From Candidatus Cloacimonadota bacterium (GTDB taxonomy: Bacteria; Cloacimonadota; Cloacimonadia; Cloacimonadales; TCS61), in the NCBI GenBank assembly GCA_030445745.1, contig JASUTE010000007.1, forward strand, positions 3,367 through 67,366: a DNA stretch of 64,000 bases, written 5' to 3'. A program made the translations under genes and the position numbers. Below, one piece after another: positions 1 to 64,000 of this stretch (the first letter of the stretch is position 1; each line of letters starts with the position of its first letter). The notes under the pieces were generated by a model, which did not search any database, was not told the origin of the DNA, and worked only from the letters and a program-made list of their open reading frames with translations.

Positions 1-2398
1 TACTTAAATTTGCTGTAAAGTCACCGGTTGCAATTGCGCCGATATTTTCCAATTCTAAATAGATATTTTGAATAGAGTTTGGCAGCAGATAATCACGGGT
101 AGTAGTTTGGAAATTGGAGAAAATAACTTCTGGTGAGAGAAGCTGAGTTTGTACCAAAAATTCTTGATTGCCACTGGCTGAATTTACTTCTATAATTAAA
201 TTTTTACACTGCTGATTTTGCCACGCGGGTTGCGAAGTGAGATTAAAAATGCCTGTATAAGTATTCTGAGGGAGTAATGATTCCACATAGATAGAGTTAG
301 TTTCTATCTGAAAGTAGTTGTCTAGGGAATTTAGATTAATGTTTATGGAATTAATTGCGTTGCTATTATTGTTTTTAAGGGTAAATTCCAACTGAATGGA
401 GCTGTTATTTTGGGGTGGTTGCTCAAAAGAATATTGGACCAATTGCAAATACTGGGCAGAGCTGCGGGATATATCTTTTGTTATAGGAATAAACCCGTAT
501 TTACTTGTGGTAATGCTAAATTCGGTAATTTCTGTTGGAACTGGCAGATAAGCTGAACCAGCAGAATTTGTTTTAGCAACAGCTATTAGGCTATCTGCTG
601 CCGTTATACTAACAGTAAACTCAGCAGCATTCTGTACGTTTTCAATAGTTACAGGCAGGTAGTTTTGGTTTGCATCCAGTTGGTCTGGACAAATCAGCTG
701 AAAGGGCTGTGGTGGTGAGTGTAATACTCTTAAACCAGGATCTCCCAGTAGATTGTACACAAAAAAATATAGTTGATCAGATTCTTCAGGACCACCCCAT
801 TCATGACAATCAGGAAAATTATTGTAAAGCTCCATCTTACCACGTAACATCAGCCCAGCACAGGTATTTATACCTTCTTGGGTAAACCCCTGGTAAATTC
901 CCAAATCGTGACAGTTGTTCCAAGCTGTAGATGTGTTATACTCGCTGGGTCCAATAAACCCAATTGCACCTTTGGGTTGGCCGGGGTCACCAGCATTTAG
1001 CCATATTTCTCCAAAACATGATGGAATATTTTCCACAGCGAAATCTCCTCCGGCGCATACTATGCTGGTTACAAATGGCAGCTTAAAACCATTATTCAAG
1101 TTCATTAAGTTCTCGTTAGCAAAAATATTGTATCCATCAATAGAAGACCAATGGTCGTAGCTACCGCAACCACGGTAATTTATAATTGAACAACCCTCGT
1201 TTATTAAATTTTCCAAAGAAGTTTGCGAAGTTTGCTCGGGATAGATATGGTTGTGTACAGTTGTATAATCGAATTCTAATAATTTACGCCTGGCTTCCAG
1301 TAATGTTTCTCGGGGAGAATAATTATCGTAATTTGGGGATATACCACCTACCATTATTGCTTTCGTGAACCAATCTACTGAAGTATCGGGTTCTTTTTCA
1401 TAGGTTATTATCTTGTTTACCACCGTCATTAACTGCATCATATCCTGAAAAGAAACTCGGCCCAGCATAATGTCGGGGAAATAATCATCTCCTTCCAATA
1501 AAGTATAGGGATGATCACTAACATCGAATTCCGAATAAGGTCCGCCTTCCACATAAAAAGATGGCACTATATAATTTCCACTTACATCGCCAAATAAAAT
1601 TACATTTTCGGGCGGGATTTCCCAATTATCGTAGGCATTTTGCAGGTAGTTTTTTATTTCATCTTTGGTATAACCAGTTTCCGCAAGTGTGGCGATTTTG
1701 GTGTGATAACCCAGCTGTTGTTTCCAACTTTTAAGTTCTTGCAAATAGGAAGCACAATTTTCTGGGCAAATAAAAAGATAGGAACCTGTGGTAGAATTTT
1801 TTTCTGACTGAAAACCAGTGATATTTTGTTGGGCAATTTGCCTAAATATTGGAGTGGAAGCAATGTTTTTAAGCAAAGGGTTACTATTTTTATTGCTATC
1901 TATAGAAAGAGTTATATCTATATCCTTAAAATAACGAATCTTCTGTTTAGCAGGATTGTATTGACAACTGGCAACCGAGATTTGCGCAAATCTAATTCCG
2001 CGCATAATAACCGGTTTAGAAATTTGAACAACTTTTTCTGGCAGCCATTTATCTTGTTTATTCTGGGAAGCTTGAGAGTTCTCTTGTTCACCGCTGCACA
2101 ATTCAAACCCAATGGTTTGTTCATCTGTATTGTAAAATTGTTTATCAATTTGCCAATTGCCGTTAGCAGGTAATTGTACCAGTTTGGTAAATCTGGGGAT
2201 TTTGGATAACCCTGCAGCAGCACTGTTATTGCATTCTTTGGCTGTTAGCAGCAGATAGGTTTTTCCGTTAGCTGTTATTTCCTGTTCTTGTAAATCGAAA
2301 TTACCAGTAATAGATATTTCATAATTCTGGTGCTTAAATTGGAGAGAGAAAAGAGTTGAGATGGAAAAAATTAAAAAGAGGATTAAATATTTCTTCAT
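1..2398 (-). CDS. Gingipain-like (peptidase C25 family) secreted protein, C-terminus beyond window
   Basis: The frame is open from an ATG at 2398 to the window edge, so about 799 residues are visible and the C-terminus is missing. An AAAGGA ribosome-binding site precedes the start. Residues 1-18 look like a signal peptide, followed by a C25-type propeptide-like region and a caspase-like catalytic region around residues 240-560, then Ig-like beta-rich sequence. The nucleophile context SIVCAGG is present at Cys448. At the expected histidine position the usual GHG is RGCG, with Cys411; a nearby His416 lies in SYDHW. Family members are exported cysteine peptidases, but the lost histidine makes activity uncertain. 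The ATG overlaps the pgi stop by 4 nt (ATGA), so translation is probably coupled to pgi. Family call is firm, activity is not. Confidence 0.8.
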
Positions 2399-4059
2399 AG
2401 CAGATTCCTTTCCTTCATTTTCTTAAATTTATTGATAAGATTATTAGTAGAGCTATCATAGGAATTTATTTCTGTACTTGTTTTTAGATGTGGCAGCAAT
2501 TTTTTTGCTAATTGCTTTCCTAATTCAACCCCCCATTGGTCGAAGCTGTAAATATTCCAGATAATGCCTTGTACAAAGATCTTGTGTTCATACATGGCAA
2601 TTAATTCCCCCAAAGTGGCTGGTGTTAACTTCCTAAATAGAATAGAGGTGGTGGGTTTGTTACCTTGGAAGATTTTATAGGGTAATAGTCTTTCTATTTC
2701 GCTTTCACTTTTACCTGCTTCTTCTAGTTCCTGGCGAGCTTCCTGCTCTGTTTTACCTTGCATTAGCGCCTGGGTTTGGGCAAAAAAGTTGGCCAGCAAT
2801 TTTTCATGATGATCTCCGATAGGATTTGAACTAGCAGCTGCAGCTAGGAAATCGCAGGGAATAAGTTTGGTACCCTGATGAATAAGTTGGAAAAACGCAT
2901 GCTGGCCGTTGGTGCCTGGCTCACCCCAAATTATGGGTCCAGTTTGGTAGTTAACAGCTTGGCCGTTGCGATTTACATATTTACCATTGCTCTCCATATC
3001 TGCCTGTTGTAAGTAAGCTGTAAAGCGATGTAAATATTGATTATAGGGAATTATCGCCTGGGTTTCTGCTCCCCAAAAATTGTTGTACCAAATTCCTAAA
3101 AGAGCCAAAATAACAGGAATGTTCTTTTCCCAATGGGAATTTTTGAAATGACAGTCCATATCATACGCGCCACGTAAAAGTTCTTCAAAATTTTTGTAAC
3201 CAAGGCTGCACGCTATAGAAAGCCCGATAGAGCTCCACAGAGAGTAGCGTCCCCCTACCCAATCCCAAAAGATAAACATATTTTCTGGAGCAATCCCAAA
3301 TTTTTCCACACCTTCCTGGTTGGTAGAGATGGCCACAAAGTGTTTTTTAATAAATTCAGGTTTTGGAGCTGTATGCAAAAACCACTGGCGGGCAGTGTGG
3401 GCATTAGTCATGGTTTCTTGGGTAGTAAAAGATTTGGAAGCGATGAGAAAAAGAGTAGTTTCGGGGTTCAGCTTTTTCAGGGTTTCGGCGATATGAGCAG
3501 CGTCGATATTGGAAACAAAATGGGGAGTTATATGTTCTACCCGATAAGCCTGCAAAGCTTCAGTAACCATTACCGGCCCCAAGTCGGAACCACCAATACC
3601 AATATTCACAATATCAGTGATCGGTTTGCCGGTGAATCCTCTCCAGCTACCAGAAATTATTTGTTCGGAAAATTGTTTTATCTTTTTTAAAGCTGCCTGC
3701 ACCTGCGGCATCACGTTTTGGCCATCTACTTTTACTGGTTTACCGCTGAAATTACGCAAAGCTGTATGCAAAACTGCGCGATTCTCTGTTTTGTTTATCT
3801 TTTCGCCTGTAAACATAGCTGTGATAGCTTCATCTAAACCGCATTCGTCTGCCAATTGGAAAAGCAACTGCATTATCTTATCATCAATATGGTTTTTGGA
3901 ATAATCCACAAAAATATCTTCAAATTCTACACTGAATTTAGTAGCGCGTTGTTCATCTTGGGCAAAAAGTGTGCGCAGGTGAGTTTGCGAGATTTGCTTT
4001 TGTAATTTTTGTAATTTTCCCCAGGTTTCTGTGGTGGTTGGATCTACATTTTTTAACAT
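2395..4059 (-). CDS. pgi: Glucose-6-phosphate isomerase
   Basis: Interconverts glucose 6-phosphate and fructose 6-phosphate in the cytoplasm, linking glycolysis and gluconeogenesis. At 554 residues it has the size of the long bacterial/eukaryotic PGI type. Both family signatures are visible: [14 protein letters not shown] (sugar-phosphate site) and [18 protein letters not shown]. The start is supported by AGGAG 7 nt upstream of the ATG. It is upstream of, and overlaps by 4 nt, the secreted C25-like gene. That is an odd functional partner, so the overlap probably reflects transcriptional economy rather than a shared pathway. Confidence 0.97.
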
Positions 4060-4077
4060 AAATACACTCCTAAAATT

Positions 4078-4251
4078 TTAAGTATTCAAAGTAAATTTGT
4101 TCATATTAGCATCGTGGGAAGTATGCAAGAAATTCCAGGTCTGCAGGATGTTATCGCTCATAATTACAACTCCTTCTAAAGCGTATTGCAACTCACGAAT
4201 GTTTCCAGGTTAGTTGTATTTTCCCAATTTTTCCCCATTTTTTTCTCCATA
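4078..4251 (-). pseudogene. Remnant of a sigma-54-dependent (NtrC-type) regulator, end of AAA+ domain
   Basis: A 58-codon stretch reads as the end of a sigma-54 activator AAA+ domain: a tyrosine, then PGNIRELQYALEGVVIMSD, the well-known WPGNVREL region. The tryptophan codon is replaced by TAA (N-stop-PGN). After a few more codons the frame runs into a stop, and no Fis-type DNA-binding domain follows. The upstream part of the domain is missing or out of frame. It is a decayed gene. Next to it on the other strand is the remnant of an efflux adaptor, and such regulators often sit beside MacAB/HlyD-type exporter genes, so both may be the debris of one lost locus. Confidence 0.7.
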
Positions 4252-4353
4252 GCTATTTTGGAAATCGTCTTCTATTATACTGTTCCTTTTCTAAAAAAAA
4301 TTACTAACTTGCCAAGTTTTTTTTAATAAATTTTTATGCCATGAGGTGGCCGA

Positions 4354-4633
4354 TGGATATTTGTGGTTGACGAATCTGGTGGGTTTGCGGTAAAAAGGTT
4401 CATAAAATTAGGCGGTCAAAACCCCGCTTCTATGAAGTTTGGAAGGACTGAAGTCAGGTGAAAAGGTCATAGTTTCCTGTTACGAAAATTTTGGCGAAGC
4501 AGATAAATTGAAGGAGCATAAGGATTACAAAAGGTTGAAAGAAGAAGGTGCTGAACTGAAACAGCGCTTGCAATCGGTTGGTTATGCTCCCGCTAAAAGT
4601 ATTTTTTATGTCGGTATAAAACAAGGAGATTAA
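4354..4633 (+). pseudogene. Remnant of an HlyD/MacA-type efflux periplasmic adaptor C-terminus
   Basis: Reading 4354 onward gives WIFVVDESGGFAVKRFIKLGGQNP. A frame change gives FYEV, and a second frame (from 4439) gives LEGLKSGEKVIVSCYENFGEADKL. Together this is the typical end of an RND/ABC-exporter membrane fusion protein (FVxDxSG...KLGxQNP.YYEVLEGLKxGDxVIxSSYxxFG). Two shifts within about 20 bases and no N-terminal part mark it as a pseudogene. The last 40 codons (EHKDYKRL to the TAA at 4631) do not fit the family and I do not recognise them. They may come from another gene fused by deletion. The stop lies 1 nt before the next ATG. Confidence 0.65.
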
Positions 4634-4634
4634 A

Positions 4635-5861
4635 ATGGAAGAAAAGAAAACTATTATTAAAGCAAAAGTGCTTTACGATGGCAAAACCAAACACGAAGAT
4701 GTTTATGTAATAGTGCAGGGAAACACAATATTAAACATCAGCAAGCAAAAAATGCAAGCAGATTACGAAGGTTATGTAACACCCGCTTTTATCGATGCTC
4801 ATTCTCATATTGGAATGGATAGAGAAGGTGAACCCTCCCAAGAATCGGAAACTAACGATGTCCTAGACCAATTTAACCCCACTAATAATCCTATTAACAG
4901 TATTTATTTCGATGACAGAGCTTTTAAAGATGCCGTTGATTTTGGTGTTTTATATAGCTGTGTGGTGCCCGGTAGCGGTAATTTGATAGGTGGACGAGCA
5001 AAAGTAATTCGTAACTTTGCCAAAAATCGTAATGAAGCAGAACTAAAGGATTATGGTTTTAAAATGGCTTTGGGGTTCAATCCACGCTCTACTACGGAAT
5101 GGAAAGGTAAAAGACCTAATACCAGAATGGGTATTTATGCGCTTTTGGAAAAGAAACTGGATGATGTTATTTTAAAGCGTGATAAACAAAAGGTGGCCAA
5201 ACAGAAAAAGCTGAATAGTTTGGAAAAGAAACTTAAAGATAAAAAGATAAACAAAACCGAATATAAAGAAGAAAAAGAACTGATTGAAAGAGAATATGAT
5301 TATCAGTTCGACAGTGACGAGAAAGCGCTTTTAGAAATTCTTTCTGGTGAAAAAGTGGTAAAAGTGCATGTTCACAAAGAAGATGATGTGCATTATCTTA
5401 TTTATCTTGTAAAAAAATATAATTTAAATGTAACTGCCGACCATACTGGTGATGTTTGGAACAAAAAGATATTCGACCAATTGGCCGAGAACAATATTCC
5501 CATAGTTTATGGTCCTTTGGGCTCTGTAGGTTATAAGGTAGAACTGAAACATGCCTATTATCAAAATGCTAAATTGCTAATGGAATCAAAAGCTTTCTAT
5601 GGATTGATGACTGACCACCCCGTGATTCATACTATTGCCCTGCGCGATAGTTTGAAATTTTTCCTTATCCAAGGTATGAAACCAGAAGAAGCTATTTCAC
5701 TTATTACCTACAAAAATGCTCACATTTTAGGATTACAGGAAACCTTAGGCAGCATTGAAGCCGGTAAAGTGGCCAGTTTAGTTGTTTGGAACCAAGATCC
5801 GCTTAATTTAGGTGCATTCCCTGTATTAGTGATGGCCGAAGGCGAAGTTTTGCGTTCTTAA
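4635..5861 (+). CDS. Amidohydrolase (imidazolonepropionase-like, COG1228 type)
   Basis: A metal-dependent hydrolase of the amidohydrolase superfamily, cytoplasmic as no signal peptide is visible. The metal-binding HxH is in DAHSHIG (His56, His58). Further candidate ligands are His in VHVHKED and TADHTGD and Asp in LMTDHPVI. The C-terminus has the usual LGSIEAGKVASLVVWNQDPL strand that closes the small beta domain. A lysine/glutamate-rich, probably coiled-coil insertion is seen around residues 175-225. The substrate cannot be told from the sequence. A strong ribosome-binding site (AAGGAG) precedes the ATG. It follows the adaptor remnant and ends in a clear terminator. Confidence 0.85.
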   Translation: MEEKKTIIKAKVLYDGKTKHEDVYVIVQGNTILNISKQKMQADYEGYVTPAFIDAHSHIGMDREGEPSQESETNDVLDQFNPTNNPINSIYFDDRAFKDAVDFGVLYSCVVPGSGNLIGGRAKVIRNFAKNRNEAELKDYGFKMALGFNPRSTTEWKGKRPNTRMGIYALLEKKLDDVILKRDKQKVAKQKKLNSLEKKLKDKKINKTEYKEEKELIEREYDYQFDSDEKALLEILSGEKVVKVHVHKEDDVHYLIYLVKKYNLNVTADHTGDVWNKKIFDQLAENNIPIVYGPLGSVGYKVELKHAYYQNAKLLMESKAFYGLMTDHPVIHTIALRDSLKFFLIQGMKPEEAISLITYKNAHILGLQETLGSIEAGKVASLVVWNQDPLNLGAFPVLVMAEGEVLRS

Positions 5862-5897
5862 AAAATAATACTAGTAGAACCTGGATTAAATATAATA

Positions 5898-5930
5898 AGC
5901 AGGTGGTTTTATAAACCTCCTGCTTTTTTA
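5898..5930 (+). terminator. Rho-independent terminator after the amidohydrolase gene
   Basis: Arms AGCAGG(T)GGTTT and AAACC(T)CCTGCT pair with one T:T mismatch around a short loop and are followed by TTTTTTA. It lies 37 nt after the amidohydrolase stop. Confidence 0.85.
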
Positions 5931-6047
5931 TTCATCAGATTATAAGTTATGTTGTTCGTAGTAGCTGAGGTTTTGTGTTCGAAGAAGAACAGTTTTGTTG
6001 CAAAAGTGGACAGAGTGTATTCCTATTTCAGGACGGGACAAATAACC

Positions 6048-7133
6048 CTACACCTCCACCATTCCTGCAGCCATTTGCAAATATTTCCGTGGATTTTGCA
6101 ACGAGTCGTGCTTGTTACCGCTTAATTTTTCCAGTGAAATTATCTGCTGGAAACGCTCTTCCAGGTTACTTTTGTCTGGGTAGCGTCCAACAATTGCTAT
6201 TACTGGGATATCGCCAGCTTTTTCCAGCACTTTGCCAACCAATTTACCCCAATTTATTTGGTTATCCAAACTGCCCTCACCTGTTATCAGCAGGTCGGCA
6301 TTGGCTATCTCTTGTTCAAAATGACATTTTTGCATAAAATACTCAGCACCACTAACAATGCTGGCATTTAAAAAAGCAACTAACCCCGCTGCTAAGCCGC
6401 CTGCAGCACCGGCGCCAGCAATATTGGTTACATCTCTACCCCATTTTTGCTTTATCAGCTTGGCCAAGTTAGCTAGACCTGCTTCCAGGTGTTCCACCTG
6501 CTGGGGCGTAGCTCCTTTTTGGGGAGCATACACAGCTGCTGCGCCGGTGGGTCCTAAGAGCGGATTGCTCACATCGCAAGCAGCTACTGCTGCGATGTGC
6601 GGCAGCTGCGACTCTGTTATTCTAGCTATTTTTACTAAATTATCTCCAACTGGCTCTAACTCTCTGCCCTGGGCATCCCAAAATTTATAGCCCAAAGCAG
6701 CTGCCATGCCAGTGCCGCCGTCACAACTGGAACTACCACCCAAAGCTACTACGATTTGTTTAAATCCCTGGTTGCCAAGTTTAACAATTAGCTGACCCAA
6801 GCCATAGGTAGAAGTCTGCCCCGGATTGCGTTTAGCAGGCGGCACTAGCTGCAATCCGCTCACATTTGCCAGTTCCACTACAGCTGTTTGGTCTAGTTTG
6901 GCAAATTGTACTTCATGGGGTTTTCCTAACGGGCCCTTTACCATCTCTGTATCTAATTTAGCGCCCACATTGTGTTGCAAACATTGCAAGCTACCTTCAC
7001 CGCCATCGGCCAAAGGGAAATTGACGATCTGAGCCTGCGGCCAACGTTTCTGCAAAGCTTCTTGTAGTTCCTGGCCAGCATCTACAGCCGAGATGGAATC
7101 TTTGAACGAATCAAAGCAAATTACTATTTTCAT
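6048..7133 (-). CDS. glxK: Glycerate 2-kinase (GarK/GlxK family)
   Basis: Phosphorylates D-glycerate with ATP, feeding glycerate into glycolysis. The N-terminus MKIVICFDSFKDSISA matches the family's MKIVIAPDSFKGSLSA signature. PLADGGEGSL, the glycine-rich VALGGSSSCDGGTGMA and LLITGEGSLDNQ also match. At 361 residues it is slightly shorter than the usual 370-380, with a short C-terminus. It is the last gene on the minus strand after the M3 peptidase gene, but a terminator at 7138-7163 separates them, so it probably has its own promoter. Whether the product is 2- or 3-phosphoglycerate cannot be settled from sequence alone. Confidence 0.92.
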   Translation of the reverse strand: MKIVICFDSFKDSISAVDAGQELQEALQKRWPQAQIVNFPLADGGEGSLQCLQHNVGAKLDTEMVKGPLGKPHEVQFAKLDQTAVVELANVSGLQLVPPAKRNPGQTSTYGLGQLIVKLGNQGFKQIVVALGGSSSCDGGTGMAAALGYKFWDAQGRELEPVGDNLVKIARITESQLPHIAAVAACDVSNPLLGPTGAAAVYAPQKGATPQQVEHLEAGLANLAKLIKQKWGRDVTNIAGAGAAGGLAAGLVAFLNASIVSGAEYFMQKCHFEQEIANADLLITGEGSLDNQINWGKLVGKVLEKAGDIPVIAIVGRYPDKSNLEERFQQIISLEKLSGNKHDSLQNPRKYLQMAAGMVEV

Positions 7134-7137
7134 AATA

Positions 7138-7163
7138 CAAAAAAGGCGACTTTGCAGCCGCCT
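7138..7163 (-). terminator. Rho-independent terminator after the M3 peptidase gene
   Basis: On the minus strand AGGCGGCTGCAAAGTCGCCT forms a stem with one mismatch and is followed by TTTTTT. It sits between the M3 peptidase stop and the glycerate kinase start. Confidence 0.75.
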
Positions 7164-7173
7164 GTGAAGTTAT

Positions 7174-9210
7174 TTATTTTTCCAGCAATCCAAATTTTTT
7201 CAGCATTGCATCTGGATCTGGTTTTTTCCCACGGAATTTTACATAAATGTCCATCGGATGCTCGGTATTGCCGCGAGCCAGGATATTTTTACGGAAGGAA
7301 GTGGCTGTTTCGGTATCGAAAATCCCCTTTTCCTTAAACAGCTCAAAAGCGTCCGCTTCCAATACTTCAGCCCATTTATAGGAATAATAACCAGCGGAAT
7401 ACCCACCAGCAAAAATATGGCCAAAGCTAGCAGAAGTATTCTTGTTCTCTACCTTAGGAAAGAGTCTGGTATCTTCTACTACCTTGTCTTCAAATTCACC
7501 TACATCTTCAATTCCTGAAGGGTCTTTATCGTGCCAGCTCATATCGATGAGTCCTAATTGAATTTGGCGCAGGTTGTTCATACCAGCGTGATATTTTTTC
7601 ATCTTTTTAATTTTCTCTATCATATCTTCAGGAATTACTTCACCAGTTTCGTAATGTTTAGCAAAAAGGTTTAAAGCTTCTGGTTCAGTTACCCAATTTT
7701 CCATAATTTGGGAAGGAAGCTCCACGAAATCCCAATAAACATTGGGACTAGCCAAACTGGCATAGGTGCAGTTGGAAAGTAAGGCATGCAGGGAATGACC
7801 AAATTCGTGGAACAAAGTAGTAACTTCGTTTAAATTCAGCAAAGATGGCTTTTTTTTGGTAGAAGGCGTAAGGTTTGCCACTACTGCAGCGTGTGGTCTT
7901 TTCAACTCGCCATAGTGTAAGCCTTGAGTGCGGAATGTGGTCATCCACGCACCAGAATTTTTAGTCTCGCGTGGGAATAAATCTACATATAAAAGTCCCA
8001 CAAATTCGTTTTTGCCTTCGGTTACTTTGAAAACTTTCACATCTTCGTGATATACAGGAACGTCATCCAGTTGTTCAAATTTTACTCCATAAAGCTTATT
8101 TGCAACTTTAAAAAGTCCTTCTACCACGTTTTCCATTTTAAAGTATGGGCGTAGTTTTTCTTCATCAAAATCGAATTTCTTTTGTTTTAATTTCTCGGAA
8201 TAATAGGTTGAATCCCAGCTTTGCAACTTTTCTATACCATCTTCTTCTTTAGCTAATTGTTGCAATTCTGCCACTTCCTTTATAGCAACTGGTTTAGCAG
8301 CATTTTTTATTCTATCCAGGAAATCTTTCACCTTTTCTGGAGTTTCGGCCATTCTCTCTTTTAAAACATATTCAGCATGGTTTTTAAAGCCAAGCAGTTT
8401 TGCGCGTTGATAGCGCAAGGAGGCAATTTTTTTCAGAATTTCGCGGTTGTCGAATTTATCTTTATAAGCCCGAGAGCCAAAAGCACGATTCATCTTTTCG
8501 CGTAGTTTGCGATTTTTGGCAAATTTAAGTACTGGGAGCAAACTGGGAATTTGCAATGTGAATAACCAGCCAGAATCATAACCTTTCTTTTCAGCAGCAT
8601 ATTCAGCTGCATCTAAAGCACTCTCTGGAATTCCTTCCAATTCTTTTTTATCGGTTATATGCAGTTGAAAAGCATTGGTAGCGCCTAAAACATTCTGCGC
8701 AAATTTAGGACTTAGCTTAGAAAGCTCACGATCGATCTGCAACAATTTCTTCTTATCTTCATCGTTCAGAAGAGCACCATTGCGGGTGAAAGATTTATAA
8801 TTTTGATCTACCAAGCGCTTTTGTTCCTCGTTCAGGTCTGCCATGTTGTTATAAACTGTCTTTACTTTGTCGAACAGCACAGCGTCTGTCATAATTTCAT
8901 TTCTAAATGCGGAAAGCAGTGGTGAAATCTCCTGTGCTAAAGCCTTGAATTCATCATCCGATTCCATTCCCATCAAGTTAAAATAGAGGGTTGTAACCTC
9001 ATCTAACTTTTCACTGCTAGTTTCTAAAGCTAAGATTGTGTTTTCGAAATTGGCTTTTCCCTTATTTTTTCGTATTTTCTCAATGTTTTGTTTAGCTTCT
9101 TGCAAAGCTTCTTTTACTGCTGGCAGAAAATGTTCTGTTTTTAGCTCATCCAAAGGAAAAGCTTCGTATTTTCCAACTTTTTTACCAGCTATAAGCGGAT
9201 TTGTACTCAT
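7174..9210 (-). CDS. dcp: M3 family zinc oligopeptidase / peptidyl-dipeptidase (Dcp/PrlC type)
   Basis: A cytoplasmic zinc metallopeptidase that degrades short peptides. The HExxH zinc motif is HEFGH at residues 468-472. The downstream C-terminal GHIFAGGYSAGYYSYKWAEVLEADAF region, with its catalytic tyrosines, is typical of M3A enzymes. Length 678 aa matches Dcp and oligopeptidase A. No signal peptide is visible. The start has an AAGGAG site (minus strand ATATAAGGAGTG). It lies 57 nt downstream of the BtpA-family gene, so the two may share a transcript. Dipeptidyl versus endopeptidase activity cannot be decided here. Confidence 0.95.
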   Translation of the reverse strand: MSTNPLIAGKKVGKYEAFPLDELKTEHFLPAVKEALQEAKQNIEKIRKNKGKANFENTILALETSSEKLDEVTTLYFNLMGMESDDEFKALAQEISPLLSAFRNEIMTDAVLFDKVKTVYNNMADLNEEQKRLVDQNYKSFTRNGALLNDEDKKKLLQIDRELSKLSPKFAQNVLGATNAFQLHITDKKELEGIPESALDAAEYAAEKKGYDSGWLFTLQIPSLLPVLKFAKNRKLREKMNRAFGSRAYKDKFDNREILKKIASLRYQRAKLLGFKNHAEYVLKERMAETPEKVKDFLDRIKNAAKPVAIKEVAELQQLAKEEDGIEKLQSWDSTYYSEKLKQKKFDFDEEKLRPYFKMENVVEGLFKVANKLYGVKFEQLDDVPVYHEDVKVFKVTEGKNEFVGLLYVDLFPRETKNSGAWMTTFRTQGLHYGELKRPHAAVVANLTPSTKKKPSLLNLNEVTTLFHEFGHSLHALLSNCTYASLASPNVYWDFVELPSQIMENWVTEPEALNLFAKHYETGEVIPEDMIEKIKKMKKYHAGMNNLRQIQLGLIDMSWHDKDPSGIEDVGEFEDKVVEDTRLFPKVENKNTSASFGHIFAGGYSAGYYSYKWAEVLEADAFELFKEKGIFDTETATSFRKNILARGNTEHPMDIYVKFRGKKPDPDAMLKKFGLLEK

Positions 9211-9267
9211 TTTTTACACTCCTTATATATTTTTTTATATCTTTGAAGTAGACCCCCGTCTGCTGTG

Positions 9268-10077
9268 TCAAGAGTTAGTTCGCAATATTTTTACTTGTTG
9301 CATAAATTTTTGCAGGCGCTGTGGAGCTATAGCATTTTTCCAAATTCCCTCTTTTTTAAAGTAGGAACCTACAATAAATCCCTGAGCTAAGTTCCAGTAT
9401 TGGGAAATATTATCTGCTGTTAAGCCAGAGCCAATAAAAATGGGAACAGAAAGATGTTTTAAAGTTTTAAGTTCTACTATGTCTGCTGTTTCGCCAGTGC
9501 TGTTGCCGCTTACTATTACGCCATCTGTTAAAAAAAACTCAGCGGCCTTGGCTGTTTGCTCTATATTTACATCGCTAGTAAGGTTGTGGGCTGAGTGCTT
9601 TTTCTTGATGTCGGTAAAAATGGCCACATCTTCTGCTTCCAATAACTTGCGGTAGCGCAAAAGCTGCCCAGCATCACTATGCATAAATCCTTCATCGGCT
9701 ATATGAGCAAAAACAAAACCTTCACAGCGCACAAACTGCAAAGAAGCAGCTTGGGCAACTGCTAGTGCTTGTTTGTTAGCGCCAGCTAAGATCTGTATCC
9801 CAATCGGAAGTTTTATCTCTTTTCTTATTTGAGTTGCTATAGAGGTCATTGCTGCAGTTATTTCGGGGCCAACTTGTCGGTTCAAATAGGGAAGATCGTG
9901 CATATTTTCCAAAATTATACCGTCTAGCCCAGCAGTTTCATAAATTTTGGCTTCATGTACTGCAGTTTTTATTACCTTTGTTAGATTTCCCTGATAACGA
10001 GGTGTCCCTGGCAAAGCGCCCACATGCACCATACCGAAGATCATTTTGCCGTATTTTAAATGCTCTGTTATTTTCAT
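9268..10077 (-). CDS. btpA: BtpA/SgcQ family TIM-barrel protein
   Basis: The 269-residue protein matches the BtpA/SgcQ family: GMVHVGALPGTPRY at the N-terminus, AGLDGIILENMHDLPY, and FIGSGLTADNISQYW near the end. BtpA was named for photosystem I assembly in cyanobacteria. In non-photosynthetic bacteria the family is a TIM barrel of unknown reaction, sometimes linked to sugar metabolism (SgcQ), so no photosynthetic role should be read into it. The start has a TTGGAG site 7 nt upstream. A possible promoter with TTGACA (10117-10122, minus strand) lies upstream, but its -10 box is weak. Confidence 0.88.
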   Translation of the reverse strand: MKITEHLKYGKMIFGMVHVGALPGTPRYQGNLTKVIKTAVHEAKIYETAGLDGIILENMHDLPYLNRQVGPEITAAMTSIATQIRKEIKLPIGIQILAGANKQALAVAQAASLQFVRCEGFVFAHIADEGFMHSDAGQLLRYRKLLEAEDVAIFTDIKKKHSAHNLTSDVNIEQTAKAAEFFLTDGVIVSGNSTGETADIVELKTLKHLSVPIFIGSGLTADNISQYWNLAQGFIVGSYFKKEGIWKNAIAPQRLQKFMQQVKILRTNS

Positions 10078-10135
10078 TTAAACTCCAATCTGCTTACTTA
10101 TTTTTATCGGTTCTTGTGTCAAGATAAGAAATTCT

Positions 10136-10163
10136 TTGACAAGAAGTTATAACTCTTTATAAT
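10136..10163 (+). promoter_or_regulatory. Near-ideal housekeeping promoter for the secreted propeller gene
   Basis: TTGACA at 10136-10141 and TATAAT at 10158-10163 are both perfect matches to the primary sigma factor boxes, with a 16-bp spacer. This predicts a 5' leader of about 110 nt before the ATG at 10280. Confidence 0.75.
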
Positions 10164-10279
10164 TTTATTCGGAGTTTGGGATTAGGAAAATATTACGCAA
10201 GATAGACGATATGATTTAGACTTTTTTTACACGGGAACCAGTTATTTTAAGAGCACTAGATAATTCAAGGAGGAGAATT

Positions 10280-13141
10280 ATGAGGAAGTTGCTTATTTTA
10301 TTATTATTTTTAGTTTTAGGTATTAGCTTAGCTGCCGAATGGTCGGTAATTGCCACTTATGAAATTCCGGAAGGTGCTTCTGGATTGGCTTATGACGGAG
10401 AATACTTGTACTGTGGCATTTATGGCAGTAATGGAGATAAAATCTACCAGCTCAACCCTGCCGATGGCAGCTACACAGAATACTTAAGCGGAATGCAAGA
10501 AGATTGTTATGGTCTTACCTTCGATGGGGAATATTTATGGACTACCGATCACCCAGGTTCTTCCAGCAATCCCGCTACCGCCCTGAAACTGGATAGTGAT
10601 GGCAACATAGTAGAACAATTTGATTTGCCAGATCACTACATGAGCGGAATAGCATACGACGAGGGGAATTTTTGGGTTTCTAGCTATTACGATCCCGAAG
10701 GATATATCTACCAAGTAGACCACGAAGGCACTATTTTACAGGAATTCGATGCTCCAGACGAACAACCCTGGGATCTTTGTATGGAAAATGATTACCTATG
10801 GATGGCAGATTACTGGGGAGATGCTCTCTATAAAATCGATCCCACAGATGGTTCAATGCTGGAATCACATGCTTCGGAAAGCACCAATCCAGCCGGCATA
10901 GTTTACGATGGCCAATATCTGTGGTATTGCGACAATGGTTTTGAAGGTGTTGATTATCTTTACAAAGTAGATTTGGAAGGTGGTGGCACTCCAGCTATCG
11001 ATACAAATTTCACTAGCTACGATTTTACTAATGTGCAAATCGATACTATGGATGAGACAGAAATAACTGTGTACAATAATGGTGATGGCGATTTGGAAAT
11101 TTCCGAGATGGATATTCCCTCCTCTGCCTTTACAATCTATTATGAATTACCAATTGTTATTTCTCCTTCGGACGCTGCTTCCTTTGTTATTGAATTTCTT
11201 CCTACTACATATGGGGCATATAACTCAGCTCTGGCTATTACTTCGAACGACCCTCTAAATCCGGTCTGGGAAGTAGAACTAAGCGGTTTTGGCGTTTACG
11301 AAAACCAGGAAATTGCTGTTGACCAGCAAGATCTGAGTTTTGGTTCTGTAAGAAAAGGCTCATCTACTGCATTAAACTTGGAAATTGTCAATCAGGGCTT
11401 GAACTGCCTGGAAATTTCCGATATTGAAACTACAGATGATAATTATTATTTCATTGCAGAACTGCCTGCTACCTTGGAAGTAAACGAAGTTTTGCTGGTT
11501 ACTGTTTGGTTCAATCCTTATGTTGCCGGTAATATTGAAGCTGAACTGCAAATAACTTCTAACGATAGTGATGAAAACCCGCTGATAGTGGAACTAAATG
11601 GTACAGCTACTGATGAGACCTATTCTATTGGCGAAGAATTGTGGCACTACACTGTAACCGGTGGTTACGATAACAGCCTGAAAGCCCTAGCTTATATTCA
11701 GGATATAACTGGTGATGACAAAGAAGAAGTTATAGCCTGTTCCGAAGACAACTATGTGCGTTGTATCAATGGGAACGCTTCCAATGAAGCTGAGGTAATT
11801 TGGGAAACTGAAATAAGTAATGTCTATCACCAAAATAATTTGTATATTGCTCCTGATTTAAATGATGATGGGTGTAAGGATGTTCTGGTAGGTACAGCCG
11901 GCAAAAAGGTTTATGTTCTTTCAGGTAAAGAGGGCAATATTATTTGGATATTCGATACAACTGTCTATGGAGAGGGTGGCTGGATCTATCAAACATTTGC
12001 TAAGTACGATTACAACGAAGATGGCACTATAGATGTGCTAGCGGCAAGTGGAGATGATGCCTACGATACTGGACCACAGAGAATATTTTGTTTAGACGGC
12101 ACTAATGGTGAAGAGATTTGGAACTACTTCTATGCTGGACCTAAATTTGCTGTAATTGGAGTAGAAGATTTCACCGGCGATGGTTTCCCAGACGTGGTAG
12201 GAGGAGCTTCCAATGCCTATGAAACTGAAGGAAAAGTATTTGGCATAAATGGTGCTGACGGTGGAGTTGAATGGACTTATAACACTAGTGGCTCCTCGGT
12301 ATGGGCCTTAGCAAGTGTAGCCGATATCAATGATGATGGCATAAAAGATATTGTAGCTGGCGATTTTGCTGGTGCAGTTTATGGAATCGATCCCACAACA
12401 GGAGACGAAATTTGGGCTAATGGCCTGGGTTCGATGATAATTCTTCGCTTCGAAGACGTAGGAGATGCCAACGGTAATGGCTATAGCGATTTGGCTGTAG
12501 CGCATAGTTCCAGCAGTAATGCCCTGCTTATAGATAGTTACGATGGCAGTATAGTCTGGACGCACCAAGTAGCCGATCAGCCTTGGTGCGTGGATGTTGC
12601 TAACGATTTGAATGGTGATGGTGTAAAAGATTTGGTAGTAGGAACTCTTTTCCAAAATAACCGAACTTATTTTCTTGATGGTAGCAATGGCAATGAATTG
12701 GGTTCCAATAATTTCTCTTCAGCAGTAGATGCTATTTGCGCTCTTCCCGATGTAACCGATGATGGTAGTTGGGAAATGGTAGCTGGTGGCCGCGATGGCA
12801 CCATAATTTGTTATTCCGGAGGGTTAGGTAGTTCAGCTAATCATCCCAATACAATATCACCTAACAATATGTTGCCTGTGCAAAATTATCCAAATCCTTT
12901 CAATCCTACCACTAACATAGAATTTACCCTGCCCACAGCTCAACAAGTTCAGCTTACTGTTTACAATCTAAAAGGTCAGAAAATTAGAACTTTGGTAGAT
13001 GAAATTTATCCAGCAGGCAAAAACACGGTGGTTTGGAATGGAAAAGACAAAGCTGGCCGAGAGGTAAGTTCGGGCGTTTATTTCTATAAACTGGAAACTG
13101 CGCATGCTAACATCACTAAAAAAATGCTGTTAATGAAATAG
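10280..13141 (+). CDS. Secreted beta-propeller/FG-GAP protein with two choice-of-anchor-D domains and sorting module
   Basis: A 953-residue exported protein. Residues 1-19 form a signal peptide (MRKLLILLLFLVLGISLAA). Residues about 20-235 are propeller repeats (AYDGEYL.., IDPTDGS..). Residues about 236-450 hold two ASPM-SPD2-Hydin-like Ig domains (SFGSVRKGSS.., ITSNDPLNPVWEVELSG). Residues about 455-850 contain FG-GAP/VCBS-like repeats with calcium-type DxNxDG loops (DLNDDGCKD, DINDDGIKD, DLNGDGVKD). The C-terminus has NYPNPFNPTT and a FlgD-like Ig fold ending in KKMLLMK, the putative secretion/anchoring signal in this lineage. AAGGAGGAG is the ribosome-binding site. Likely surface-exposed or released; ligand unknown. 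Confidence 0.88.
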   Translation: MRKLLILLLFLVLGISLAAEWSVIATYEIPEGASGLAYDGEYLYCGIYGSNGDKIYQLNPADGSYTEYLSGMQEDCYGLTFDGEYLWTTDHPGSSSNPATALKLDSDGNIVEQFDLPDHYMSGIAYDEGNFWVSSYYDPEGYIYQVDHEGTILQEFDAPDEQPWDLCMENDYLWMADYWGDALYKIDPTDGSMLESHASESTNPAGIVYDGQYLWYCDNGFEGVDYLYKVDLEGGGTPAIDTNFTSYDFTNVQIDTMDETEITVYNNGDGDLEISEMDIPSSAFTIYYELPIVISPSDAASFVIEFLPTTYGAYNSALAITSNDPLNPVWEVELSGFGVYENQEIAVDQQDLSFGSVRKGSSTALNLEIVNQGLNCLEISDIETTDDNYYFIAELPATLEVNEVLLVTVWFNPYVAGNIEAELQITSNDSDENPLIVELNGTATDETYSIGEELWHYTVTGGYDNSLKALAYIQDITGDDKEEVIACSEDNYVRCINGNASNEAEVIWETEISNVYHQNNLYIAPDLNDDGCKDVLVGTAGKKVYVLSGKEGNIIWIFDTTVYGEGGWIYQTFAKYDYNEDGTIDVLAASGDDAYDTGPQRIFCLDGTNGEEIWNYFYAGPKFAVIGVEDFTGDGFPDVVGGASNAYETEGKVFGINGADGGVEWTYNTSGSSVWALASVADINDDGIKDIVAGDFAGAVYGIDPTTGDEIWANGLGSMIILRFEDVGDANGNGYSDLAVAHSSSSNALLIDSYDGSIVWTHQVADQPWCVDVANDLNGDGVKDLVVGTLFQNNRTYFLDGSNGNELGSNNFSSAVDAICALPDVTDDGSWEMVAGGRDGTIICYSGGLGSSANHPNTISPNNMLPVQNYPNPFNPTTNIEFTLPTAQQVQLTVYNLKGQKIRTLVDEIYPAGKNTVVWNGKDKAGREVSSGVYFYKLETAHANITKKMLLMK

Positions 13142-13167
13142 TACCAACCCGTATTGCATAAGCAACG

Positions 13168-13196
13168 AGCCTGTGTCTTTGGCACAGGCTTTTTTT
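13168..13196 (+). terminator. Rho-independent terminator after the propeller gene
   Basis: AGCCTGTG (13168-13175) and CACAGGCT (13183-13190) form a perfect 8-bp stem, followed by six Ts. Confidence 0.92.
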
Positions 13197-13342
13197 CTTG
13201 GAACAGCTGAGATTCTTCCTCAAATTGTTTCGGATTTAATCTGTGAAAATGTATAAAAAATGTAGTCCCATTTCAGGATGGGGAAAGTGATGAAAAAGAT
13301 GATATTAAGGAAATAGTATCAATTGACCATATTTTTTTAACG

Positions 13343-13379
13343 AACTGCTTTGCAAGCAGTTACGAGAGTTTTATCTCGT
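13343..13379. repeat. Two consecutive perfect hairpins before the transposase remnant
   Basis: AACTGCTT/AAGCAGTT (13343-13361, 3-base loop) is followed at once by ACGAGA/TCTCGT (13362-13379, 6-base loop). They may be part of the insertion sequence end or a degraded structured leader. Neither has a T-tract. Confidence 0.5.
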
Positions 13380-13392
13380 GTTATGAGCATAG

Positions 13393-13815
13393 CAAAAAAG
13401 ACGCTTTCCTTTTTGTGGCAATTTAAAAACCAAAAAACATGGTTTTATTTACAATAGAATTCTCACAAATCGTGGCAGGGTAAACCGGAAAACACAACGG
13501 TATCTGTGTAAAGAATGTGGCAAAACTTTCACTCATTTTAGCACAAAAACAAGCAAGCATACAAGTGTTAATTTAAAAAAGCGAGACATGCTGGACTTTG
13601 TATTAACCAAAAACTCTCTGCGTGAAGTAGGTAAACGCTATTATGAATTCCTGACTAAATTTTTTGATTAGGATTACTTGATAATAAATACCAATCGTAT
13701 CGAAAACATGATTAGACAACTGAATAGAAAAATTAGACACAGTTATTTTTACACTACCTACTTTTCAATTAAACTACGTTTTGTTTTAGCAAGCTTTTTC
13801 CTACAAACAAGCTAA
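13393..13815 (+). pseudogene. IS transposase remnant (zinc-ribbon N-terminus fused to C-terminus, DDE core deleted)
   Basis: One frame reads an N-terminal zinc-ribbon of the kind found in several IS transposases (CGN...KHGF...QRYLCKECGKTFT) and an HTH-like stretch (LREVGKRY). It then meets an in-frame TAG at 13669-13671 and continues with a transposase-like C-terminus, NTNRIENMIRQLNRKI, to TAA at 13813. The catalytic DDE region of about 200 residues is absent, so an internal deletion joined the two ends. The first cysteine pair is incomplete (FCGN instead of CPxCG). No start codon or terminal repeats were found. It is dead; the IS family is uncertain. Confidence 0.65.
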
Positions 13816-13841
13816 TTCTCTATTTTTTTTGCCTTTTCCAA

Positions 13842-13872
13842 ATAAAAATGGGAAGCCACTCAGCAGCTTCCC
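13842..13872 (-). terminator. Rho-independent terminator after the TonB-dependent receptor gene
   Basis: On the minus strand GGGAAGC (13872-13866) pairs with GCTTCCC (13856-13850) and is followed by ATTTTTATTT. It lies 25 nt after the receptor stop. Confidence 0.8.
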
Positions 13873-13896
13873 AACTTTTGCGGTTTTACAAAGTTC

Positions 13897-16872
13897 CTAG
13901 AACTTGATCTCGGCTGTTAAGAAAGCATTAAATAATGGAGCCGGAGTTACATACATATATTCGTTATCAGTAAGATAATCATCCACAAATTCGCCTTCTT
14001 CGTTGTAATATCCACGATTGTAATCAGTACGCACATTAGCCGACTGCAGGTTTTCTCGGTTCAAGATATTATTCAAGCTTAGTTTCAGGAAAGCATCTTT
14101 TTCGCCGATCTTGAAACTGTATTTAATATCTGCGCCCATCTCGAAGAAATAGGGCAATTCACTGCTTTTTATAGAAGTAGAGTCTGGTTCGAAGGTTTGG
14201 CTGCTTTCATTCCAAACGTAGTTACTGTAATATTCATTGGTATAGTTAGCATAATAGCCATCCCAATAACGTCCGCGCAGGCCAAATCGAAGTTTTCCAT
14301 TATAGGGCATGTTTTTGAAAGTATATCCTACCGAGCCGTTTATAATAATTTCGGGTGCAAAGGGAACTACTTTATCTTCCATCTCTTCCGCACTCATATC
14401 GAATATCTGTTCCACATTCATATCGGTCCAACGATTGTGTGACCAGGTAAGTGACGAGTAAGCGTCAAAATTGGCGATATCGAGGTTGGAACTAAACTCC
14501 ACGCCTTGATGACGTGCCTTTCCTGCATTCAGTACCATACTGGCATCGAACTTATTGGTCTCGATAGAATCGTTTTCGGCATTGTAGTATTGCTCTGTAA
14601 TTGGAATAGTAACATATTCTATTTTGTCATAGTAGTCACTCATATAGTAGTTTACATCGAAATCTACATAAACTCCATCGTAACCTAGTCCAAATTCTAT
14701 TGTGTTAATCTTTTCCGGTTCCAGTTCGCCATAAAAATGTTCTTCTTCCTGGTTGTAGTAGGCACCGGTGCTGTCTTGCAAAACTATATTTTTGGTATAC
14801 ATTTGGCGGGTATCTGGCCCATCGTAACCATACCATTCGGAAGTACGGGGCTCTTTGTAGGCTATAGAGTAGTTTGTTCTCACATTAAAATATTTGGAAA
14901 TATTATAATTTACCCCGAATTTGGGAGAGAAGAAGCTATAAACTTTCTCATAATCGGAATCTTTGAATTTATATACAGTGTCTTGTCCAACCACTTCGGT
15001 TATATCTTTAGTAGAATAGAAATATTCGCCGGTTGGTTCGCCTGTTCCCAAATCATAGATCTCGATAGGATTTTCATCGATGCTGGAAGCATAACGGGCT
15101 ATTTGGCCGTCTGCCATCAAATTCAATTTTTCAATCGGTTTGAAACTTACACGGGCAAAAGCAGACATATTCAGCACATGGGAAGTATAATCGTAGTTCT
15201 TTTGCATTTTGTCGTAGGTTTCCACGCTATCTGGAAAGTCTGGGTTGAAGTGACGGAATTTTTCGATTTTGCCGATATGATCGGCATTCCAGCTTCTAAC
15301 TTCACCACCGCAGACTATTTTAAATTGGTTATTTACTTGGTAATCGAAATATGTGTTCCCGCCAAACTGGAAGTGATCGCTTATTTGGTTATTGCGCCAG
15401 GAATACTCGTAGCGAGTAGGAGAATCGAAAAAATCGGCGCCCTTACCACTAATAAGCTCGCCTTTATAGGAAGGGCCTACTACCGGAATAACACCACCAA
15501 CCAGAACGGTATCGACCGGACAGAAATTTTCTGACTCTACGCCATAGTTTTCGTATAGGAATAAGGCATGTTTTCCAAAAGCGTTATCTTCGAAAGCTTG
15601 GGGATCATCTGAATCTAAAAACCCATCGCGGAAAGCAACTTCGCCAGTATTGATATCGAATTTATCTTGGCTGAGATATTTACCACCACCATCACCTTTA
15701 GTAACGAACAGGTTGGTCATCAGCAATTTATTATCGGAAATTTCCCATTCATCGCGAATCGAAAACTGCGGTTTAAAATAGTAATTTTCCTGATATTCAT
15801 GGTTGTTTCTATTATATTCACGGCCCAAGGTATTCATAAGATCGGGGTCAGATTTAAAATATGCCTGGTTGTGTTCCTGCGGCGCACCCAAAAAGTTGGT
15901 GTAGATCTTATGATTTCCCAGAATATGCTGGGTATCTAACCCGAAAGACCAACCGCGATAGTTGGTTCCAGTTATGTAATAATCACCCACTTTTCGTTCC
16001 ACCATAAGCCCATAGTTTAGTTTCCCGTTATACAAGTTACCAGAGTTATATCGCATCAAAACATTGTAGTTATATGGATTATAATCTTCCATATTGCCTT
16101 CGCCATCTGCCACTTTATCTTCACTTACATAAGCACCGTAGGAAGAGCGGATAGTAAACTCTGGTTCCGGTTTAGTACCCATTGTTTCTATGTTTAAAGA
16201 ACCGCCAAAGGCGCCTGAACCGTACAGAGAAGAGCCGGCTCCCTTTTGCACTTGCACCGATTTCACATTGGAAGTTAGGCCTGTCCAGTTACTCCAGTAT
16301 ACTTTTTGGCTTTCCGGGTCGTTTACTGGAATTCCATTGATAAGTACCTGAATTTTATCTGCTTCAAAACCACGCATAGTGATCTCGGCATCGCCCAAAC
16401 CGGTGGTATTAGCAAAAATACCAGAAACATCTTCCAATAATTGCGGCATATCTTCCGTTGTGTATTTATCGGAAATCTCTTCTTCTTTGATATTGGTAAA
16501 AGCAATTGGGGTTTCACGCTTTTTGGCTCGGTTAGCGCTTACGCTAATGCCTTCGGTAGCTATAGCTTCTTTGCGCATTTTCACATTTAACACGCTAGTT
16601 TCATTTGCCACTACCTCTATCTCTTTTTCCAATTTTTTCATTCCTACTAAGGTAAACTCAACAGTGTATTTTCCTTCAGGCACATTCTGAATAAGGTAAG
16701 TACCATTTTCCTTAGTATAAGCACCTATTTCAAGCTGCTGTATTTTTACGGAAACATAACCTATAGGTTCTTGATCGGAAAAAGTGACTACACGGCCAGC
16801 TATTTTCCCGGTAGCTGCTGTTAAAGATGTTACAATAAATAACACAATGCAAAATAGAACTAATTTCTTCAT
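13897..16872 (-). CDS. TonB-dependent outer-membrane receptor with N-terminal carboxypeptidase-regulatory-like domain
   Basis: A 991-residue outer-membrane barrel for energised uptake of an unidentified substrate. Residues 1-20 are a signal peptide. Residues about 22-105 are a CarboxypepD_reg-like Ig domain (GKIAGRVVTFSDQEPIGYVSV). Residues about 108-225 are the plug (MPQLLEDVSGIF, EITMRGFEADKIQVLINGIPVND, VQKGAGSSLYGSGAFGGSLNIET). The rest is beta-barrel ending in FNAFLTAEIKF, with the C-terminal phenylalanine of outer-membrane proteins. No ExbB/ExbD/TonB or SusD partner is adjacent, so the gene stands alone and substrate class cannot be inferred from context. A TTGACA (about 16937-16942, minus) lies upstream without a clear -10 box. 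Confidence 0.94.
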   Translation of the reverse strand: MKKLVLFCIVLFIVTSLTAATGKIAGRVVTFSDQEPIGYVSVKIQQLEIGAYTKENGTYLIQNVPEGKYTVEFTLVGMKKLEKEIEVVANETSVLNVKMRKEAIATEGISVSANRAKKRETPIAFTNIKEEEISDKYTTEDMPQLLEDVSGIFANTTGLGDAEITMRGFEADKIQVLINGIPVNDPESQKVYWSNWTGLTSNVKSVQVQKGAGSSLYGSGAFGGSLNIETMGTKPEPEFTIRSSYGAYVSEDKVADGEGNMEDYNPYNYNVLMRYNSGNLYNGKLNYGLMVERKVGDYYITGTNYRGWSFGLDTQHILGNHKIYTNFLGAPQEHNQAYFKSDPDLMNTLGREYNRNNHEYQENYYFKPQFSIRDEWEISDNKLLMTNLFVTKGDGGGKYLSQDKFDINTGEVAFRDGFLDSDDPQAFEDNAFGKHALFLYENYGVESENFCPVDTVLVGGVIPVVGPSYKGELISGKGADFFDSPTRYEYSWRNNQISDHFQFGGNTYFDYQVNNQFKIVCGGEVRSWNADHIGKIEKFRHFNPDFPDSVETYDKMQKNYDYTSHVLNMSAFARVSFKPIEKLNLMADGQIARYASSIDENPIEIYDLGTGEPTGEYFYSTKDITEVVGQDTVYKFKDSDYEKVYSFFSPKFGVNYNISKYFNVRTNYSIAYKEPRTSEWYGYDGPDTRQMYTKNIVLQDSTGAYYNQEEEHFYGELEPEKINTIEFGLGYDGVYVDFDVNYYMSDYYDKIEYVTIPITEQYYNAENDSIETNKFDASMVLNAGKARHQGVEFSSNLDIANFDAYSSLTWSHNRWTDMNVEQIFDMSAEEMEDKVVPFAPEIIINGSVGYTFKNMPYNGKLRFGLRGRYWDGYYANYTNEYYSNYVWNESSQTFEPDSTSIKSSELPYFFEMGADIKYSFKIGEKDAFLKLSLNNILNRENLQSANVRTDYNRGYYNEEGEFVDDYLTDNEYMYVTPAPLFNAFLTAEIKF

Positions 16873-17267
16873 ACATTACCCTACTTTCTTAATTTAATAT
16901 TTATAAAATTCTAAAAGCTGCAGAAATTTTAAAAATGTCAAGCTCATTATAAAATTACGATGATTTAATTTATCAAAATTAGCTGATAGCGCTGGTTAAG
17001 TTAATTTAGAAAAAATAAAAAAGGAGGTTATGAACAAGTTAGAAAACTTTTAGCTGTAACTGAAAAGCAGTTGCTCGTTCATGGCAGTCGTGATGATTTA
17101 TATCTTTGGATAGCTCTTTGTGGAATTTGGTCAGCCTGCAAAAATCACAACTTCATTTCCATAAAAAACAGTTAATTGCAAGGTGCAAGAATTATACAAA
17201 AAACTGGGATTTACAAAACTAGTCAAAGAGGAAATTTGGCAGAGATAAAGCTAGATTCGCAGTCAGT
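16873..17267. other. 395-bp gap with traces of decayed coding sequence
   Basis: A good ribosome-binding site (AAAAAGGAGG, about 17019-17029) is followed by ATG, but the frame stops after seven codons. Later fragments in shifted frames, such as VQELYKKLGFTKLVKEE, look like the end of a real protein (the LYKKLGF string is common in GNAT acetyltransferases). No intact gene or clear RNA is present; I read it as a degraded gene. Confidence 0.35.
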
Positions 17268-19070
17268 TTAATTTTTTCTGTTTCTTTTCCTATCTGCTGT
17301 TTTCAATATTTTTTTGCGCATCCGCATGTTTTGCGGAGTTACCTCCAGCAATTCATCTTCTTCGATATATTCCATAGCTTGTTCCAAGCTAAATTGGCGG
17401 GGTGGATTCAATTTAATAGCATCATCGGAACCGGCAGCCCGGACATTGGTAAGCTTTTTACCCTTGCATACATTTATCACCAAATCGTTCTCGCGGCTGT
17501 GTTCACCTACGATCATACCTTCGTAAACTTTGGTTCCCGGATTAATAAAAAGCGTACCGCGCGGCTGAAAACTATTCAAAGAATATCCGGTAGCTTCGCC
17601 TTTTTGCATAGCTACCAGAACTCCACGAGTTTTTCGTTCTATTTCTCCCGTAAAATATTCATATTCATAAAAGCTGTGGTTCAAAATGCCGGTACCTCTG
17701 GTTTCAGTTATAAATTCATTGCGGAAACCAATTAACCCGCGTGAGGGAATTTTATATTCCAACCGGGTATAACCATCACTACCGGCTACCATGTTCAGCA
17801 TTTTGCCTTTGCGTGTCCCCAGCATCTCGATAACTGTGCCTACAAATTCATTGCTCACATCAATAATCGCTATCTCTACCGGTTCTGTTTTCTTACCATT
17901 TAACTCACGGAAAATGACCTTGGGTTTGGAAACCTGAAACTCGAAACCTTCCCGGCGCATATTTTCAATAAGAATGGAAAGCTGCAATTCACCGCGTCCC
18001 TTCACAATAAATTCATCTGCTTTGTTTGTGCGTTCCACCAAAATACTCACATTAGTTTGCAATTCTTTCTGCAACCTTTGCCATAGATGGCGCGCATTTA
18101 CATATTTGCCTTCTTTCCCAGCAAAAGGCGAATCATTTACCTTAAAATTAATTGTCAGGGTAGGTTTATCAATTTCGATAAGCGGTAAAGGTTGGGGCCG
18201 TAGTTTATCGGCAACTGTTTCACCCACATCTATCTTCTCTAACCCAGCTACCGAAACGATATCGCCGGCAAAAGCTTCTTTTATCTGTTTTTTTTGCAAA
18301 CCTACATATTGGAAGATCTGAGCTATCCGATATAGCAGCTGCTCACCATCTCTTTTCAGCAGCAGCACTTCTTCGCCCACCCTCAATTTGCCATTGCTAA
18401 TTTTACCAGTACCTATTTTTCCCAAAAAATCGTTGTATTCAATAGCGGAAATAAGCATCTGCAAAGGTTTTTCTCTATCGCCCTGAGCATCTTCAACTTG
18501 GTTTATAATTGTATCGAACAGAGGAATCAGATCTTCATTTTTATCTTCCAGCTCATAGCGTGCTATCCCAGCTTTTCCGGAAGAGTACAAAATAGGAAAA
18601 TTCAGCTGGTCGTCATCTGCATTAAGTTCCACGAACAGGTCAAAAACCATGTCCAGCACATCGCTGGGACGGCTATTGGGGCGATCGATCTTGTTTATAA
18701 CCACGATCGGTTTTAGTTTAAGTTCCAAAGATTTCTTTAGCACATATTTGGTCTGCGGCATCGGCCCTTCAAAGGCATCTACCAGCAGCAGTACCGAATC
18801 TACCATTTTCAAAATACGCTGTACTTCCCCACCAAAATCGGCATGCCCGGGAGTGTCCACTATATTCACTTTGTAGTCTTGGTAGTAAAATGAAGCATTT
18901 TTGGAAAAGATGGTTATTCCGCGCTCCCTTTCCAGGTCATTAGAATCCATGATGCGTTCTTGCACTTCCTGATTTTTGCGAAAAACTCCACTTTGTTTCA
19001 AAATAGCATCTACTAAAGTTGTTTTGCCATGATCCACATGAGCTATAATTGCTATATTCTTAATTTTCAT
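17268..19070 (-). CDS. typA: Ribosome-associated GTPase BipA/TypA
   Basis: A translation-factor GTPase that binds the 70S ribosome and helps assembly and stress adaptation. The G1 motif AHVDHGKTT, the switch II DTPGHADFG and NKIDRPN are present near the N-terminus. The effector-region MDSNDLERERGITI also matches. The elongation-factor domains follow, and the TypA-specific C-terminus contains MVAGSDGYTRLEYKIPSRGL. Length 600 aa is typical. It ends in a basic tail (KKILKTADRKRNRKN). It appears monocistronic. Confidence 0.97.
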   Translation of the reverse strand: MKIKNIAIIAHVDHGKTTLVDAILKQSGVFRKNQEVQERIMDSNDLERERGITIFSKNASFYYQDYKVNIVDTPGHADFGGEVQRILKMVDSVLLLVDAFEGPMPQTKYVLKKSLELKLKPIVVINKIDRPNSRPSDVLDMVFDLFVELNADDDQLNFPILYSSGKAGIARYELEDKNEDLIPLFDTIINQVEDAQGDREKPLQMLISAIEYNDFLGKIGTGKISNGKLRVGEEVLLLKRDGEQLLYRIAQIFQYVGLQKKQIKEAFAGDIVSVAGLEKIDVGETVADKLRPQPLPLIEIDKPTLTINFKVNDSPFAGKEGKYVNARHLWQRLQKELQTNVSILVERTNKADEFIVKGRGELQLSILIENMRREGFEFQVSKPKVIFRELNGKKTEPVEIAIIDVSNEFVGTVIEMLGTRKGKMLNMVAGSDGYTRLEYKIPSRGLIGFRNEFITETRGTGILNHSFYEYEYFTGEIERKTRGVLVAMQKGEATGYSLNSFQPRGTLFINPGTKVYEGMIVGEHSRENDLVINVCKGKKLTNVRAAGSDDAIKLNPPRQFSLEQAMEYIEEDELLEVTPQNMRMRKKILKTADRKRNRKN

Positions 19071-19353
19071 ATATAACCTTCTCTATAATTAGGAAACACA
19101 TCTATGAGGAGAGGATTTTACGTCAATGTTTACCGTATATTATTTTTGCAATAGGATGGGAAGCCTTTTGTGTTTCTATTTTTATTACATTTATTTAATA
19201 ACCTGGCACCGAGCTGCATTCAAGCAGAAAAAAAGTATGTAAATTCCTCATAAAGGATTTAAGTATAATTTATTTAAAAACCAGATCAATCTTAGAAAAT
19301 AGAAATAAACAGTAACGAAATGCAACTACAAAACCTCAGAGGCCGGTTGACCA
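19071..19353. other. Intergenic region upstream of typA, no gene seen
   Basis: AT-rich sequence between typA and the terminator of the next minus-strand gene. No reading frame, RNA or convincing promoter is recognised. A TTGACG occurs on the minus strand near 19122-19127 without a matching -10 box. Confidence 0.4.
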
Positions 19354-19386
19354 CAAAAAAGAGTCCGACTTTTAAAGCCGGACTCT
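19354..19386 (-). terminator. Strong Rho-independent terminator after the 986-aa secreted protein gene
   Basis: On the minus strand AGAGTCCG pairs perfectly with CGGACTCT around a short loop, and TTTTTT follows. It begins 18 nt after the stop at 19405. Confidence 0.92.
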
Positions 19387-19404
19387 TCGGGGAGGAAGGT
19401 GATA

Positions 19405-22365
19405 TTATTTCATTAATATCATCTTCTTTATGTGGGAATAATTATCGGTTTGCAGTCGATAGTAATAAATACCGCTGCTAACTTTCTGGTTGTAGTTGTC
19501 TGTTCCATTCCAAACCACTGTATGAGATGCTGCTGTCATGCTTGTGTTCAGCAGAGTGGCAATTTTTTCGCCCTTAACATTAAAAATATCCAAGCTTACC
19601 TTACCTGGTTTGGCTAAAGTAAACTTAATCTGGGTGGTAGGGTTGAAAGGATTGGGATAGTTGCCTACCAGAGTAGTTACTGCTGGCACATTAGGATTGT
19701 CGTTGTCGGAAGTGTAGTGTTCCACCGTTACAGCCTCAGAAGCATCTGATTCATATTCTTCGCTGTAAACAGCTGTAGCATAATATTCGTAGGTGCCATC
19801 TGGAACATTTGCATCTACATAAAGTGTATTTGTGGGTGTTCCTACAATTTCGCCATCGCGATACACGTTATAATGAGTAAGCGCACGTTCTTTAGCAGGA
19901 GCATCCCAGGTACAAAGTATATTGCTTGAAGTTGGTGCCTGAGAGACTGCACTAAAGTTAGCTGGAGCTGGCAGGGTCACCTCTACAGTTTCTGTATTGG
20001 AAGCAGCTGATTCTACACCCTCGTAAACGGCGGTTACATAATAATCATAGCTGTCTGCCAATAAGTCAGCATCGGTGTATTCCAGAATAGTTGGATCAGT
20101 TATCTCGGCTATTTCGGTGCTGTTACGATAGATCTTGTAGCCACTAAGAGAGCGAGTGTTGTAGTTAGAATGTGTCTTCATCTCAAAGTTAGCGTTGCCT
20201 GTTACTTTGTAGTTTGTTTGCGGAAGAGTGTTGTGATTAAGTGCCAGAACAGCGTCTTTACCACCTACTATACCTTCTACACACCAGTTGTAATCTAGAC
20301 CAGCACCTAAGTTAGGTAGCATGTCCCAAGCTCCGTTGAAATACATCCAAGCCCCTTTTTCCGGTACCATAGGTCCATCATCAACTGCTGCAGGATGATC
20401 GGCTGTAGCACTAATAGCATAACCGATCCAGTATTCATTGCCATCTACCAGGTTTACTGGTGAATTCAAGGTGTGGGTTGTCCAATCGCCTACGATAACA
20501 TCGGCGGTTATGTCTTGAGAGTATATTTCGGTACCAGCATCACCATAGCTGCCACCTTCCCAAACTTTAATCTCAACACTGGAATAATCAGCTGAACCAA
20601 TAACGATATTAATCTGAGTCAAGTTACCGCCGTAGAAATCGATTAGTTCTGCAGATGTGAAGCGAGCTGCACATTCAAAATTAGCAGCAGAACCAGTTCC
20701 AATACCATTACCACTATAACCGGTATGATAAGCTAAGGTACCTCCCGTACCGCTGGGTTGTTCCCAAGTTAGTTGAACATCGTTGTAGTTTTCTAAACTG
20801 GCTGATAAGTTCTCGGGTGGGTTGTATGTAGGTGGTTGATAGGTGAATTCATCAGTAACAATAGCAGATTCACCAGCATCGTACACAGCGCTTACACCCG
20901 CTGTGTAGGTAGCGCCTTCGGTTAAATCTGTATAAGTATAGAATGTGTCTGTTGTATTATCTACCAGTACATCATCCAAATAAACATTATAACTTTGCAA
21001 TCCAGTATCTGATGGAGCTTCCCAAGTTGCTTCTCCTAGACCGGTTACATTGAAGTTAGACGGTTGTTCAAAATCGCCTTGAGAAATGTCTCCCTCTATA
21101 CAATAAACATACCCGTTATCTGAGCAACAAATCATATCCGTATAACCACTATTGTTTACATCATCTATTTGTGTTACCGACCAAACCATTCCAGTTGTTT
21201 CATAACTCCAAAATAATTCTCCGGTAGCTCCGTTTACACAATAAATTGAACCATAGTAAACATTTGGACTACCTTCTTCACCTCTATCTCCGACTAATAG
21301 ATCTTGATGATTATCTCCATCAATATCATCAATAATTTGTATAGTATGTACCCAATTGTTTACGGTAAAATCCCACAATAACTCTCCTGTAGTTCCGTCT
21401 ACACAATACACATTATTATCCCAAGATCCAGCCACAACTTCTGGAATATCATCACCAGTAATATCATTTATTATCTGAACTTCTTGCAATATGTCTGAAG
21501 TTATTTCATTCATCCATATAGGAGGTGGAAAGGTTGGGTCAAATGTATATAATATTCCTTCCATAGAACCCACGACAATTTCTGGAACATCATTTCCTGA
21601 AATATCTGGTATACTCTTCACACAATTAGATTGAATATTTCCGATTGTACTTTCAAACAAAATAGAACCATCTGTACTTCTTAAGCAATATACACCACTT
21701 GCTGCTTCATTATCCCAATTACCTACTAGAACGTCATTTAAATTATCACCATCAACATCACCAATTTGAGAAACAGATTGATTCTGTTGACTTGGTAAAT
21801 CTACTGACCATAATTGTTGTCCCGAAACGCCATCTATTAATGAAATCCAATAATTTTGAGAACCAGCTATAATATCTGGTTTTCCATCTCCTGTTACATC
21901 ATCGATTAACGACAAATCAAATATAAATCCTTGTGGATCAGGAGTATATTCCCATATTAATAAACCAGTTTGACTGTCAACACAATATAATTCGGGGCCT
22001 GTTGGCTGGGTAGCAGGTATAGTAAAGATAAATTGATTGCTAAATAAAACTTCATTATACCCATTATCATTTATATCACAGGGATAATGAACGATATCTC
22101 CAACTACTGTGGTAACAGGATAACTCCATAATTGATGCCCATCAACGCCTTCTAAAACATAAACAGAATCTGGAACAGAACCATTTTTTGTTCCTACTAT
22201 AACTTCATTAATACCATTACCAGTAACATCTGGTATCCATTCAGAATTTTCAACATAATTGCCCTCACCTATTAGGTGTTGCCAAATAACCTCTTGTGCC
22301 GAAATTAAATTAAAAAAGACTAACAATAAAAAAATTGTTAGCGTCATGCTTTTGTGTCTTCTCAT
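19405..22365 (-). CDS. Secreted FG-GAP/propeller and fibronectin-III protein with sorting module
   Basis: The start is placed at 22365 because GGAGGAGAAA directly precedes that ATG; an ATG four codons upstream would sit inside this site. The 986-residue product has a signal peptide (RRHKSMTLTIFLLLVFFNLISA). Residues to about 435 are repeated propeller/VCBS units (DVTGNGINEVIVG, DVDGDNLNDVLVG, DDVTGDGKPDIIAG). Fibronectin-III-like domains follow, interrupted around residues 520-720 by a beta-rich domain of unknown type. The C-terminal NYPNPFNPTT FlgD-like sorting module ends in KKMILMK. It starts 13 nt after the TrmB-type regulator gene, so both are probably co-transcribed. Likely surface-exposed; ligand unknown. 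Confidence 0.88.
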   Translation of the reverse strand: MRRHKSMTLTIFLLLVFFNLISAQEVIWQHLIGEGNYVENSEWIPDVTGNGINEVIVGTKNGSVPDSVYVLEGVDGHQLWSYPVTTVVGDIVHYPCDINDNGYNEVLFSNQFIFTIPATQPTGPELYCVDSQTGLLIWEYTPDPQGFIFDLSLIDDVTGDGKPDIIAGSQNYWISLIDGVSGQQLWSVDLPSQQNQSVSQIGDVDGDNLNDVLVGNWDNEAASGVYCLRSTDGSILFESTIGNIQSNCVKSIPDISGNDVPEIVVGSMEGILYTFDPTFPPPIWMNEITSDILQEVQIINDITGDDIPEVVAGSWDNNVYCVDGTTGELLWDFTVNNWVHTIQIIDDIDGDNHQDLLVGDRGEEGSPNVYYGSIYCVNGATGELFWSYETTGMVWSVTQIDDVNNSGYTDMICCSDNGYVYCIEGDISQGDFEQPSNFNVTGLGEATWEAPSDTGLQSYNVYLDDVLVDNTTDTFYTYTDLTEGATYTAGVSAVYDAGESAIVTDEFTYQPPTYNPPENLSASLENYNDVQLTWEQPSGTGGTLAYHTGYSGNGIGTGSAANFECAARFTSAELIDFYGGNLTQINIVIGSADYSSVEIKVWEGGSYGDAGTEIYSQDITADVIVGDWTTHTLNSPVNLVDGNEYWIGYAISATADHPAAVDDGPMVPEKGAWMYFNGAWDMLPNLGAGLDYNWCVEGIVGGKDAVLALNHNTLPQTNYKVTGNANFEMKTHSNYNTRSLSGYKIYRNSTEIAEITDPTILEYTDADLLADSYDYYVTAVYEGVESAASNTETVEVTLPAPANFSAVSQAPTSSNILCTWDAPAKERALTHYNVYRDGEIVGTPTNTLYVDANVPDGTYEYYATAVYSEEYESDASEAVTVEHYTSDNDNPNVPAVTTLVGNYPNPFNPTTQIKFTLAKPGKVSLDIFNVKGEKIATLLNTSMTAASHTVVWNGTDNYNQKVSSGIYYYRLQTDNYSHIKKMILMK

Positions 22366-22378
22366 TTTCTCCTCCATT

Positions 22379-23206
22379 TTATTTTTTTACGGGAAATGTC
22401 TTTATTAATGATGAAACTGAAGTAGCGCTTTTCCAATATTCATTAAAAGCACATTTTAGCATTTCTACAAAACCAGAATGTTCAACAAATATGGTTGTCA
22501 ACTCTGTTGAAAGAGTTATGGGGTTATTAAGTATATACATTGCCACTTTATCATCAAATATTGAGAGTTTCATTGGAAGATTGTTATACAATCTAATTTC
22601 TACACCTGCGTCAATATGCCACTGGGTAGCTGTTTTAATTAAATCGCTATCCAAATCTTTTTTTTCATTTATATTTTGAATCCTAACCCCTCTGTCAATT
22701 AGCATCTTGTTTATTTTTTTTACTTCCACTATATCTTTTTTTGCCATAGAATAAGGTGATTTAACAAATTCTTTTATAGTTTCTCTGGATTCGCTGTAGA
22801 GAGCTTTATACCTTTCTACTACATCTTGTGAATCTTTAACTATATGTACAAATTCATAACCAAAATAACTATAATCATTATAGTCAACTAACAATTCTTT
22901 GCCTATAGCAGAGGCCTCCTCGTACATATCTTCATATAGCTTCATCTTTTTTTTAATCATTTGAGGTAAGGACTTGTGTGGGTTTTCAGCAGAATATTTT
23001 TTTACCTTACCCTCAGAATGTTCTTTGCATAAACCCTTGTTTACAAGTTTATCTAGAATATCATATATTTTAGATCTTGGAATCTTAGTTAATTTCGCTA
23101 TCTCTGATGCAACCATTGGTTTTGTTTTAATTAAGGATAAAACAATTATTGATTCTCTTTTAGTAAGCCCAAATTTCATTAACTGCTCTTTTTGTTTTTC
23201 ACTCAT
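22379..23206 (-). CDS. TrmB-family transcriptional regulator
   Basis: Residues 1-75 form the TrmB winged helix (FGLTKRESIIVLSLIKTKPMVASEIAKLTKIPRSKIYDILDKLVNKGLC). It is followed by a coiled-coil segment (KMKLYEDMYEEASAIGKEL) and a C-terminal phospholipase-D-like effector region of about 170 residues. TrmB proteins are sugar-responsive or stress-responsive regulators, most common in archaea. The ligand is unknown here. It sits directly upstream of the secreted propeller gene and may control it. A perfect 6-bp-arm palindrome upstream (23277-23289) overlaps a TTGACA, consistent with autoregulation. Confidence 0.85.
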   Translation of the reverse strand: MSEKQKEQLMKFGLTKRESIIVLSLIKTKPMVASEIAKLTKIPRSKIYDILDKLVNKGLCKEHSEGKVKKYSAENPHKSLPQMIKKKMKLYEDMYEEASAIGKELLVDYNDYSYFGYEFVHIVKDSQDVVERYKALYSESRETIKEFVKSPYSMAKKDIVEVKKINKMLIDRGVRIQNINEKKDLDSDLIKTATQWHIDAGVEIRLYNNLPMKLSIFDDKVAMYILNNPITLSTELTTIFVEHSGFVEMLKCAFNEYWKSATSVSSLIKTFPVKK

Positions 23207-23276
23207 GTCACCATTCCTCGCTACAAATACTTTTTATTTTTGTCCCTTTATGGGGATAACAATTTTATAAACACAT

Positions 23277-23289
23277 AACTTGTCAAGTT
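23277..23289 (-). promoter_or_regulatory. Palindrome overlapping a -35 box upstream of the TrmB gene
   Basis: AACTTG-T-CAAGTT is a perfect palindrome with 6-bp arms; on the minus strand it contains TTGACA. Operators overlapping the -35 box usually mediate repression. No clean -10 box is seen, so this is a candidate only. Confidence 0.4.
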
Positions 23290-23299
23290 TTATCTATAA

Positions 23300-23602
23300 T
23301 TAATTTATTTTAGTATACCTTTTATACTCTATCAAAGCCATCTTCGTTATTTTGTCATTTATAAAAAACAAAAAAAATATTTTTCGCTTGACACAAAATA
23401 CAAACCGGACAATATCCGGACAGAAATTTTTGGCAACTAAGTTTGCTAATAAACTGTATACGCGGGGACGTGAAATTTGTGTTAGCTTAGCAATTTCAGA
23501 AGCTGTAGCATACTCCCTCTTTAATAGAAGACAATAGATATTAGCCTCATATTCACTAAGACCTAAATCCATAAGCCGCGATATCAAGTCATCCATATTC
23601 AC
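23300..23602 (-). pseudogene. Truncated TrmB-type regulator (winged helix only)
   Basis: The first 58 residues are a clear TrmB winged helix (LMDLGLSEYEANIYCLLLKREYATASEIAKLTQISRPRVYSLLANLVAKNF), parallel to the intact gene beside it. After residue 60 the sequence becomes hydrophobic and basic (VFCVKRKIFFLFFIND), unlike a TrmB dimerisation or ligand domain, and stops at residue 100. A deletion probably fused the DNA-binding half to non-coding sequence. A small DNA-binding protein cannot be excluded: the frame is intact and a candidate operator lies just upstream. Confidence 0.6.
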
Positions 23603-23608
23603 CTCTAA

Positions 23609-23638
23609 ATTTTGTTGTAAATTTATTTATTACAAAAT
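23609..23638. promoter_or_regulatory. Imperfect 12-bp inverted repeat upstream of the truncated TrmB gene
   Basis: ATTTTGTTGTAA (23609-23620) and TTATTACAAAAT (23627-23638) match at 10 of 12 paired positions. It begins 7 bp upstream of the start codon at 23602. Its place and symmetry suggest an operator, but AT-richness makes chance possible. Confidence 0.35.
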
Positions 23639-23839
23639 GCAATTTGCGTTCCAACTTTATAAATATGCTGAATATTTCAAAAAAAAGCCACTAATAAGGC
23701 GCTTTAAAGAGTTTATAAAACAAAATCAATCTAAAAAAAATTTAGAATACTGTTATCTAATATTACAATCTGTAAACAAAGTTGTCATCTTTTTCGTTTT
23801 TCCGAGATGGAAACAGATATTTATGACTAGATATAAATT

Positions 23840-23869
23840 AAGCCCGAAATAACTGCTTATTCCGGGCTT
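23840..23869 (-). terminator. Hairpin terminator after the PKD/DUF2135 lipoprotein gene
   Basis: AAGCCCG and CGGGCTT form the arms, extended by A/T pairs, 18 nt after the lipoprotein stop. The T-tract is better on the plus strand than on the minus strand, so termination of the minus-strand gene is likely but not textbook. Confidence 0.6.
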
Positions 23870-23887
23870 TTTAAAATGTTAACTAAG

Positions 23888-26368
23888 CTATTTTTGCGGA
23901 AGTATCTGAGGATTTATAAATGCTCTTTCATTTACTTCATTAACCCTGTAAATACCATCAACACCTAATGTAATAGTTGTAACTGTCCACAAATCACCTG
24001 TATCTATAAGGTAGCCGTAATAGTTTAGTATTTCTTCATCTTCGGTTCCTTCGTTCAGGCGAATAACAACAGAGCAGCTGGTTGAAATAGCTTCTTCGCT
24101 ATTATGGTCTGAGTAGTAGTGAACTTGAACCAGATAGTCTCCTGCCATTGGCGTTTCGCTGGTAATATTTTCGGGGCCATAACCATTAGTATCGTCGAAA
24201 TCTAATACCAAACCACTGGCTGTAGCAGGATGAGCGTAATAGCACTTTTCGCCATTGGGATCGGTAGTCCACAAGTCTACATCCGTGCCGTTCGTATCCC
24301 AGCTTAAGGTTACTCTAAATCCTAGTGGGGCAATTTCGGCAGTAAAGCTAGTGTTTGCGGTTTCTTCCCAACCACCAGACTGGGCCGTAAGTTCCAGGGT
24401 ATGTTCTTCTGGTTCCGAACTACCAGAAAGAGCTATCTCTTTGGAAAAATTACCATTATTTAGATTAACTTCATACATTTCGTCATAATCGCCGTCCATT
24501 ACCAAAACAGCACTAGTTAAGGAAGGATTAGCCACGCTTCCCGAAACATTTATGATGCGGTCTGTAACGGGAGAAGTAATAGGATCGATCTCTGCATAGA
24601 AAGATACATCCAAAATTACCGGACAGGAAATTGTAATGTCTAATTTTTCTTCATAAGAAGTATCAAAATCCAAGGTAAGCTCGGCATAATTATAGGAATA
24701 ATCTACAGGCAGGTTAACTGTGGCTGTGTGGTAAGCAGTGCCATTGCCTGGTAGGGTTACATTGTAGGAAGCGTTTTGCGGAACATCGATTCCTACAGAA
24801 CCTTCCACAAAGATATCGCCGGTAACTGGATTTTCACTTAAATTTGTCACATGAAATTTAATTTGAACAGATTCGCCCGGATTAGCCTGATCATCATGGA
24901 ATTGTTCACCTACCAGATCAAAATCGCTTACCATAACATTTACATCGCTTACTGCTACTTCTATACTGCTGCTTTTGGATGCACCTAGGGCATCGGTAAC
25001 TGTCAGGTTAACCAGATAGGATCCAGGCTGAGTAGGTGTGAAGGAGAGAAGATTATCTTGGTTACTAAGGCTTTCATGTTCTCCGCCAGTTACTGTCCAG
25101 TCAAAAGTTAAATCACCACCCAGTAAGCTAATAACTGTGGCATTAATTTCTACGGGTTGATTCACCACAGGAGCAAAAGTGATAACTTGCATATTTTCTA
25201 TAAAGATCGAAAATTCATTATACTTGTACATTTCTAAGGTTTTATCTACCAAATCGTTAGCAGCCATTTCCACAGCATCACTCAGAGAGCGTACATAATC
25301 TTCTGCTATAACGATAATATCGTAAACACCTGCTGGTAGGTTAACTTCCAATTCTTCAGAAGCTTCATCCAACATTACAATTTTGGGTTGGTTTTCCGGT
25401 TGGTTTCGTTTGGAAATAATAATAGTTTTGGGCTCTTCCACATTGTTCTGGGTGGAAATATCTATTGTTTGCAGTTTTACTGTACCCGGAGTAGGGTCTT
25501 GCTCTTCATTCATCATTTCATCCATAATTTCAGCTTGAGTCTCACTGGAAATTGTCCCAGTATAATGTTTTAAACCAGCCTTGGCATTTTTCTTAACATT
25601 ATTGTAAATACGAATTGCGTTGTCTCTATCCCACAGATGAATATTTTTGCGATTGTATTTTTTTACAGGATCATCGTTACTCATATTCAAATAGTTATTA
25701 GCTTTTTCTTGGTTAGTCTCCCCAGGAATTGACTCTATATCGATAAGACCATCATGATCATCACCTATTGCAATTTGATTATAGATGGCTTGGTCGGTTT
25801 GCGCTAGATGTTCCTGTGCATTAGCAGCCCAATCGGAAATCAATGGAATCCCGGAATCTGGATCGTTAAAAGCGTCTGGGATAGATTGCTGGCCTGTGAA
25901 AACCCGGAATGTAGTTCGAGCCATTTTAGCTGTGTTAACAACAGTATTTTTAGCAGCGTTATAAGTTCCCACTACTATGGCTTTAGCAGCATCTGTGAAC
26001 ATATTGCGTCCTTGGCCACCATAAGCAGTGATATTGTCTTCCAATTCCAATAACTCATCAAAACAGCCAGCTACAACTTCCGATTGTGCATCCAAATCAT
26101 CTAGCAATGACATTATTTCTTCATAGGAATCGCGTTCTGTTTTGCCTTCTGGCGGCAGCAGAATAGCTTCCATCGCATCTACGATTTCATCACGTGCTTC
26201 CATTGCAGAATTAACAGATTGATTAGCACCCCAATAATTTTCCATAGCCTGATAGGTGTCTGAATCTTCGAGGTTTGGTTCTGTTGCATTGTCGGATTCT
26301 TCACTACAAGATGTAATTACTAATATAAAAAAAAGAACAAAAATGAATAAGATACCCTGCTTTTTCAT
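23888..26368 (-). CDS. Lipoprotein with PKD domain and C-terminal DUF2135-like domain
   Basis: The start is set at 26368, where AAGGAGG precedes ATG; an upstream ATG at 26419 lacks such a site. The N-terminus MKKQGILFIFVLFFILVITSC is a lipoprotein signal with lipobox ITSC. The 826-residue protein has a helical region to about residue 290 and a PKD domain near 400-480 (FDWTVTGG..., PGSYLVNLTVTDALG). Ig-like CARDB-type domains follow. The C-terminal DUF2135-like domain has VTLSWDTNGTDVDLWTTDPNG and an Asp-rich DFDDTNGYGPE loop. Such proteins are cell-envelope, possibly calcium-binding. No catalytic motif is seen and the role is unknown. Confidence 0.8.
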   Translation of the reverse strand: MKKQGILFIFVLFFILVITSCSEESDNATEPNLEDSDTYQAMENYWGANQSVNSAMEARDEIVDAMEAILLPPEGKTERDSYEEIMSLLDDLDAQSEVVAGCFDELLELEDNITAYGGQGRNMFTDAAKAIVVGTYNAAKNTVVNTAKMARTTFRVFTGQQSIPDAFNDPDSGIPLISDWAANAQEHLAQTDQAIYNQIAIGDDHDGLIDIESIPGETNQEKANNYLNMSNDDPVKKYNRKNIHLWDRDNAIRIYNNVKKNAKAGLKHYTGTISSETQAEIMDEMMNEEQDPTPGTVKLQTIDISTQNNVEEPKTIIISKRNQPENQPKIVMLDEASEELEVNLPAGVYDIIVIAEDYVRSLSDAVEMAANDLVDKTLEMYKYNEFSIFIENMQVITFAPVVNQPVEINATVISLLGGDLTFDWTVTGGEHESLSNQDNLLSFTPTQPGSYLVNLTVTDALGASKSSSIEVAVSDVNVMVSDFDLVGEQFHDDQANPGESVQIKFHVTNLSENPVTGDIFVEGSVGIDVPQNASYNVTLPGNGTAYHTATVNLPVDYSYNYAELTLDFDTSYEEKLDITISCPVILDVSFYAEIDPITSPVTDRIINVSGSVANPSLTSAVLVMDGDYDEMYEVNLNNGNFSKEIALSGSSEPEEHTLELTAQSGGWEETANTSFTAEIAPLGFRVTLSWDTNGTDVDLWTTDPNGEKCYYAHPATASGLVLDFDDTNGYGPENITSETPMAGDYLVQVHYYSDHNSEEAISTSCSVVIRLNEGTEDEEILNYYGYLIDTGDLWTVTTITLGVDGIYRVNEVNERAFINPQILPQK

Positions 26369-26718
26369 AATATCCTCCTTAGTTGGACAAATTAGATAAA
26401 TTGAAGATAATTCAGTCAAGATAATTTAATGTATGCCAGAGAATTAGAGCAAAATGAATTTAGCAGAAATGGATAAAGAATGGAACGTCCATTACTTACT
26501 TAATCTATCAATCTATACATTTCCAAACTGCAAGCAATAACACTTTAGGATGAAAGTTCAGCGCCAAGCTGAAATATTAAGCGCTATATTTCCAAATAGT
26601 TGTAATAATGCCCCGATAAGTTGCTAAAATTAAAATTATTAATCTCTATATTAAAATATTCAAAACTAAGCTTGACATATTTAATATTTAAAATTTTTTT
26701 TAACAAAAGGAGATAGCT
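26369..26718. other. Intergenic region upstream of the DUF2089 gene
   Basis: 350 bp with no gene. A TTGACA at 26672-26677, followed by AT-rich sequence, may be the promoter of the DUF2089 cluster, though no clear -10 box can be chosen. Nothing else is recognised. Confidence 0.4.
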
Positions 26719-27081
26719 ATGAATCGAAGATTAAAAAAATGCCCTGTCTGTAACAGCGATTTGCAGATTGTGGAATACAGGTGTCCCAATTGCCAAACCA
26801 GTATCAGAGGTGAATTTGGAGTGGGAGATTTTGCTGTACTCTCGGCAGCACAAAATCAGTTTGTAAAAACATTTATCTGCTGTGGCGGTAATATACGTGA
26901 GGTGGAAAAAGAGCTGAAGATTTCCTACCCCACGGTAAAAAACCGCTTAGCGGAAGTGCAGGAAATTTTATGTAATAACAAAACGGCGTCAGCTTCCAAT
27001 GAGATTTTGGATAAAGTAGAAGCTGGAGAAATAAGTGTGGAAGAGGCAATTGAAAAAATCAAGCAAGGGAGGAATAAATGA
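26719..27081 (+). CDS. DUF2089 family zinc-ribbon/HTH protein
   Basis: A 120-residue protein with an N-terminal four-cysteine zinc ribbon (Cys8, Cys11, Cys22, Cys25), then a helix-turn-helix-like region, GGNIREVEKELKISYPTVKNRLAEV (residues about 54-78). Both match DUF2089. The last 25 residues (VEAGEISVEEAIEKIKQG) are a short helical-pair motif also found at the end of the next gene and the start of the third. It is likely the DNA-binding regulator of the cluster, which is inference. An AAAGGAG site precedes the ATG. The stop overlaps the next start by 4 nt (ATGA). Confidence 0.85.
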   Translation: MNRRLKKCPVCNSDLQIVEYRCPNCQTSIRGEFGVGDFAVLSAAQNQFVKTFICCGGNIREVEKELKISYPTVKNRLAEVQEILCNNKTASASNEILDKVEAGEISVEEAIEKIKQGRNK

Positions 27082-28331
27082 TTACCTTGGAAAAAAATCA
27101 GAAATTTGCAACACCCAGCGGGGTGGTTGTGGAAATTTATTTGCAAAATATAGCCTTGGATTTGGCTGGCGGTAATGCTAATGAAACCAACTTAAATTTA
27201 AATTGGCAGGCAGAAGAAGATATGCAACTAGAGGATCTGCTTCAAGTAGAATATTTTGCAGACGAGAACCGTTTGAAGGTCGAAGAGAAACAGGCCAAAG
27301 TGAACAATGCTAAATTTACTGTACAACTACCGCCAGAATGCGAAGTGCTGGCAGATAACGAAAATGGCAGCATTAGCGCTAATAATTTAGATGGGAATGT
27401 GAAACTAAAAACCGAAAATGGTTCTATAAGCTTGCAGAATAGTCAGGGGAAATTTAGGCTGAAGTCAGAAAATGGCTTTTTACGGGCTAAAGCGATCTCG
27501 GGTGAATTGAAATTAAATAATGAGAATGGGGCCAGCAAAGTTGTGCAATGTTCAGGAAAACTTAAGGTAAAGAGTGAAAATGGGGTTATCCGTGTTTTAG
27601 AAGCCGGGTGCGACAAAGCGGAGATTACCAGTGAAAATGCACTTATTTATTTTGAGTTTGCCGAAATCGAGCAGGGTAAGTTTAAATTCAAAAACGAAAA
27701 TGGGAAGATCCATCTGGCAGTTCCGTCCCAGCTTCCTTACAATATCGATGCTGCTACCAAAAGCGGAAAAATGCACATTGGCCTGAAAGGTGAGTACGAT
27801 GGTGAAAGTGATTCTACTTCCAAGATAATAGAGATGACCCAAGGCGCTGGGACAGTAGCAATTAAGGTACAAAATAAGCAAGGTTCGATTAACATAATGC
27901 CGGCCAATAAAGGTTTTGGGTATAGCCACCATTTCGATTTCGATTTTATTACCAATACACTCGATAATGTTCTCGACATTATTCCGCAAGAATATCGGAA
28001 AAAAGCACAACAAGATTTCAACAAAACAAAGGAGAAATTACAGAATATTGATTTAGGAAAAATTTCTGGTAATGTGGAAACCGCTTTGAACGAAGTGAAA
28101 GATGAGCTAGATAAATTTGCTCAGAAGGTTTCTGAATCTAAATTTCAGGAAGACTTGAAGCAAAAAGTACGGCAAGGTGTGCAGAAAGTAAAAACAAACT
28201 TAAGTAGCAGTAGCCGAAAAGAGGTAGATGAGCGCAGTCGTCTAAAAATATTGCAACTTTTGGAAGATGGTAAAATAACTCCCGATGAAGCAGAACGGCT
28301 TTTGGCAGCTATAGGTAAAAATGATGAATGA
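27078..28331 (+). CDS. DUF4097-type beta-repeat protein with C-terminal SHOCT-like motif
   Basis: The 417-residue protein has no signal peptide or membrane segment. Residues about 85-245 contain many short repeats of the type xSENGxIxxxxxxG (ENGSISANN, ENGSISLQN, SENGFLRAK, SENGVIRVL), typical of a DUF4097 right-handed beta-helix. Residues about 290-380 are helical and lysine-rich. The last 30 residues (LKILQLLEDGKITPDEAERLLAAI) are a SHOCT/YvlB-like helical pair. DUF4097 proteins often occur with envelope-stress regulators in other bacteria. Here the protein overlaps the DUF2089 gene and the following small gene, so the three form one unit. Confidence 0.82.
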   Translation: MITLEKNQKFATPSGVVVEIYLQNIALDLAGGNANETNLNLNWQAEEDMQLEDLLQVEYFADENRLKVEEKQAKVNNAKFTVQLPPECEVLADNENGSISANNLDGNVKLKTENGSISLQNSQGKFRLKSENGFLRAKAISGELKLNNENGASKVVQCSGKLKVKSENGVIRVLEAGCDKAEITSENALIYFEFAEIEQGKFKFKNENGKIHLAVPSQLPYNIDAATKSGKMHIGLKGEYDGESDSTSKIIEMTQGAGTVAIKVQNKQGSINIMPANKGFGYSHHFDFDFITNTLDNVLDIIPQEYRKKAQQDFNKTKEKLQNIDLGKISGNVETALNEVKDELDKFAQKVSESKFQEDLKQKVRQGVQKVKTNLSSSSRKEVDERSRLKILQLLEDGKITPDEAERLLAAIGKNDE

Positions 28332-28692
28332 AAAAAGGCGAATTTTGCAGATGGTTGCTGCTGGGAAAATAACCGCCAGAGAGGGTGAAAAATTACTAAC
28401 TGCTTTGCAAAAAACTAAATCTGCCGAAAAGCTGTATATCCAAATTACTAGAGAAAATGCCAGCAAACCCAGCCTGAACTTAGCAATTCCTATGAAATAT
28501 GTTCATTTAGGTTGGAAGCTATTACCCAGCAAGCTTACAGTGGTTTCCCAGCAGGCAGGCTACGATCTTTCCCAGCTAAATTGGCAGCAGATAAACAGTA
28601 TGGCTTCGGCTGGCGAAAAAGGTGAGCTGTTCTATACTGAGATTACCGAGAAAGATGGCTCTACCAGCGAAGTTAGAGTGTTTATAGAATAA
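28324..28692 (+). CDS. YvlB/LiaX-like small protein
   Basis: ATG codons at 28321 and 28324 are both possible; they lie in the end of the preceding gene, so translation is coupled. The N-terminus (EKRRILQMVAAGKITAREGEKLLTALQ) repeats the helical-pair motif found at the end of the two previous proteins. The rest is a globular alpha/beta region of about 90 residues without a recognised fold. The shared motif suggests the three proteins contact each other or a common partner. It ends in the first copy of a duplicated terminator. Confidence 0.7.
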   Translation: MNEKRRILQMVAAGKITAREGEKLLTALQKTKSAEKLYIQITRENASKPSLNLAIPMKYVHLGWKLLPSKLTVVSQQAGYDLSQLNWQQINSMASAGEKGELFYTEITEKDGSTSEVRVFIE

Positions 28693-28727
28693 AAAAAAGA
28701 CCGTCGCTTACATTAGCGGCGGTCTTT
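28688..28727 (+). terminator. Terminator, copy 1 of an exact 40-bp duplicate
   Basis: AAAGACCGTCGCT / AGCGGCGGTCTTT form a 13-bp stem with one T-G pair and a short loop, flanked by A- and T-runs, so it can act in both directions. The same 40 bases recur at 29852-29891. Confidence 0.88.
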
Positions 28728-28810
28728 GTACTATTTATTTTTTTGGATCATATACAAAAAGCTAAAATGTTGAGTATTATTTTTTTAAATAAAAAACATA
28801 TATAAATTAT

Positions 28811-28839
28811 TTGACACATTTTATTTATCGGAACATTTT
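28811..28839 (+). promoter_or_regulatory. Possible promoter of the outer-membrane protein gene
   Basis: TTGACA at 28811-28816 and CATTTT at 28834-28839 are separated by 17 bp. The -35 box is perfect, the -10 box is poor. It lies 21 bp upstream of the start codon. Confidence 0.4.
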
Positions 28840-28860
28840 ACCCTTTAAAAGGAGGGATTT

Positions 28861-29853
28861 ATGCTATTTGGTAAAAGTAAAATTATTTTGTTTATTGTGA
28901 TTTTATGTTTTACTACTGTTTTATTAGAAGCTGCTGAATTTGGGATAAAAATAGGTACAGGTTATTCCAATTTAGAAAATGGTACATATAAAATGGAATT
29001 TAATGGACTGCGGGAATCACAATATTATGAGGCGTTCTACGATTCAGCAGGTCAAGAAACGATTATCGACACTGCTTTTATAAAAATGATGTTAACCACC
29101 ACAACAGAAGCGGAAATTGAAAATAAAATGACTTTTTCAGGTGGTTTTTATGCACGTTTTAATTTACATAAAAATGTAAATAATAAAGAAAAATCTTATA
29201 ATGGAATAAATCTACTACTGGAAACCAATTATCAACATCACAAGGTTACATTTAAGTTTGGTAATTCAATCAATAACTCTATTGTTACTTCACCAGATGT
29301 AACTCAAACTATGATAAATTCTGGCCAAATAAGCAATACCGAGGCTACAAATATTATTTCAGGAGTTAACAGCAATCCGACTTCTGATTTGAGTTTGGAT
29401 TATGTAGAAATACCATTAATGCTAGAATTGATGAAAAAGTATGAAAAAACAGAAAGTCCCTACCATAGTGCATATATATATTTTGGTCCTGCTTTACGGG
29501 TTTGCTTAAATAGTGTGGAAGAAATTTCTAAAGATCTAAAAAGAATATTGCCTCTTTATGAAGAAGGGCTTAATTTCAATTATGAAGCGAGTTCCGATAC
29601 CGTAACTGTTATTGAGGATTATCGAAAAATAGAAACTAGTAGAACTGAAATAGCTGATAGCTTTAATGAAGTAACAAAGTCAATTACAGTAGGTTGCGGT
29701 ATCCAACTTGATAAAATATTTAATTTAGATTTAGGCTCAGATACTTTTTCGTTTGATTTTAGAGCAAACATCGGATGGGGAAAGATTAATGATTTTTCTA
29801 GCAAAGATTTCACTTTAAATAGCTATAACTTTCTGTTAGGCTATAAATTCTAA
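28861..29853 (+). CDS. Predicted outer-membrane beta-barrel protein
   Basis: A 330-residue protein with a signal peptide (residues 1-24, LFGKSKIILFIVILCFTTVLLEAA). Alternating beta-strand sequence follows, and the C-terminus YNFLLGYKF ends in phenylalanine, as in BAM-inserted barrels. Residues about 12-60 and 90-115 resemble PorT/OmpW-like first strands (EFGIKIGTGYSN, FSGGFYARF). The family is not recognised. AAAAGGAGGG lies at the right distance from the ATG. It stands alone between two identical terminators. Confidence 0.7.
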   Translation: MLFGKSKIILFIVILCFTTVLLEAAEFGIKIGTGYSNLENGTYKMEFNGLRESQYYEAFYDSAGQETIIDTAFIKMMLTTTTEAEIENKMTFSGGFYARFNLHKNVNNKEKSYNGINLLLETNYQHHKVTFKFGNSINNSIVTSPDVTQTMINSGQISNTEATNIISGVNSNPTSDLSLDYVEIPLMLELMKKYEKTESPYHSAYIYFGPALRVCLNSVEEISKDLKRILPLYEEGLNFNYEASSDTVTVIEDYRKIETSRTEIADSFNEVTKSITVGCGIQLDKIFNLDLGSDTFSFDFRANIGWGKINDFSSKDFTLNSYNFLLGYKF

Positions 29854-29891
29854 TAAAAAAAAGACCGTCGCTTACATTAGCGGCGGTCTTT
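29852..29891. terminator. Terminator, copy 2 of an exact 40-bp duplicate
   Basis: Identical in all 40 positions to 28688-28727. It lies between the convergent outer-membrane protein gene and galE and can serve both, since A- and T-runs flank the 13-bp stem. Confidence 0.88.
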
Positions 29892-29913
29892 ATGATATTT
29901 TTAAGAAAAGTTT

Positions 29914-30921
29914 TTAGTAACCTTCCGGATTATTTTTCTGCCAGCGCCAGGAGTCCTCGCACATTTTTAGTAGGTCATATTGTGCCTTCCAGCCCAAATC
30001 TTTAGCGGCTTTGGAAGCATCAGCGTAACATTCGCCGATATCACCGGGGCGTCTTGCGGTAATTTGGTAAGGAATTTTTTTGCCGCTAACCTGAGAAAAA
30101 GCAGCTATCACTTCCAATACGGAATATCCGCGCCCTGTCCCTAAATTATAGGTGACTATGCCGGGTTTTTCTTGTAATTTTTGCAAAGCTGCTAAATGTC
30201 CCCGAGCCAGATCGACCACGTGGATATAATCACGCACGCCGGTGCCATCAGCTGTTTGGTAATCGTTACCAAACACATTCAATTTTTTACGTTTTCCCAC
30301 AGCAACCTGAGAAATATATGGCATCAAATTATTGGGAATACCTTGCGGATCTTCACCCATAGTGCCAGAAGGATGAGCTCCCACTGGGTTAAAATAGCGG
30401 AGCAGAGCTACATTCCAGCTACTATCGGCATTGTAAAGATCGCGCATAATTTGTTCGATCATTAATTTGCTGGTACCGTAGGGATTGGTAGTATGTAGTG
30501 GGAAATCCTCGGTGATGGGTACCGTTTCCGGCTCGCCATAAACTGTTGCCGAGCTGGAAAAAACTATATCTTTAATGTTATATTGTGTCATAACTTGCAG
30601 AAGAACCAGAGAGCCATTCACATTATTTTCATAGTAAGCCAAGGGTTTAGCTACCGATTCTCCTACAGCTTTCAATCCGGCAAAGTGAATAACAGCTTCT
30701 ATGTGGTTTTCCTGGAATATCTTGTGCAGAGCTGCGCTATCACGAATATCTTCTTGGTAGAATTTAGGTTTATTACCTGTTAGGTTGGAAATGCGGTTCA
30801 ATACTTCTTGTTTACTGTTGGAAAGATTATCGATTATAACTACCCGGTGACCAGCTTGCATCAGTTCCACCACAGTGTGGCTGCCGATATAGCCAGTACC
30901 ACCTGTTACTAATATATTCAT
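29914..30921 (-). CDS. galE: UDP-glucose 4-epimerase
   Basis: An extended short-chain dehydrogenase/reductase that interconverts UDP-glucose and UDP-galactose for polysaccharide and LPS synthesis. The NAD motif [12 protein letters not shown] is at residues 5-16. The catalytic Ser/Tyr/Lys are in SSSATVYG and NPYGTSK. The GalE-specific [12 protein letters not shown] and [15 protein letters not shown] are present. Length 335 aa is normal. AAAGGA precedes the ATG at a somewhat long distance. The first 10 codons and about 60 bp upstream are part of a 90-bp direct repeat caused by a GIY-YIG element, but the reading frame of galE itself is intact. Confidence 0.97.
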
Positions 30922-30980
30922 ATAAGATTTATCCTTTCTTATGTTTAAATTTCAACTTACAGTTCTCGGCTAGTGGAATC
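30891..30980. repeat. Direct repeat at galE, inner copy (start codon of galE and upstream region)
   Basis: 90 bp identical to 31232-31321. It contains galE codons 1-10, the ribosome-binding site and upstream sequence up to the GATTCCACTAG motif. This inner copy is the one that now serves galE. Confidence 0.95.
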
Positions 30981-31231
30981 TCGCTTTCAGCGGGAATTTG
31001 AAAATGAATTTATATAATTTTTAAGACGTTTTTTAGGGCATCTTTTTTTAAACAAACTTCGTAATAAACTAATTTCAAAGGAACTCTATATTTTGTTGCT
31101 GTAACATCACGTTATTGTGTTGTTTTAACCGCTCTATTAAATCTTTAGTAAAACCGTAATAATATTTATTATCTTTTTAGCTTATAAGCACTTAGGTATA
31201 ATATTTCATTTTCAAATTATTCCACCTGGCA
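30981..31231 (-). mobile_element. Decayed GIY-YIG element inserted at the 5' end of galE
   Basis: A 251-bp segment between two identical 90-bp repeats. It carries the same 14-bp terminal inverted repeats as the intact element at hldD, AATTTGAAAATGAA (30995-31008) and TTCATTTTCAAATT (31205-31218). Its body is clearly homologous to that element but has an internal deletion of about 50 bp and several substitutions. Confidence 0.75.
30987..31215 (-). pseudogene. Broken GIY-YIG nuclease gene
   Basis: Homologous to the intact 92-residue nuclease at 32405-32683. Translation gives KYYT-stop-VLIS-stop-KDNKYYYGFTKDLIERLKQHNN, so two stop codons interrupt the first motif. A deletion of about 50 bp then shifts the frame and removes the conserved KREKYFKTHHG part. 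The deduced start (TTG/ATG overlapping the leader stop) and the end inside a hairpin are preserved. The extra decay suggests it is older than, or less needed than, the hldD copy. Confidence 0.8.
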
Positions 31232-31262
31232 AGCCAGTACCACCTGTTACTAATATATTCAT
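31212..31262 (-). CDS. 16-codon chimeric leader: galE codons 1-10 plus LPGGII
   Basis: The outer copy of the galE start reads [10 protein letters not shown] and runs straight into the element, giving LPGGII and a TGA that overlaps the nuclease start (TTGA). It keeps the galE ribosome-binding site. It matches the leader at the hldD element codon for codon after position 10. Probably a translated truncated start used for coupling, not a functional peptide. Confidence 0.5.
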   Translation of the reverse strand: MNILVTGGTGLPGGII

Positions 31263-31321
31263 ATAAGATTTATCCTTTCTTATGTTTAAATTTCAACTTA
31301 CAGTTCTCGGCTAGTGGAATC
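31232..31321. repeat. Direct repeat at galE, outer copy
   Basis: Exact 90-bp copy of 30891-30980. Beyond it the flank differs: here a CCCGA/TCGGG hairpin, while the inner copy continues into the element's own CGCTTTCAGCG hairpin. The outer flank is therefore probably the original host sequence. Confidence 0.95.
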
Positions 31322-31381
31322 CCGATCTCCTCGGGTGAAGTAAACTAAGATTCAATCCTAAGCTACAGAACTGTTTTATTT

Positions 31382-32341
31382 CTATAACTCGGGTAAAAAG
31401 CCGTTTTCTGTTTGTAGTAGATTTAAATATTGGGAAACACCTTTTTCTAAAGAGGTGAATTCTGTTTTATACCCGGCATTTCTCAGGTTATTCAGATCGG
31501 CTTTAGTAAAGGTTTGGTATGTATCTTCCAGATCTTGGGGGAAAGGGATAGGCGCGATGCTGCTTTCTGGAAATTGGGATTGTACAAGTTCAGCCAGTTT
31601 TTGAAAACTGCGTGCTTCCCCACTCCCACAGTTAAAAATACCCGATTTTTCCAAATTTTCCAAGAAAAATAAATTAACATCAACAGCATCCTCTACCCAG
31701 ATAAAATCGCGCAGATAGTTGTCACTGCCTTCAAACACACTTATCTTTCCCTCTTTTGCAGCCTGATGATAGAAGTGATAAATCACCGAAGCCATGCGAC
31801 CTTTATGGTTTTCTTGAGGACCATATACATTAAAATAGCGTAGCCCGACAACCTGAGATAGCTCTTTTTTGCTAAAATTATTAGTTAGACGGCGGACGTA
31901 GTTGTCGAAAGCAAATTTGGAAAAACCGTAGATGTTCAAGGGATATTCACTGGCGCGTTCTTCTTTGAAACCATTTTTGCCATGGCCATAAGTGGCAGCA
32001 CTGGAAGCATAGATGAAATTTATTTTGTTGTTAAGGGCAAACTTAAGTAATTTTTTGGAATAAGTGTAGTTGTTATCCATCATATATTTTCCATCTTGTT
32101 CAACCGTGGAAGAGCAGGCACCTTGATGAAAGATGATATCGTAATCGTTGAATTGCTCCAACTGTTGTAAAAAATCATTTTTGTTTATGTAATCTAGGAA
32201 TTTTAATCTATTCAAATTTAAATGTTTGGCAGCATTACTAAGGTTATCTACAATTGTGATATGGTCAAAACCACGTTTGTTGAGTCCATATACCAGGTTA
32301 CTGCCGATGAAGCCAGCCCCTCCAGTTACTATTATTTTCAT
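31382..32341 (-). CDS. hldD: ADP-L-glycero-D-manno-heptose 6-epimerase
   Basis: Makes the heptose precursor of the LPS inner core. The start is placed at 32341 (MKIIVTGGAGFIGS) with AAAGGA upstream; an ATG six codons earlier has no such site. The Rossmann motif GGAGFIGS is at residues 7-14. The catalytic YGFSK and the heptose-epimerase strings FHQGACSSTVEQD, RYFNVYGPQENHKGRMASV and YLRDFIWVEDAV are all clear. Product length is 319 aa. It has no partner genes nearby, but GT9 heptosyltransferase-type and GT4 genes occur at 57072-59245. Its first 10 codons and upstream region are duplicated by the GIY-YIG element. Confidence 0.94.
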   Translation of the reverse strand: MKIIVTGGAGFIGSNLVYGLNKRGFDHITIVDNLSNAAKHLNLNRLKFLDYINKNDFLQQLEQFNDYDIIFHQGACSSTVEQDGKYMMDNNYTYSKKLLKFALNNKINFIYASSAATYGHGKNGFKEERASEYPLNIYGFSKFAFDNYVRRLTNNFSKKELSQVVGLRYFNVYGPQENHKGRMASVIYHFYHQAAKEGKISVFEGSDNYLRDFIWVEDAVDVNLFFLENLEKSGIFNCGSGEARSFQKLAELVQSQFPESSIAPIPFPQDLEDTYQTFTKADLNNLRNAGYKTEFTSLEKGVSQYLNLLQTENGFLPEL

Positions 32342-32415
32342 AAGTTTAAATCCTTTCATTAAAAAAAATATAACTTTATGTTCTCGGCCAGTGGAATCCC
32401 GCTTTCAGCGGGAAT
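32310..32415. repeat. Direct repeat at hldD, inner copy
   Basis: 106 bp matching 32699-32804 with a single mismatch (G at 32387, A at 32776). It holds hldD codons 1-10, the ribosome-binding site, the GATTCCACTGG motif and the CCCGCTGAAAGCGGG hairpin. This copy now serves hldD. Confidence 0.95.
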
Positions 32416-32683
32416 TTGAAAATGAATTTAAATAATTCTTAAGACGGTTTTTCAGAAACATTTTACCATGATGGGTCTTAAAATACTTTTCTCTTTTTAG
32501 GGCATCTTTCTTATTAAAACAAACTTCGTAATAAACTAATTTCAATGGAGTTCTATATTTCGTTGCTGTAATATCACTGTTATTGTGTTGTTTTAACCGC
32601 TCTATTAAATCTTTAGTAAAACCGTAATAATATTTATTATCTTTTTCGCTTTTAAGTACATAGGTATAATATTTCATTTTCAA
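32405..32683 (-). CDS. Small GIY-YIG nuclease-family protein
   Basis: 92 residues from a TTG at 32683, or 90 from the ATG at 32677; GGTGG lies 6 nt before the TTG. It is a single-domain GIY-YIG (URI/COG2827-like) protein. YYTYVLKS and NKYYYGFTKDLIERLKQHN carry the two motifs and the arginine helix. KLVYYEVCFNKKDALKREKYFKTHHG carries the usual glutamate region. The stop codon lies inside the CCCGCTGAAAGCGGG hairpin. GIY-YIG domains cut DNA in UvrC, homing endonucleases and restriction enzymes; the role of free-standing small versions is poorly known. It is flanked by 106-bp direct repeats, and its start overlaps the stop of a leader derived from hldD. Confidence 0.85.
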   Translation of the reverse strand: MKMKYYTYVLKSEKDNKYYYGFTKDLIERLKQHNNSDITATKYRTPLKLVYYEVCFNKKDALKREKYFKTHHGKMFLKNRLKNYLNSFSNSR

Positions 32684-32698
32684 ATTATTCCACCTGGC
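32416..32698 (-). mobile_element. Intact GIY-YIG element inserted at the 5' end of hldD
   Basis: A 283-bp segment between 106-bp direct repeats. Its ORF is bracketed by 14-bp perfect inverted repeats, AATTTGAAAATGAA (32413-32426, touching the repeat) and TTCATTTTCAAATT (32673-32686). The junction with the host codons forms CTGGC-TT-GCCAG, the same as at galE. No transposase is present, so mobility would depend on the nuclease and host repair. Confidence 0.72.
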
Positions 32699-32730
32699 AA
32701 GCCAGCCCCTCCAGTTACTATTATTTTCAT
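32680..32730 (-). CDS. 16-codon chimeric leader: hldD codons 1-10 plus LPGGII
   Basis: The outer copy of the hldD start reads MKIIVTGGAG and continues LPGGII to a TGA that overlaps the nuclease TTG start (TTGA). It keeps the hldD ribosome-binding site, so ribosomes loaded there could reinitiate on the nuclease ORF. The same design occurs at galE. Confidence 0.5.
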   Translation of the reverse strand: MKIIVTGGAGLPGGII

Positions 32731-32804
32731 AAGTTTAAATCCTTTCATTAAAAAAAATATAACTTTATGTTCTCGACCAGTGGAATCCCGCTTTCAGCGG
32801 GAAT
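32699..32804. repeat. Direct repeat at hldD, outer copy
   Basis: Differs from 32310-32415 at one position only. It drives the leader and, presumably, the nuclease ORF. High identity suggests recent insertion or continuing gene conversion. Confidence 0.95.
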
Positions 32805-33346
32805 ATTTTTCCTAAGCATGCTTTTCTTGGACTTTGCAGTAAATTAGCATTATCAGATTTCTGCAAAATTTTCTTAAAGTTTTTTTATAAGTTTTCTCCG
32901 CCCACTAAATTCTACCACAATGAAAAATTCCAGCAGTTTTCAGGTAGCCTAATATTTCTGAGCAGAGTTTTCTCTGTCTTCTGCTTGGAAACGGAAACGA
33001 GGATTTTGTGGCTTCTCTTAAGCTATATCCAGGTCAGGTAAATTTGCCAATCTCAGCTTTTTGATAGAGTCCATTTTCAACATTTTTTCGGCAACATTCT
33101 ATCGTTGCGCCTAAATGAATAACATCGAGATTTAGCTGGTCCGATTCTTTGCTTTAGCTGTTGGCGAAATAAACGAGCAAATAACCAGATAACCCCAGCG
33201 TTTCAAAGAGGACAAAATCTATTGCAAAAATTTACTAGGGATATTACTCGGTTTAATAAATCGGGGATGATGACGAGTTTTATTTCATAATTTTTTTGCA
33301 AAATAAAGCAATGTCAAAATTGCATATTCACAGTGAAGTGAAAGTT
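32805..33346. other. 542-bp stretch without a recognisable gene
   Basis: Neither strand gives a frame longer than a few dozen codons. Short minus-strand fragments look vaguely protein-like but match nothing I recognise. It may be an eroded gene. No RNA, terminator or promoter stands out. Confidence 0.4.
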
Positions 33347-34171
33347 TCAAAAGAACTTCCTCATCTTTATAATAAATTTTTCCAGTTCGTCTTTTTTGAT
33401 CTCCATTCCTAGCGGAATATGAGGCTTATTAGCACCGTGAAAATCAGAACCACCAGTTATTATAAGGTCGTACTTTGCTGCCAGATTTTTATATTCTGTA
33501 ATTTGTTGAGTTTTATGTTGAGAATAATAAACTTCTATTCCTTGTAGTCCCTCGTAAGCCAGGTCGTGTACAAGACTTTCCAGTTCTTGTGCTTGCAAGC
33601 CGGTTTGACACGGATGCGCCAGAGCTGCAAAACCACCTGCAGCACGAATCAGTTGGATTGCTTCAGCCGGTTCCATTCGCTTTTTGTCTAAATAGAACGG
33701 CGCCCCTTTTTTTAGGTATTTATCAAATGCTTCTTGTTTGTTTTGTACATATCCTTTTTGTAATAGAAGTTGAGCAAAATGGGGACGTCCAACTAAATCG
33801 CTACCAGCTACTTTTACCAATTCATCCCAGCTGATTGCAAACCCGTGTTTTTGTAGGTTTCCCACCATTTTATAATTACGTTTTTCTCTAAATTCCTGAA
33901 GTTGTGTGAGTTTTTTTTGTAAAGGTTGATAGTTGGAATCGACTCCATATCCCAGAATATGCAAGGTTTTAGGGTATTCAGCACTTATTTCCAGCCCGGG
34001 AATCAGCCGCAATTCATTGGGAATTTTCTCTATCTGGTTATAGGCGTCTAAGGTGTCGTGATCGGTTATAGAGAGTAGGGTAATTTGAGCATCAACAGCA
34101 GCCTGTAACAAACTAGAAGGGCTATAGGAACCGTCGGATGCGGTAGTATGAGTGTGTAGATCGATAAACAT
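33347..34171 (-). CDS. PHP-domain phosphoesterase (TrpH/YciV type)
   Basis: The start is set at 34171 (MFIDLHTHTTASDGS) with AAAGGAAG upstream. The 274-residue protein is a PHP metal-dependent phosphoesterase. HxH is in DLHTHTTASDG, then ITDHDT, GLEISAEY, HILGYGVD, ALAHPCQTG and the C-terminal GGSDFHGANKPHIPLG. This subfamily includes YciV/RNase AM, which trims RNA 5' ends or hydrolyses 3',5'-nucleoside bisphosphates; which activity applies here is unknown. A paralogue with the same motif order lies at 55765-56598. It is 46 nt downstream of ssb. Confidence 0.9.
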   Translation of the reverse strand: MFIDLHTHTTASDGSYSPSSLLQAAVDAQITLLSITDHDTLDAYNQIEKIPNELRLIPGLEISAEYPKTLHILGYGVDSNYQPLQKKLTQLQEFREKRNYKMVGNLQKHGFAISWDELVKVAGSDLVGRPHFAQLLLQKGYVQNKQEAFDKYLKKGAPFYLDKKRMEPAEAIQLIRAAGGFAALAHPCQTGLQAQELESLVHDLAYEGLQGIEVYYSQHKTQQITEYKNLAAKYDLIITGGSDFHGANKPHIPLGMEIKKDELEKFIIKMRKFF

Positions 34172-34217
34172 AATACTTCCTTTAATGATGTGGCAAATAG
34201 GGTGTGGCGCCAAGCTC

Positions 34218-34562
34218 CTATTTTTGTGGATATTCCAAAATGTGGAGTTTGGTGGCGCGAATTCGTACCCGAGCTTTCTTGTTGAGATCTTTGTCTTCCC
34301 AACGGTCTTGTTTCAGGGTACCTTCCACTATTACAGGGGTTCCCTTCTTGCAATACTGTTGGTAACGGTCCACCAAACCTCCCCAGAGTTCTACCTCGAA
34401 ATAGGAGGTGAACTGCTGCCACTGACCTTTTTTGTCCTTGTAAGGATGATCATGTGCCAGATCAATTCTAAGGGTACGGGTATCGCCAACTTCACGTATG
34501 TCACTTTCCCTGACCACGTTCCCAGCTATTTGTACATTATTTATGTTTGGAATACGTGACAT
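34218..34562 (-). CDS. ssb: Single-stranded DNA-binding protein
   Basis: An OB-fold protein of 114 residues with the SSB pattern: INNVQIAGNVVRESDIR, then TLRIDLAHDHPY, TSYFEVELWGGLVDRYQQYCKKGTPVIVEGTLKQDRWEDKD. It lacks the long acidic C-terminal tail (ending DxPF) through which classical SSB recruits repair proteins; it stops at LHILEYPQK. It may therefore be an accessory SSB rather than the main one. An AAAGGAAAG site precedes the ATG. Confidence 0.85.
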   Translation of the reverse strand: MSRIPNINNVQIAGNVVRESDIREVGDTRTLRIDLAHDHPYKDKKGQWQQFTSYFEVELWGGLVDRYQQYCKKGTPVIVEGTLKQDRWEDKDLNKKARVRIRATKLHILEYPQK

Positions 34563-34870
34563 GCTACTTTCCTTTCTGTGGCGCCATCACCTCTATTTGC
34601 CTTTTAAATACAGCTTCGCCGCCTCGCTTACAGCTTATTGGGCGAGCTTGGTTTATTTAGGAATAAAAGCGGCCAATGTCAAACCTTTTTTTAGTGGCGC
34701 TAAAGCAACAAATAGCAGCCTTACTTTATCTTTTTGGTTTAGTATAAGTTAGAAAACCAAGTTAACAAATTGTGGCCTTGATGAAAATTTTTGTGGCGCA
34801 AAAGCAACACTCAGATTTTGCATTTGCTGCAAGGGCTGAATAGGTTAACTTATTTGGAAAGGGGGTAGTT
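34563..34870. other. 308-bp gap between divergent ssb and VOC genes
   Basis: No gene recognised. The word GTGGCGC occurs here three times and twice more in the adjacent 3' regions, giving a slightly repetitive look, but spacing and flanks differ. Promoters for both flanking genes should lie here; no convincing pair of boxes was found. Confidence 0.4.
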
Positions 34871-35239
34871 ATGAAAGATTTGGTCGTTTGGTTTGAGATA
34901 CCTGTAAATGATTTTATTCGAGCTAAGCAATTTTATGACAAACTGTTAGAAACGAATATTGAAGCCGAAAAGATTGGCGGGGTTTTAATGGGATTTTTCC
35001 AACTTCCCAATTACAGCAATAGTGGTGCGATAGTACAAGGTCAGGGCTATGAACCTGGAGATAAAGGTCCACTTTTATATTTTAATGCTGGCCAAGATCT
35101 ACGTCCAATGCTGAAAAGAGCAGAAGCTGCTGGAGCTGAAATTCTACAGTCACGAACTTTTATAAGTGAAGCAATAGGCTATTATGCTATTTTTCGCGAT
35201 CCTGAAGGAAACAGAATAGCTCTTCATTCTAAGGGTTAA
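34871..35239 (+). CDS. VOC-superfamily (glyoxalase/bleomycin resistance-like) protein
   Basis: A 122-residue single-copy VOC fold protein: WFEIPVNDFIRAKQFYDKLL opens the first beta-alpha-beta unit, and YYAIFRDPEGNRIALHS closes the second. VOC proteins are metal-dependent isomerases, dioxygenases or resistance proteins. The usual metal ligands are only partly visible (the final E of FRDPEG.. region, H near the end), so the reaction is unknown. AAAGGGGG precedes the ATG. It converges with the DUF3267-like gene and overlaps its end by 11 nt. Confidence 0.82.
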   Translation: MKDLVVWFEIPVNDFIRAKQFYDKLLETNIEAEKIGGVLMGFFQLPNYSNSGAIVQGQGYEPGDKGPLLYFNAGQDLRPMLKRAEAAGAEILQSRTFISEAIGYYAIFRDPEGNRIALHSKG

Positions 35240-35759
35240 GCAGCCAGCACCCGGGTTTACTGGCATGGTCTGACACAAAACTGCTACTAGACAATTTTCT
35301 AATTTCTAATAATATAAAAAAATCTCCCAGCGCTGCAGTAGTCATTAAAATGGCATACACAAAAACTATTGGCCAACCCCAAGCAAAAGAGAGCAGCAAT
35401 GGAATTATTCCCAACAATAAGCCGGGAATAATTACAGAAATTCTATAGGCATTTATCTTCATAGGTGTGGAACAGTGAGCATACGGCGTTCCCGATTTTA
35501 TACCTATATGCCAATCCTGGCGGCGTGTTTTTCCCAATAACCAAAACCCTAAAATATGCAATACTTCGTGCAGTAAACTTAATATCAAAATAGCTGGGAT
35601 AAATATGTAAATACGTAACCATAAGTTGCTAAGAGCAGCAAATAGATTGTTCCAAAGTAACTGATAGACCAAGGTAGCACCAATTATTAGTAAAATTGTA
35701 ACAGGAAGTGCTTTTATATAAATCTGTTTCAAGGTGAGAGAATAATCGATTTTCTTCAT
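35229..35759 (-). CDS. Membrane zincin-like protein (DUF3267 type)
   Basis: A 176-residue integral membrane protein with about four or five hydrophobic segments (near 15-35, 45-72, 105-130, 130-150). HEVLH at residues about 64-68, inside the second segment, is a zincin-type HExxH motif. A later short segment (FFILLEIRKL) follows, as in DUF3267 putative zincin peptidases. Activity is not proven for the family. On the minus strand CTTGACATT (about 35790) lies upstream as a possible -35 box. Confidence 0.72.
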   Translation of the reverse strand: MKKIDYSLTLKQIYIKALPVTILLIIGATLVYQLLWNNLFAALSNLWLRIYIFIPAILILSLLHEVLHILGFWLLGKTRRQDWHIGIKSGTPYAHCSTPMKINAYRISVIIPGLLLGIIPLLLSFAWGWPIVFVYAILMTTAALGDFFILLEIRKLSSSSFVSDHASKPGCWLLNP

Positions 35760-35887
35760 ATAAATAATTCGAATTTTGTAGTAGGTAATGTCAAGAAAAT
35801 AAATATAGTTTATTTTAGCACTGAATGACTAAAAATTTTCTTTACAGAAATGGTAAAAAAAATTTATCAGAATAGAAAGGAGTATGT

Positions 35888-36088
35888 ATGCAAATAGAGC
35901 GCGATACACCTATCGAAGAGATTGTGGAAACTAGTAGCCAGGCGGTAGCTTATCTAATGAAGAATGGTATACATTGCGTAGTTTGTGGTGAGCCGGTTTG
36001 GGGAACTTTGGAAGAATTAGCGCAAAGTAAAGGTTTTTCCGAAGCTGAGATCGATAATTTCGTGAAAGAATTAAATAAACAAAATTAA
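35888..36088 (+). CDS. DUF1858 (hybrid-cluster-protein-associated) small protein
   Basis: 66 residues matching DUF1858: an N-terminal IERDTPIEEIVETSSQAVAYLMKNGIHCVVCGEPVWGTLEELA. The CxxC (Cys30, Cys33) sits in the usual place. The domain is often found next to or inside redox proteins such as hybrid-cluster proteins; its chemistry is undefined. It lies 12 nt before pruA, so the two are almost certainly co-transcribed. GAAAGGAG precedes the start. Confidence 0.88.
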   Translation: MQIERDTPIEEIVETSSQAVAYLMKNGIHCVVCGEPVWGTLEELAQSKGFSEAEIDNFVKELNKQN

Positions 36089-36100
36089 TCAGGAGGAGTT

Positions 36101-37732
36101 ATGTACAATTCAGTTGTTAATATGCCCTTTCCCACCAATGAACCTAACATTATGTACGAAAAAGGGTCAATTCATCGTAAAAAGATCGAAGAAGCGTTAA
36201 AGAAAATTTCCAGTCAACAGGTGGAAATCCCGCTTATAATCGGGGGAAAAGAGATCAAAACAGGTGATATGGGTAAGATGATAGAACCCCATAAACATGC
36301 CAATGTGCTGGGTCAATATCATAAAGCCGGCAAAAAAGAAGTCGAAATGGCTATTCAAGCAGCTTTAAAAGCTCAGAACGAATGGGAATTGATGAGCTTT
36401 GAACAACGTGCTGCTATTTTCTTAAAAGCGGCTGAACTAATCTCGACTAAATACCGTTATGAAATCAATGCAATAACCATGTTGAATCAGAGTAAGAATG
36501 TATTCCAAGCTGAAATAGATGCTGCTTGCGAACTGATCGACTTTTTGCGTTTTAACGCGTATTTCATGCGTCAAATTTATGAACAGCAACCCATGCATAA
36601 TCCTAAAGGGGTCTGGAATTATGTTCAATATCGACCCATCGAAGGCTTTGTGTTTGCTGTAACTCCCTTCAACTTTACAGCTATCGGCGGTAATTTGCCT
36701 ACAGCACCAGCTATGATGGGTAATGTGGTAGTTTGGAAACCTGCATCTACCGCTGTTTATGCTTGTTACAAAGTTATGCGAATTTTGGAAGAAGCTGGTC
36801 TGCCAGCCGGAGTTATTAATTTTGTGCCTGGTTCGGGAGCCAAGGTAGGGGACCCAGCCTTGCAATCACCAGATTTAGCTGGAATTCATTTCACCGGTAG
36901 TACCGCAACTTTCCAAAATATGTGGAAAACTATTGGAACAAATATTCACAACTACAAAAACTATCCTAGAATAGTTGGTGAAACAGGTGGTAAAGACTTT
37001 ATCGTAGCTCATCCTTCTGCACAGGTAGAACCACTGGTAGCAGCTATTACTCGCGGTGCTTTCGAGTATCAGGGACAAAAATGTTCGGCTGCCTCGCGTG
37101 CTTATATTCCCAAGAGCTTATGGCCTCAATTAAAACCACTTATCGAGCGCGATGTAAAATCGTTGAAAATGGGGGATGTGCGTGATAATACCAACTTTGT
37201 AAATGCTGTTATCGATAAAGCTAGTTTTGAAAACTGCAAAGCTTATTTGCAGCATGCCAAAGATTCCGATGATGCAGAAATTCTGCTGGGTGGCGGTGCT
37301 GATGACAGTGTAGGCTATTTTGTGGAACCAACAGTAATTTTGGCAAAAGATCCTAAATACAAATCGATGGTAGAAGAGATATTTGGTCCTATCATCACTA
37401 TATATATTTACGAAGATGAAAAATATGAAGAAACCTTGAAATTGTGCGATCAGACTTCTATCTATGCACTCACTGGTGCCATTTTCTCGCAAGATCGTAT
37501 GGCAACAAATAAGGCCTTGGAAATATTACGTCATAGTGCCGGGAATTTCTATATTAATGATAAACCAACCGGTTCTATAGTTGGTCAACAGCCATTTGGC
37601 GGTGCTCGTGGTTCTGGAACAGACGACAAAGCTGGTTCATATCAGAACCTGCTGCGCTGGGTAACTACTCGTTCTATAAAAGAAACATTCAACCCACCTA
37701 CAGATTATCGTTATCCTTTCTTAGAAGAATAA
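36101..37732 (+). CDS. pruA: L-glutamate gamma-semialdehyde (1-pyrroline-5-carboxylate) dehydrogenase
   Basis: Oxidises glutamate semialdehyde to glutamate with NAD+, the second step of proline breakdown. The 543-residue size and N-terminus (NEPNIMYEKGSIHRKKIEEAL) match the stand-alone ALDH4-type enzyme rather than the PutA fusion. Catalytic Cys is in GQKCSAASRAYI and the general base in VGETGGKDF; FTGSTATFQ is the NAD-binding turn. No proline dehydrogenase (putB) is in the window. AGGAGG precedes the ATG. A terminator follows. Confidence 0.95.
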   Translation: MYNSVVNMPFPTNEPNIMYEKGSIHRKKIEEALKKISSQQVEIPLIIGGKEIKTGDMGKMIEPHKHANVLGQYHKAGKKEVEMAIQAALKAQNEWELMSFEQRAAIFLKAAELISTKYRYEINAITMLNQSKNVFQAEIDAACELIDFLRFNAYFMRQIYEQQPMHNPKGVWNYVQYRPIEGFVFAVTPFNFTAIGGNLPTAPAMMGNVVVWKPASTAVYACYKVMRILEEAGLPAGVINFVPGSGAKVGDPALQSPDLAGIHFTGSTATFQNMWKTIGTNIHNYKNYPRIVGETGGKDFIVAHPSAQVEPLVAAITRGAFEYQGQKCSAASRAYIPKSLWPQLKPLIERDVKSLKMGDVRDNTNFVNAVIDKASFENCKAYLQHAKDSDDAEILLGGGADDSVGYFVEPTVILAKDPKYKSMVEEIFGPIITIYIYEDEKYEETLKLCDQTSIYALTGAIFSQDRMATNKALEILRHSAGNFYINDKPTGSIVGQQPFGGARGSGTDDKAGSYQNLLRWVTTRSIKETFNPPTDYRYPFLEE

Positions 37733-37748
37733 ACCAGATAAAAAATTA

Positions 37749-37775
37749 GGGGCTCGTCGATGAGCCCCATTTTTT
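37749..37775 (+). terminator. Rho-independent terminator after pruA
   Basis: GGGGCTC (37749-37755) pairs with GAGCCCC (37762-37768), followed by ATTTTTT. Confidence 0.93.
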
Positions 37776-37784
37776 GTGCTAATT

Positions 37785-38618
37785 TTACATGAATTTATAG
37801 GTTAAACCCAAAGCCAGAGTCTGACGAAATTGTCCGGCCTTGTCTTCTTGTTTGTCGTAAATAAGTTGGGCATAGAAATTTACCATTATATATTGACTAA
37901 TGGATACCGTAAAAGTGTTTTCCCAATCTACATCTACAGCTTTCCAGTCATCGTTATTTATCTTGTCTTCTTCTGAAAAATATAGCGCTTTGTACATACT
38001 AAAGCGGGTGTTGTACTGAATGCGGTTTTGTGCAAGAGGAGTTTTGTATTCGGTTACAAATTCCAAGCCACCATCGTTGGTATTGCCAATGCTGTCGTGT
38101 GAGTTAAGATTCTGTTTAAAAGCAGCACCGAAGCGGCTAGAGAGCTCGGCTTTTTCTTTTTTATACAATATTTTAGCAGCACCAAAGCTCTCAGTAAGTG
38201 TAATAGGGTTAAAATATTTTTCTTCGGATAACGATTGATCGATGAATTGGCTTTCCAGACGAGCGCCTACAAAGGGGTCTACTATCAAACCCAAAGTAAA
38301 GCGTTCGATCGATTCAAAATCGATAAGATCTGTTGATTTTTCTGGTTTTCCCCATTTTCCCGTATCTGCATTCTGCCGATGGGTTTGGCCAAATGCTAAT
38401 TTCAAAGTGTTTTTACTATATAAAATCTGAGAGAGTTGCTTTTGAGCTAAAAAATTTGCCTGAAAAGACCAGGTGACGTTCCCTAGTTCACTTCCTTCCC
38501 AATTATCGCTGTAGGCATTTTGATTCAGGGTAAGATTGACATCTGCTTCTGTTTCCCATTCTGCTGCACTTAAGGTAACAGCAATTGTTAATAAAATTAT
38601 AATAATAATTTTTTTCAT
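37785..38618 (-). CDS. DUF3078 family exported beta-barrel-like protein
   Basis: A 277-residue protein with signal peptide (KKIIIIILLTIAVTLSAA). It then carries the DUF3078 pattern: LTLNQNAYSDNWEGSELGNVTWSFQANF, TLKLAFGQTHRQN and a C-terminus of alternating strands ending LGLTYKFM. DUF3078 proteins are typical of the Bacteroidetes/FCB group and are presumed outer-membrane or periplasmic; function is unknown. Its start lies 1 nt after the NUDIX hydrolase stop, so they are translated from one transcript. Confidence 0.82.
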   Translation of the reverse strand: MKKIIIIILLTIAVTLSAAEWETEADVNLTLNQNAYSDNWEGSELGNVTWSFQANFLAQKQLSQILYSKNTLKLAFGQTHRQNADTGKWGKPEKSTDLIDFESIERFTLGLIVDPFVGARLESQFIDQSLSEEKYFNPITLTESFGAAKILYKKEKAELSSRFGAAFKQNLNSHDSIGNTNDGGLEFVTEYKTPLAQNRIQYNTRFSMYKALYFSEEDKINNDDWKAVDVDWENTFTVSISQYIMVNFYAQLIYDKQEDKAGQFRQTLALGLTYKFM

Positions 38619-38619
38619 A

Positions 38620-39285
38620 TTAATTTTCCTGAATCCATATTTTTATCATTTCATACAATATTTCTGCTGTAATTCCCCAAATTATTTCACCTTGGAATTT
38701 ATAAACATAAATATTCTGCAACTTACCTCCCCATGGCTTGTGGTAGCGGCTGGGGATTTGTAGTTTTTGGGTAGGAAAAGTCGTTATTTTATCACCATTC
38801 TTATTGTAATGATAAGGCTTTATTTCCAATTTCACCTTATAAATTTCTGGATCATTTTCCAAGAAAAAGGATAATGGAATTTTAAGTATAGATTGTACTT
38901 CGGAAAGATTGGGAACGATGGGGTTATGTTCCTCTAACTGCAATTCTCCGATGAACACATCGATAATAGAACCGATAGGTGATACTAAGGAATCTAGCTG
39001 TCCTAAAACCTCGATTGTATTCTTGGCAATTCCCAGCTCTTCACTGGTTTCGCGAATGGCCGTTTCTTGGGTGTTGCTATCTTCTGTTTTACTAAAATGC
39101 CCGCCAGGAAAACTGATTTCATCACCTTGACGAATATGAGAAGCGCGTTTTTCTAAAATAATATAAAGCTCACCATTTTCCCACAGCAGAGGTATAAGAA
39201 CAGCAGTCTCATGATATTTTACTCTTCCTAAAATACCGGGTTTATCGGGTAAGTTCTTTAAAAATTTCTTTAATTTATTCCGCAA
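38620..39285 (-). CDS. NUDIX hydrolase, CoA pyrophosphatase (NudL-like)
   Basis: Hydrolyses a nucleoside diphosphate derivative, probably CoA to 4'-phosphopantetheine and 3',5'-ADP. The NUDIX box is FPGGHFSKTED...TAIRETSEELGI, with the preceding RASHIRQGDEISFPGG typical of the CoA-type (UPF0035) subfamily. The start is uncertain: a TTG at 39324 would overlap the -10 box, so the TTG at 39285, with GAGG five bases upstream, is preferred (221 aa). PLLWENGELYIILEKR is the first strand. It is coupled to the DUF3078 gene. Confidence 0.82.
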   Translation of the reverse strand: MRNKLKKFLKNLPDKPGILGRVKYHETAVLIPLLWENGELYIILEKRASHIRQGDEISFPGGHFSKTEDSNTQETAIRETSEELGIAKNTIEVLGQLDSLVSPIGSIIDVFIGELQLEEHNPIVPNLSEVQSILKIPLSFFLENDPEIYKVKLEIKPYHYNKNGDKITTFPTQKLQIPSRYHKPWGGKLQNIYVYKFQGEIIWGITAEILYEMIKIWIQEN

Positions 39286-39323
39286 ATCAACCTCGAGCTT
39301 ATCTTTTCTACAGCCTGAGTCCA

Positions 39324-39349
39324 ATTATATCAAATTCATTGTTTGTCAA
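39324..39349 (-). promoter_or_regulatory. Promoter-like boxes for the NUDIX/DUF3078 operon
   Basis: On the minus strand a perfect TTGACA (39349-39344) and a perfect TATAAT (39329-39324) are separated by only 14 bp, shorter than the usual 16-18. If used, transcription would start near 39316, downstream of the most upstream possible TTG start. Confidence 0.45.
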
Positions 39350-40359
39350 CAGATAAGTGTGCACTAGTGAATCTCGGTATAACAAAATATTCCCGCTCCG
39401 TCGGCAATATCTTCTGCCAACCGGCGAGCAGCTAACTTGGCTGTTATACCCTGCTGTCTGGCCAAAAAGCTGCAGATCACACCTGTTACAGCCGAAAATT
39501 TCAGGTCTTCCTGCGAGCATTTCATATTAACAAAGTAGGAACACGGTTAAGGCTTCAGCTATTCTGTTTATTTCCACAGTCAAACTATGCCCTCGCTTTA
39601 GATGTATGTGAAAATATTCTCTTTTTTCGCTATCTGTTCAGCCAGCTTTATTGAGTTTGTTAAACACTACTTTGGCATCTTTTTTTATATCAAATTCCCT
39701 TATCTTCAGTTTTTTCTCCTATTTCATTACTAAAAAATCGCGAAAGTTTTCTAAATCACATTTATTTACTACAACCTCTACCCCATAATCCTTTTTCATT
39801 GTAATCCCTTTTTTACAATTTTGGCATAATTATGCAATAGTTTACTTTTTGCTGTGCTGCATGAGGAATTTGTAATTCCTCGTTCAGGTTCTGGTGCAAT
39901 TTATCGTATATCATCTATAAGTTAGGAAATATTATAGATAGTTCAAGCTGAGATCTTGGCATTATTTTTCCTAACATAGCGATATGCACGCAAGATTTTA
40001 TTATAGAAGAAAATGCTCAGGAAAACCAAGCTGGCATCACTGTTAGGGTTATCAGAACTAATGTCCAATTTAGGAATAGTATCACGCTGCTGATTTCAAA
40101 CATAAGGTTACTGCCCCGAATTATATCCCTCCCATAATGCTTCCCAATCTTTTGCTATCGGAGGTAAGGCCTGTTTCTATTTTGCTTACTAGTGAAATGC
40201 AAAAAAGAATATTCACGCCTGTATTGCAATTTAAGCAAGGAACAAAAGCCAAATTTAACTAGCTCTTTTACATTTTGGTAGACAAAATCCGACAAATATT
40301 AGTTACAATTGCTTGACTTATTTTTTTATTTTCGGCGAGTTTACCAAAAAGGAGTACCT
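39350..40359. other. About 1 kb without an intact gene; decayed coding traces
   Basis: No long frame on either strand. On the minus strand 39364-39525 is a 53-codon frame (MKCSQEDLKFSAVTGVICSF...) that looks protein-like but has no ribosome-binding site. Coding-like fragments also precede it (RGHSLTVEINRIAEAL). Around 40020-40160 (minus) fragments such as PPIAKDWEALWEGYNSGQ occur in broken frames. I read the region as one or more eroded genes. A TTGACT at about 40314-40319 may be the -35 box of the next operon. Confidence 0.4.
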
Positions 40360-41502
40360 ATGAGATTTTTTTTGGCAGTTTTAATACTTTTTTGTACGCT
40401 AAGCCTGTTCGCTCAGTCCGATTTTGAACAATTTAAATCACAGCAGGAGCAGCAATATCAACAATACGAGGAGACCGGGAAAAAAGCGCAGGCCAATTAT
40501 TACAGTCAGCAAGATTCTATGTTCATTCAATACAAAGAAGAGATCGAAAAACTATGGAATGAATTTCTGGAATCTACACCCAAAAGCTGGGTGAGTTACA
40601 ATTCCAATTTTAATGGTCGTAGTCAGGTAGATTTCGAAAAGAGTGAGGTGAAGGTAGAAAGTGTGGTAGATGAAAAAGAGGTAAAAAGTGAAGAAGAAGC
40701 CAAAGAGGTAATTAAAGAGCAGTTAGTTTCTATTCTAAAGGAAAAAGATAAATCCACCCACAAACCGATTCTAATGAATCAGGTTGCCTCACCAGACGAT
40801 GATTCTAAACCTATAACACCACCAGAAGTGGAAAAAGCTGCCGAAAAAATAGTGGAAAAAGCCGAAAAAAAGGTGTTCACAGATAAACAAGGCAACCAGA
40901 AAACCAAATATGTTATCACCCTGAACCTGATTCCCAAAAACATACAGGTGCGAGTGGATATGTACAAACCGCTCATCGAACAATATTGCCAGCAGCACGA
41001 TATCGAGCCCAAATTGGCAATGGCGATCATTCATACCGAATCATTTTATAACCCCAAAGCTTACAACAGACACGGAAATGCTTATGGCATGATGCAAATA
41101 GTTCCAGCTTATGCTGGTAAAACTATGAACTATGTGCTTTATAAAAATAAAAGTAAACCTAATTCAAGTCAGTTATACGATCCCAAAGTAAACTTGAATA
41201 TGGGGATTGGTTATTTGCGCTGGCTGGCCGATAATAAGTGGGAAAAGATAAAAAATCGTGATAACCAGAGCTATTGCATAATATGCAGTTACAATGGCGG
41301 GCCTGGTAGTATTTACAAAGCTATGACAGGTAAAATGCGCCGTATAGGCCAAGCTGAATGGGATAGAATGATAGATGATTTGAACACGATGGAAACAGAC
41401 GAGCTTTATAAAAAATTACGCAAAGATATCCCCTGGGCAGAAACTAGAAATTACATAAAACTAGTATGCGACAGAATGGAAAAATATTACAAAGATCAGT
41501 AG
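40360..41502 (+). CDS. Lytic murein transglycosylase (SLT domain, MltC-like)
   Basis: Start at 40360 is chosen for the AAAAAGGAG site; an upstream ATG at 40309 lacks one. The 380-residue protein has a signal peptide (MRFFLAVLILFCTLSLFAQ). A long Gln/Glu/Lys-rich, probably coiled-coil stretch runs to about residue 190. The C-terminal SLT domain (about 210-370) has catalytic Glu in IIHTESFYNPKAYN, then GMMQIVPAYAG, a DPKVNLNMGIGYL helix and CSYNGGPGS. It cleaves peptidoglycan with 1,6-anhydro product formation. The arrangement resembles MltC. It is the first gene of a five-gene operon, 9 nt before the next start. Confidence 0.9.
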   Translation: MRFFLAVLILFCTLSLFAQSDFEQFKSQQEQQYQQYEETGKKAQANYYSQQDSMFIQYKEEIEKLWNEFLESTPKSWVSYNSNFNGRSQVDFEKSEVKVESVVDEKEVKSEEEAKEVIKEQLVSILKEKDKSTHKPILMNQVASPDDDSKPITPPEVEKAAEKIVEKAEKKVFTDKQGNQKTKYVITLNLIPKNIQVRVDMYKPLIEQYCQQHDIEPKLAMAIIHTESFYNPKAYNRHGNAYGMMQIVPAYAGKTMNYVLYKNKSKPNSSQLYDPKVNLNMGIGYLRWLADNKWEKIKNRDNQSYCIICSYNGGPGSIYKAMTGKMRRIGQAEWDRMIDDLNTMETDELYKKLRKDIPWAETRNYIKLVCDRMEKYYKDQ

Positions 41503-41511
41503 GAGAAAGGG

Positions 41512-42027
41512 ATGAAGATGAATCTATTTTGGGGAGTAATATTAATTTTATGGGGAATAACCCTGGTATTAAAAGCACTTTTCAAGATCGATATTCCCTT
41601 TTTTCGTATTTTAATGGCAGCTATTCTCATCTATTTTGGGGTAAAACTGCTAATTTCCGGTTGGGGTGGAAAAAATGGCAGCAGAACAGCTTTTAATAGT
41701 ACTCATGTAACAGTTCACAATACTGTTTCGCAGCACGATGTTATCTTTGGCAGTTCCGATATCGATTTGCGTAACATGGATTTAACTGAAAAAAATGCAC
41801 GAGCAGAAGTGAATGTTATCTTTGGTTCTGCAAATATTTTGGTTGACCAGCAAACCCCTGTTAAAATTTATCTGGATACCGTTTTTGGAGATTGCCGTGT
41901 GGATGGGAAAAATATTGGTCCATTGGGTAAATCTGTATATACTACGGAAAGTTTTAAAGAAGGAGAATATTATTGGGAAGTAGAGCTGGATATTGTTTTT
42001 GGCTCTGCTATAATAGTCAATAGATGA
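41512..42027 (+). CDS. LiaF-like membrane protein
   Basis: 171 residues: two N-terminal hydrophobic segments (residues about 4-22 and 28-48; LFWGVILILWGITLVLKAL, FRILMAAILIYFGVKLLI). A cytoplasmic or periplasmic beta-repeat follows with the recurring motif VIFGSSDIDL, VIFGSANILV, TVFGDCRVDG, IVFGSAIIV. This is the DUF5668/LiaF layout of cell-envelope stress sensors, but the partner LiaRS genes are absent. GGAGAAAGGG precedes the start. The stop overlaps rnhC by 4 nt (ATGA). Confidence 0.78.
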   Translation: MKMNLFWGVILILWGITLVLKALFKIDIPFFRILMAAILIYFGVKLLISGWGGKNGSRTAFNSTHVTVHNTVSQHDVIFGSSDIDLRNMDLTEKNARAEVNVIFGSANILVDQQTPVKIYLDTVFGDCRVDGKNIGPLGKSVYTTESFKEGEYYWEVELDIVFGSAIIVNR

Positions 42028-42920
42028 ATAAAAAGCTACTAGAATATTTGGAAAAGATATTGCCACTTACCCAGGCAGCAGGATTTGTATTGGCAGATGA
42101 AAAAGAGATTCCTTATGGAGTACAGTTAAAATTCGCGAAAGCCGACAATAAAATCCCGTTAAATATCTATTTTTCAACAAAAAAAGGCATCAATCCGGTT
42201 TTGGGTGGTTCTGCCAAAAATCCACTGCGAGCTCAGTTACAGCAAGTTTTGGTAACCAGAGAATCGGAGTTGATTCACAGCTGGCAAATATGGTGTGGCA
42301 GCGATGAATCTGGCAAAGGAGATTTTTTCGGACCGCTGGTGGTAGCTGCTTTTGTAGCCCAAAAAGATGAACTACCGCAGTTGCTGGCAACTGGGGTGAA
42401 AGATTCCAAAAAAATAACCGATAAAAATATAGAGCAAATTGCCAAAAAATTGTACGGTAAATTCAACAATAGAATCAAAGTATTGGTGCTTAATCCGCTT
42501 AAATATAATCAACTTTATAACAAATTCCGCCAACAAGGCAAAAAATTGAATGAGCTTCTGGCCTGGATGCACGGCCGCTTGATTGTGGATTTACATAAAG
42601 AACACCAATTTGCCGGTGCCGTGGTAGATAAATTTGCTTCCAACCGTAATTTGATGGAAAGTCTGCAAGCTTTGCAGCAAATAAAAGTGAAAAATGTAGT
42701 GCGAGCTGAACAGGACCCAGCTGTGGCAGCAGCTTCGGTTATTGCCCGCTATCATTTCCTGCAAAATATGCAAATGCTACAAAAAAAATACCAGATGAAA
42801 CTGCCTAAAGGTGCTACCAATAATGTGATTAATGCTGCTCGCGTATTTTCCCAAAAATATGGCAAAAACCGGTTGAAGGAAGTTGCAAAAATTAATTTTA
42901 AAACAATACAAAAAGTTTAG
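42024..42920 (+). CDS. rnhC: Ribonuclease HIII
   Basis: Cuts the RNA strand of RNA/DNA hybrids. The N-terminal 80 residues form the TBP-like substrate-binding domain specific to RNase HIII. The catalytic core opens with GSDESGKGDFFGPLVVAA, where Asp and Glu adjacent (DE) replace the DxD/DE pattern of HII. VVDKFASN and AEQDPAVAAASVIAR carry later active-site residues. Length 298 aa is typical. Translation is coupled to the LiaF-like gene through ATGA. Confidence 0.95.
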   Translation: MNKKLLEYLEKILPLTQAAGFVLADEKEIPYGVQLKFAKADNKIPLNIYFSTKKGINPVLGGSAKNPLRAQLQQVLVTRESELIHSWQIWCGSDESGKGDFFGPLVVAAFVAQKDELPQLLATGVKDSKKITDKNIEQIAKKLYGKFNNRIKVLVLNPLKYNQLYNKFRQQGKKLNELLAWMHGRLIVDLHKEHQFAGAVVDKFASNRNLMESLQALQQIKVKNVVRAEQDPAVAAASVIARYHFLQNMQMLQKKYQMKLPKGATNNVINAARVFSQKYGKNRLKEVAKINFKTIQKV

Positions 42921-42930
42921 GAAGGCAAAT

Positions 42931-43434
42931 ATGTTACATGAATTTGAAGGAAATAAACCCAAAATTGGCAAGGCAAGCTGGATAGCAGATAGTGCAGATG
43001 TTATTGGCGACTGCCGCATAGGTGAAGATTGTTCCATTTGGTTCGGCTGTGTAGTGCGTGGCGATATTAATTTCATTCAAATTGGCCGTGGTAGCAATGT
43101 GCAAGATGGCACAGTGGTGCATGTAGATACAGATTTACCCGTGGAAATTGGTGAAAATGTGACGATTGGGCATAAAGCCACCATTCATGGCTGCAAAATT
43201 GGCGATGGCTGCTTGATTGGCATGAGTGCGACCATATTGGATGGAGCTGAAATAGGCGCTGGCAGCATAGTAGCTGCAGGCGCTGTGGTTACACCACATA
43301 AAAAATTCCCTCCCCGCAGCATGTTAATGGGTATCCCAGCAAAAGTTGTGAAAAAACTAGATGAAAAGGAAACTGCTGAGCTTATAGAACATGCCAAAAA
43401 CTATGCCAAACTAAAAGATAGATATTTAAAATAA
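42931..43434 (+). CDS. Gamma-carbonic anhydrase family protein
   Basis: Start at 42931 is preferred (AGGAAGG upstream, canonical N-terminus); the frame extends upstream into rnhC. The 167-residue protein is a left-handed beta-helix with hexapeptide repeats. The three zinc/iron ligands are His64, His81 and His86 (VVHVD, IGHKATIHGC). The C-terminal helix packs on the helix as in YrdA/PaaY/Cam proteins. It may hydrate CO2 or be inactive, as several family members are. It starts 10 nt after rnhC and overlaps the next gene by 1 nt (TAATG). Confidence 0.9.
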   Translation: MLHEFEGNKPKIGKASWIADSADVIGDCRIGEDCSIWFGCVVRGDINFIQIGRGSNVQDGTVVHVDTDLPVEIGENVTIGHKATIHGCKIGDGCLIGMSATILDGAEIGAGSIVAAGAVVTPHKKFPPRSMLMGIPAKVVKKLDEKETAELIEHAKNYAKLKDRYLK

Positions 43435-44369
43435 TGCTAACAACTGTTTTGGAAAAAATGCCGAATAATTTCTGGCAACTGCTGGAACAAAATGGCTGGC
43501 AACAACATTTCACCAGTAAGGAAGACAAACGAGCTAAAATAGCTATAATTCGCACCTACACCGATTTCGATAAAGCTAAATTTGCTCATTTTCCCAATCT
43601 GAAGCTAATAATTCGAGCAGGAACTGGCTACGATAATATCGATTTAACTGAAGCTAAGAAGCGTGCTGTAACTGTTTGTAATACTCCAAATGCTAATGCC
43701 ATTTCGGCAGCAGAACATACCCTGGCATTTATAGCAGCTATGCTGAAACAGCAGCAACCAGGTAAACAGATAATTCAGAATAAAAAATGGCGGGAAACAG
43801 CACAAAATTGCTGGGAATTTGCCGAGTTAAAAGTTTTGATTATCGGTTTGGGACGGGTGGGAAGCCGCACAGCTAAGCTACTGCAATCGTTAGGTGCGCA
43901 GGTAAAAGCATACGATCCCTATTTAAATAAGGCACAATTTGAAAAAAAACAGGTTACTAGTACGGAATTAGAATTTGGGCTTGGCTGGTGTAATTTGCTT
44001 AGTTTTCATACTCCGCTTACCAGCCAAACTTATCACTATTTTTCAGCCAAATTGCTGCAAATGTTGCAATGTCCATTTTGGCTGGTTAATACTTCTCGCG
44101 GCTCTGTAGTAGATATTGCTGCTATTAAGCTAGCGCTAGAGCAGAACAAACTTTTAGGTGCAGCTCTGGATGTATTTCCCAAAGAACCTTTTAATATGCC
44201 AGATTTTATGCGAGCTGATAAGATTTATCTTACACCTCACCTGGGAGCTTTTACCAAAAATGCAAAAGAGCGAATGGCAGAGGAAACTCTGCAGGTTTGG
44301 CAGAAATTTGTTTTTGAAAATAAAATAATCTCGGAAGTTGACCCTCGTTTTACCTTCCGAAAAAAATAA
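43434..44369 (+). CDS. D-isomer 2-hydroxyacid dehydrogenase (phosphoglycerate-dehydrogenase-like)
   Basis: 311 residues. The NAD-binding domain has GLGRVGSRTAKLLQSLGAQVKAYDPY. The substrate site and catalytic residues are visible: RAGTGYDNIDL, TSRGSVVD (Arg), KEPF (Glu region) and TPHLGAF (His). There is no C-terminal ACT domain. 3-Phosphoglycerate dehydrogenase is plausible, but hydroxypyruvate/glyoxylate reductases look alike, so no gene symbol is given. Last gene of the five-gene operon. No terminator is obvious after it. Confidence 0.85.
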   Translation: MLTTVLEKMPNNFWQLLEQNGWQQHFTSKEDKRAKIAIIRTYTDFDKAKFAHFPNLKLIIRAGTGYDNIDLTEAKKRAVTVCNTPNANAISAAEHTLAFIAAMLKQQQPGKQIIQNKKWRETAQNCWEFAELKVLIIGLGRVGSRTAKLLQSLGAQVKAYDPYLNKAQFEKKQVTSTELEFGLGWCNLLSFHTPLTSQTYHYFSAKLLQMLQCPFWLVNTSRGSVVDIAAIKLALEQNKLLGAALDVFPKEPFNMPDFMRADKIYLTPHLGAFTKNAKERMAEETLQVWQKFVFENKIISEVDPRFTFRKK

Positions 44370-44437
44370 TCTATACAGTTAAAATACCGTCAATAAAAGC
44401 CATACTAAACATACAAAACCTCCCGGAATAATAAAAC

Positions 44438-44467
44438 TTGACAGAAGCGATAAAATCTTGCTAATTA
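44438..44467 (+). promoter_or_regulatory. Possible nrdD promoter
   Basis: A perfect TTGACA (44438-44443) lies 122 bp before nrdD, followed after 17-18 bp by CTAATTA. AATATATTG near 44519-44527 resembles half of an NrdR box, but no clean pair of boxes was found, so NrdR control is only a possibility. Confidence 0.35.
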
Positions 44468-44559
44468 ACAAGCTAGCTAATCTATATCAAAACAGAGGTT
44501 TATGGGTTTTAAAATTGTAATATATTGGAAATTAAGAAATTAGCGCTTGAGGAGCTTTA

Positions 44560-46653
44560 ATGTTCAAATTTATTAAAAAAAGAGATAATCAAGTACTACC
44601 ATTTGAAACCGAGAAAATAGCTGCAGCTATTGCCAAAGCGGGTAAAGCGACTGGCGAATTTGACGATAATAAAGCTAAGAAATTAACTGTATCTGTGTTG
44701 AATTTAGCCCAGCAATTGGTGCAAGATAATGTGCCTACAGTAGAACAAATTCAAGATTGTGTAGAAGAAGTGTTGATTTCTTCACCCTATAAAAAAACAG
44801 CAAAAGCTTACATTATCTATCGCGACCAACATGCTAAAATCCGCGAAATTGTTTCCAATGCCGAGATCGATTTAATTGATAAATATTTGGAAAAACTGGA
44901 CTGGCAGGTAAAAGAAAATAGCAATATGGCCTATTCTTTGCAAGGTTTGAACAATTATATCGCTTCTGAAGTGAGTAAAATATACTGGCTAAACAAGATC
45001 TATCCGCCCGAGATAAAAAAATTGCATACGAATGGCGATTTTCATATTCACGATTTAGGCTTGCTCTCTGTTTATTGTGTAGGCTGGGATTTAAAAGATC
45101 TGCTGATGATCGGGTTTAAAGGAGCTCCCGGTAAAATTGAAAGTTCTCCTGCTAAACATTTCAGAGCCGCCTTAGGACAAATAGTGAATTTTTTCTACAC
45201 ATTGCAAGGTGAAGCAGCTGGAGCTCAAGCTTTTTCCAATTTCGATACCCTGTTGGCACCGTTTATTCGTTATGATAATTTAAAATATGCAGAAGTGAAG
45301 CAAGCAATCCAAGAATTTATTTTTAACGTGAATGTGCCTACCCGGGTAGGTTTCCAAACTCCTTTCACCAATGTAACCATGGATTTAGTTGTACCGGAAA
45401 TGTATCAAGATCATCCAGTGATAATCGGTGGCCAGTTGCAAGCGGAAACTTATAGCGACTACCAGGAAGAGATGAATATTTTCAATAAAGCATTTTTGGA
45501 AGTGATGTGCGAGGGTGACGCCAAAGGCCGCGTTTTCACTTTCCCCATTCCAACCTACAACATTACTCGTAATTTCGATTGGGATAATCCAACTTTGGAA
45601 TATTTGTGGGAAGCTACTGCAAAATATGGAATTCCTTATTTTTCCAACTTCGTAAATTCCGATCTTGATCCTAATGATGCTCGCTCGATGTGCTGTAGGT
45701 TGCGCCTGGATACACGTAAATTGGAAGCACGTGGAGGAGGACTTTTCGGAGCTAATCCGCTTACCGGCTCAATTGGAGTAGTTACCATAAATATGCCGCG
45801 CCTGGCCTATACTTCCCAAAATATAACTGAATTTTTCCAAAATCTTACAATTTTGATGGAGCAAGCTAAAAACAGCTTGGAAATTAAGCGCAAAGTGCTG
45901 GAAAATCTCACTAGTAACAATTTGTATCCCTATACCAAATATTATTTACGAGATATAAAAAAGCGTTTCGACCAGTATTGGAAAAATCATTTTTCCACAA
46001 TCGGGCTTATCGGTGTTAATGAAGCTTGCCTAAACTTAATAGGAGAAAATGTAGGCATCGAAAAGGGCCAGAAATTTGCCGTTAAAATCATGGATTTCAT
46101 GCGGGAAAAATTGATTGATTTCCAAGGGGAAACTGGTAATAATTATAATTTGGAAGCAACTCCTGCCGAAAGTACTACCTATCGTTTAGCACGTTTAGAT
46201 AAAGCCAAATATCCCGAGATAATTGTGGCCAATGAAGAGGAATATCAGAAAGGTGCAGAACCTTTTTATACAAATTCCACCCAACTACCGGTAAATTTCT
46301 CGGAAGATATCTTTGAAACCCTGGAGCTACAAGACGATATCCAAACAAAATACACTGGCGGCACCGTGCTGCATTTATATGCTGGCGAACGAGTCCAAAA
46401 TACCGAAACTATTAAAAATCTGGTAAATAAAGTATGTAGCAATTTCAAACTTCCCTATTTCACTTTTTCACCTACGTTTAGCATCTGCAAAGAGCACGGC
46501 TACCTGAATGGTGAACACGAAGAGTGTCCTTATTGTGGCAAAGCCTGTGAAGTGTATGCACGAGTAGTGGGATATTTAAGACCGGTGCAGCAGTGGAATG
46601 ATGGCAAAAAAGCAGAATTTAAAATGAGGAAAAATTTTAAGGTGGTAGATTAA
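44560..46653 (+). CDS. nrdD: Anaerobic ribonucleoside-triphosphate reductase (class III)
   Basis: Reduces NTPs to dNTPs under anoxia by a glycyl radical. Residues 1-90 form an ATP-cone (FIKKRDNQVLPFETEKIAAAIAKAG) for allosteric control. The barrel follows. The C-terminal zinc site uses CKEHG..., CPYCGKAC. The radical glycine is in RVVGYLRPVQQWNDGK near residue 680. Full length at 697 aa. GAGGAG is the ribosome-binding site. The stop overlaps nrdG by 1 nt. Confidence 0.97.
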   Translation: MFKFIKKRDNQVLPFETEKIAAAIAKAGKATGEFDDNKAKKLTVSVLNLAQQLVQDNVPTVEQIQDCVEEVLISSPYKKTAKAYIIYRDQHAKIREIVSNAEIDLIDKYLEKLDWQVKENSNMAYSLQGLNNYIASEVSKIYWLNKIYPPEIKKLHTNGDFHIHDLGLLSVYCVGWDLKDLLMIGFKGAPGKIESSPAKHFRAALGQIVNFFYTLQGEAAGAQAFSNFDTLLAPFIRYDNLKYAEVKQAIQEFIFNVNVPTRVGFQTPFTNVTMDLVVPEMYQDHPVIIGGQLQAETYSDYQEEMNIFNKAFLEVMCEGDAKGRVFTFPIPTYNITRNFDWDNPTLEYLWEATAKYGIPYFSNFVNSDLDPNDARSMCCRLRLDTRKLEARGGGLFGANPLTGSIGVVTINMPRLAYTSQNITEFFQNLTILMEQAKNSLEIKRKVLENLTSNNLYPYTKYYLRDIKKRFDQYWKNHFSTIGLIGVNEACLNLIGENVGIEKGQKFAVKIMDFMREKLIDFQGETGNNYNLEATPAESTTYRLARLDKAKYPEIIVANEEEYQKGAEPFYTNSTQLPVNFSEDIFETLELQDDIQTKYTGGTVLHLYAGERVQNTETIKNLVNKVCSNFKLPYFTFSPTFSICKEHGYLNGEHEECPYCGKACEVYARVVGYLRPVQQWNDGKKAEFKMRKNFKVVD

Positions 46654-47342
46654 TGCGCATTGGAGCTATCCAAAAATTTTCCATGATCGATTATCCGGGT
46701 AAATTAAGCGCTATAGTTTTTACTCAGGGCTGTAATTTTCGTTGCCCCTATTGCCATAATCCCGAGCTTGTGGATAGTGCTAAATTCCTTGATCCAATTC
46801 CAAAAGAAACACTTTTTACGTTCTTAAAAAAGCGGGTAGGAAAATTGGATGCAGTCTCCATTACTGGTGGCGAACCTACTTTACATAAAGATTTGCCACA
46901 GCTTATGAAGAACATAAAAAAAATGGGGTTTTTGGTGAAGCTGGATACTAACGGCTCCAATCCTGAAATGTTAAGTAAAATCATTGCAGAATCAGCAGTA
47001 GATTACCTGGCCATGGATATAAAAGCGCCTTTGGAAAAATACTCACAAATTACTCGCAGCCAGGTAGATACCCTAGCAATTCAGCGCTCTATTCAGCTTA
47101 TAAAAAAATCGGGTGTCGATTATGAATTTCGTAGCACTTTGGTGCAAGATATGCTTTCTAAGAAAGAAGTTTTGCAAATGGGATCCCTTTTAGGAAACGC
47201 TAAGCGTTACTTTCTGCAGAAATTCGTTCCTAGCAAAACTTTGAATCGCGATTTTGCTGAAGCCACTAGTTTTTCCAACCAAAAAATGGATAATTTACAA
47301 CAAATTCTACAAAATAACTTTCAGGAATTTGCAATCCGCTAA
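46653..47342 (+). CDS. nrdG: Anaerobic RNR-activating radical-SAM protein
   Basis: Puts the glycyl radical on NrdD using S-adenosylmethionine. The 4Fe-4S motif is Cys27-x3-Cys31-x2-Cys34 (QGCNFRCPYCHN). TGGEPTLH is the SAM-binding GGE motif. It is 229 aa, typical of the PflA-like NrdG form. It overlaps nrdD (TAATG), so the pair is made together. Confidence 0.95.
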   Translation: MRIGAIQKFSMIDYPGKLSAIVFTQGCNFRCPYCHNPELVDSAKFLDPIPKETLFTFLKKRVGKLDAVSITGGEPTLHKDLPQLMKNIKKMGFLVKLDTNGSNPEMLSKIIAESAVDYLAMDIKAPLEKYSQITRSQVDTLAIQRSIQLIKKSGVDYEFRSTLVQDMLSKKEVLQMGSLLGNAKRYFLQKFVPSKTLNRDFAEATSFSNQKMDNLQQILQNNFQEFAIR

Positions 47343-47431
47343 ATTTATTTGCAAAATTTAAATTTTTCATTTTAGATAGGCATGAATAAAATTTCTATAC
47401 CATTTTAAAAACAACTGGAATTTTTTCCGTC

Positions 47432-47460
47432 TTGACAGACTTCTAACCGAGCAAAATTTA
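47432..47460 (+). promoter_or_regulatory. Possible nrdJ promoter
   Basis: TTGACA (47432-47437) is followed after 17 bp by AATTTA, about 90 bp before the ATG. The leader is too short for, and lacks the B12-box of, a cobalamin riboswitch. Confidence 0.35.
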
Positions 47461-47551
47461 ACATAGATATGAGATTAGAAGCGTAGAGGGAATAATTGCC
47501 TCATAGACTTGTAATCATTTGGAATATAGTTGTTTAACAATGTGGGGGCTT

Positions 47552-49807
47552 ATGGAAATTTCTAAGAATGCTTTAACGGTTTTAGAACGACGTTACTTTA
47601 AAAAAAACGACAAAGGGGAACCGGTAGAAGATTGGGCTAAACTTATTGGTAGAGTAGCCAAAGATATAAGTAATGGCGATGATGAAAAAGAGAAAAAGTT
47701 CTATTCTTTACTCGATTCAGGTGATTTTTTGCCTAATTCGCCTACTTTAATGAATGCAGGCAACGACCTGCAGCAGCTTTCTGCCTGTTTTGTGCTACCC
47801 ATTGAAGATAGTATGGACAGTATTTTTACCACGGTTAAAAATGCTGCTTTAATCCACAAAAGTGGTGGTGGAACCGGCTTTAGTTTTAGCCGTTTGCGCG
47901 AAGCTAATGCCCGGGTGCGTAGCACTAATGGAGTTTCCAGTGGCCCAATCTCTTTTCTGAAGGTGTTCAATGCTGCAACCGATGCTGTAAAGCAGGGTGG
48001 TACCCGACGGGGCGCTAATATGGCGATTTTGAATGTGGATCATCCCCAAATTTTGGAATTCATTACCTGTAAAGAAGATCCCAGCCAACTTACTAATTTT
48101 AATATTAGTGTGGGAATTACCGAGGAATTCATGCAGGCTTTTTACCAGGATTCTGAATACGAACTTATCTCACCACACACCAAAAAGGTGATCAATAAAC
48201 TAGCGGCTCGCGAAGTTTTTAGTCTTATAGTGGAGATGGCGCACAAAAATGGTGAGCCCGGTATCATATTTTTGGACAGGCTGAATCAATATAATCCCAC
48301 TCCCCAGGTTGGAAAGATAGAAAGCACCAATCCTTGTGGAGAGCAGCCGCTGCTTCCTAACGAGGCTTGTAATTTGGGCTCTATTAATTTGGCAACTATG
48401 ATAAAAGATGGCGAGATAGACTGGCAGAAATTGGAAAAAGTGGTAGGCGCTAGTGTATTATTTTTAGATAATGTAATCGACCGCTCTAAATTTCCGCTAC
48501 CAGAGATAGACAAAATGGTGAAAAGCAACAGAAAAATAGGGCTTGGTGTTATGGGCTGGGCCGATATGCTTTTTCAACTTGATATTGCTTACAATAGTCA
48601 GGAAGCTATAGAATTAGCCGCTAAAGTGATGGAATTCATCGATTTTCATTCCAAAAAATATTCGATGCGGTTAGCGCAGGAAAAAGGTAGTTTTCCAAAC
48701 TTTGAAAAAAGCATCTATGCCACAGGCGAATTGCAGCGCGAAGGTGAATTGGACTGGGAAAAATTGATCGCAGAGATCAAGAAAACCGGCATTCGTAATG
48801 CCACCACAACCACCATTGCTCCCACTGGCACTATAAGCATGATAGCTAATACTTCCAGCGGCATTGAACCCCAATTTTCGCTGGTGTTTGTAAAACACGT
48901 GATGGACGACGATGATTTGCTTTATGTGAACCCCCTTTTTGAAGATAGATTACGAGCAGAAGGTATTTATTCGGAAGAGCTAATGAAAAAAGTTTCTGAT
49001 AGCGGTAGTTTGCAGGAAGTAGAGCAAATTCCTGCTAAGATTAAAAAAACTTTTGTTACATCGCACGATATCTCGCCAGAGTGGCATATTCGGATGCAGG
49101 CAGCTTTCCAAAAATATGTAGATAATGCTGTTTCCAAAACTATAAATTTCCCGCGCCAAGCTACCAAAGAAGATATTCGGATGTCTTACGAGCTGGCTTA
49201 TGAATCCGGTTGCAAAGGGGTTACGGTATATCGTGATGGCAGTCGTGATAACCAGGTTCTGAACGTGGGTAAAGAGCGCAAAAAAGAAGAAAAACAGGAA
49301 GCAAGAGTAAATCCGCGCCAGCGACCAGAGATTACTAGCGGCATTACCCAAAAAATTGAAACCGGCTGCGGCCATCTTTATGTAACAGTGAATTCTGATA
49401 AGCGTGGTGCTTGTGAAGTTTTCACCCAGATGGGTAAAGTAGGTGGATGTGCTTCAGCTCAGTTGGAAGCAGTGGGCAGGCTTATTTCACTGTGTCTGCG
49501 CTCCAATGTAAGTATAGATTCTATCAGCAGGCAGTTGCGCGGTATTCGTTGTCCGTCGCCAATGTGGCATAAAGGTGAGATGATAACTTCCTGTGCAGAT
49601 GGAATTGCGCGTTCACTGGATAATTTTTTACAGATAGAAAAAGATGCTCTGAGCGATATAGAAAAGCTAAATGGGAATAAAGATAAAGTTAAGAAAAAGC
49701 GGCCAAGCAGTGGTAAATTAAGCGGGATTTGTCCCGATTGTGGTAGTCCTATCGAGCATTCGGAAGGGTGTTTGAAGTGCCTCAACTGTGGTTGGTCGAA
49801 ATGTTAA
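47552..49807 (+). CDS. nrdJ: Adenosylcobalamin-dependent ribonucleotide reductase (class II)
   Basis: Start at 47552 is chosen because GGGGG stands 7 nt before this ATG. The 751-residue enzyme makes dNDP/dNTP using a B12 radical, so it works with or without oxygen. It has NSPTLMNAGNDLQQLSACFVLP, KSGGGTGFSFSRLR, GGTRRGANMAILNVDHPQI, NPCGEQPLLPNEACNLGSINL and APTGTISMIANTSSGIEP. A TSCPD domain (TGCGHLYVTVNS) and a C-terminal zinc ribbon (CPDCG...CLNCGWSKC) follow. Both are typical of the Thermotoga-like NrdJ. It complements nrdDG just upstream. Confidence 0.96.
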   Translation: MEISKNALTVLERRYFKKNDKGEPVEDWAKLIGRVAKDISNGDDEKEKKFYSLLDSGDFLPNSPTLMNAGNDLQQLSACFVLPIEDSMDSIFTTVKNAALIHKSGGGTGFSFSRLREANARVRSTNGVSSGPISFLKVFNAATDAVKQGGTRRGANMAILNVDHPQILEFITCKEDPSQLTNFNISVGITEEFMQAFYQDSEYELISPHTKKVINKLAAREVFSLIVEMAHKNGEPGIIFLDRLNQYNPTPQVGKIESTNPCGEQPLLPNEACNLGSINLATMIKDGEIDWQKLEKVVGASVLFLDNVIDRSKFPLPEIDKMVKSNRKIGLGVMGWADMLFQLDIAYNSQEAIELAAKVMEFIDFHSKKYSMRLAQEKGSFPNFEKSIYATGELQREGELDWEKLIAEIKKTGIRNATTTTIAPTGTISMIANTSSGIEPQFSLVFVKHVMDDDDLLYVNPLFEDRLRAEGIYSEELMKKVSDSGSLQEVEQIPAKIKKTFVTSHDISPEWHIRMQAAFQKYVDNAVSKTINFPRQATKEDIRMSYELAYESGCKGVTVYRDGSRDNQVLNVGKERKKEEKQEARVNPRQRPEITSGITQKIETGCGHLYVTVNSDKRGACEVFTQMGKVGGCASAQLEAVGRLISLCLRSNVSIDSISRQLRGIRCPSPMWHKGEMITSCADGIARSLDNFLQIEKDALSDIEKLNGNKDKVKKKRPSSGKLSGICPDCGSPIEHSEGCLKCLNCGWSKC

Positions 49808-49816
49808 TAAAAAGTT

Positions 49817-49844
49817 AGCCTCGTTATTTAGCGGGGCTTTTTTT
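49817..49844. terminator. Terminator between convergent nrdJ and guaD
   Basis: AGCCTCG (49817-49823) pairs with CGGGGCT (49832-49838) with one T-G pair; TTTTTTT follows on the plus strand. It overlaps the last codons of guaD, so nrdJ transcription stops inside the convergent gene. Confidence 0.75.
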
Positions 49845-51053
49845 ATGCACAGTTTTACCGGCAATAATAGTTTCCGTAGCTAATTTATCGCTGGAAAGAT
49901 AGAGCAATTCCGATAGAATTTCCTGTTTATTTTGCAAATTATTGGTGGAAAAGAAGGTTAGGTCTGCTTGTTTTCCTACTTCTACCGAACCGATTATATC
50001 TTTTTTACCAATGATATCGGCAGCACCTAGGGTAGCATAATAAAGTGCTTCTGCAGGTGAAACGATATAGTTTTCCTGGCGATAGTTGCTCATTTTCATC
50101 ACATTCAGCATGGAAAGACTGCTGCCAGCACCAACATCGGTAGCTAAAGCAAATTTGATATCCTTTTCCAAAATTCTTTGGTAGGGGAAGGTGCCGCTTT
50201 TCAGGAAAAAATTGGAATCGGGACAATGGGCGATCTTACTGTTGTATTTTTTTATAATATCCAGCTCAGCTTCCGAAATATGGATCACATGTCCTAAAAT
50301 CGTATTTTCATAAAGCAGATTATGCTGAGCGTAAACATCGGTGTAGGAAGCAGCTTCAGGGAAAAGCTCTTTTACCCATTTGATCTCACCTGTATTTTCG
50401 GAAAGATGAGTTTGAATGAAGATATTGTTCTTCTGGGCGTAGTTTCCTACTTCTTGCATAAGTTTGGGTGAGCACACAGGTGCAAAACGAGGTGAGAAGA
50501 TATAGTCCAACAGATCTGTGCTTTGATGCCATTTTTCGCAAAGTTGGAAGCTATCGCGTAGGCTCTTTTGAGTATCTTCCTGCAGATAATCGGGGCTGTT
50601 GCGATCCATCATGGTTTTACCTATCATAGTGCGAGCTCCCAGTTGTTTAGCAGTTTCAAAAGCTATGTTGCAAGCCTGAAAATAGGGTGCGGTGTAGATA
50701 ACAGTAGTAGTGGTGCCATAGGCAAATGTTTCCTGAAAGAATTGTTCTGAGATCTGGCGGGCATATTTTTCCTGTTGCGAGCGTTTTTCTTCCTTAAAAA
50801 TGTAGGTGTTTAGCCATTCCAGCAAGCCACTGCTGTGTTTGCCTTTGGCATTATTCTGGGAAAGATGCACATGTGTATCGATAAGCCCGGGAAGACAAAT
50901 GGTGTCGGTTTTATCCTCATAATTTGTAGCTGGTGGTTGGGAAGATATTTCGCTGATCTTATTGCCATCAAGGTGGATATAAACTGCTTTCTGAAAATCA
51001 GTTCTTTGAGGGGAGAGTGGGTTCAGCAGATTGGTTTTAATTATTCTGTTCAT
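49824..51053 (-). CDS. guaD: Guanine deaminase
   Basis: Converts guanine to xanthine and ammonia in purine salvage/degradation. An amidohydrolase of 409 aa with the metal HxH in PGLIDTHVHLSQNN. The guanine-deaminase strings LLEWLNTYIFKEE, MMDRNSPDYL, SPRFAPVCSPKLM, QTHLSEN, HCPDSNFFLKSG and TDVGAGSSLSM are present. Zinc ligands His (QTHLSEN, GHVIHI) and Asp (TDVG) are in place. It overlaps the CBS/CorC gene upstream by 17 nt. It is the last gene of the yqhQ-like-prfA-corC-guaD run. Confidence 0.93.
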   Translation of the reverse strand: MNRIIKTNLLNPLSPQRTDFQKAVYIHLDGNKISEISSQPPATNYEDKTDTICLPGLIDTHVHLSQNNAKGKHSSGLLEWLNTYIFKEEKRSQQEKYARQISEQFFQETFAYGTTTTVIYTAPYFQACNIAFETAKQLGARTMIGKTMMDRNSPDYLQEDTQKSLRDSFQLCEKWHQSTDLLDYIFSPRFAPVCSPKLMQEVGNYAQKNNIFIQTHLSENTGEIKWVKELFPEAASYTDVYAQHNLLYENTILGHVIHISEAELDIIKKYNSKIAHCPDSNFFLKSGTFPYQRILEKDIKFALATDVGAGSSLSMLNVMKMSNYRQENYIVSPAEALYYATLGAADIIGKKDIIGSVEVGKQADLTFFSTNNLQNKQEILSELLYLSSDKLATETIIAGKTVHKKSPAK

Positions 51054-52305
51054 AATTATAACTAGCTGGATTTTTTTCCAAAGCTACAGTAACAATTTTT
51101 TTATCGGTTACCTGCAGAACTTTTATTTTCCAAGCTCCTGCTTGTATAGTAGTACCTTGTTTAGGAATACGGGCAAGTCTGTCTATAACCAGTCCAGCAA
51201 TAGTTTCATAATCACCTTCGGGGATATTCAGGTCATATTCATCGTTCAGAAAATCTATTTCCACATAACCCTGAACTTTGTAATTGTTTTCATCTAATTT
51301 TTCTACTTCCTGAGCTGTGTTGTCGTATTCATCCTCTATTTCGCCGACAATTTCTTCCAAAATATCTTCTATGGTAACAATACCCGAAGTTCCACCAAAA
51401 GAATCTACAATGATCACCATACTTTTTTTGTAAGTTTGCATTTCGGTAAGCAGGGTAGTTACATCGATGCTTTCGGGGGCGAAATAGGCTTCGCGGACAA
51501 AATCGAAAGCGGTAAGGCCATCATGACGATTGCGTTTCATTATATCGTAGATTATCAAAATTCCAATAATGTTATCCAGGTCTTCGTTATAAACTGGGAA
51601 GCGGGTGAAGCCCTCTTTTTTGGCGAGTGCTAATATGTCCTGCACAGGCATATCCTGAGGTAATGCTACTATTTCGGTGCGGTGGATCATCACATTTTCC
51701 GCTTTCAAATCTTTAAATTCTAAAACTTCTTCCAACATTTCGCGCTGATTTTCTAAAAGCTGTCCATCGTTTTCGGTTTGGGAAAGCATATAGGAAAGGT
51801 CTTCCTTAGTGATGTTTTGCAAATTTCCATCTTCTGGTAGTTTAAAAAGCTTAGAAATACTTGAATCTAATACGTTTACTATTCCCAGAAAAGGTTTAAA
51901 AATTATGGCAAAGAAATTTATAAGAGGGTATGAATTTTTTACCATTTTTTTAGCATTATCGCGAAACAGAGCTTTGGGAATGATTTCGGTGAATATTAGA
52001 ACAAATCCAGTGAGAATTAGGATAAAAAGTTCATTGCTAAGGTTAATTTGTTTGCGAGAATAGAAAAGTAGGAGGATACCGAGAGAGGTTATAATGATGA
52101 GAGAAAAGTTGGCCCCAATAAGTGTGGTAGCGAAAAATTTATTGGCCTGTTTATCGAATTTAGAGATGGTTTTGCTGGAATTTTCTTTTCCAAGTGGTCC
52201 AGAAAGCTTTAGTTGGCCCAAAGAGATGAGGCCAGTTTCCATGCCGGAAAAAAAGGCAGCCAGAACAAAAAAAACTAAGATAATAATAAAGGCGATTAAC
52301 CACAT
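51037..52305 (-). CDS. CBS-domain membrane protein (CNNM/CorC/HlyC family)
   Basis: 422 residues. N-terminal DUF21 membrane domain with three or four helices (1-25, 60-80, 95-110, 120-145). A CBS pair then spans about 195-320 (IHRTEIVALPQDMPVQDIL, FPVYNEDLDNIIGILIIYDIM, DSFGGTSGIVTIEDILEEIVGEIEDEYD). A C-terminal CorC/HlyC domain follows (GYVEIDFLNDEYDLNIP...ETIAGLVI). The family is linked to Mg2+ or Co2+ efflux; the name hemolysin is historical. It starts 3 nt after prfA. Confidence 0.92.
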   Translation of the reverse strand: MWLIAFIIILVFFVLAAFFSGMETGLISLGQLKLSGPLGKENSSKTISKFDKQANKFFATTLIGANFSLIIITSLGILLLFYSRKQINLSNELFILILTGFVLIFTEIIPKALFRDNAKKMVKNSYPLINFFAIIFKPFLGIVNVLDSSISKLFKLPEDGNLQNITKEDLSYMLSQTENDGQLLENQREMLEEVLEFKDLKAENVMIHRTEIVALPQDMPVQDILALAKKEGFTRFPVYNEDLDNIIGILIIYDIMKRNRHDGLTAFDFVREAYFAPESIDVTTLLTEMQTYKKSMVIIVDSFGGTSGIVTIEDILEEIVGEIEDEYDNTAQEVEKLDENNYKVQGYVEIDFLNDEYDLNIPEGDYETIAGLVIDRLARIPKQGTTIQAGAWKIKVLQVTDKKIVTVALEKNPASYNYEQNN

Positions 52306-52308
52306 TTT

Positions 52309-53382
52309 TTAATTATTCATTATTTCGTTTTTATGAGCTAATTTCAGATTTTCAATAAATTCATCCAAATCGCCTGCCAGAATGTTATCTAATTTATAAG
52401 ATGTCAAATTTATTCTATGATCGGTAACTCGAGATTGGGGAAAGTTGTAAGTGCGAATTTTGGCACTGCGATCACCGGTTCCAACTTGTGATTTACGTTT
52501 TTGAGCAATTTCAGCTTCTTGTTTGGAAATTTCCTGGGCTAGAAGGCGGGAGCGTAAAACTTTCAGCGCTTTTGTTTTGTTCTTCAGCTGCGATTTTTCA
52601 TCTTGGCAAGTAACCACCATACCACTGGGAAGGTGAGTAATACGTACAGCTGAATCGGTAGTATTTACACTTTGCCCACCATGGCCAGAAGAGCGATAAA
52701 CATCTATTTTCAGGTCATTGGGATTTATTTCCACATCAATATCTTCAGCTTCGGGCAACACAGCCACACTTACGGCAGAAGTATGTACCCGACCTTGCGA
52801 TTCAGTTTCGGGTACACGCTGCACTCGGTGCACACCGCTTTCATAGCGCATAGTGCCGTAAACATTTTTGCCGCTAAGTGAAAAAATAATCTCTTTGTAA
52901 CCGCCCTGGCCAGTAGGGTTTGCAGAAATAACTTTATGCTTCCAGTTATTCTTTTCAGCAAAGTAGGAATACATTCTATAAAGATCAGCTGCAAATAGTG
53001 CAGCTTCATCGCCGCCAGTACCAGCGCGTATTTCCACGATAGCGTCTTTTTCATCATTGGGGTCTTTAGGTAGCAACTGCTCTTTTAAAATTTCCAACTG
53101 CTTATCGTATTGCTGTTGCAGTTCTTCCATCTCCATCTCTGCCAACTGACGTAACTCTTCCTTGTTGCTGGTGGCAATGATTTCCTTATCACCGTTTATA
53201 TCTTTTTCCAAATCTTTTACAGAATCATAGCTGCGCAGGATCTTTTCCAATTCTTTAAAACGACGGGAAATTTTGCCATAGTACTTTCTGTTACTCATTT
53301 TGGCAGGGTCATAGATCTCTTTTTTCAGATCTTCGTATTCGTTTTTCAGTTCGATTATCTTTTCTTCAGGAATAGATTCCAT
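52309..53382 (-). CDS. prfA: Peptide chain release factor 1
   Basis: Ends translation at UAA and UAG. 357 aa. The catalytic GGQ is in [22 protein letters not shown], followed by the RF1 helix ([15 protein letters not shown]). The [11 protein letters not shown] motif and the C-terminal [12 protein letters not shown] are present. It follows the YqhQ-like gene by 2 nt. The yqhQ-prfA order, downstream of rpmE, is common in Firmicutes and related bacteria, which supports the identities. Confidence 0.97.
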
Positions 53383-53384
53383 AT

Positions 53385-54344
53385 TTAATTTTCCTCAATT
53401 ATTTTAACATTTGCTGGAATATCCATTTCCAAAGCACATTTCATAGCTATTACAGCTGTTTCTATTTGTTCATGGTCTGGAGGTTGTGTAGTGATTTTTT
53501 GCAACGCCAGACCGGGCGCTGTCATTAATTTTACCAGGGGATGATTAATATTTTTACCAGATAATTTTAGGATTTCATAAGAAATTCCGGCAACAAGCGG
53601 GGTTAGAAAAATAAGATGATAGGCAATACGCATTGGCAGGCTAGGAGTGTGCCATAAATAAGCCACCAAGGTGTCCACAAGTGAAAATATGATAATAGAA
53701 ACCAATAAAACAAAGAAAATAAAACTTGTGCCACAGCGCGGATGCAGGGTGGAAAAATTATCTATCTGTGGTGGTATCAGCTCTGCTTTATTCTCGTAAG
53801 CAAATACGGATTTATGTTCAGCGCCGTGGTATTGGAAAAGTCGTTTTACATCTTTCATAAAACTAATAATCCAAACATAGAGCACAAAAAAGATAATACG
53901 AACAGCACCAGCAAAAAGGTTGAAATAGAGATTTTCCTTACTCAAGTTCAACCAGGAAGCTATTTGGTATGGTAAATAAACAAAAAGTAGAAAAGCTAGA
54001 GCAAAGGCAAAAATGTAGCCCACAATATCTTCAACTTGTTGGCGAAATTTCGATTTTTCCTTACTTTGCGTCTCTTTTTCTGCTTCCCAATCTATTTCAG
54101 CTCGTTTAGCAGAAAAATTTAGTGATTTCATTCCTATTATCAGCATCTCTATAAGCGAGACAAAACCGCGAATAATGGGAAGTCCTAAAAATTTATTTTT
54201 TTGGGTAATACTGATGAATTTTTCTTTTTTTACTTCTATCGATTTATCTTTACGGCGAATGGCGGTTGCCAAATACAGTGGACCACGCATCATTACGCCT
54301 TCTATAACGGCTTGGCCACCCACTTGGATGTTTTTTTCGGACAT
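53385..54344 (-). CDS. YqhQ-like DUF1385 membrane protein
   Basis: Start at 54344 ([21 protein letters not shown]) is set by AGGAG 8 nt upstream; an earlier ATG at 54374 lies inside the terminator loop region. 319 aa with about four membrane segments ([64 protein letters not shown]) and the conserved [13 protein letters not shown] and HPRCGTSF motifs of DUF1385. Function unknown. It sits 12 nt downstream of a strong terminator and 2 nt upstream of prfA. Confidence 0.88.
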
Positions 54345-54353
54345 ATGGTTACT

Positions 54354-54401
54354 CCTAAAAAAAGCGCACCACAAGCCTGAAAATGTTCAGTTGTGGTGCG
54401 C
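54354..54401 (-). terminator. Strong terminator between rpmE and the YqhQ-like gene
   Basis: GCGCACCACAA pairs perfectly with TTGTGGTGCGC, with an inner CTGAA/TTCAG extension, and is followed by TTTTTTT. It separates rpmE from prfA; read-through or an internal promoter must feed prfA. Confidence 0.9.
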
Positions 54402-54412
54402 AAATAAAAAAA

Positions 54413-54622
54413 CTATTTCTTATTATTTTTGCTATATTTTTGTTTAAATTTTTCTACACGACCAGCTTTTTCTAAAGATCGTTGTTTACCTGTGTAGAAG
54501 GGGTGACATTCAGAGCAGATTTGCACATTAAGCTCTTCTGCAGTGGAACGTGTCTCGAATGTGTTTCCACAAGCGCATTTTACAGTTACTTTTTCATACT
54601 TGGGATGAATTCCTTTTTTCAT
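54413..54622 (-). CDS. rpmE: 50S ribosomal protein L31 (zinc-binding form)
   Basis: 69 aa. Cys16, Cys18, Cys36 and Cys39 ([17 protein letters not shown]) make the zinc site of the C+ type. ATTAGGAG precedes the start. It ends directly at a strong terminator. Confidence 0.97.
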
Positions 54623-54713
54623 GATATATCTCCTAATTTTTTACAACATATTTTTATCGAATGACGATATTTTAAGCTAAGGTTTTGCTGTCAACGATTT
54701 TATCATAGTTTTC

Positions 54714-54986
54714 TTATTCCAATTTATAAAGATAATAATTTCGACCGATAGCACGCTTTATATCCAGAAGGGTTTCGTTGTCACGAAATAAAAATTCTTC
54801 TAAAAGCATATAATTTTCGCTATTATACTGGTAGAAATATTTGTAGAGCAGGGTTTTGGGGTTATTCTGTCTTTGAATCTGCTCTACATCTAATACAAAA
54901 TCCCGCTTTAATAAATCTGCCTGCTCAGATGAGATACGGTAGGGAAATTTAGGACAGGAATCAATAATCTGAAGGGTTGTTTTCAT
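54714..54986 (-). CDS. Hypothetical 90-aa protein
   Basis: No signal peptide or membrane segment; an alpha/beta-looking sequence (SCPKFPYRISSEQADLLKRDF, YKYFYQYNSENYMLLEEFLFR). No family is recognised. The first 26 nt overlap the LiaF-like gene upstream. Coding is supported by the overlap and steady codon use, but there is no strong ribosome-binding site. Confidence 0.55.
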   Translation of the reverse strand: MKTTLQIIDSCPKFPYRISSEQADLLKRDFVLDVEQIQRQNNPKTLLYKYFYQYNSENYMLLEEFLFRDNETLLDIKRAIGRNYYLYKLE

Positions 54987-55410
54987 CTGTTTTCTTTCTG
55001 AACAACACTACGATTCCCAAAATTATCAATATAATTCCCAAAAAGGCGGTAAAGGAAATTTTTCCGAAATATTCGTGTTCCTGCAGCCCAATTCCAATTA
55101 GCACCACACCTGGAACAAGGGGCCACCAGTGAGAAGTTTTCCTATATAATTTGTGGATAATGTAAATTGCAGAAAATCCTAAGCCTAAGCCAATAGTTGG
55201 AAAATTAAACATCTCACCCACAGAAATACCTAAAAGTATGCAGCCTGGGATAAGGTAGCCATAGCGATTTCGATAAAAATAGGCTGCCACAAAAACAACT
55301 CCTAAAATTAGCAGAAAGTAATTTTGACTTTGATAATTGAAAATCTCTGAAAGCAGCAAAACTATTCCGATGAGAATAACAAAAATACCTGCAAATAAAT
55401 TTTTCTTCAC
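54961..55410 (-). CDS. LiaF/DUF5668-type membrane protein
   Basis: The GTG start at 55410 is chosen because AGGAGGCGAG directly precedes it; an ATG further upstream (55533) would run through another gene. 149 aa with about five hydrophobic segments (VKKNLFAGIFVILIGIVLLLSE, YFLLILGVVFVAAYFY, YGYLIPGCILLGISV, WPLVPGVVLIGIG, TAFLGIILIILGIVVLF). It has the alternating helix pattern of LiaF membrane domains without the beta part. Function unknown. It follows the zinc-ribbon gene by 8 nt. Confidence 0.72.
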   Translation of the reverse strand: MKKNLFAGIFVILIGIVLLLSEIFNYQSQNYFLLILGVVFVAAYFYRNRYGYLIPGCILLGISVGEMFNFPTIGLGLGFSAIYIIHKLYRKTSHWWPLVPGVVLIGIGLQEHEYFGKISFTAFLGIILIILGIVVLFRKKTDENNPSDY

Positions 55411-55418
55411 CTCGCCTC

Positions 55419-55598
55419 CTAACCGGACTGGATTATCGCCAATACAATGAATAAAATAACGAAAACTAACAGTGCTAACAAGATAATATTTCCCAAAAGC
55501 GGCATTTTTAACAACGTACCACAATGGGGACAACGTTTGGCATTTTTGCCCACTTTTTTACCACAACTTCTGCATACTATTGTATTTTTCTTTGCCAT
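55419..55598 (-). CDS. Zinc-ribbon single-pass membrane protein
   Basis: A 59-residue protein with Cys9, Cys12, Cys23 and Cys26 (VCRSCGKK, RCPHCGTLL), a zinc-ribbon knuckle pair. One transmembrane helix follows, about residues 35-56 (LLGNIILLALLVFVILFIVLAII). GGAG precedes the ATG at 55598. The stop overlaps the ribosome-binding site of the next gene (TAGGAGG). Small zinc-ribbon plus one-helix proteins of this kind are frequent but uncharacterised. Confidence 0.75.
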   Translation of the reverse strand: MAKKNTIVCRSCGKKVGKNAKRCPHCGTLLKMPLLGNIILLALLVFVILFIVLAIIQSG

Positions 55599-55764
55599 TA
55601 TTACTCCAGATTTTTTATAGTTACTAAGATAATTTTTACATTGAACTTGTAAATAAAAATAAGTTTGCCTATTTTTTTGCCAACTTAATTTCGATTCTTA
55701 AACAACTTTGCTTTACAATACTAAGAAAAGAATATTTCTGGTATAAAAAAATAAAAGGAATATA

Positions 55765-56598
55765 ATGATGGGAAAGATCGATCTTCATATTCATACGAAT
55801 TGTTCCGACGGAGTTTTTAGTGTTAAAGAAGTTTTGGAAATGGCAGGAAATAATAGCTATACACCCATCTCTATAACAGATCATGATACAATTGAAGCTT
55901 ATGATACAGCTTTTCCTATTGCTCAAGCAATGGGAATAGAGCTGATACCAGGTGTGGAAATAAGCAGTGAATACAAAACCCGCGATGTGCATATCTTAGC
56001 TTACAATTTCGATTTGGAAAATAAAACGTTTCGCAAGTTGTTGCATAAGATATACAAAGGCAGGTTTGTACGTGCTAAGAAAATTATAAAAAAATTGGCT
56101 AATTCGGGTTTTAACGTTAATTTGAAAGAGATAAAAAAGGTAGCTGGTGACAGTAATCTTATTGGGAGACCGCATATTGCCAGGGTGCTAATGGAAAAAG
56201 GGTATTTTAAACATCCGCAAATTATATTCGATAAATATTTGGGAGAGGAGGGCAAAGCGTTTGTACCCAAATTAACCTTTACAACCGAAAAGGTGATAAA
56301 AAAGATCCAAGAAGCCGGCGGCGTAGCAGTTTTGGCACACCCGCATCTATTAAAAGATGATAAGATGGTAAAAGAAATTATTGAGATGGGAATTGACGGT
56401 TTGGAGGTGTTTTATTATAAATGTACAGAACAGGAAAAGGAACGTTACAACAACTTAGCTCTGCAACACGGCCTTATTCGCACTGGTGGCAGCGATTTCC
56501 ATGGCTTTATGAAAGATGATGCTTTGCAAAATTTTTCAGCGCCACCGCTGGTTTTAGCTGAGCTTAACAAAATGAAAAGGAGTAAGCAAGATGAGTGA
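55765..56598 (+). CDS. PHP-domain phosphoesterase, paralogue of 33347-34171
   Basis: 277 aa. Same metal-site order as the other copy: DLHIHTNCSDGVFS, ITDHDT, GVEISSEY, HILAYNFD, VLAHPH, GGSDFHGF. AAAAGGA precedes the ATGATG; the second ATG is equally possible. It is the first gene of an operon that overlaps a small membrane protein and two glycosyltransferases, which is a different setting from its paralogue beside ssb. Confidence 0.88.
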   Translation: MMGKIDLHIHTNCSDGVFSVKEVLEMAGNNSYTPISITDHDTIEAYDTAFPIAQAMGIELIPGVEISSEYKTRDVHILAYNFDLENKTFRKLLHKIYKGRFVRAKKIIKKLANSGFNVNLKEIKKVAGDSNLIGRPHIARVLMEKGYFKHPQIIFDKYLGEEGKAFVPKLTFTTEKVIKKIQEAGGVAVLAHPHLLKDDKMVKEIIEMGIDGLEVFYYKCTEQEKERYNNLALQHGLIRTGGSDFHGFMKDDALQNFSAPPLVLAELNKMKRSKQDE

Positions 56599-57082
56599 TA
56601 GATTATTTATTAAGCAATTACCCAAAAAGTTTAAAATGAATCCTTTTGTACGCTGGTTTACATTTTTATTTGGAATTTTTGCCATTGTATATGCTATATG
56701 GGTCATATTCTATAAGATAACAGCAGATTCTTCTACATTTTACAAAATAGTACCTTTTATTATCTTATTTTTAGCGCTAAATTCAGTTATGAAAAATCTG
56801 ATAAGCCTTAATTCTGTAAAATTCACTAAAGACAAATTAATATTTGGTTTTTTGGGTAAGAAAGCTGTAAAAATCGATTGGGATAAGATAAAAAAATTAC
56901 AAGTTCATCCCAGTAAAAACCGTTATGCTACTTTGATCTACGAAGAAGATGGACAAGAGAAAGAATTTCATTTCACCATTGCCTTTCCTCAAATTTTAGA
57001 AATATTAAATGGCATAGGCGAAATGGCACCAGATATCGAGCTGGATGATTTTATGAAAAAGGTGATAATTAATGAAGGTTAA
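56591..57082 (+). CDS. Membrane protein, possibly bacterial PH-like
   Basis: 163 aa. Two hydrophobic helices (residues about 20-40, VRWFTFLFGIFAIVYAIWVI, and 50-70). The C-terminal half is a beta-rich domain (VKFTKDKLIFGFLGKKAVKIDWDKIKKLQV) like the PH-fold of YdbT/bPH2 proteins. No function is known. It overlaps the PHP gene by 8 nt and the GT9 gene by 11 nt. Confidence 0.68.
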   Translation: MSDRLFIKQLPKKFKMNPFVRWFTFLFGIFAIVYAIWVIFYKITADSSTFYKIVPFIILFLALNSVMKNLISLNSVKFTKDKLIFGFLGKKAVKIDWDKIKKLQVHPSKNRYATLIYEEDGQEKEFHFTIAFPQILEILNGIGEMAPDIELDDFMKKVIINEG

Positions 57083-58130
57083 AACCGCTTGTCGCCATTT
57101 TAAAGGCGATATTCCCTGCCAGCCACATAAAGAGTACGGTGTACACTGTTCAGAGTGCGCCTATTATGAAAAAATTGATCATTCTATCTTAATAATAAAA
57201 CTTGGCGCTGCTGGAGATGTGATAAGAACAACGCCAATACTGCACAAAATAAGCAAAGAATTCCCCAAAGCCGAAATTACTTGGCTCACCGATTATCCGG
57301 AGTTTGTTCCTAAAAGGTATGTGCAGAACATTTTAGCATGGAATTTGCAAAACGTTATTTGGTTGCAGAATCGTGAGTTTGACCTGCTGTTGAATTTAGA
57401 TAAAGATAAACCCGCTTTAGGGTTGGCAGAATCTGTGCAGGCTGAACAGAAAATAGGCTATTTACCAAACAACACCGGTAAATGTGTGCCAGCAGATGAA
57501 AATGCCAAGTATAAATGGCTTACCGGACTTTTCGATGATGTGAATAGGGAAAATACAAAATCGTATCCGCAGGAGATTTTCGAGATTTGCGATTGGAAAT
57601 TTAACCAAGAAAAATATATTTTAGAGCTTCCCACTTATGAACCTGTTTTTGAACTCTCTCAAACTAAAAAGATAATTGGTTTGAACACTGGCTGCGGTAC
57701 ACGCTGGCAAACCCGGTTGTGGGGAGAGGAAAATTGGCAAAAACTGGCAGATTCATTAGCAGCAGAGGGTTTTTTACCACTACTTCTGGGCGGTAAGCAG
57801 GAAGATGAACTTAATCGCAGGATAGCAGCAGCCAGCCCAGCAGTCTATCTGGGTGCATTTTCACTGGCAAATTTTATTCATCTGGTGAATAGATGCAGTT
57901 TGGTGGTTACATCTGTAACTATGACTATGCACATTGCCATCGCTTTAGAAAAGAGATTGGTAGTTTTGAACAATATTTTTAATAAAAATGAATTTGAAAT
58001 GTATGGATTGGGAAAGATCTTAGAGCCAGATAAACCCTGTTTGGGTTGCTATAGGAATAGTTGTCCTGAACCATGCCTGAAAACCATTTCACCTCAAACT
58101 GTTTTACAAGCTATTGAAGAGTTATTATGA
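57072..58130 (+). CDS. Family 9 glycosyltransferase (heptosyltransferase type) with cysteine-rich ends
   Basis: 352 aa. The GT9 core has IIKLGAAGDVIRTTPIL, a glycine-rich NTGCGTRWQTRLW donor site and TSVTMTMHIAIALEKRLVVL. Such enzymes add heptose or other sugars to the LPS core at the inner membrane. The N-terminus has Cys7, Cys16, Cys26 and Cys29 (CRHFKGDIPC..HCSEC) and the C-terminus CLGCYRNSCPEPC, two clusters outside the normal fold, perhaps a zinc or iron-sulfur site. The gene overlaps its neighbours on both sides. With hldD it supports a heptose-containing LPS. Confidence 0.85.
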   Translation: MKVKTACRHFKGDIPCQPHKEYGVHCSECAYYEKIDHSILIIKLGAAGDVIRTTPILHKISKEFPKAEITWLTDYPEFVPKRYVQNILAWNLQNVIWLQNREFDLLLNLDKDKPALGLAESVQAEQKIGYLPNNTGKCVPADENAKYKWLTGLFDDVNRENTKSYPQEIFEICDWKFNQEKYILELPTYEPVFELSQTKKIIGLNTGCGTRWQTRLWGEENWQKLADSLAAEGFLPLLLGGKQEDELNRRIAAASPAVYLGAFSLANFIHLVNRCSLVVTSVTMTMHIAIALEKRLVVLNNIFNKNEFEMYGLGKILEPDKPCLGCYRNSCPEPCLKTISPQTVLQAIEELL

Positions 58131-59245
58131 AAATAGCTTTTTTAGGGCCGGCCTATCCGTTTCGCGGCGGCATTGCTCAATTTATCGAATTACTGGCTAA
58201 GCAGTTTGACAAAGAGCATCAAGTTAAAATATTTACCTTTCATAAACAATATCCTAAGCTGATATTTCCTGGTAAAGAGCAGCAAGATAGAACTGGTAAA
58301 ACGCCAAATATCGAAATTGAACCGGTTCTTACTCCCTATAATCCTATCACTTGGCCTTCTGCTGTAAAAAAAATAAAAAAGTGGCAGCCTGACCTGCTTA
58401 TCTTTAAATATTGGATACCATTTTTTGCTCCAGCTTTTGGTTACATCGTGCGCAGACTAAAATGCAAAACAGTTTGCCTGATCGATAATATAGAATTTCA
58501 CGAAAAATGGCTATTTGCCGAGAAGTTTACTCGCTATGCATTGGGAAATTGCGATTTGCTTTTTACCATGTCTGCTGCGGTTTGGCAAGATGCTAAGTGC
58601 ATCTTTCCCCAAAAACAAATTGTAGAGGCTTTTCATCCGCCTTACGATTGTTATAATCAACAAAAATATACCAAACAAACCGCTAAACAGAAGCTGGAAT
58701 TAACAGACAAGCGAGTTATCCTGTTTTTTGGTTATATAAAACCATACAAGGGCTTAGATTTACTAATCGCAGCCTTTTCTAAGCTAAAAAAACAGCTTCC
58801 AAACTTGCATTTGCTTATTGTAGGCGAAGTATATGGTGATGACCAAGTTTATTTTGATATGCTCCGTGACTTTGACGTGGCAGCCGACACAACTTTTATA
58901 AATAGATTTGTAAGTGATGTTGAAGTGGAACTATATTTCAAAGCTGCTGATGTTTTAGCATTGCCCTACAAGCAGGCAACTCAGAGCGGGGTTTTGCATA
59001 TAGCCTATGATATGGGATTGGGAGCAGTTTCTACTCCCCAGGGTGGTTTACCGGAGCTGATAGAAGATGGTAAAACTGGTTTGGTTGCCAAGGAAACAAC
59101 TGCTCAGGCAATATCTACAGCGTTAGCTTCCTATTTGGAATTGGATTTAGAAAAAATAAGCGCAAATTGTATTGCAAAGAGCAAAGAGTCGTCTTGGAGT
59201 AAATTAGCGGAATTGATAATCAAAAAAGTTCAGGCCGAAACCTGA
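58127..59245 (+). CDS. Family 4 glycosyltransferase
   Basis: 372 aa. The N-terminal domain opens with FLGPAYPFRGGIAQFIELLA. The GT-B donor domain has FFGYIKPYKGLDLLI, LIVGEVYGDD and the late Glu motif SGVLHIAYDMGLGAVSTPQGGLPELIEDGKTG. It probably builds LPS or capsule together with the GT9 gene upstream, which it overlaps by 4 nt (ATGA). Sugar specificity is unknown. The stop lies inside the terminator hairpin. Confidence 0.88.
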   Translation: MKIAFLGPAYPFRGGIAQFIELLAKQFDKEHQVKIFTFHKQYPKLIFPGKEQQDRTGKTPNIEIEPVLTPYNPITWPSAVKKIKKWQPDLLIFKYWIPFFAPAFGYIVRRLKCKTVCLIDNIEFHEKWLFAEKFTRYALGNCDLLFTMSAAVWQDAKCIFPQKQIVEAFHPPYDCYNQQKYTKQTAKQKLELTDKRVILFFGYIKPYKGLDLLIAAFSKLKKQLPNLHLLIVGEVYGDDQVYFDMLRDFDVAADTTFINRFVSDVEVELYFKAADVLALPYKQATQSGVLHIAYDMGLGAVSTPQGGLPELIEDGKTGLVAKETTAQAISTALASYLELDLEKISANCIAKSKESSWSKLAELIIKKVQAET

Positions 59246-59250
59246 ACTTT
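59225..59250. terminator. Bidirectional terminator between the GT4 gene and the ferredoxin gene
   Basis: AAAGTTCAGG (59225-59234) pairs with CCTGAACTTT (59241-59250) with A- and T-runs outside. It includes the GT4 stop codon and stands 7 nt after the convergent ferredoxin stop. Confidence 0.85.
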
Positions 59251-59257
59251 TTAAGTT

Positions 59258-59434
59258 CTATTTTCCGTTGTTAATCTTTATCGCTTCTATGGGGCATGCT
59301 TCTGCACAATCCCCGCAGGTGATGCAGGCATTGGTGATCTCATATTGCCCTTCTCCTTCTACAATAGCAGAAACTGGACAAACATCAGCACAGATACCGC
59401 AACTAACACATTCCGAAGTTATAATATATTTCAT
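59258..59434 (-). CDS. Ferredoxin with two 4Fe-4S clusters
   Basis: 58 residues, too short for a simple size filter. Two CxxCxxCxxxCP motifs hold Cys9, 12, 15, 19 and Cys37, 40, 43, 47. This is the clostridial-type 2[4Fe-4S] ferredoxin, an electron carrier of anaerobes. Start at 59434 has GGAG 7 nt upstream. It is 25 nt downstream of frr in the same direction, an unusual last gene for this translation operon, and is followed by a terminator. Confidence 0.93.
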
Positions 59435-59459
59435 GCAGGCTCCTTGATGAGGAAGTTGA

Positions 59460-60014
59460 TTAAACTTCCATTATTTCTTCTTCCTTAGCTTTAGCTGCCT
59501 CAGTTATTTTATCTACCCATTTATCGGTAAGTTCCTGGATATCTTCCAGAAGTGCTGTTTTATCATCTTCGCTTATTTCGCTGTTCTTTTCCATTTTTTT
59601 GGCTACGTCATTGCTGCTGCGCCGAATATTGCGAATTTCTATTTTAGCTTCTTCCTCCATTTTTTTTATTTCTTTCACAATCTCTTTTCGGGTTTCTTCG
59701 GTTAGAGGTTGGAAAGGAAGGCGAATTACGTTACCATCGTTATCTGGAGTAACACCAATATTGGAAGCTAAGATAGCTTTTTCGATAAGAGGCAGAGTAG
59801 ATTTATCCCAAGGTTGAATTACGATGAGCCTTGGTTCTGGAATAGAGATGTTGCCGAGTTGTTTAATGGGAGTAGGCTGACCATAATAATCGATTTTAAC
59901 GTCATCCAGAGCAGAGCTGTTGGCTCTTCCTGTGCGTGTTTTCGAAAATCTTTGCAGCATTGCTTTAAATGCGTTTTCCATTTGGGTTTCAGTGTCTTTT
60001 AAAAGCTTATCCAT
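59460..60014 (-). CDS. frr: Ribosome recycling factor
   Basis: 184 aa; frees ribosomes from mRNA after termination together with [47 protein letters not shown] and the helical [24 protein letters not shown] are characteristic. It lies 19 nt after pyrH, in the conserved rpsB-tsf-pyrH-frr order. Confidence 0.97.
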
Positions 60015-60033
60015 AATTTATTCCCTTGTTTAA

Positions 60034-60762
60034 TTACTCATGGACAAATGTTCCAACTTCATCATTCAACAAAGCTTTTTCGAAATTACCCTGCTTTAAA
60101 ACATTGAAAACCTTGATCGGCATATTATGTTCGCGGGCTAAAGAAAAAGCTGTCATATCCATTACTTTCAGCTGTTTATTAATTGTTTCAGCATAGGTGA
60201 TATTTTTCAGCAGCTTAGCAGTTTTATCTTTTTGTGGATCAGCAGTATAAACACCGTCAACTTTAGTACCTTTGAAAACTATATCGGCCTTCAATTCGAT
60301 CGCACGTAATACAGCAGCAGTGTCGGTAGTGAAGAAGGGATTTCCTGTGCCAGCGCAGAAGAAACATATTTTACCTTCATTCAACGAAGTTTCGGCGCGG
60401 CTAGGTGTGTAGAACTTGGCTACTTTATCTAGTTGAATAGCAGAGAAAACTTCGGCGCGGTAATTCTTCTGTTTAAGTTGGTCATCTAAGATCAGAGCAT
60501 TTTGCACAGTAGCCAGCATTCCAATGTTATCGGCAGTAAATCTTTGTAATTTATCACCTATTTCGGAAGCTCCGCGGAAAATATTACCCCCTCCTAAAAC
60601 TACACCAATACTGAAACCAAGTTTCTTTACTGAAAGGATCTCTTCAATTAGGTAATCTACCTTATCCATATTGATGCCAAATTTAGACTTTCCAGCCAAT
60701 ATCTCACCGCTAATTTTAAAGATGATCCGGTTGATGCGTTCCGGTTTATACTGTCTTTCCAT
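60034..60762 (-). CDS. pyrH: UMP kinase
   Basis: 242 aa; phosphorylates UMP to UDP, the regulated hexameric bacterial type. FKISGEILAG is the N-terminal phosphate site, VVLGGGNIFRG the glycine-rich loop and GTGNPFFTTDTAAVLRA the nucleotide region. It starts 3 nt after tsf. Confidence 0.97.
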   Translation of the reverse strand: MERQYKPERINRIIFKISGEILAGKSKFGINMDKVDYLIEEILSVKKLGFSIGVVLGGGNIFRGASEIGDKLQRFTADNIGMLATVQNALILDDQLKQKNYRAEVFSAIQLDKVAKFYTPSRAETSLNEGKICFFCAGTGNPFFTTDTAAVLRAIELKADIVFKGTKVDGVYTADPQKDKTAKLLKNITYAETINKQLKVMDMTAFSLAREHNMPIKVFNVLKQGNFEKALLNDEVGTFVHE

Positions 60763-60765
60763 AAT

Positions 60766-61647
60766 TTATCCCTTTATTTGTTCAGCAACTTCAGTAGCGA
60801 AATCTGTTTCATCTTTTTCTACACCTTCGCCAATTTTAAAGCGAACGTAAGATTTCACAGAAAGTGGAGCCAGATATTGGCTTACACTTATTTTATCGTC
60901 TTTCACAAATTTTTGTTGAAGCAAACAGTTTTCTTCGTAAAATTTATTCATCTTACCCATAATAATCTTATCGATTATTTTTTCAGGTTTACCCTGTTCC
61001 AGAAGCTGCTTACGCATAATTTCGCTTTCCTTCGCTTTCACATCTTCGGGGACATCGGTTTTATCTAGGTAATCGGGAGACATTGCAGCAATGTGCATAG
61101 CTACATCGTGAGCTTTTTCTTTATTTTCAGAAGAAAAGTCGCCATCGATTTCCACCAAAACACCTATTTTACCACCCATGTGAATATAGGAGGTTACAAA
61201 ACCCTCTGTAACTATCTTGGCAAGACGGCGGGGATGCAGGTTTTCGCCAATTTTAGCGATCATATTGGTAAGTGCATCTTTCACCTTCAGACCGTCTATT
61301 TCTTCCTTTAACAAGGCATCGATATCGGCTACGTCTTTTTTCAGGACTAACTCAGTCATTTTTTCGCCGAAACTAATAAAGTTTTCGTTTTTGGCTACAA
61401 AATCGGTTTCAGAGTTGAATTCCAACATAGCACCTTTTTTATGGTCATCGCTAACAACGGCGAAGATAAGGCCTTCGGCTGCTACTCTATCTGCTTTTTT
61501 GGCTGCTTTAGCGATTCCCTTTTCACGCAGGTATTCAATAGCAGCTTCCATATCTCCATTTGTTTCTTTCAATGCTTTTTTGCAATCCATCATGCCGGCA
61601 TTGGTTTTGGAACGTAATTCCATTACTGTTTTTGCAGAAATTTTCAT
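60766..61647 (-). CDS. tsf: Elongation factor Ts
   Basis: 293 aa; nucleotide exchange factor for EF-Tu. The N-terminal LRSKTNAGMMDCKKALKETNGDMEAAIEYLREKG is the UBA-like signature, and the core has EFNSETDFVAKNENF. It follows rpsB by 63 nt. Confidence 0.97.
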   Translation of the reverse strand: MKISAKTVMELRSKTNAGMMDCKKALKETNGDMEAAIEYLREKGIAKAAKKADRVAAEGLIFAVVSDDHKKGAMLEFNSETDFVAKNENFISFGEKMTELVLKKDVADIDALLKEEIDGLKVKDALTNMIAKIGENLHPRRLAKIVTEGFVTSYIHMGGKIGVLVEIDGDFSSENKEKAHDVAMHIAAMSPDYLDKTDVPEDVKAKESEIMRKQLLEQGKPEKIIDKIIMGKMNKFYEENCLLQQKFVKDDKISVSQYLAPLSVKSYVRFKIGEGVEKDETDFATEVAEQIKG

Positions 61648-61710
61648 ATTTTACTCCTACAATTTTTGCAAAGTAGGAAGAAACTGTCCTGTCTCTCCCT
61701 AAAAAATCAA

Positions 61711-62658
61711 TTATTCAGGTTTATCTTCTTTTTGGGGTTCTTTTGTATCTTCTTCTTGAGATTCTTCAGTAATTTCAGATTCTTTTTCATCTACTTTTTT
61801 TGAAGAAGCTTCTTGTTTAGGTTCTGCTTTTTTAGGTTTTGCCGCACTTTTCTTTTTTGGTTTTTCTGTTTCTTCTCTTTGTTTTTCTTCTTCGTTATTA
61901 TCTTCTGGTTCATCTGCTTGTTCTTCCTGTTCGGTTTCAGGTGTGAGTTCTCCTAAATCTTCACTACCTTCGGAGGCTGCTTGTTTGCCTTCCAAAACAG
62001 CATCAGCCATAATACCAGAAATAAGGTGAATAGCGCGAATAGCATCATCGTTGGAAGGAATAACATAATCAACCAAATCGGGATCGCAGTTGGTGTCTAC
62101 CATAGCAATGATTGGAATACCTAATTTACGAGCTTCGTGTACAGCTATTTTCTCTTTTAAGATATCTACTATGAAAATAGCATCTGGCAAAGTTTCCATT
62201 CCGCGAATACCACCTAAGTTGTTCAAAATCTTGTCATAGTTTTTTTTCATGCGGGTGGCTTCCAACTTGGTGAAACTGTTGATAGTGCCATCTTCCACAA
62301 TTTGTTCATAGTAGTCTAGCTTGGCAATACTGTTACGGATGGTTTTCATATTAGTTAACGTACCACCAGCCCAGCGGTTGCTTACATAGAAAGCACCGCA
62401 TTTTTCAGCAGCTTTTTCTATAGCTTCTTTGGCTTGTTTTTTGGTGCCCACGAAAAGCACCTTTCCACCTTTGCTAGCAAGATCTTTTAGGAACATATAA
62501 GATTCGTTTACGGCATCTAAAGTTTGTTTCAGATCTAGAATATGGATTCCATTTCTTTTGATGAATATGTATTTATCCATCTTAGGATTCCATTTGTGGG
62601 TCTGGTGTCCAAAATGAACACCGCTTTCCAATAGTTGTTTCATAGTAACAACAGACAT
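61711..62658 (-). CDS. rpsB: 30S ribosomal protein S2 with long charged C-terminal tail
   Basis: 315 aa against the usual 230-260. The core is standard ([63 protein letters not shown]). From about residue 230 the protein continues for about 85 residues of Glu/Lys/Pro/Ser with no hydrophobic core, so it is disordered. First Glu-rich, then Lys-rich ([16 protein letters not shown]), then Glu-rich again. AAGGAG precedes the start. Confidence 0.97.
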
Positions 62659-62765
62659 TAAATTTCTCCTTTTTTTACGGTTTAAGTTCTATTAGGAAAT
62701 TCAGCAATTGAATTGAACATAGGTTCAACACCGCTTTGCCATTTTCCAAATAGGTTTTTGCAAAA

Positions 62766-63152
62766 TTAACGTTTCGAGAACTGGAATCTCTTTCTTGCTT
62801 TGGGACGTCCCGGTTTTTTTCGTTCAACCATTCTGGGATCGCGGGTAAGAAAGCCTCTAGTTTTCAATTCTGGGCGCAACTCTTCATCGTATTCCAAAAG
62901 AGCGCGGGCAATACCATGGCGAATAGCACCAGCTTGGCCAGAAAGACCACCGCCATATACATTTACCTTTATGTCCACTTTATCGGAAAGGCCTACAGCT
63001 TTCAAGGGCTGTTCTACCAGCATTTCCAAACTTTCGCGGTGTAGGTAATTTTTAATTGTATTACCATTGGCTATTCTTTTTCCGGTTCCAGGAGTTAAAC
63101 GTACGCGAGCAACAGATTTTTTTCTTCTGCCTAATGCATCAAAATATTGCAT
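62766..63152 (-). CDS. rpsI: 30S ribosomal protein S9
   Basis: 128 aa; full-length S9 with [35 protein letters not shown] and the basic tail [18 protein letters not shown] that reaches the P-site tRNA. 11 nt after rplM. Confidence 0.98.
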
Positions 63153-63163
63153 TCAATTTCCTC

Positions 63164-63592
63164 CTAGATTGCATACGCTTGTGGTTTCTGAGCACTATGT
63201 GGATGCTCTTCGCCAGCGTAAACTTTCAATTTTTTAATTATTTTTCTACCTAACGCGTTTTTAGGAAGCATTCCCTTAACAGCTTTGTAGATAACATCTT
63301 CCGGATTTTTGTCCATCATTCTTTGGAATGATAATTGAGTGAGGCCGTCTGGGTAGCCACTGAATCGGCTGTAGAGTTTGGATACGGCTTTGTTGCCGGT
63401 TATCACCACTTTTTCAGCATTTATCACAACCACAAAATCTCCTGTATCTAAGTGTGGTGTGAAGTAGGGCTTATGTTTCCCTCGTAAAAGGGCAGCTATT
63501 TGCGTGGCTGCTCTTCCCAAAACTTTGCCTGACACATCAACAATATACCAGTTTCTTTCTATCTGATCCTGCTTGGGTGTCACTGTTTTCAT
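63164..63592 (-). CDS. rplM: 50S ribosomal protein L13
   Basis: 142 aa; [40 protein letters not shown] and [30 protein letters not shown] are characteristic. AAGGAGAAAG precedes the ATG. First gene of the rplM-rpsI-rpsB-tsf-pyrH-frr run. Confidence 0.98.
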
Positions 63593-63637
63593 GCTTTCTC
63601 CTTAAATTTTAGTCTTATTAGATGATCGAGACTGAAC

Positions 63638-63667
63638 AAAATATTTTATGGCTTGTTTTAATGTCAA
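63638..63667 (-). promoter_or_regulatory. Promoter of the rplM operon
   Basis: On the minus strand TTGACA (63667-63662) and TATTTT (63643-63638) are separated by 18 bp, 46 bp upstream of rplM. Confidence 0.55.
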
Positions 63668-63809
63668 GCATAACAATAGCTTCCGCACAAAAAAATCAAT
63701 GTGTGACAGAAAGAAAAGGTTAGAAGCACCAGAAAAGATCCTAAAACCTGCCAAGTTTTCCGCAGACGAGGTTGGTCAAGATTTCGAGATTGCGCAGGAT
63801 TTATGAAAC

Positions 63810-63855
63810 CTAAACTTCCGATTGTCCGTCAGGACATCGGAATGTGAAAGTTTAG
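63810..63855. repeat. Nested hairpin
   Basis: Outer arms CTAAACTT (63810-63817) and AAGTTTAG (63848-63855) enclose an inner stem TTCCGATTGTCC / GGACATCGGAA with one bulged T. No T-tract follows. It looks like an intergenic palindromic repeat rather than a terminator. Confidence 0.6.
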
Positions 63856-63926
63856 ATTCTTCGTCGTACGAGTTCGGGGTCTGCCTCAGAATCACAGCAT
63901 TTTTTGCTCCCATTTTAAGGGGAGAA

Positions 63927-63994
63927 GCTCTGCCCTAGTGGAATCGGCAAAGCCGCCAGCATAGCTGCATTCCATAAGGCAAGCGTAGCAGAGC
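63927..63994. repeat. Inverted repeat containing a GATTCCACTAG-hairpin motif
   Basis: Outer arms GCTCTGC (63927-63933) and GCAGAGC (63988-63994). Inside, CTAGTGGAATC (63935-63945) is followed by the small stem CGGC-AAA-GCCG, the same layout as the repeats in front of galE and hldD. No gene is present between 63668 and the window end. Confidence 0.6.
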
Positions 63995-64000
63995 AGAGGG

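Follow-up and report, generated by a model that had tools for sequence, protein, structure and literature searches.

A putative homing-type GIY-YIG element that may sever bacterial epimerase genes at a conserved motif and supply a replacement 5' end

Selfish elements in conserved genes normally spare their host through an intron, an intein or the duplication of a tRNA end. In a Candidatus Cloacimonadota genome, a small GIY-YIG nuclease ORF lies at the start of a protein gene, hldD, between two copies of a sequence that holds the gene start, and the gene is intact. How could such an element enter a coding sequence and leave a complete gene behind? We addressed this question from the window, the whole 64,000-nt stretch analysed (contig C32 of a 2.04-Mb genome in 38 contigs), and from related loci in other genomes.

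The hldD and galE loci

The hldD-like NAD-dependent epimerase gene (31382..32341, minus strand) was intact, with its ATG at 32341 and a Pfam Epimerase match of 4e-44. The initial annotation of the window had described 106-nt direct repeats around an intact GIY-YIG ORF at this gene, and both features held up. The repeats (32310-32415 and 32699-32804) agreed at 105 of 106 positions (99%), and a repeat of this length with one mismatch excludes chance. The ORF (32405..32677, minus strand) encoded 90 aa from its ATG, with a TTG two codons earlier at 32683, and matched Pfam GIY-YIG with E=2.5e-16. It was the only ORF in an element of about 280 bp, which carried no transposase gene. The perfect 14-nt inverted repeat around the ORF (32413-32426 and 32673-32686, unstranded) was also present as described, within a longer terminal inverted repeat that was imperfect (GCCAGGTGGAAT..ATTCCACTGGC). 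A palindrome within the 106-bp repeat had three occurrences in the 64 kb, where the expected number was 0.01. A REP-like palindrome family was rejected, as the CCCGCTTTCAGCGGG palindrome had only three copies in the genome.

The 106 bp had been taken for hldD's own 5' region. About 70 bp of it was gene start, but the remaining ~36 bp of each copy (32380-32415 and 32769-32804) proved to be an element end with a hairpin. The inner copy consisted of the hldD 5' end in use (32310..32379, minus strand), which ran from the start region to the GGCTT of the GxxGF motif and which we interpret as probably supplied by the element, and of the element 3' terminus (32380..32415, minus strand), with the terminal repeat ATTCCACTGGCC and the hairpin CCCGCTGAAAGCGGG. 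The outer, upstream copy held a second hldD 5' end, truncated at GGCTT^ (32699..32768, minus strand), followed by a remnant of the 3' terminus of an earlier element (32769..32804, minus strand; hairpin and ATTCCACTGGTCGAGAAC). The break, at GGCTT^, interrupted the codon that follows GAG. Here the truncated gene start met the element 5' terminus (32686..32698, minus strand; GCCAGGTGGAATA...), with which it formed the fold-back CTGGC-TT-GCCAG, and read into the element as a leader ORF (MKIIVTGGAGLPGGII; 32680..32730, minus strand) whose TGA lay 2 nt before the nuclease ATG.

A check of the same genome for further copies, as the initial annotation had proposed, revealed a second arrangement at galE, 1.4 kb from the hldD element. 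The galE-type epimerase gene (29914..30921, minus strand) was intact, and 104-bp repeats (30891-30994 and 31232-31335, 95% identical) surrounded a pseudogenised element, with junctions as at hldD. The 5' end in use (30891..30961, minus strand) was part of the first repeat copy. The second element (30962..31231, minus strand) contained a GIY-YIG ORF degraded by deletions and stop codons, which a protein search of the genome located at 31025-31215. Beyond it lay the outer galE 5' end, which was truncated (31232..31302, minus strand), and the end of an earlier element (31303..31335, minus strand), a remnant with a different hairpin (CCCGAGGAGATCGGG). The window repeats were locus-specific, hldD-type at hldD and galE-type at galE. 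At both genes, the stubs started at the base of a CCCG..CGGG hairpin (31321-31335, 32398-32412 and 32787-32801), and the hairpin sequences differed. These hairpin-based stubs look like what a deletion might leave as a scar. Similar hairpins (CCCGAT..ATCGGG) were seen at the tRNA-type loci described below.

The native start was no longer present at the window loci, so the window alone could be read as carrying target-site duplications. A transposon-like element that leaves a duplication of ~105 bp through widely spaced nicks would account for repeats that are near-identical within a locus (99% at hldD, 95% at galE) and only about 63-74% alike between loci, as local duplication predicts. However, no transposase was present, the window repeat was partly element sequence, and the loci outside the window, described in the next section, already contradict this explanation, which we consider improbable. 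A mis-joining of repeats during assembly was also considered, since this metagenome-assembled genome is in 38 contigs and short direct repeats are easily mis-assembled. However, two loci of the window had a like architecture, which also recurred in genomes sequenced from isolates, among them a complete chromosome (L068, NZ_CP007451.1). An artefact of this kind is scarcely credible.

Gene starts at thirteen epimerase loci

The gene-start design was found at 13 loci, namely hldD and galE of the window, L011, L012, L061, L068, L097, L112, L116, L123, L125, L253 and L285. All were NAD-dependent sugar epimerase/dehydratase genes of Cloacimonadota and Bacteroidota. L011 and L012 came from Candidatus Cloacimonadota contigs (L056 carries the same locus as L011, and L064 the same as L012), and the other hosts were Lutibacter (L061), Draconibacterium (L068), Oceanihabitans (L097), Galbibacter (L112 and L125), Salinimicrobium (L116), Psychroflexus (L123 and L253) and another member of the Bacteroidota (L285). 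Each locus had the same layout, with a truncated start copy upstream, the nuclease ORF, and an intact start copy downstream. The break point GGNTT^ followed directly on the codons of the GxxGF/Y motif at 13 of 13 loci, a count to be read with the mutual relatedness of these loci in mind, as they are not fully independent. The epimerase profile covered the intact host genes that were scanned nearly end to end.

The initial annotation had asked whether long gene-start repeats accompany each copy of the element. They did so at the 13 epimerase-type loci but not among most close relatives. A general direct-repeat test gave 13 of the 80 best database matches against 6 of 221 controls, which places most close relatives outside the gene-start type. 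A survey of Flavobacteriales at a strict threshold gave 4 of 395 genomes and added one epimerase locus (L285), indicating that the type is rare there.

The origin of the two starts was clearest in Galbibacter, where one gene end was duplicated, the fused copy being foreign and the displaced copy native. Five congener orthologues of the L125 gene started with MKILxTGAAGFIGS, matching the displaced outer start MKILITGVAGF^, while the fused start MKNKDSKKNKRILITGCAGF had a foreign extension. L112 and L125 are non-orthologous paralogues of one genome. Their element cores were 94% identical and their element-borne leaders 78%, compared with 44% for the host gene bodies and 46% for the displaced starts. 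The likeness of element and leader between genes with unlike bodies and displaced starts implies that the nuclease and the replacement start move jointly between different genes.

Comparison with relatives also provided empty sites. In Salinimicrobium, the element was absent from all nine congeners. In eight of these the locus was syntenic, with the regulator gene upstream of the epimerase gene, and the distance from the regulator gene to the part of the epimerase gene that could be aligned was about 100 bp there versus about 510 bp in L116. The outer start of L116 had no match to the congeners' start, which leaves the call of native and foreign starts unclean in this genus. A further ~900 bp directly downstream of the epimerase gene (L116:3755-4678) was absent in most Salinimicrobium congeners. 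In Psychroflexus, the outer start was 81% and the fused start 71% identical to the nearest congener, a call that is uncertain because the flank of that congener resembles an element end. The empty hldD sites anticipated in relatives of the window genome were present, as six of six family orthologues had a single start and no element. Thus a fixed, conserved site was empty in nine Salinimicrobium, five Galbibacter and six hldD orthologues.

These comparisons changed the account of how the repeats arose. The initial annotation had assumed that insertion simply duplicated the expression signals of the host; this does not fit, as the starts differ at most loci and the fused start in Galbibacter is element-borne. 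Its view that the element borrows the host start and leaves the host gene intact agreed with our results. Mobility, which it had offered as conjecture, is now backed by the empty sites and by the shared element and leader, and movement is still best described as probable.

A proposed route and the near-identical repeats

We propose that this is a GIY-YIG element of the homing type, which severs epimerase genes at a conserved motif while bringing a 5' end of its own as the replacement, and we give this reading a probability of roughly 0.75. The nuclease would cut an NAD-dependent sugar epimerase/dehydratase gene at the GxxGF/Y codons, about 10-25 codons from the start. The break would then be repaired from an allele or a paralogue that carries the element. 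This repair would bring in both the element and a new 5' end, which would extend from the start codon through GxxGF and be joined in frame to the remainder of the severed gene. The native 5' end would remain upstream as a short leader ORF with its stop beside the nuclease start, an adjacency that would let the nuclease borrow the host promoter, ribosome-binding site and start. Since GGNTTY-ATHGG would be rebuilt, the site could be entered again or could recombine, yielding tandem units with near-identical repeats. The hldD and galE loci of the window would be later-round loci, at which the earlier element has shrunk to a hairpin-bearing stub.

The similarity between the two starts of each locus bears on this last step. 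At eight of the nine loci that lacked an element remnant upstream, the starts were just 53-80% alike, and the homology faded near or before the start codon. The most similar pairs, compared across the last 60 nt ahead of the break, were those of hldD (100%), galE (98%) and the inner pair of L061 (93%). In all three, the outer copy had a complete element or an element end upstream of it, and the homology continued into that element end. The exceptions were L097, with 97% and no remnant, and L012 (75%) and L068 (57%), with a remnant. The L061 array combined both states, as its outermost start (MKKVLVTGMAGF) was 53% identical to the next, which was followed by two near-identical element-type starts (93%). 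A simple target-site duplication was therefore rejected outside the window; the long-duplication transposon would, moreover, leave a fused start that is foreign and common to two Galbibacter paralogues unaccounted for.

The near-identical window repeats are read as the mark of a later round, given the remnant of an earlier element upstream. The 106-bp repeat would then comprise ~36 bp of element end and ~70 bp of supplied start, left by a second entry or by duplication of the unit. In the latter case, tandem duplication or unequal crossing-over would have copied an element-plus-gene-start unit after one insertion, with no second homing. The tandem arrays in L061, L012/L064 and L068 are consistent with this, as are the element remnants that precede both copies in the window, and we give it somewhat less than an even chance. 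Such duplication leaves the first insertion, with its foreign start, unexplained, and would thus be an addition to the homing explanation rather than a replacement for it.

At the junction, the element opened with bases that can pair with the host sequence immediately 5' of the break, leaving a 2-nt loop. In addition to that of the window, fold-backs such as CAGGGT-TT-ACCCTG, CTGGGT-TC-ACCCAG and GGTT-TC-AACC were observed at other loci. A fold-back of 4-6 bp with a 2-nt loop was present at 11 of 13 junctions tested and covaried with the target. When element ends were shuffled among hosts, equal pairing arose in 0.03% of trials (a fraction of 0.0003), an optimistic figure because the elements are related. 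The fold-back and its covariation hint at a guide-like or fold-back integration step. It is possible, though we hold it only tentatively and think it rather unlikely, that these elements form a class of bacterial homing elements that spread between paralogues, and not only alleles, by means of their own gene start, with a terminus base-complementary to the target.

In each of the 13 intact units, a nuclease start codon was placed within -4 to +13 nt of the leader stop (TGA-AA-ATG in the window), and at several Bacteroidota loci the nuclease stop overlapped the new gene start. This geometry suggests that leader and nuclease may be translationally coupled. A group I intron, another known RNA and an intein were rejected, as positions 30000-34500 had no Rfam match and the leader ORF stops within the element. 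The RNA fold of the element was unremarkable (z -1.5).

The nuclease, its relatives and known systems

The nuclease is about 85-90 aa in size. Pairwise dN/dS values between copies were 0.04-0.17, indicating purifying selection. Residues Y6, Y17, G19, R27, H31 and E63 were invariant in two alignments, and we take them to be the catalytic positions known from GIY-YIG enzymes such as I-TevI. The protein thus keeps a homing-endonuclease fold with catalytic-type residues (Pfam GIY-YIG 2.5e-16, dN/dS at most 0.17). A search of NCBIfam gave no match. No relatives were found in viral contigs, the sole sign of phage carriage was a weak PHROG homing-endonuclease match, and the search for plasmid carriage yielded a single match, of 37%, in Enterococcus.

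By sequence profile, the nearest solved structures were UPF0213 proteins (PDB 1zg2 and 1ywl), entries for hypothetical proteins that share the fold family of the small GIY-YIG nucleases. We know of no UPF0213 protein with element ends or a gene-start duplication. This kinship and the purifying selection would suit a host repair or regulatory protein kept to regulate hldD and galE, with incidental duplicated promoters. That is very unlikely, given the patchy presence of the ORF, its occurrence at many unrelated sites (four-helix-bundle, integrase and tRNA genes), the precise break points at motifs, the decayed galE copy, and the six of six family hldD orthologues that lack the element.

The closest likeness to the homing-type reading was found outside bacteria. 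The initial annotation could name no counterpart for the self-restoring design, but the mobile ORFs (mORFs) of fungal mitochondria provide one. In Allomyces atp6 and in Glomus atp6, atp9, cox2 and nad3, a nuclease ORF and a foreign gene end are fused to the gene, the native end is displaced and the gene is still expressed; the nuclease is of the GIY-YIG type in Glomus atp9 (PMC3630166). The present elements likewise place an endonuclease ORF in a conserved gene with one gene end duplicated. However, mORFs replace the 3' (C-terminal) end in mitochondria, whereas the 5' (N-terminal) end is replaced here, on bacterial chromosomes. Unlike in mORFs, the displaced start feeds the nuclease, a paralogous gene family is targeted, and tandem units occur. 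A bacterial counterpart of mORFs was not found in the open-access literature, which is weak evidence of absence. The Seg proteins of T4-type phages are free-standing GIY-YIG nucleases that spread by break repair with co-conversion of flanks; their genes are intergenic, hundreds to thousands of bp from the cut sites, and the review mentions no duplicated gene end (PMC2988022). Like Seg, the nuclease here lies outside an intron, but it sits at a motif within a gene and carries a replacement end.

The proposed route would amount to a compact bacterial solution for protein genes, in which a spare start is carried, the native start drives the nuclease, and the gene is rebuilt. It would link bacterial GIY-YIG elements to fungal mitochondrial mobile ORFs, in cultivable hosts (Flavobacteriia), and would explain why some epimerase genes have an odd N-terminus and a duplicated start, features that annotation would misread.

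About 20 related elements split S23/four-helix-bundle genes at a few conserved motifs, such as SNIA^EG (L002, L014, L016, L058, L060, L062, L066, L071, L088, L089, L092, L096, L099, L101, L110, L118, L119 and L128). Their nuclease and terminal repeats were closely related to those of the epimerase type, one of them, in the window's own genome, being 56% identical. Unlike the epimerase type, they leave both halves of the gene open and bring no replacement part. We found no paper on S23-splitting GIY-YIG elements. Replacement ends were seen only at sugar-nucleotide enzyme genes or, possibly, RNA genes, a contrast that is consistent with selection for sparing needed genes. In L016, two S23-type genes were cut at an identical codon. 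Two further GIY-YIG ORFs of the window genome (G000:C9:4483-4725 and C9:9711-9920; L002 and L006) lay 5 kb apart on one contig, and both adjoined split four-helix-bundle genes.

More distant GIY-YIG ORFs were located at tRNA genes for Ser, Asn, Asp and Val (L017, L018, L021, L022, L024, L027, L028, L030, L031, L032, L033 and L037) or at tmRNA (L004 and L023), several with direct repeats of the 3' part of the tRNA. These RNA-gene loci possibly follow the same end-replacing logic. At L015, L264, L265 and L266, GIY-YIG elements adjoined or split integrase-like genes near codons of a conserved SAGLRLSE-type motif, as read from the sequence. Finally, in a KSB1 contig (L115:1-480), a GIY-YIG ORF was flanked by two ~107-bp sequences that comprise the element termini and lack an ORF; these two sequences may be non-autonomous (MITE-like) derivatives.
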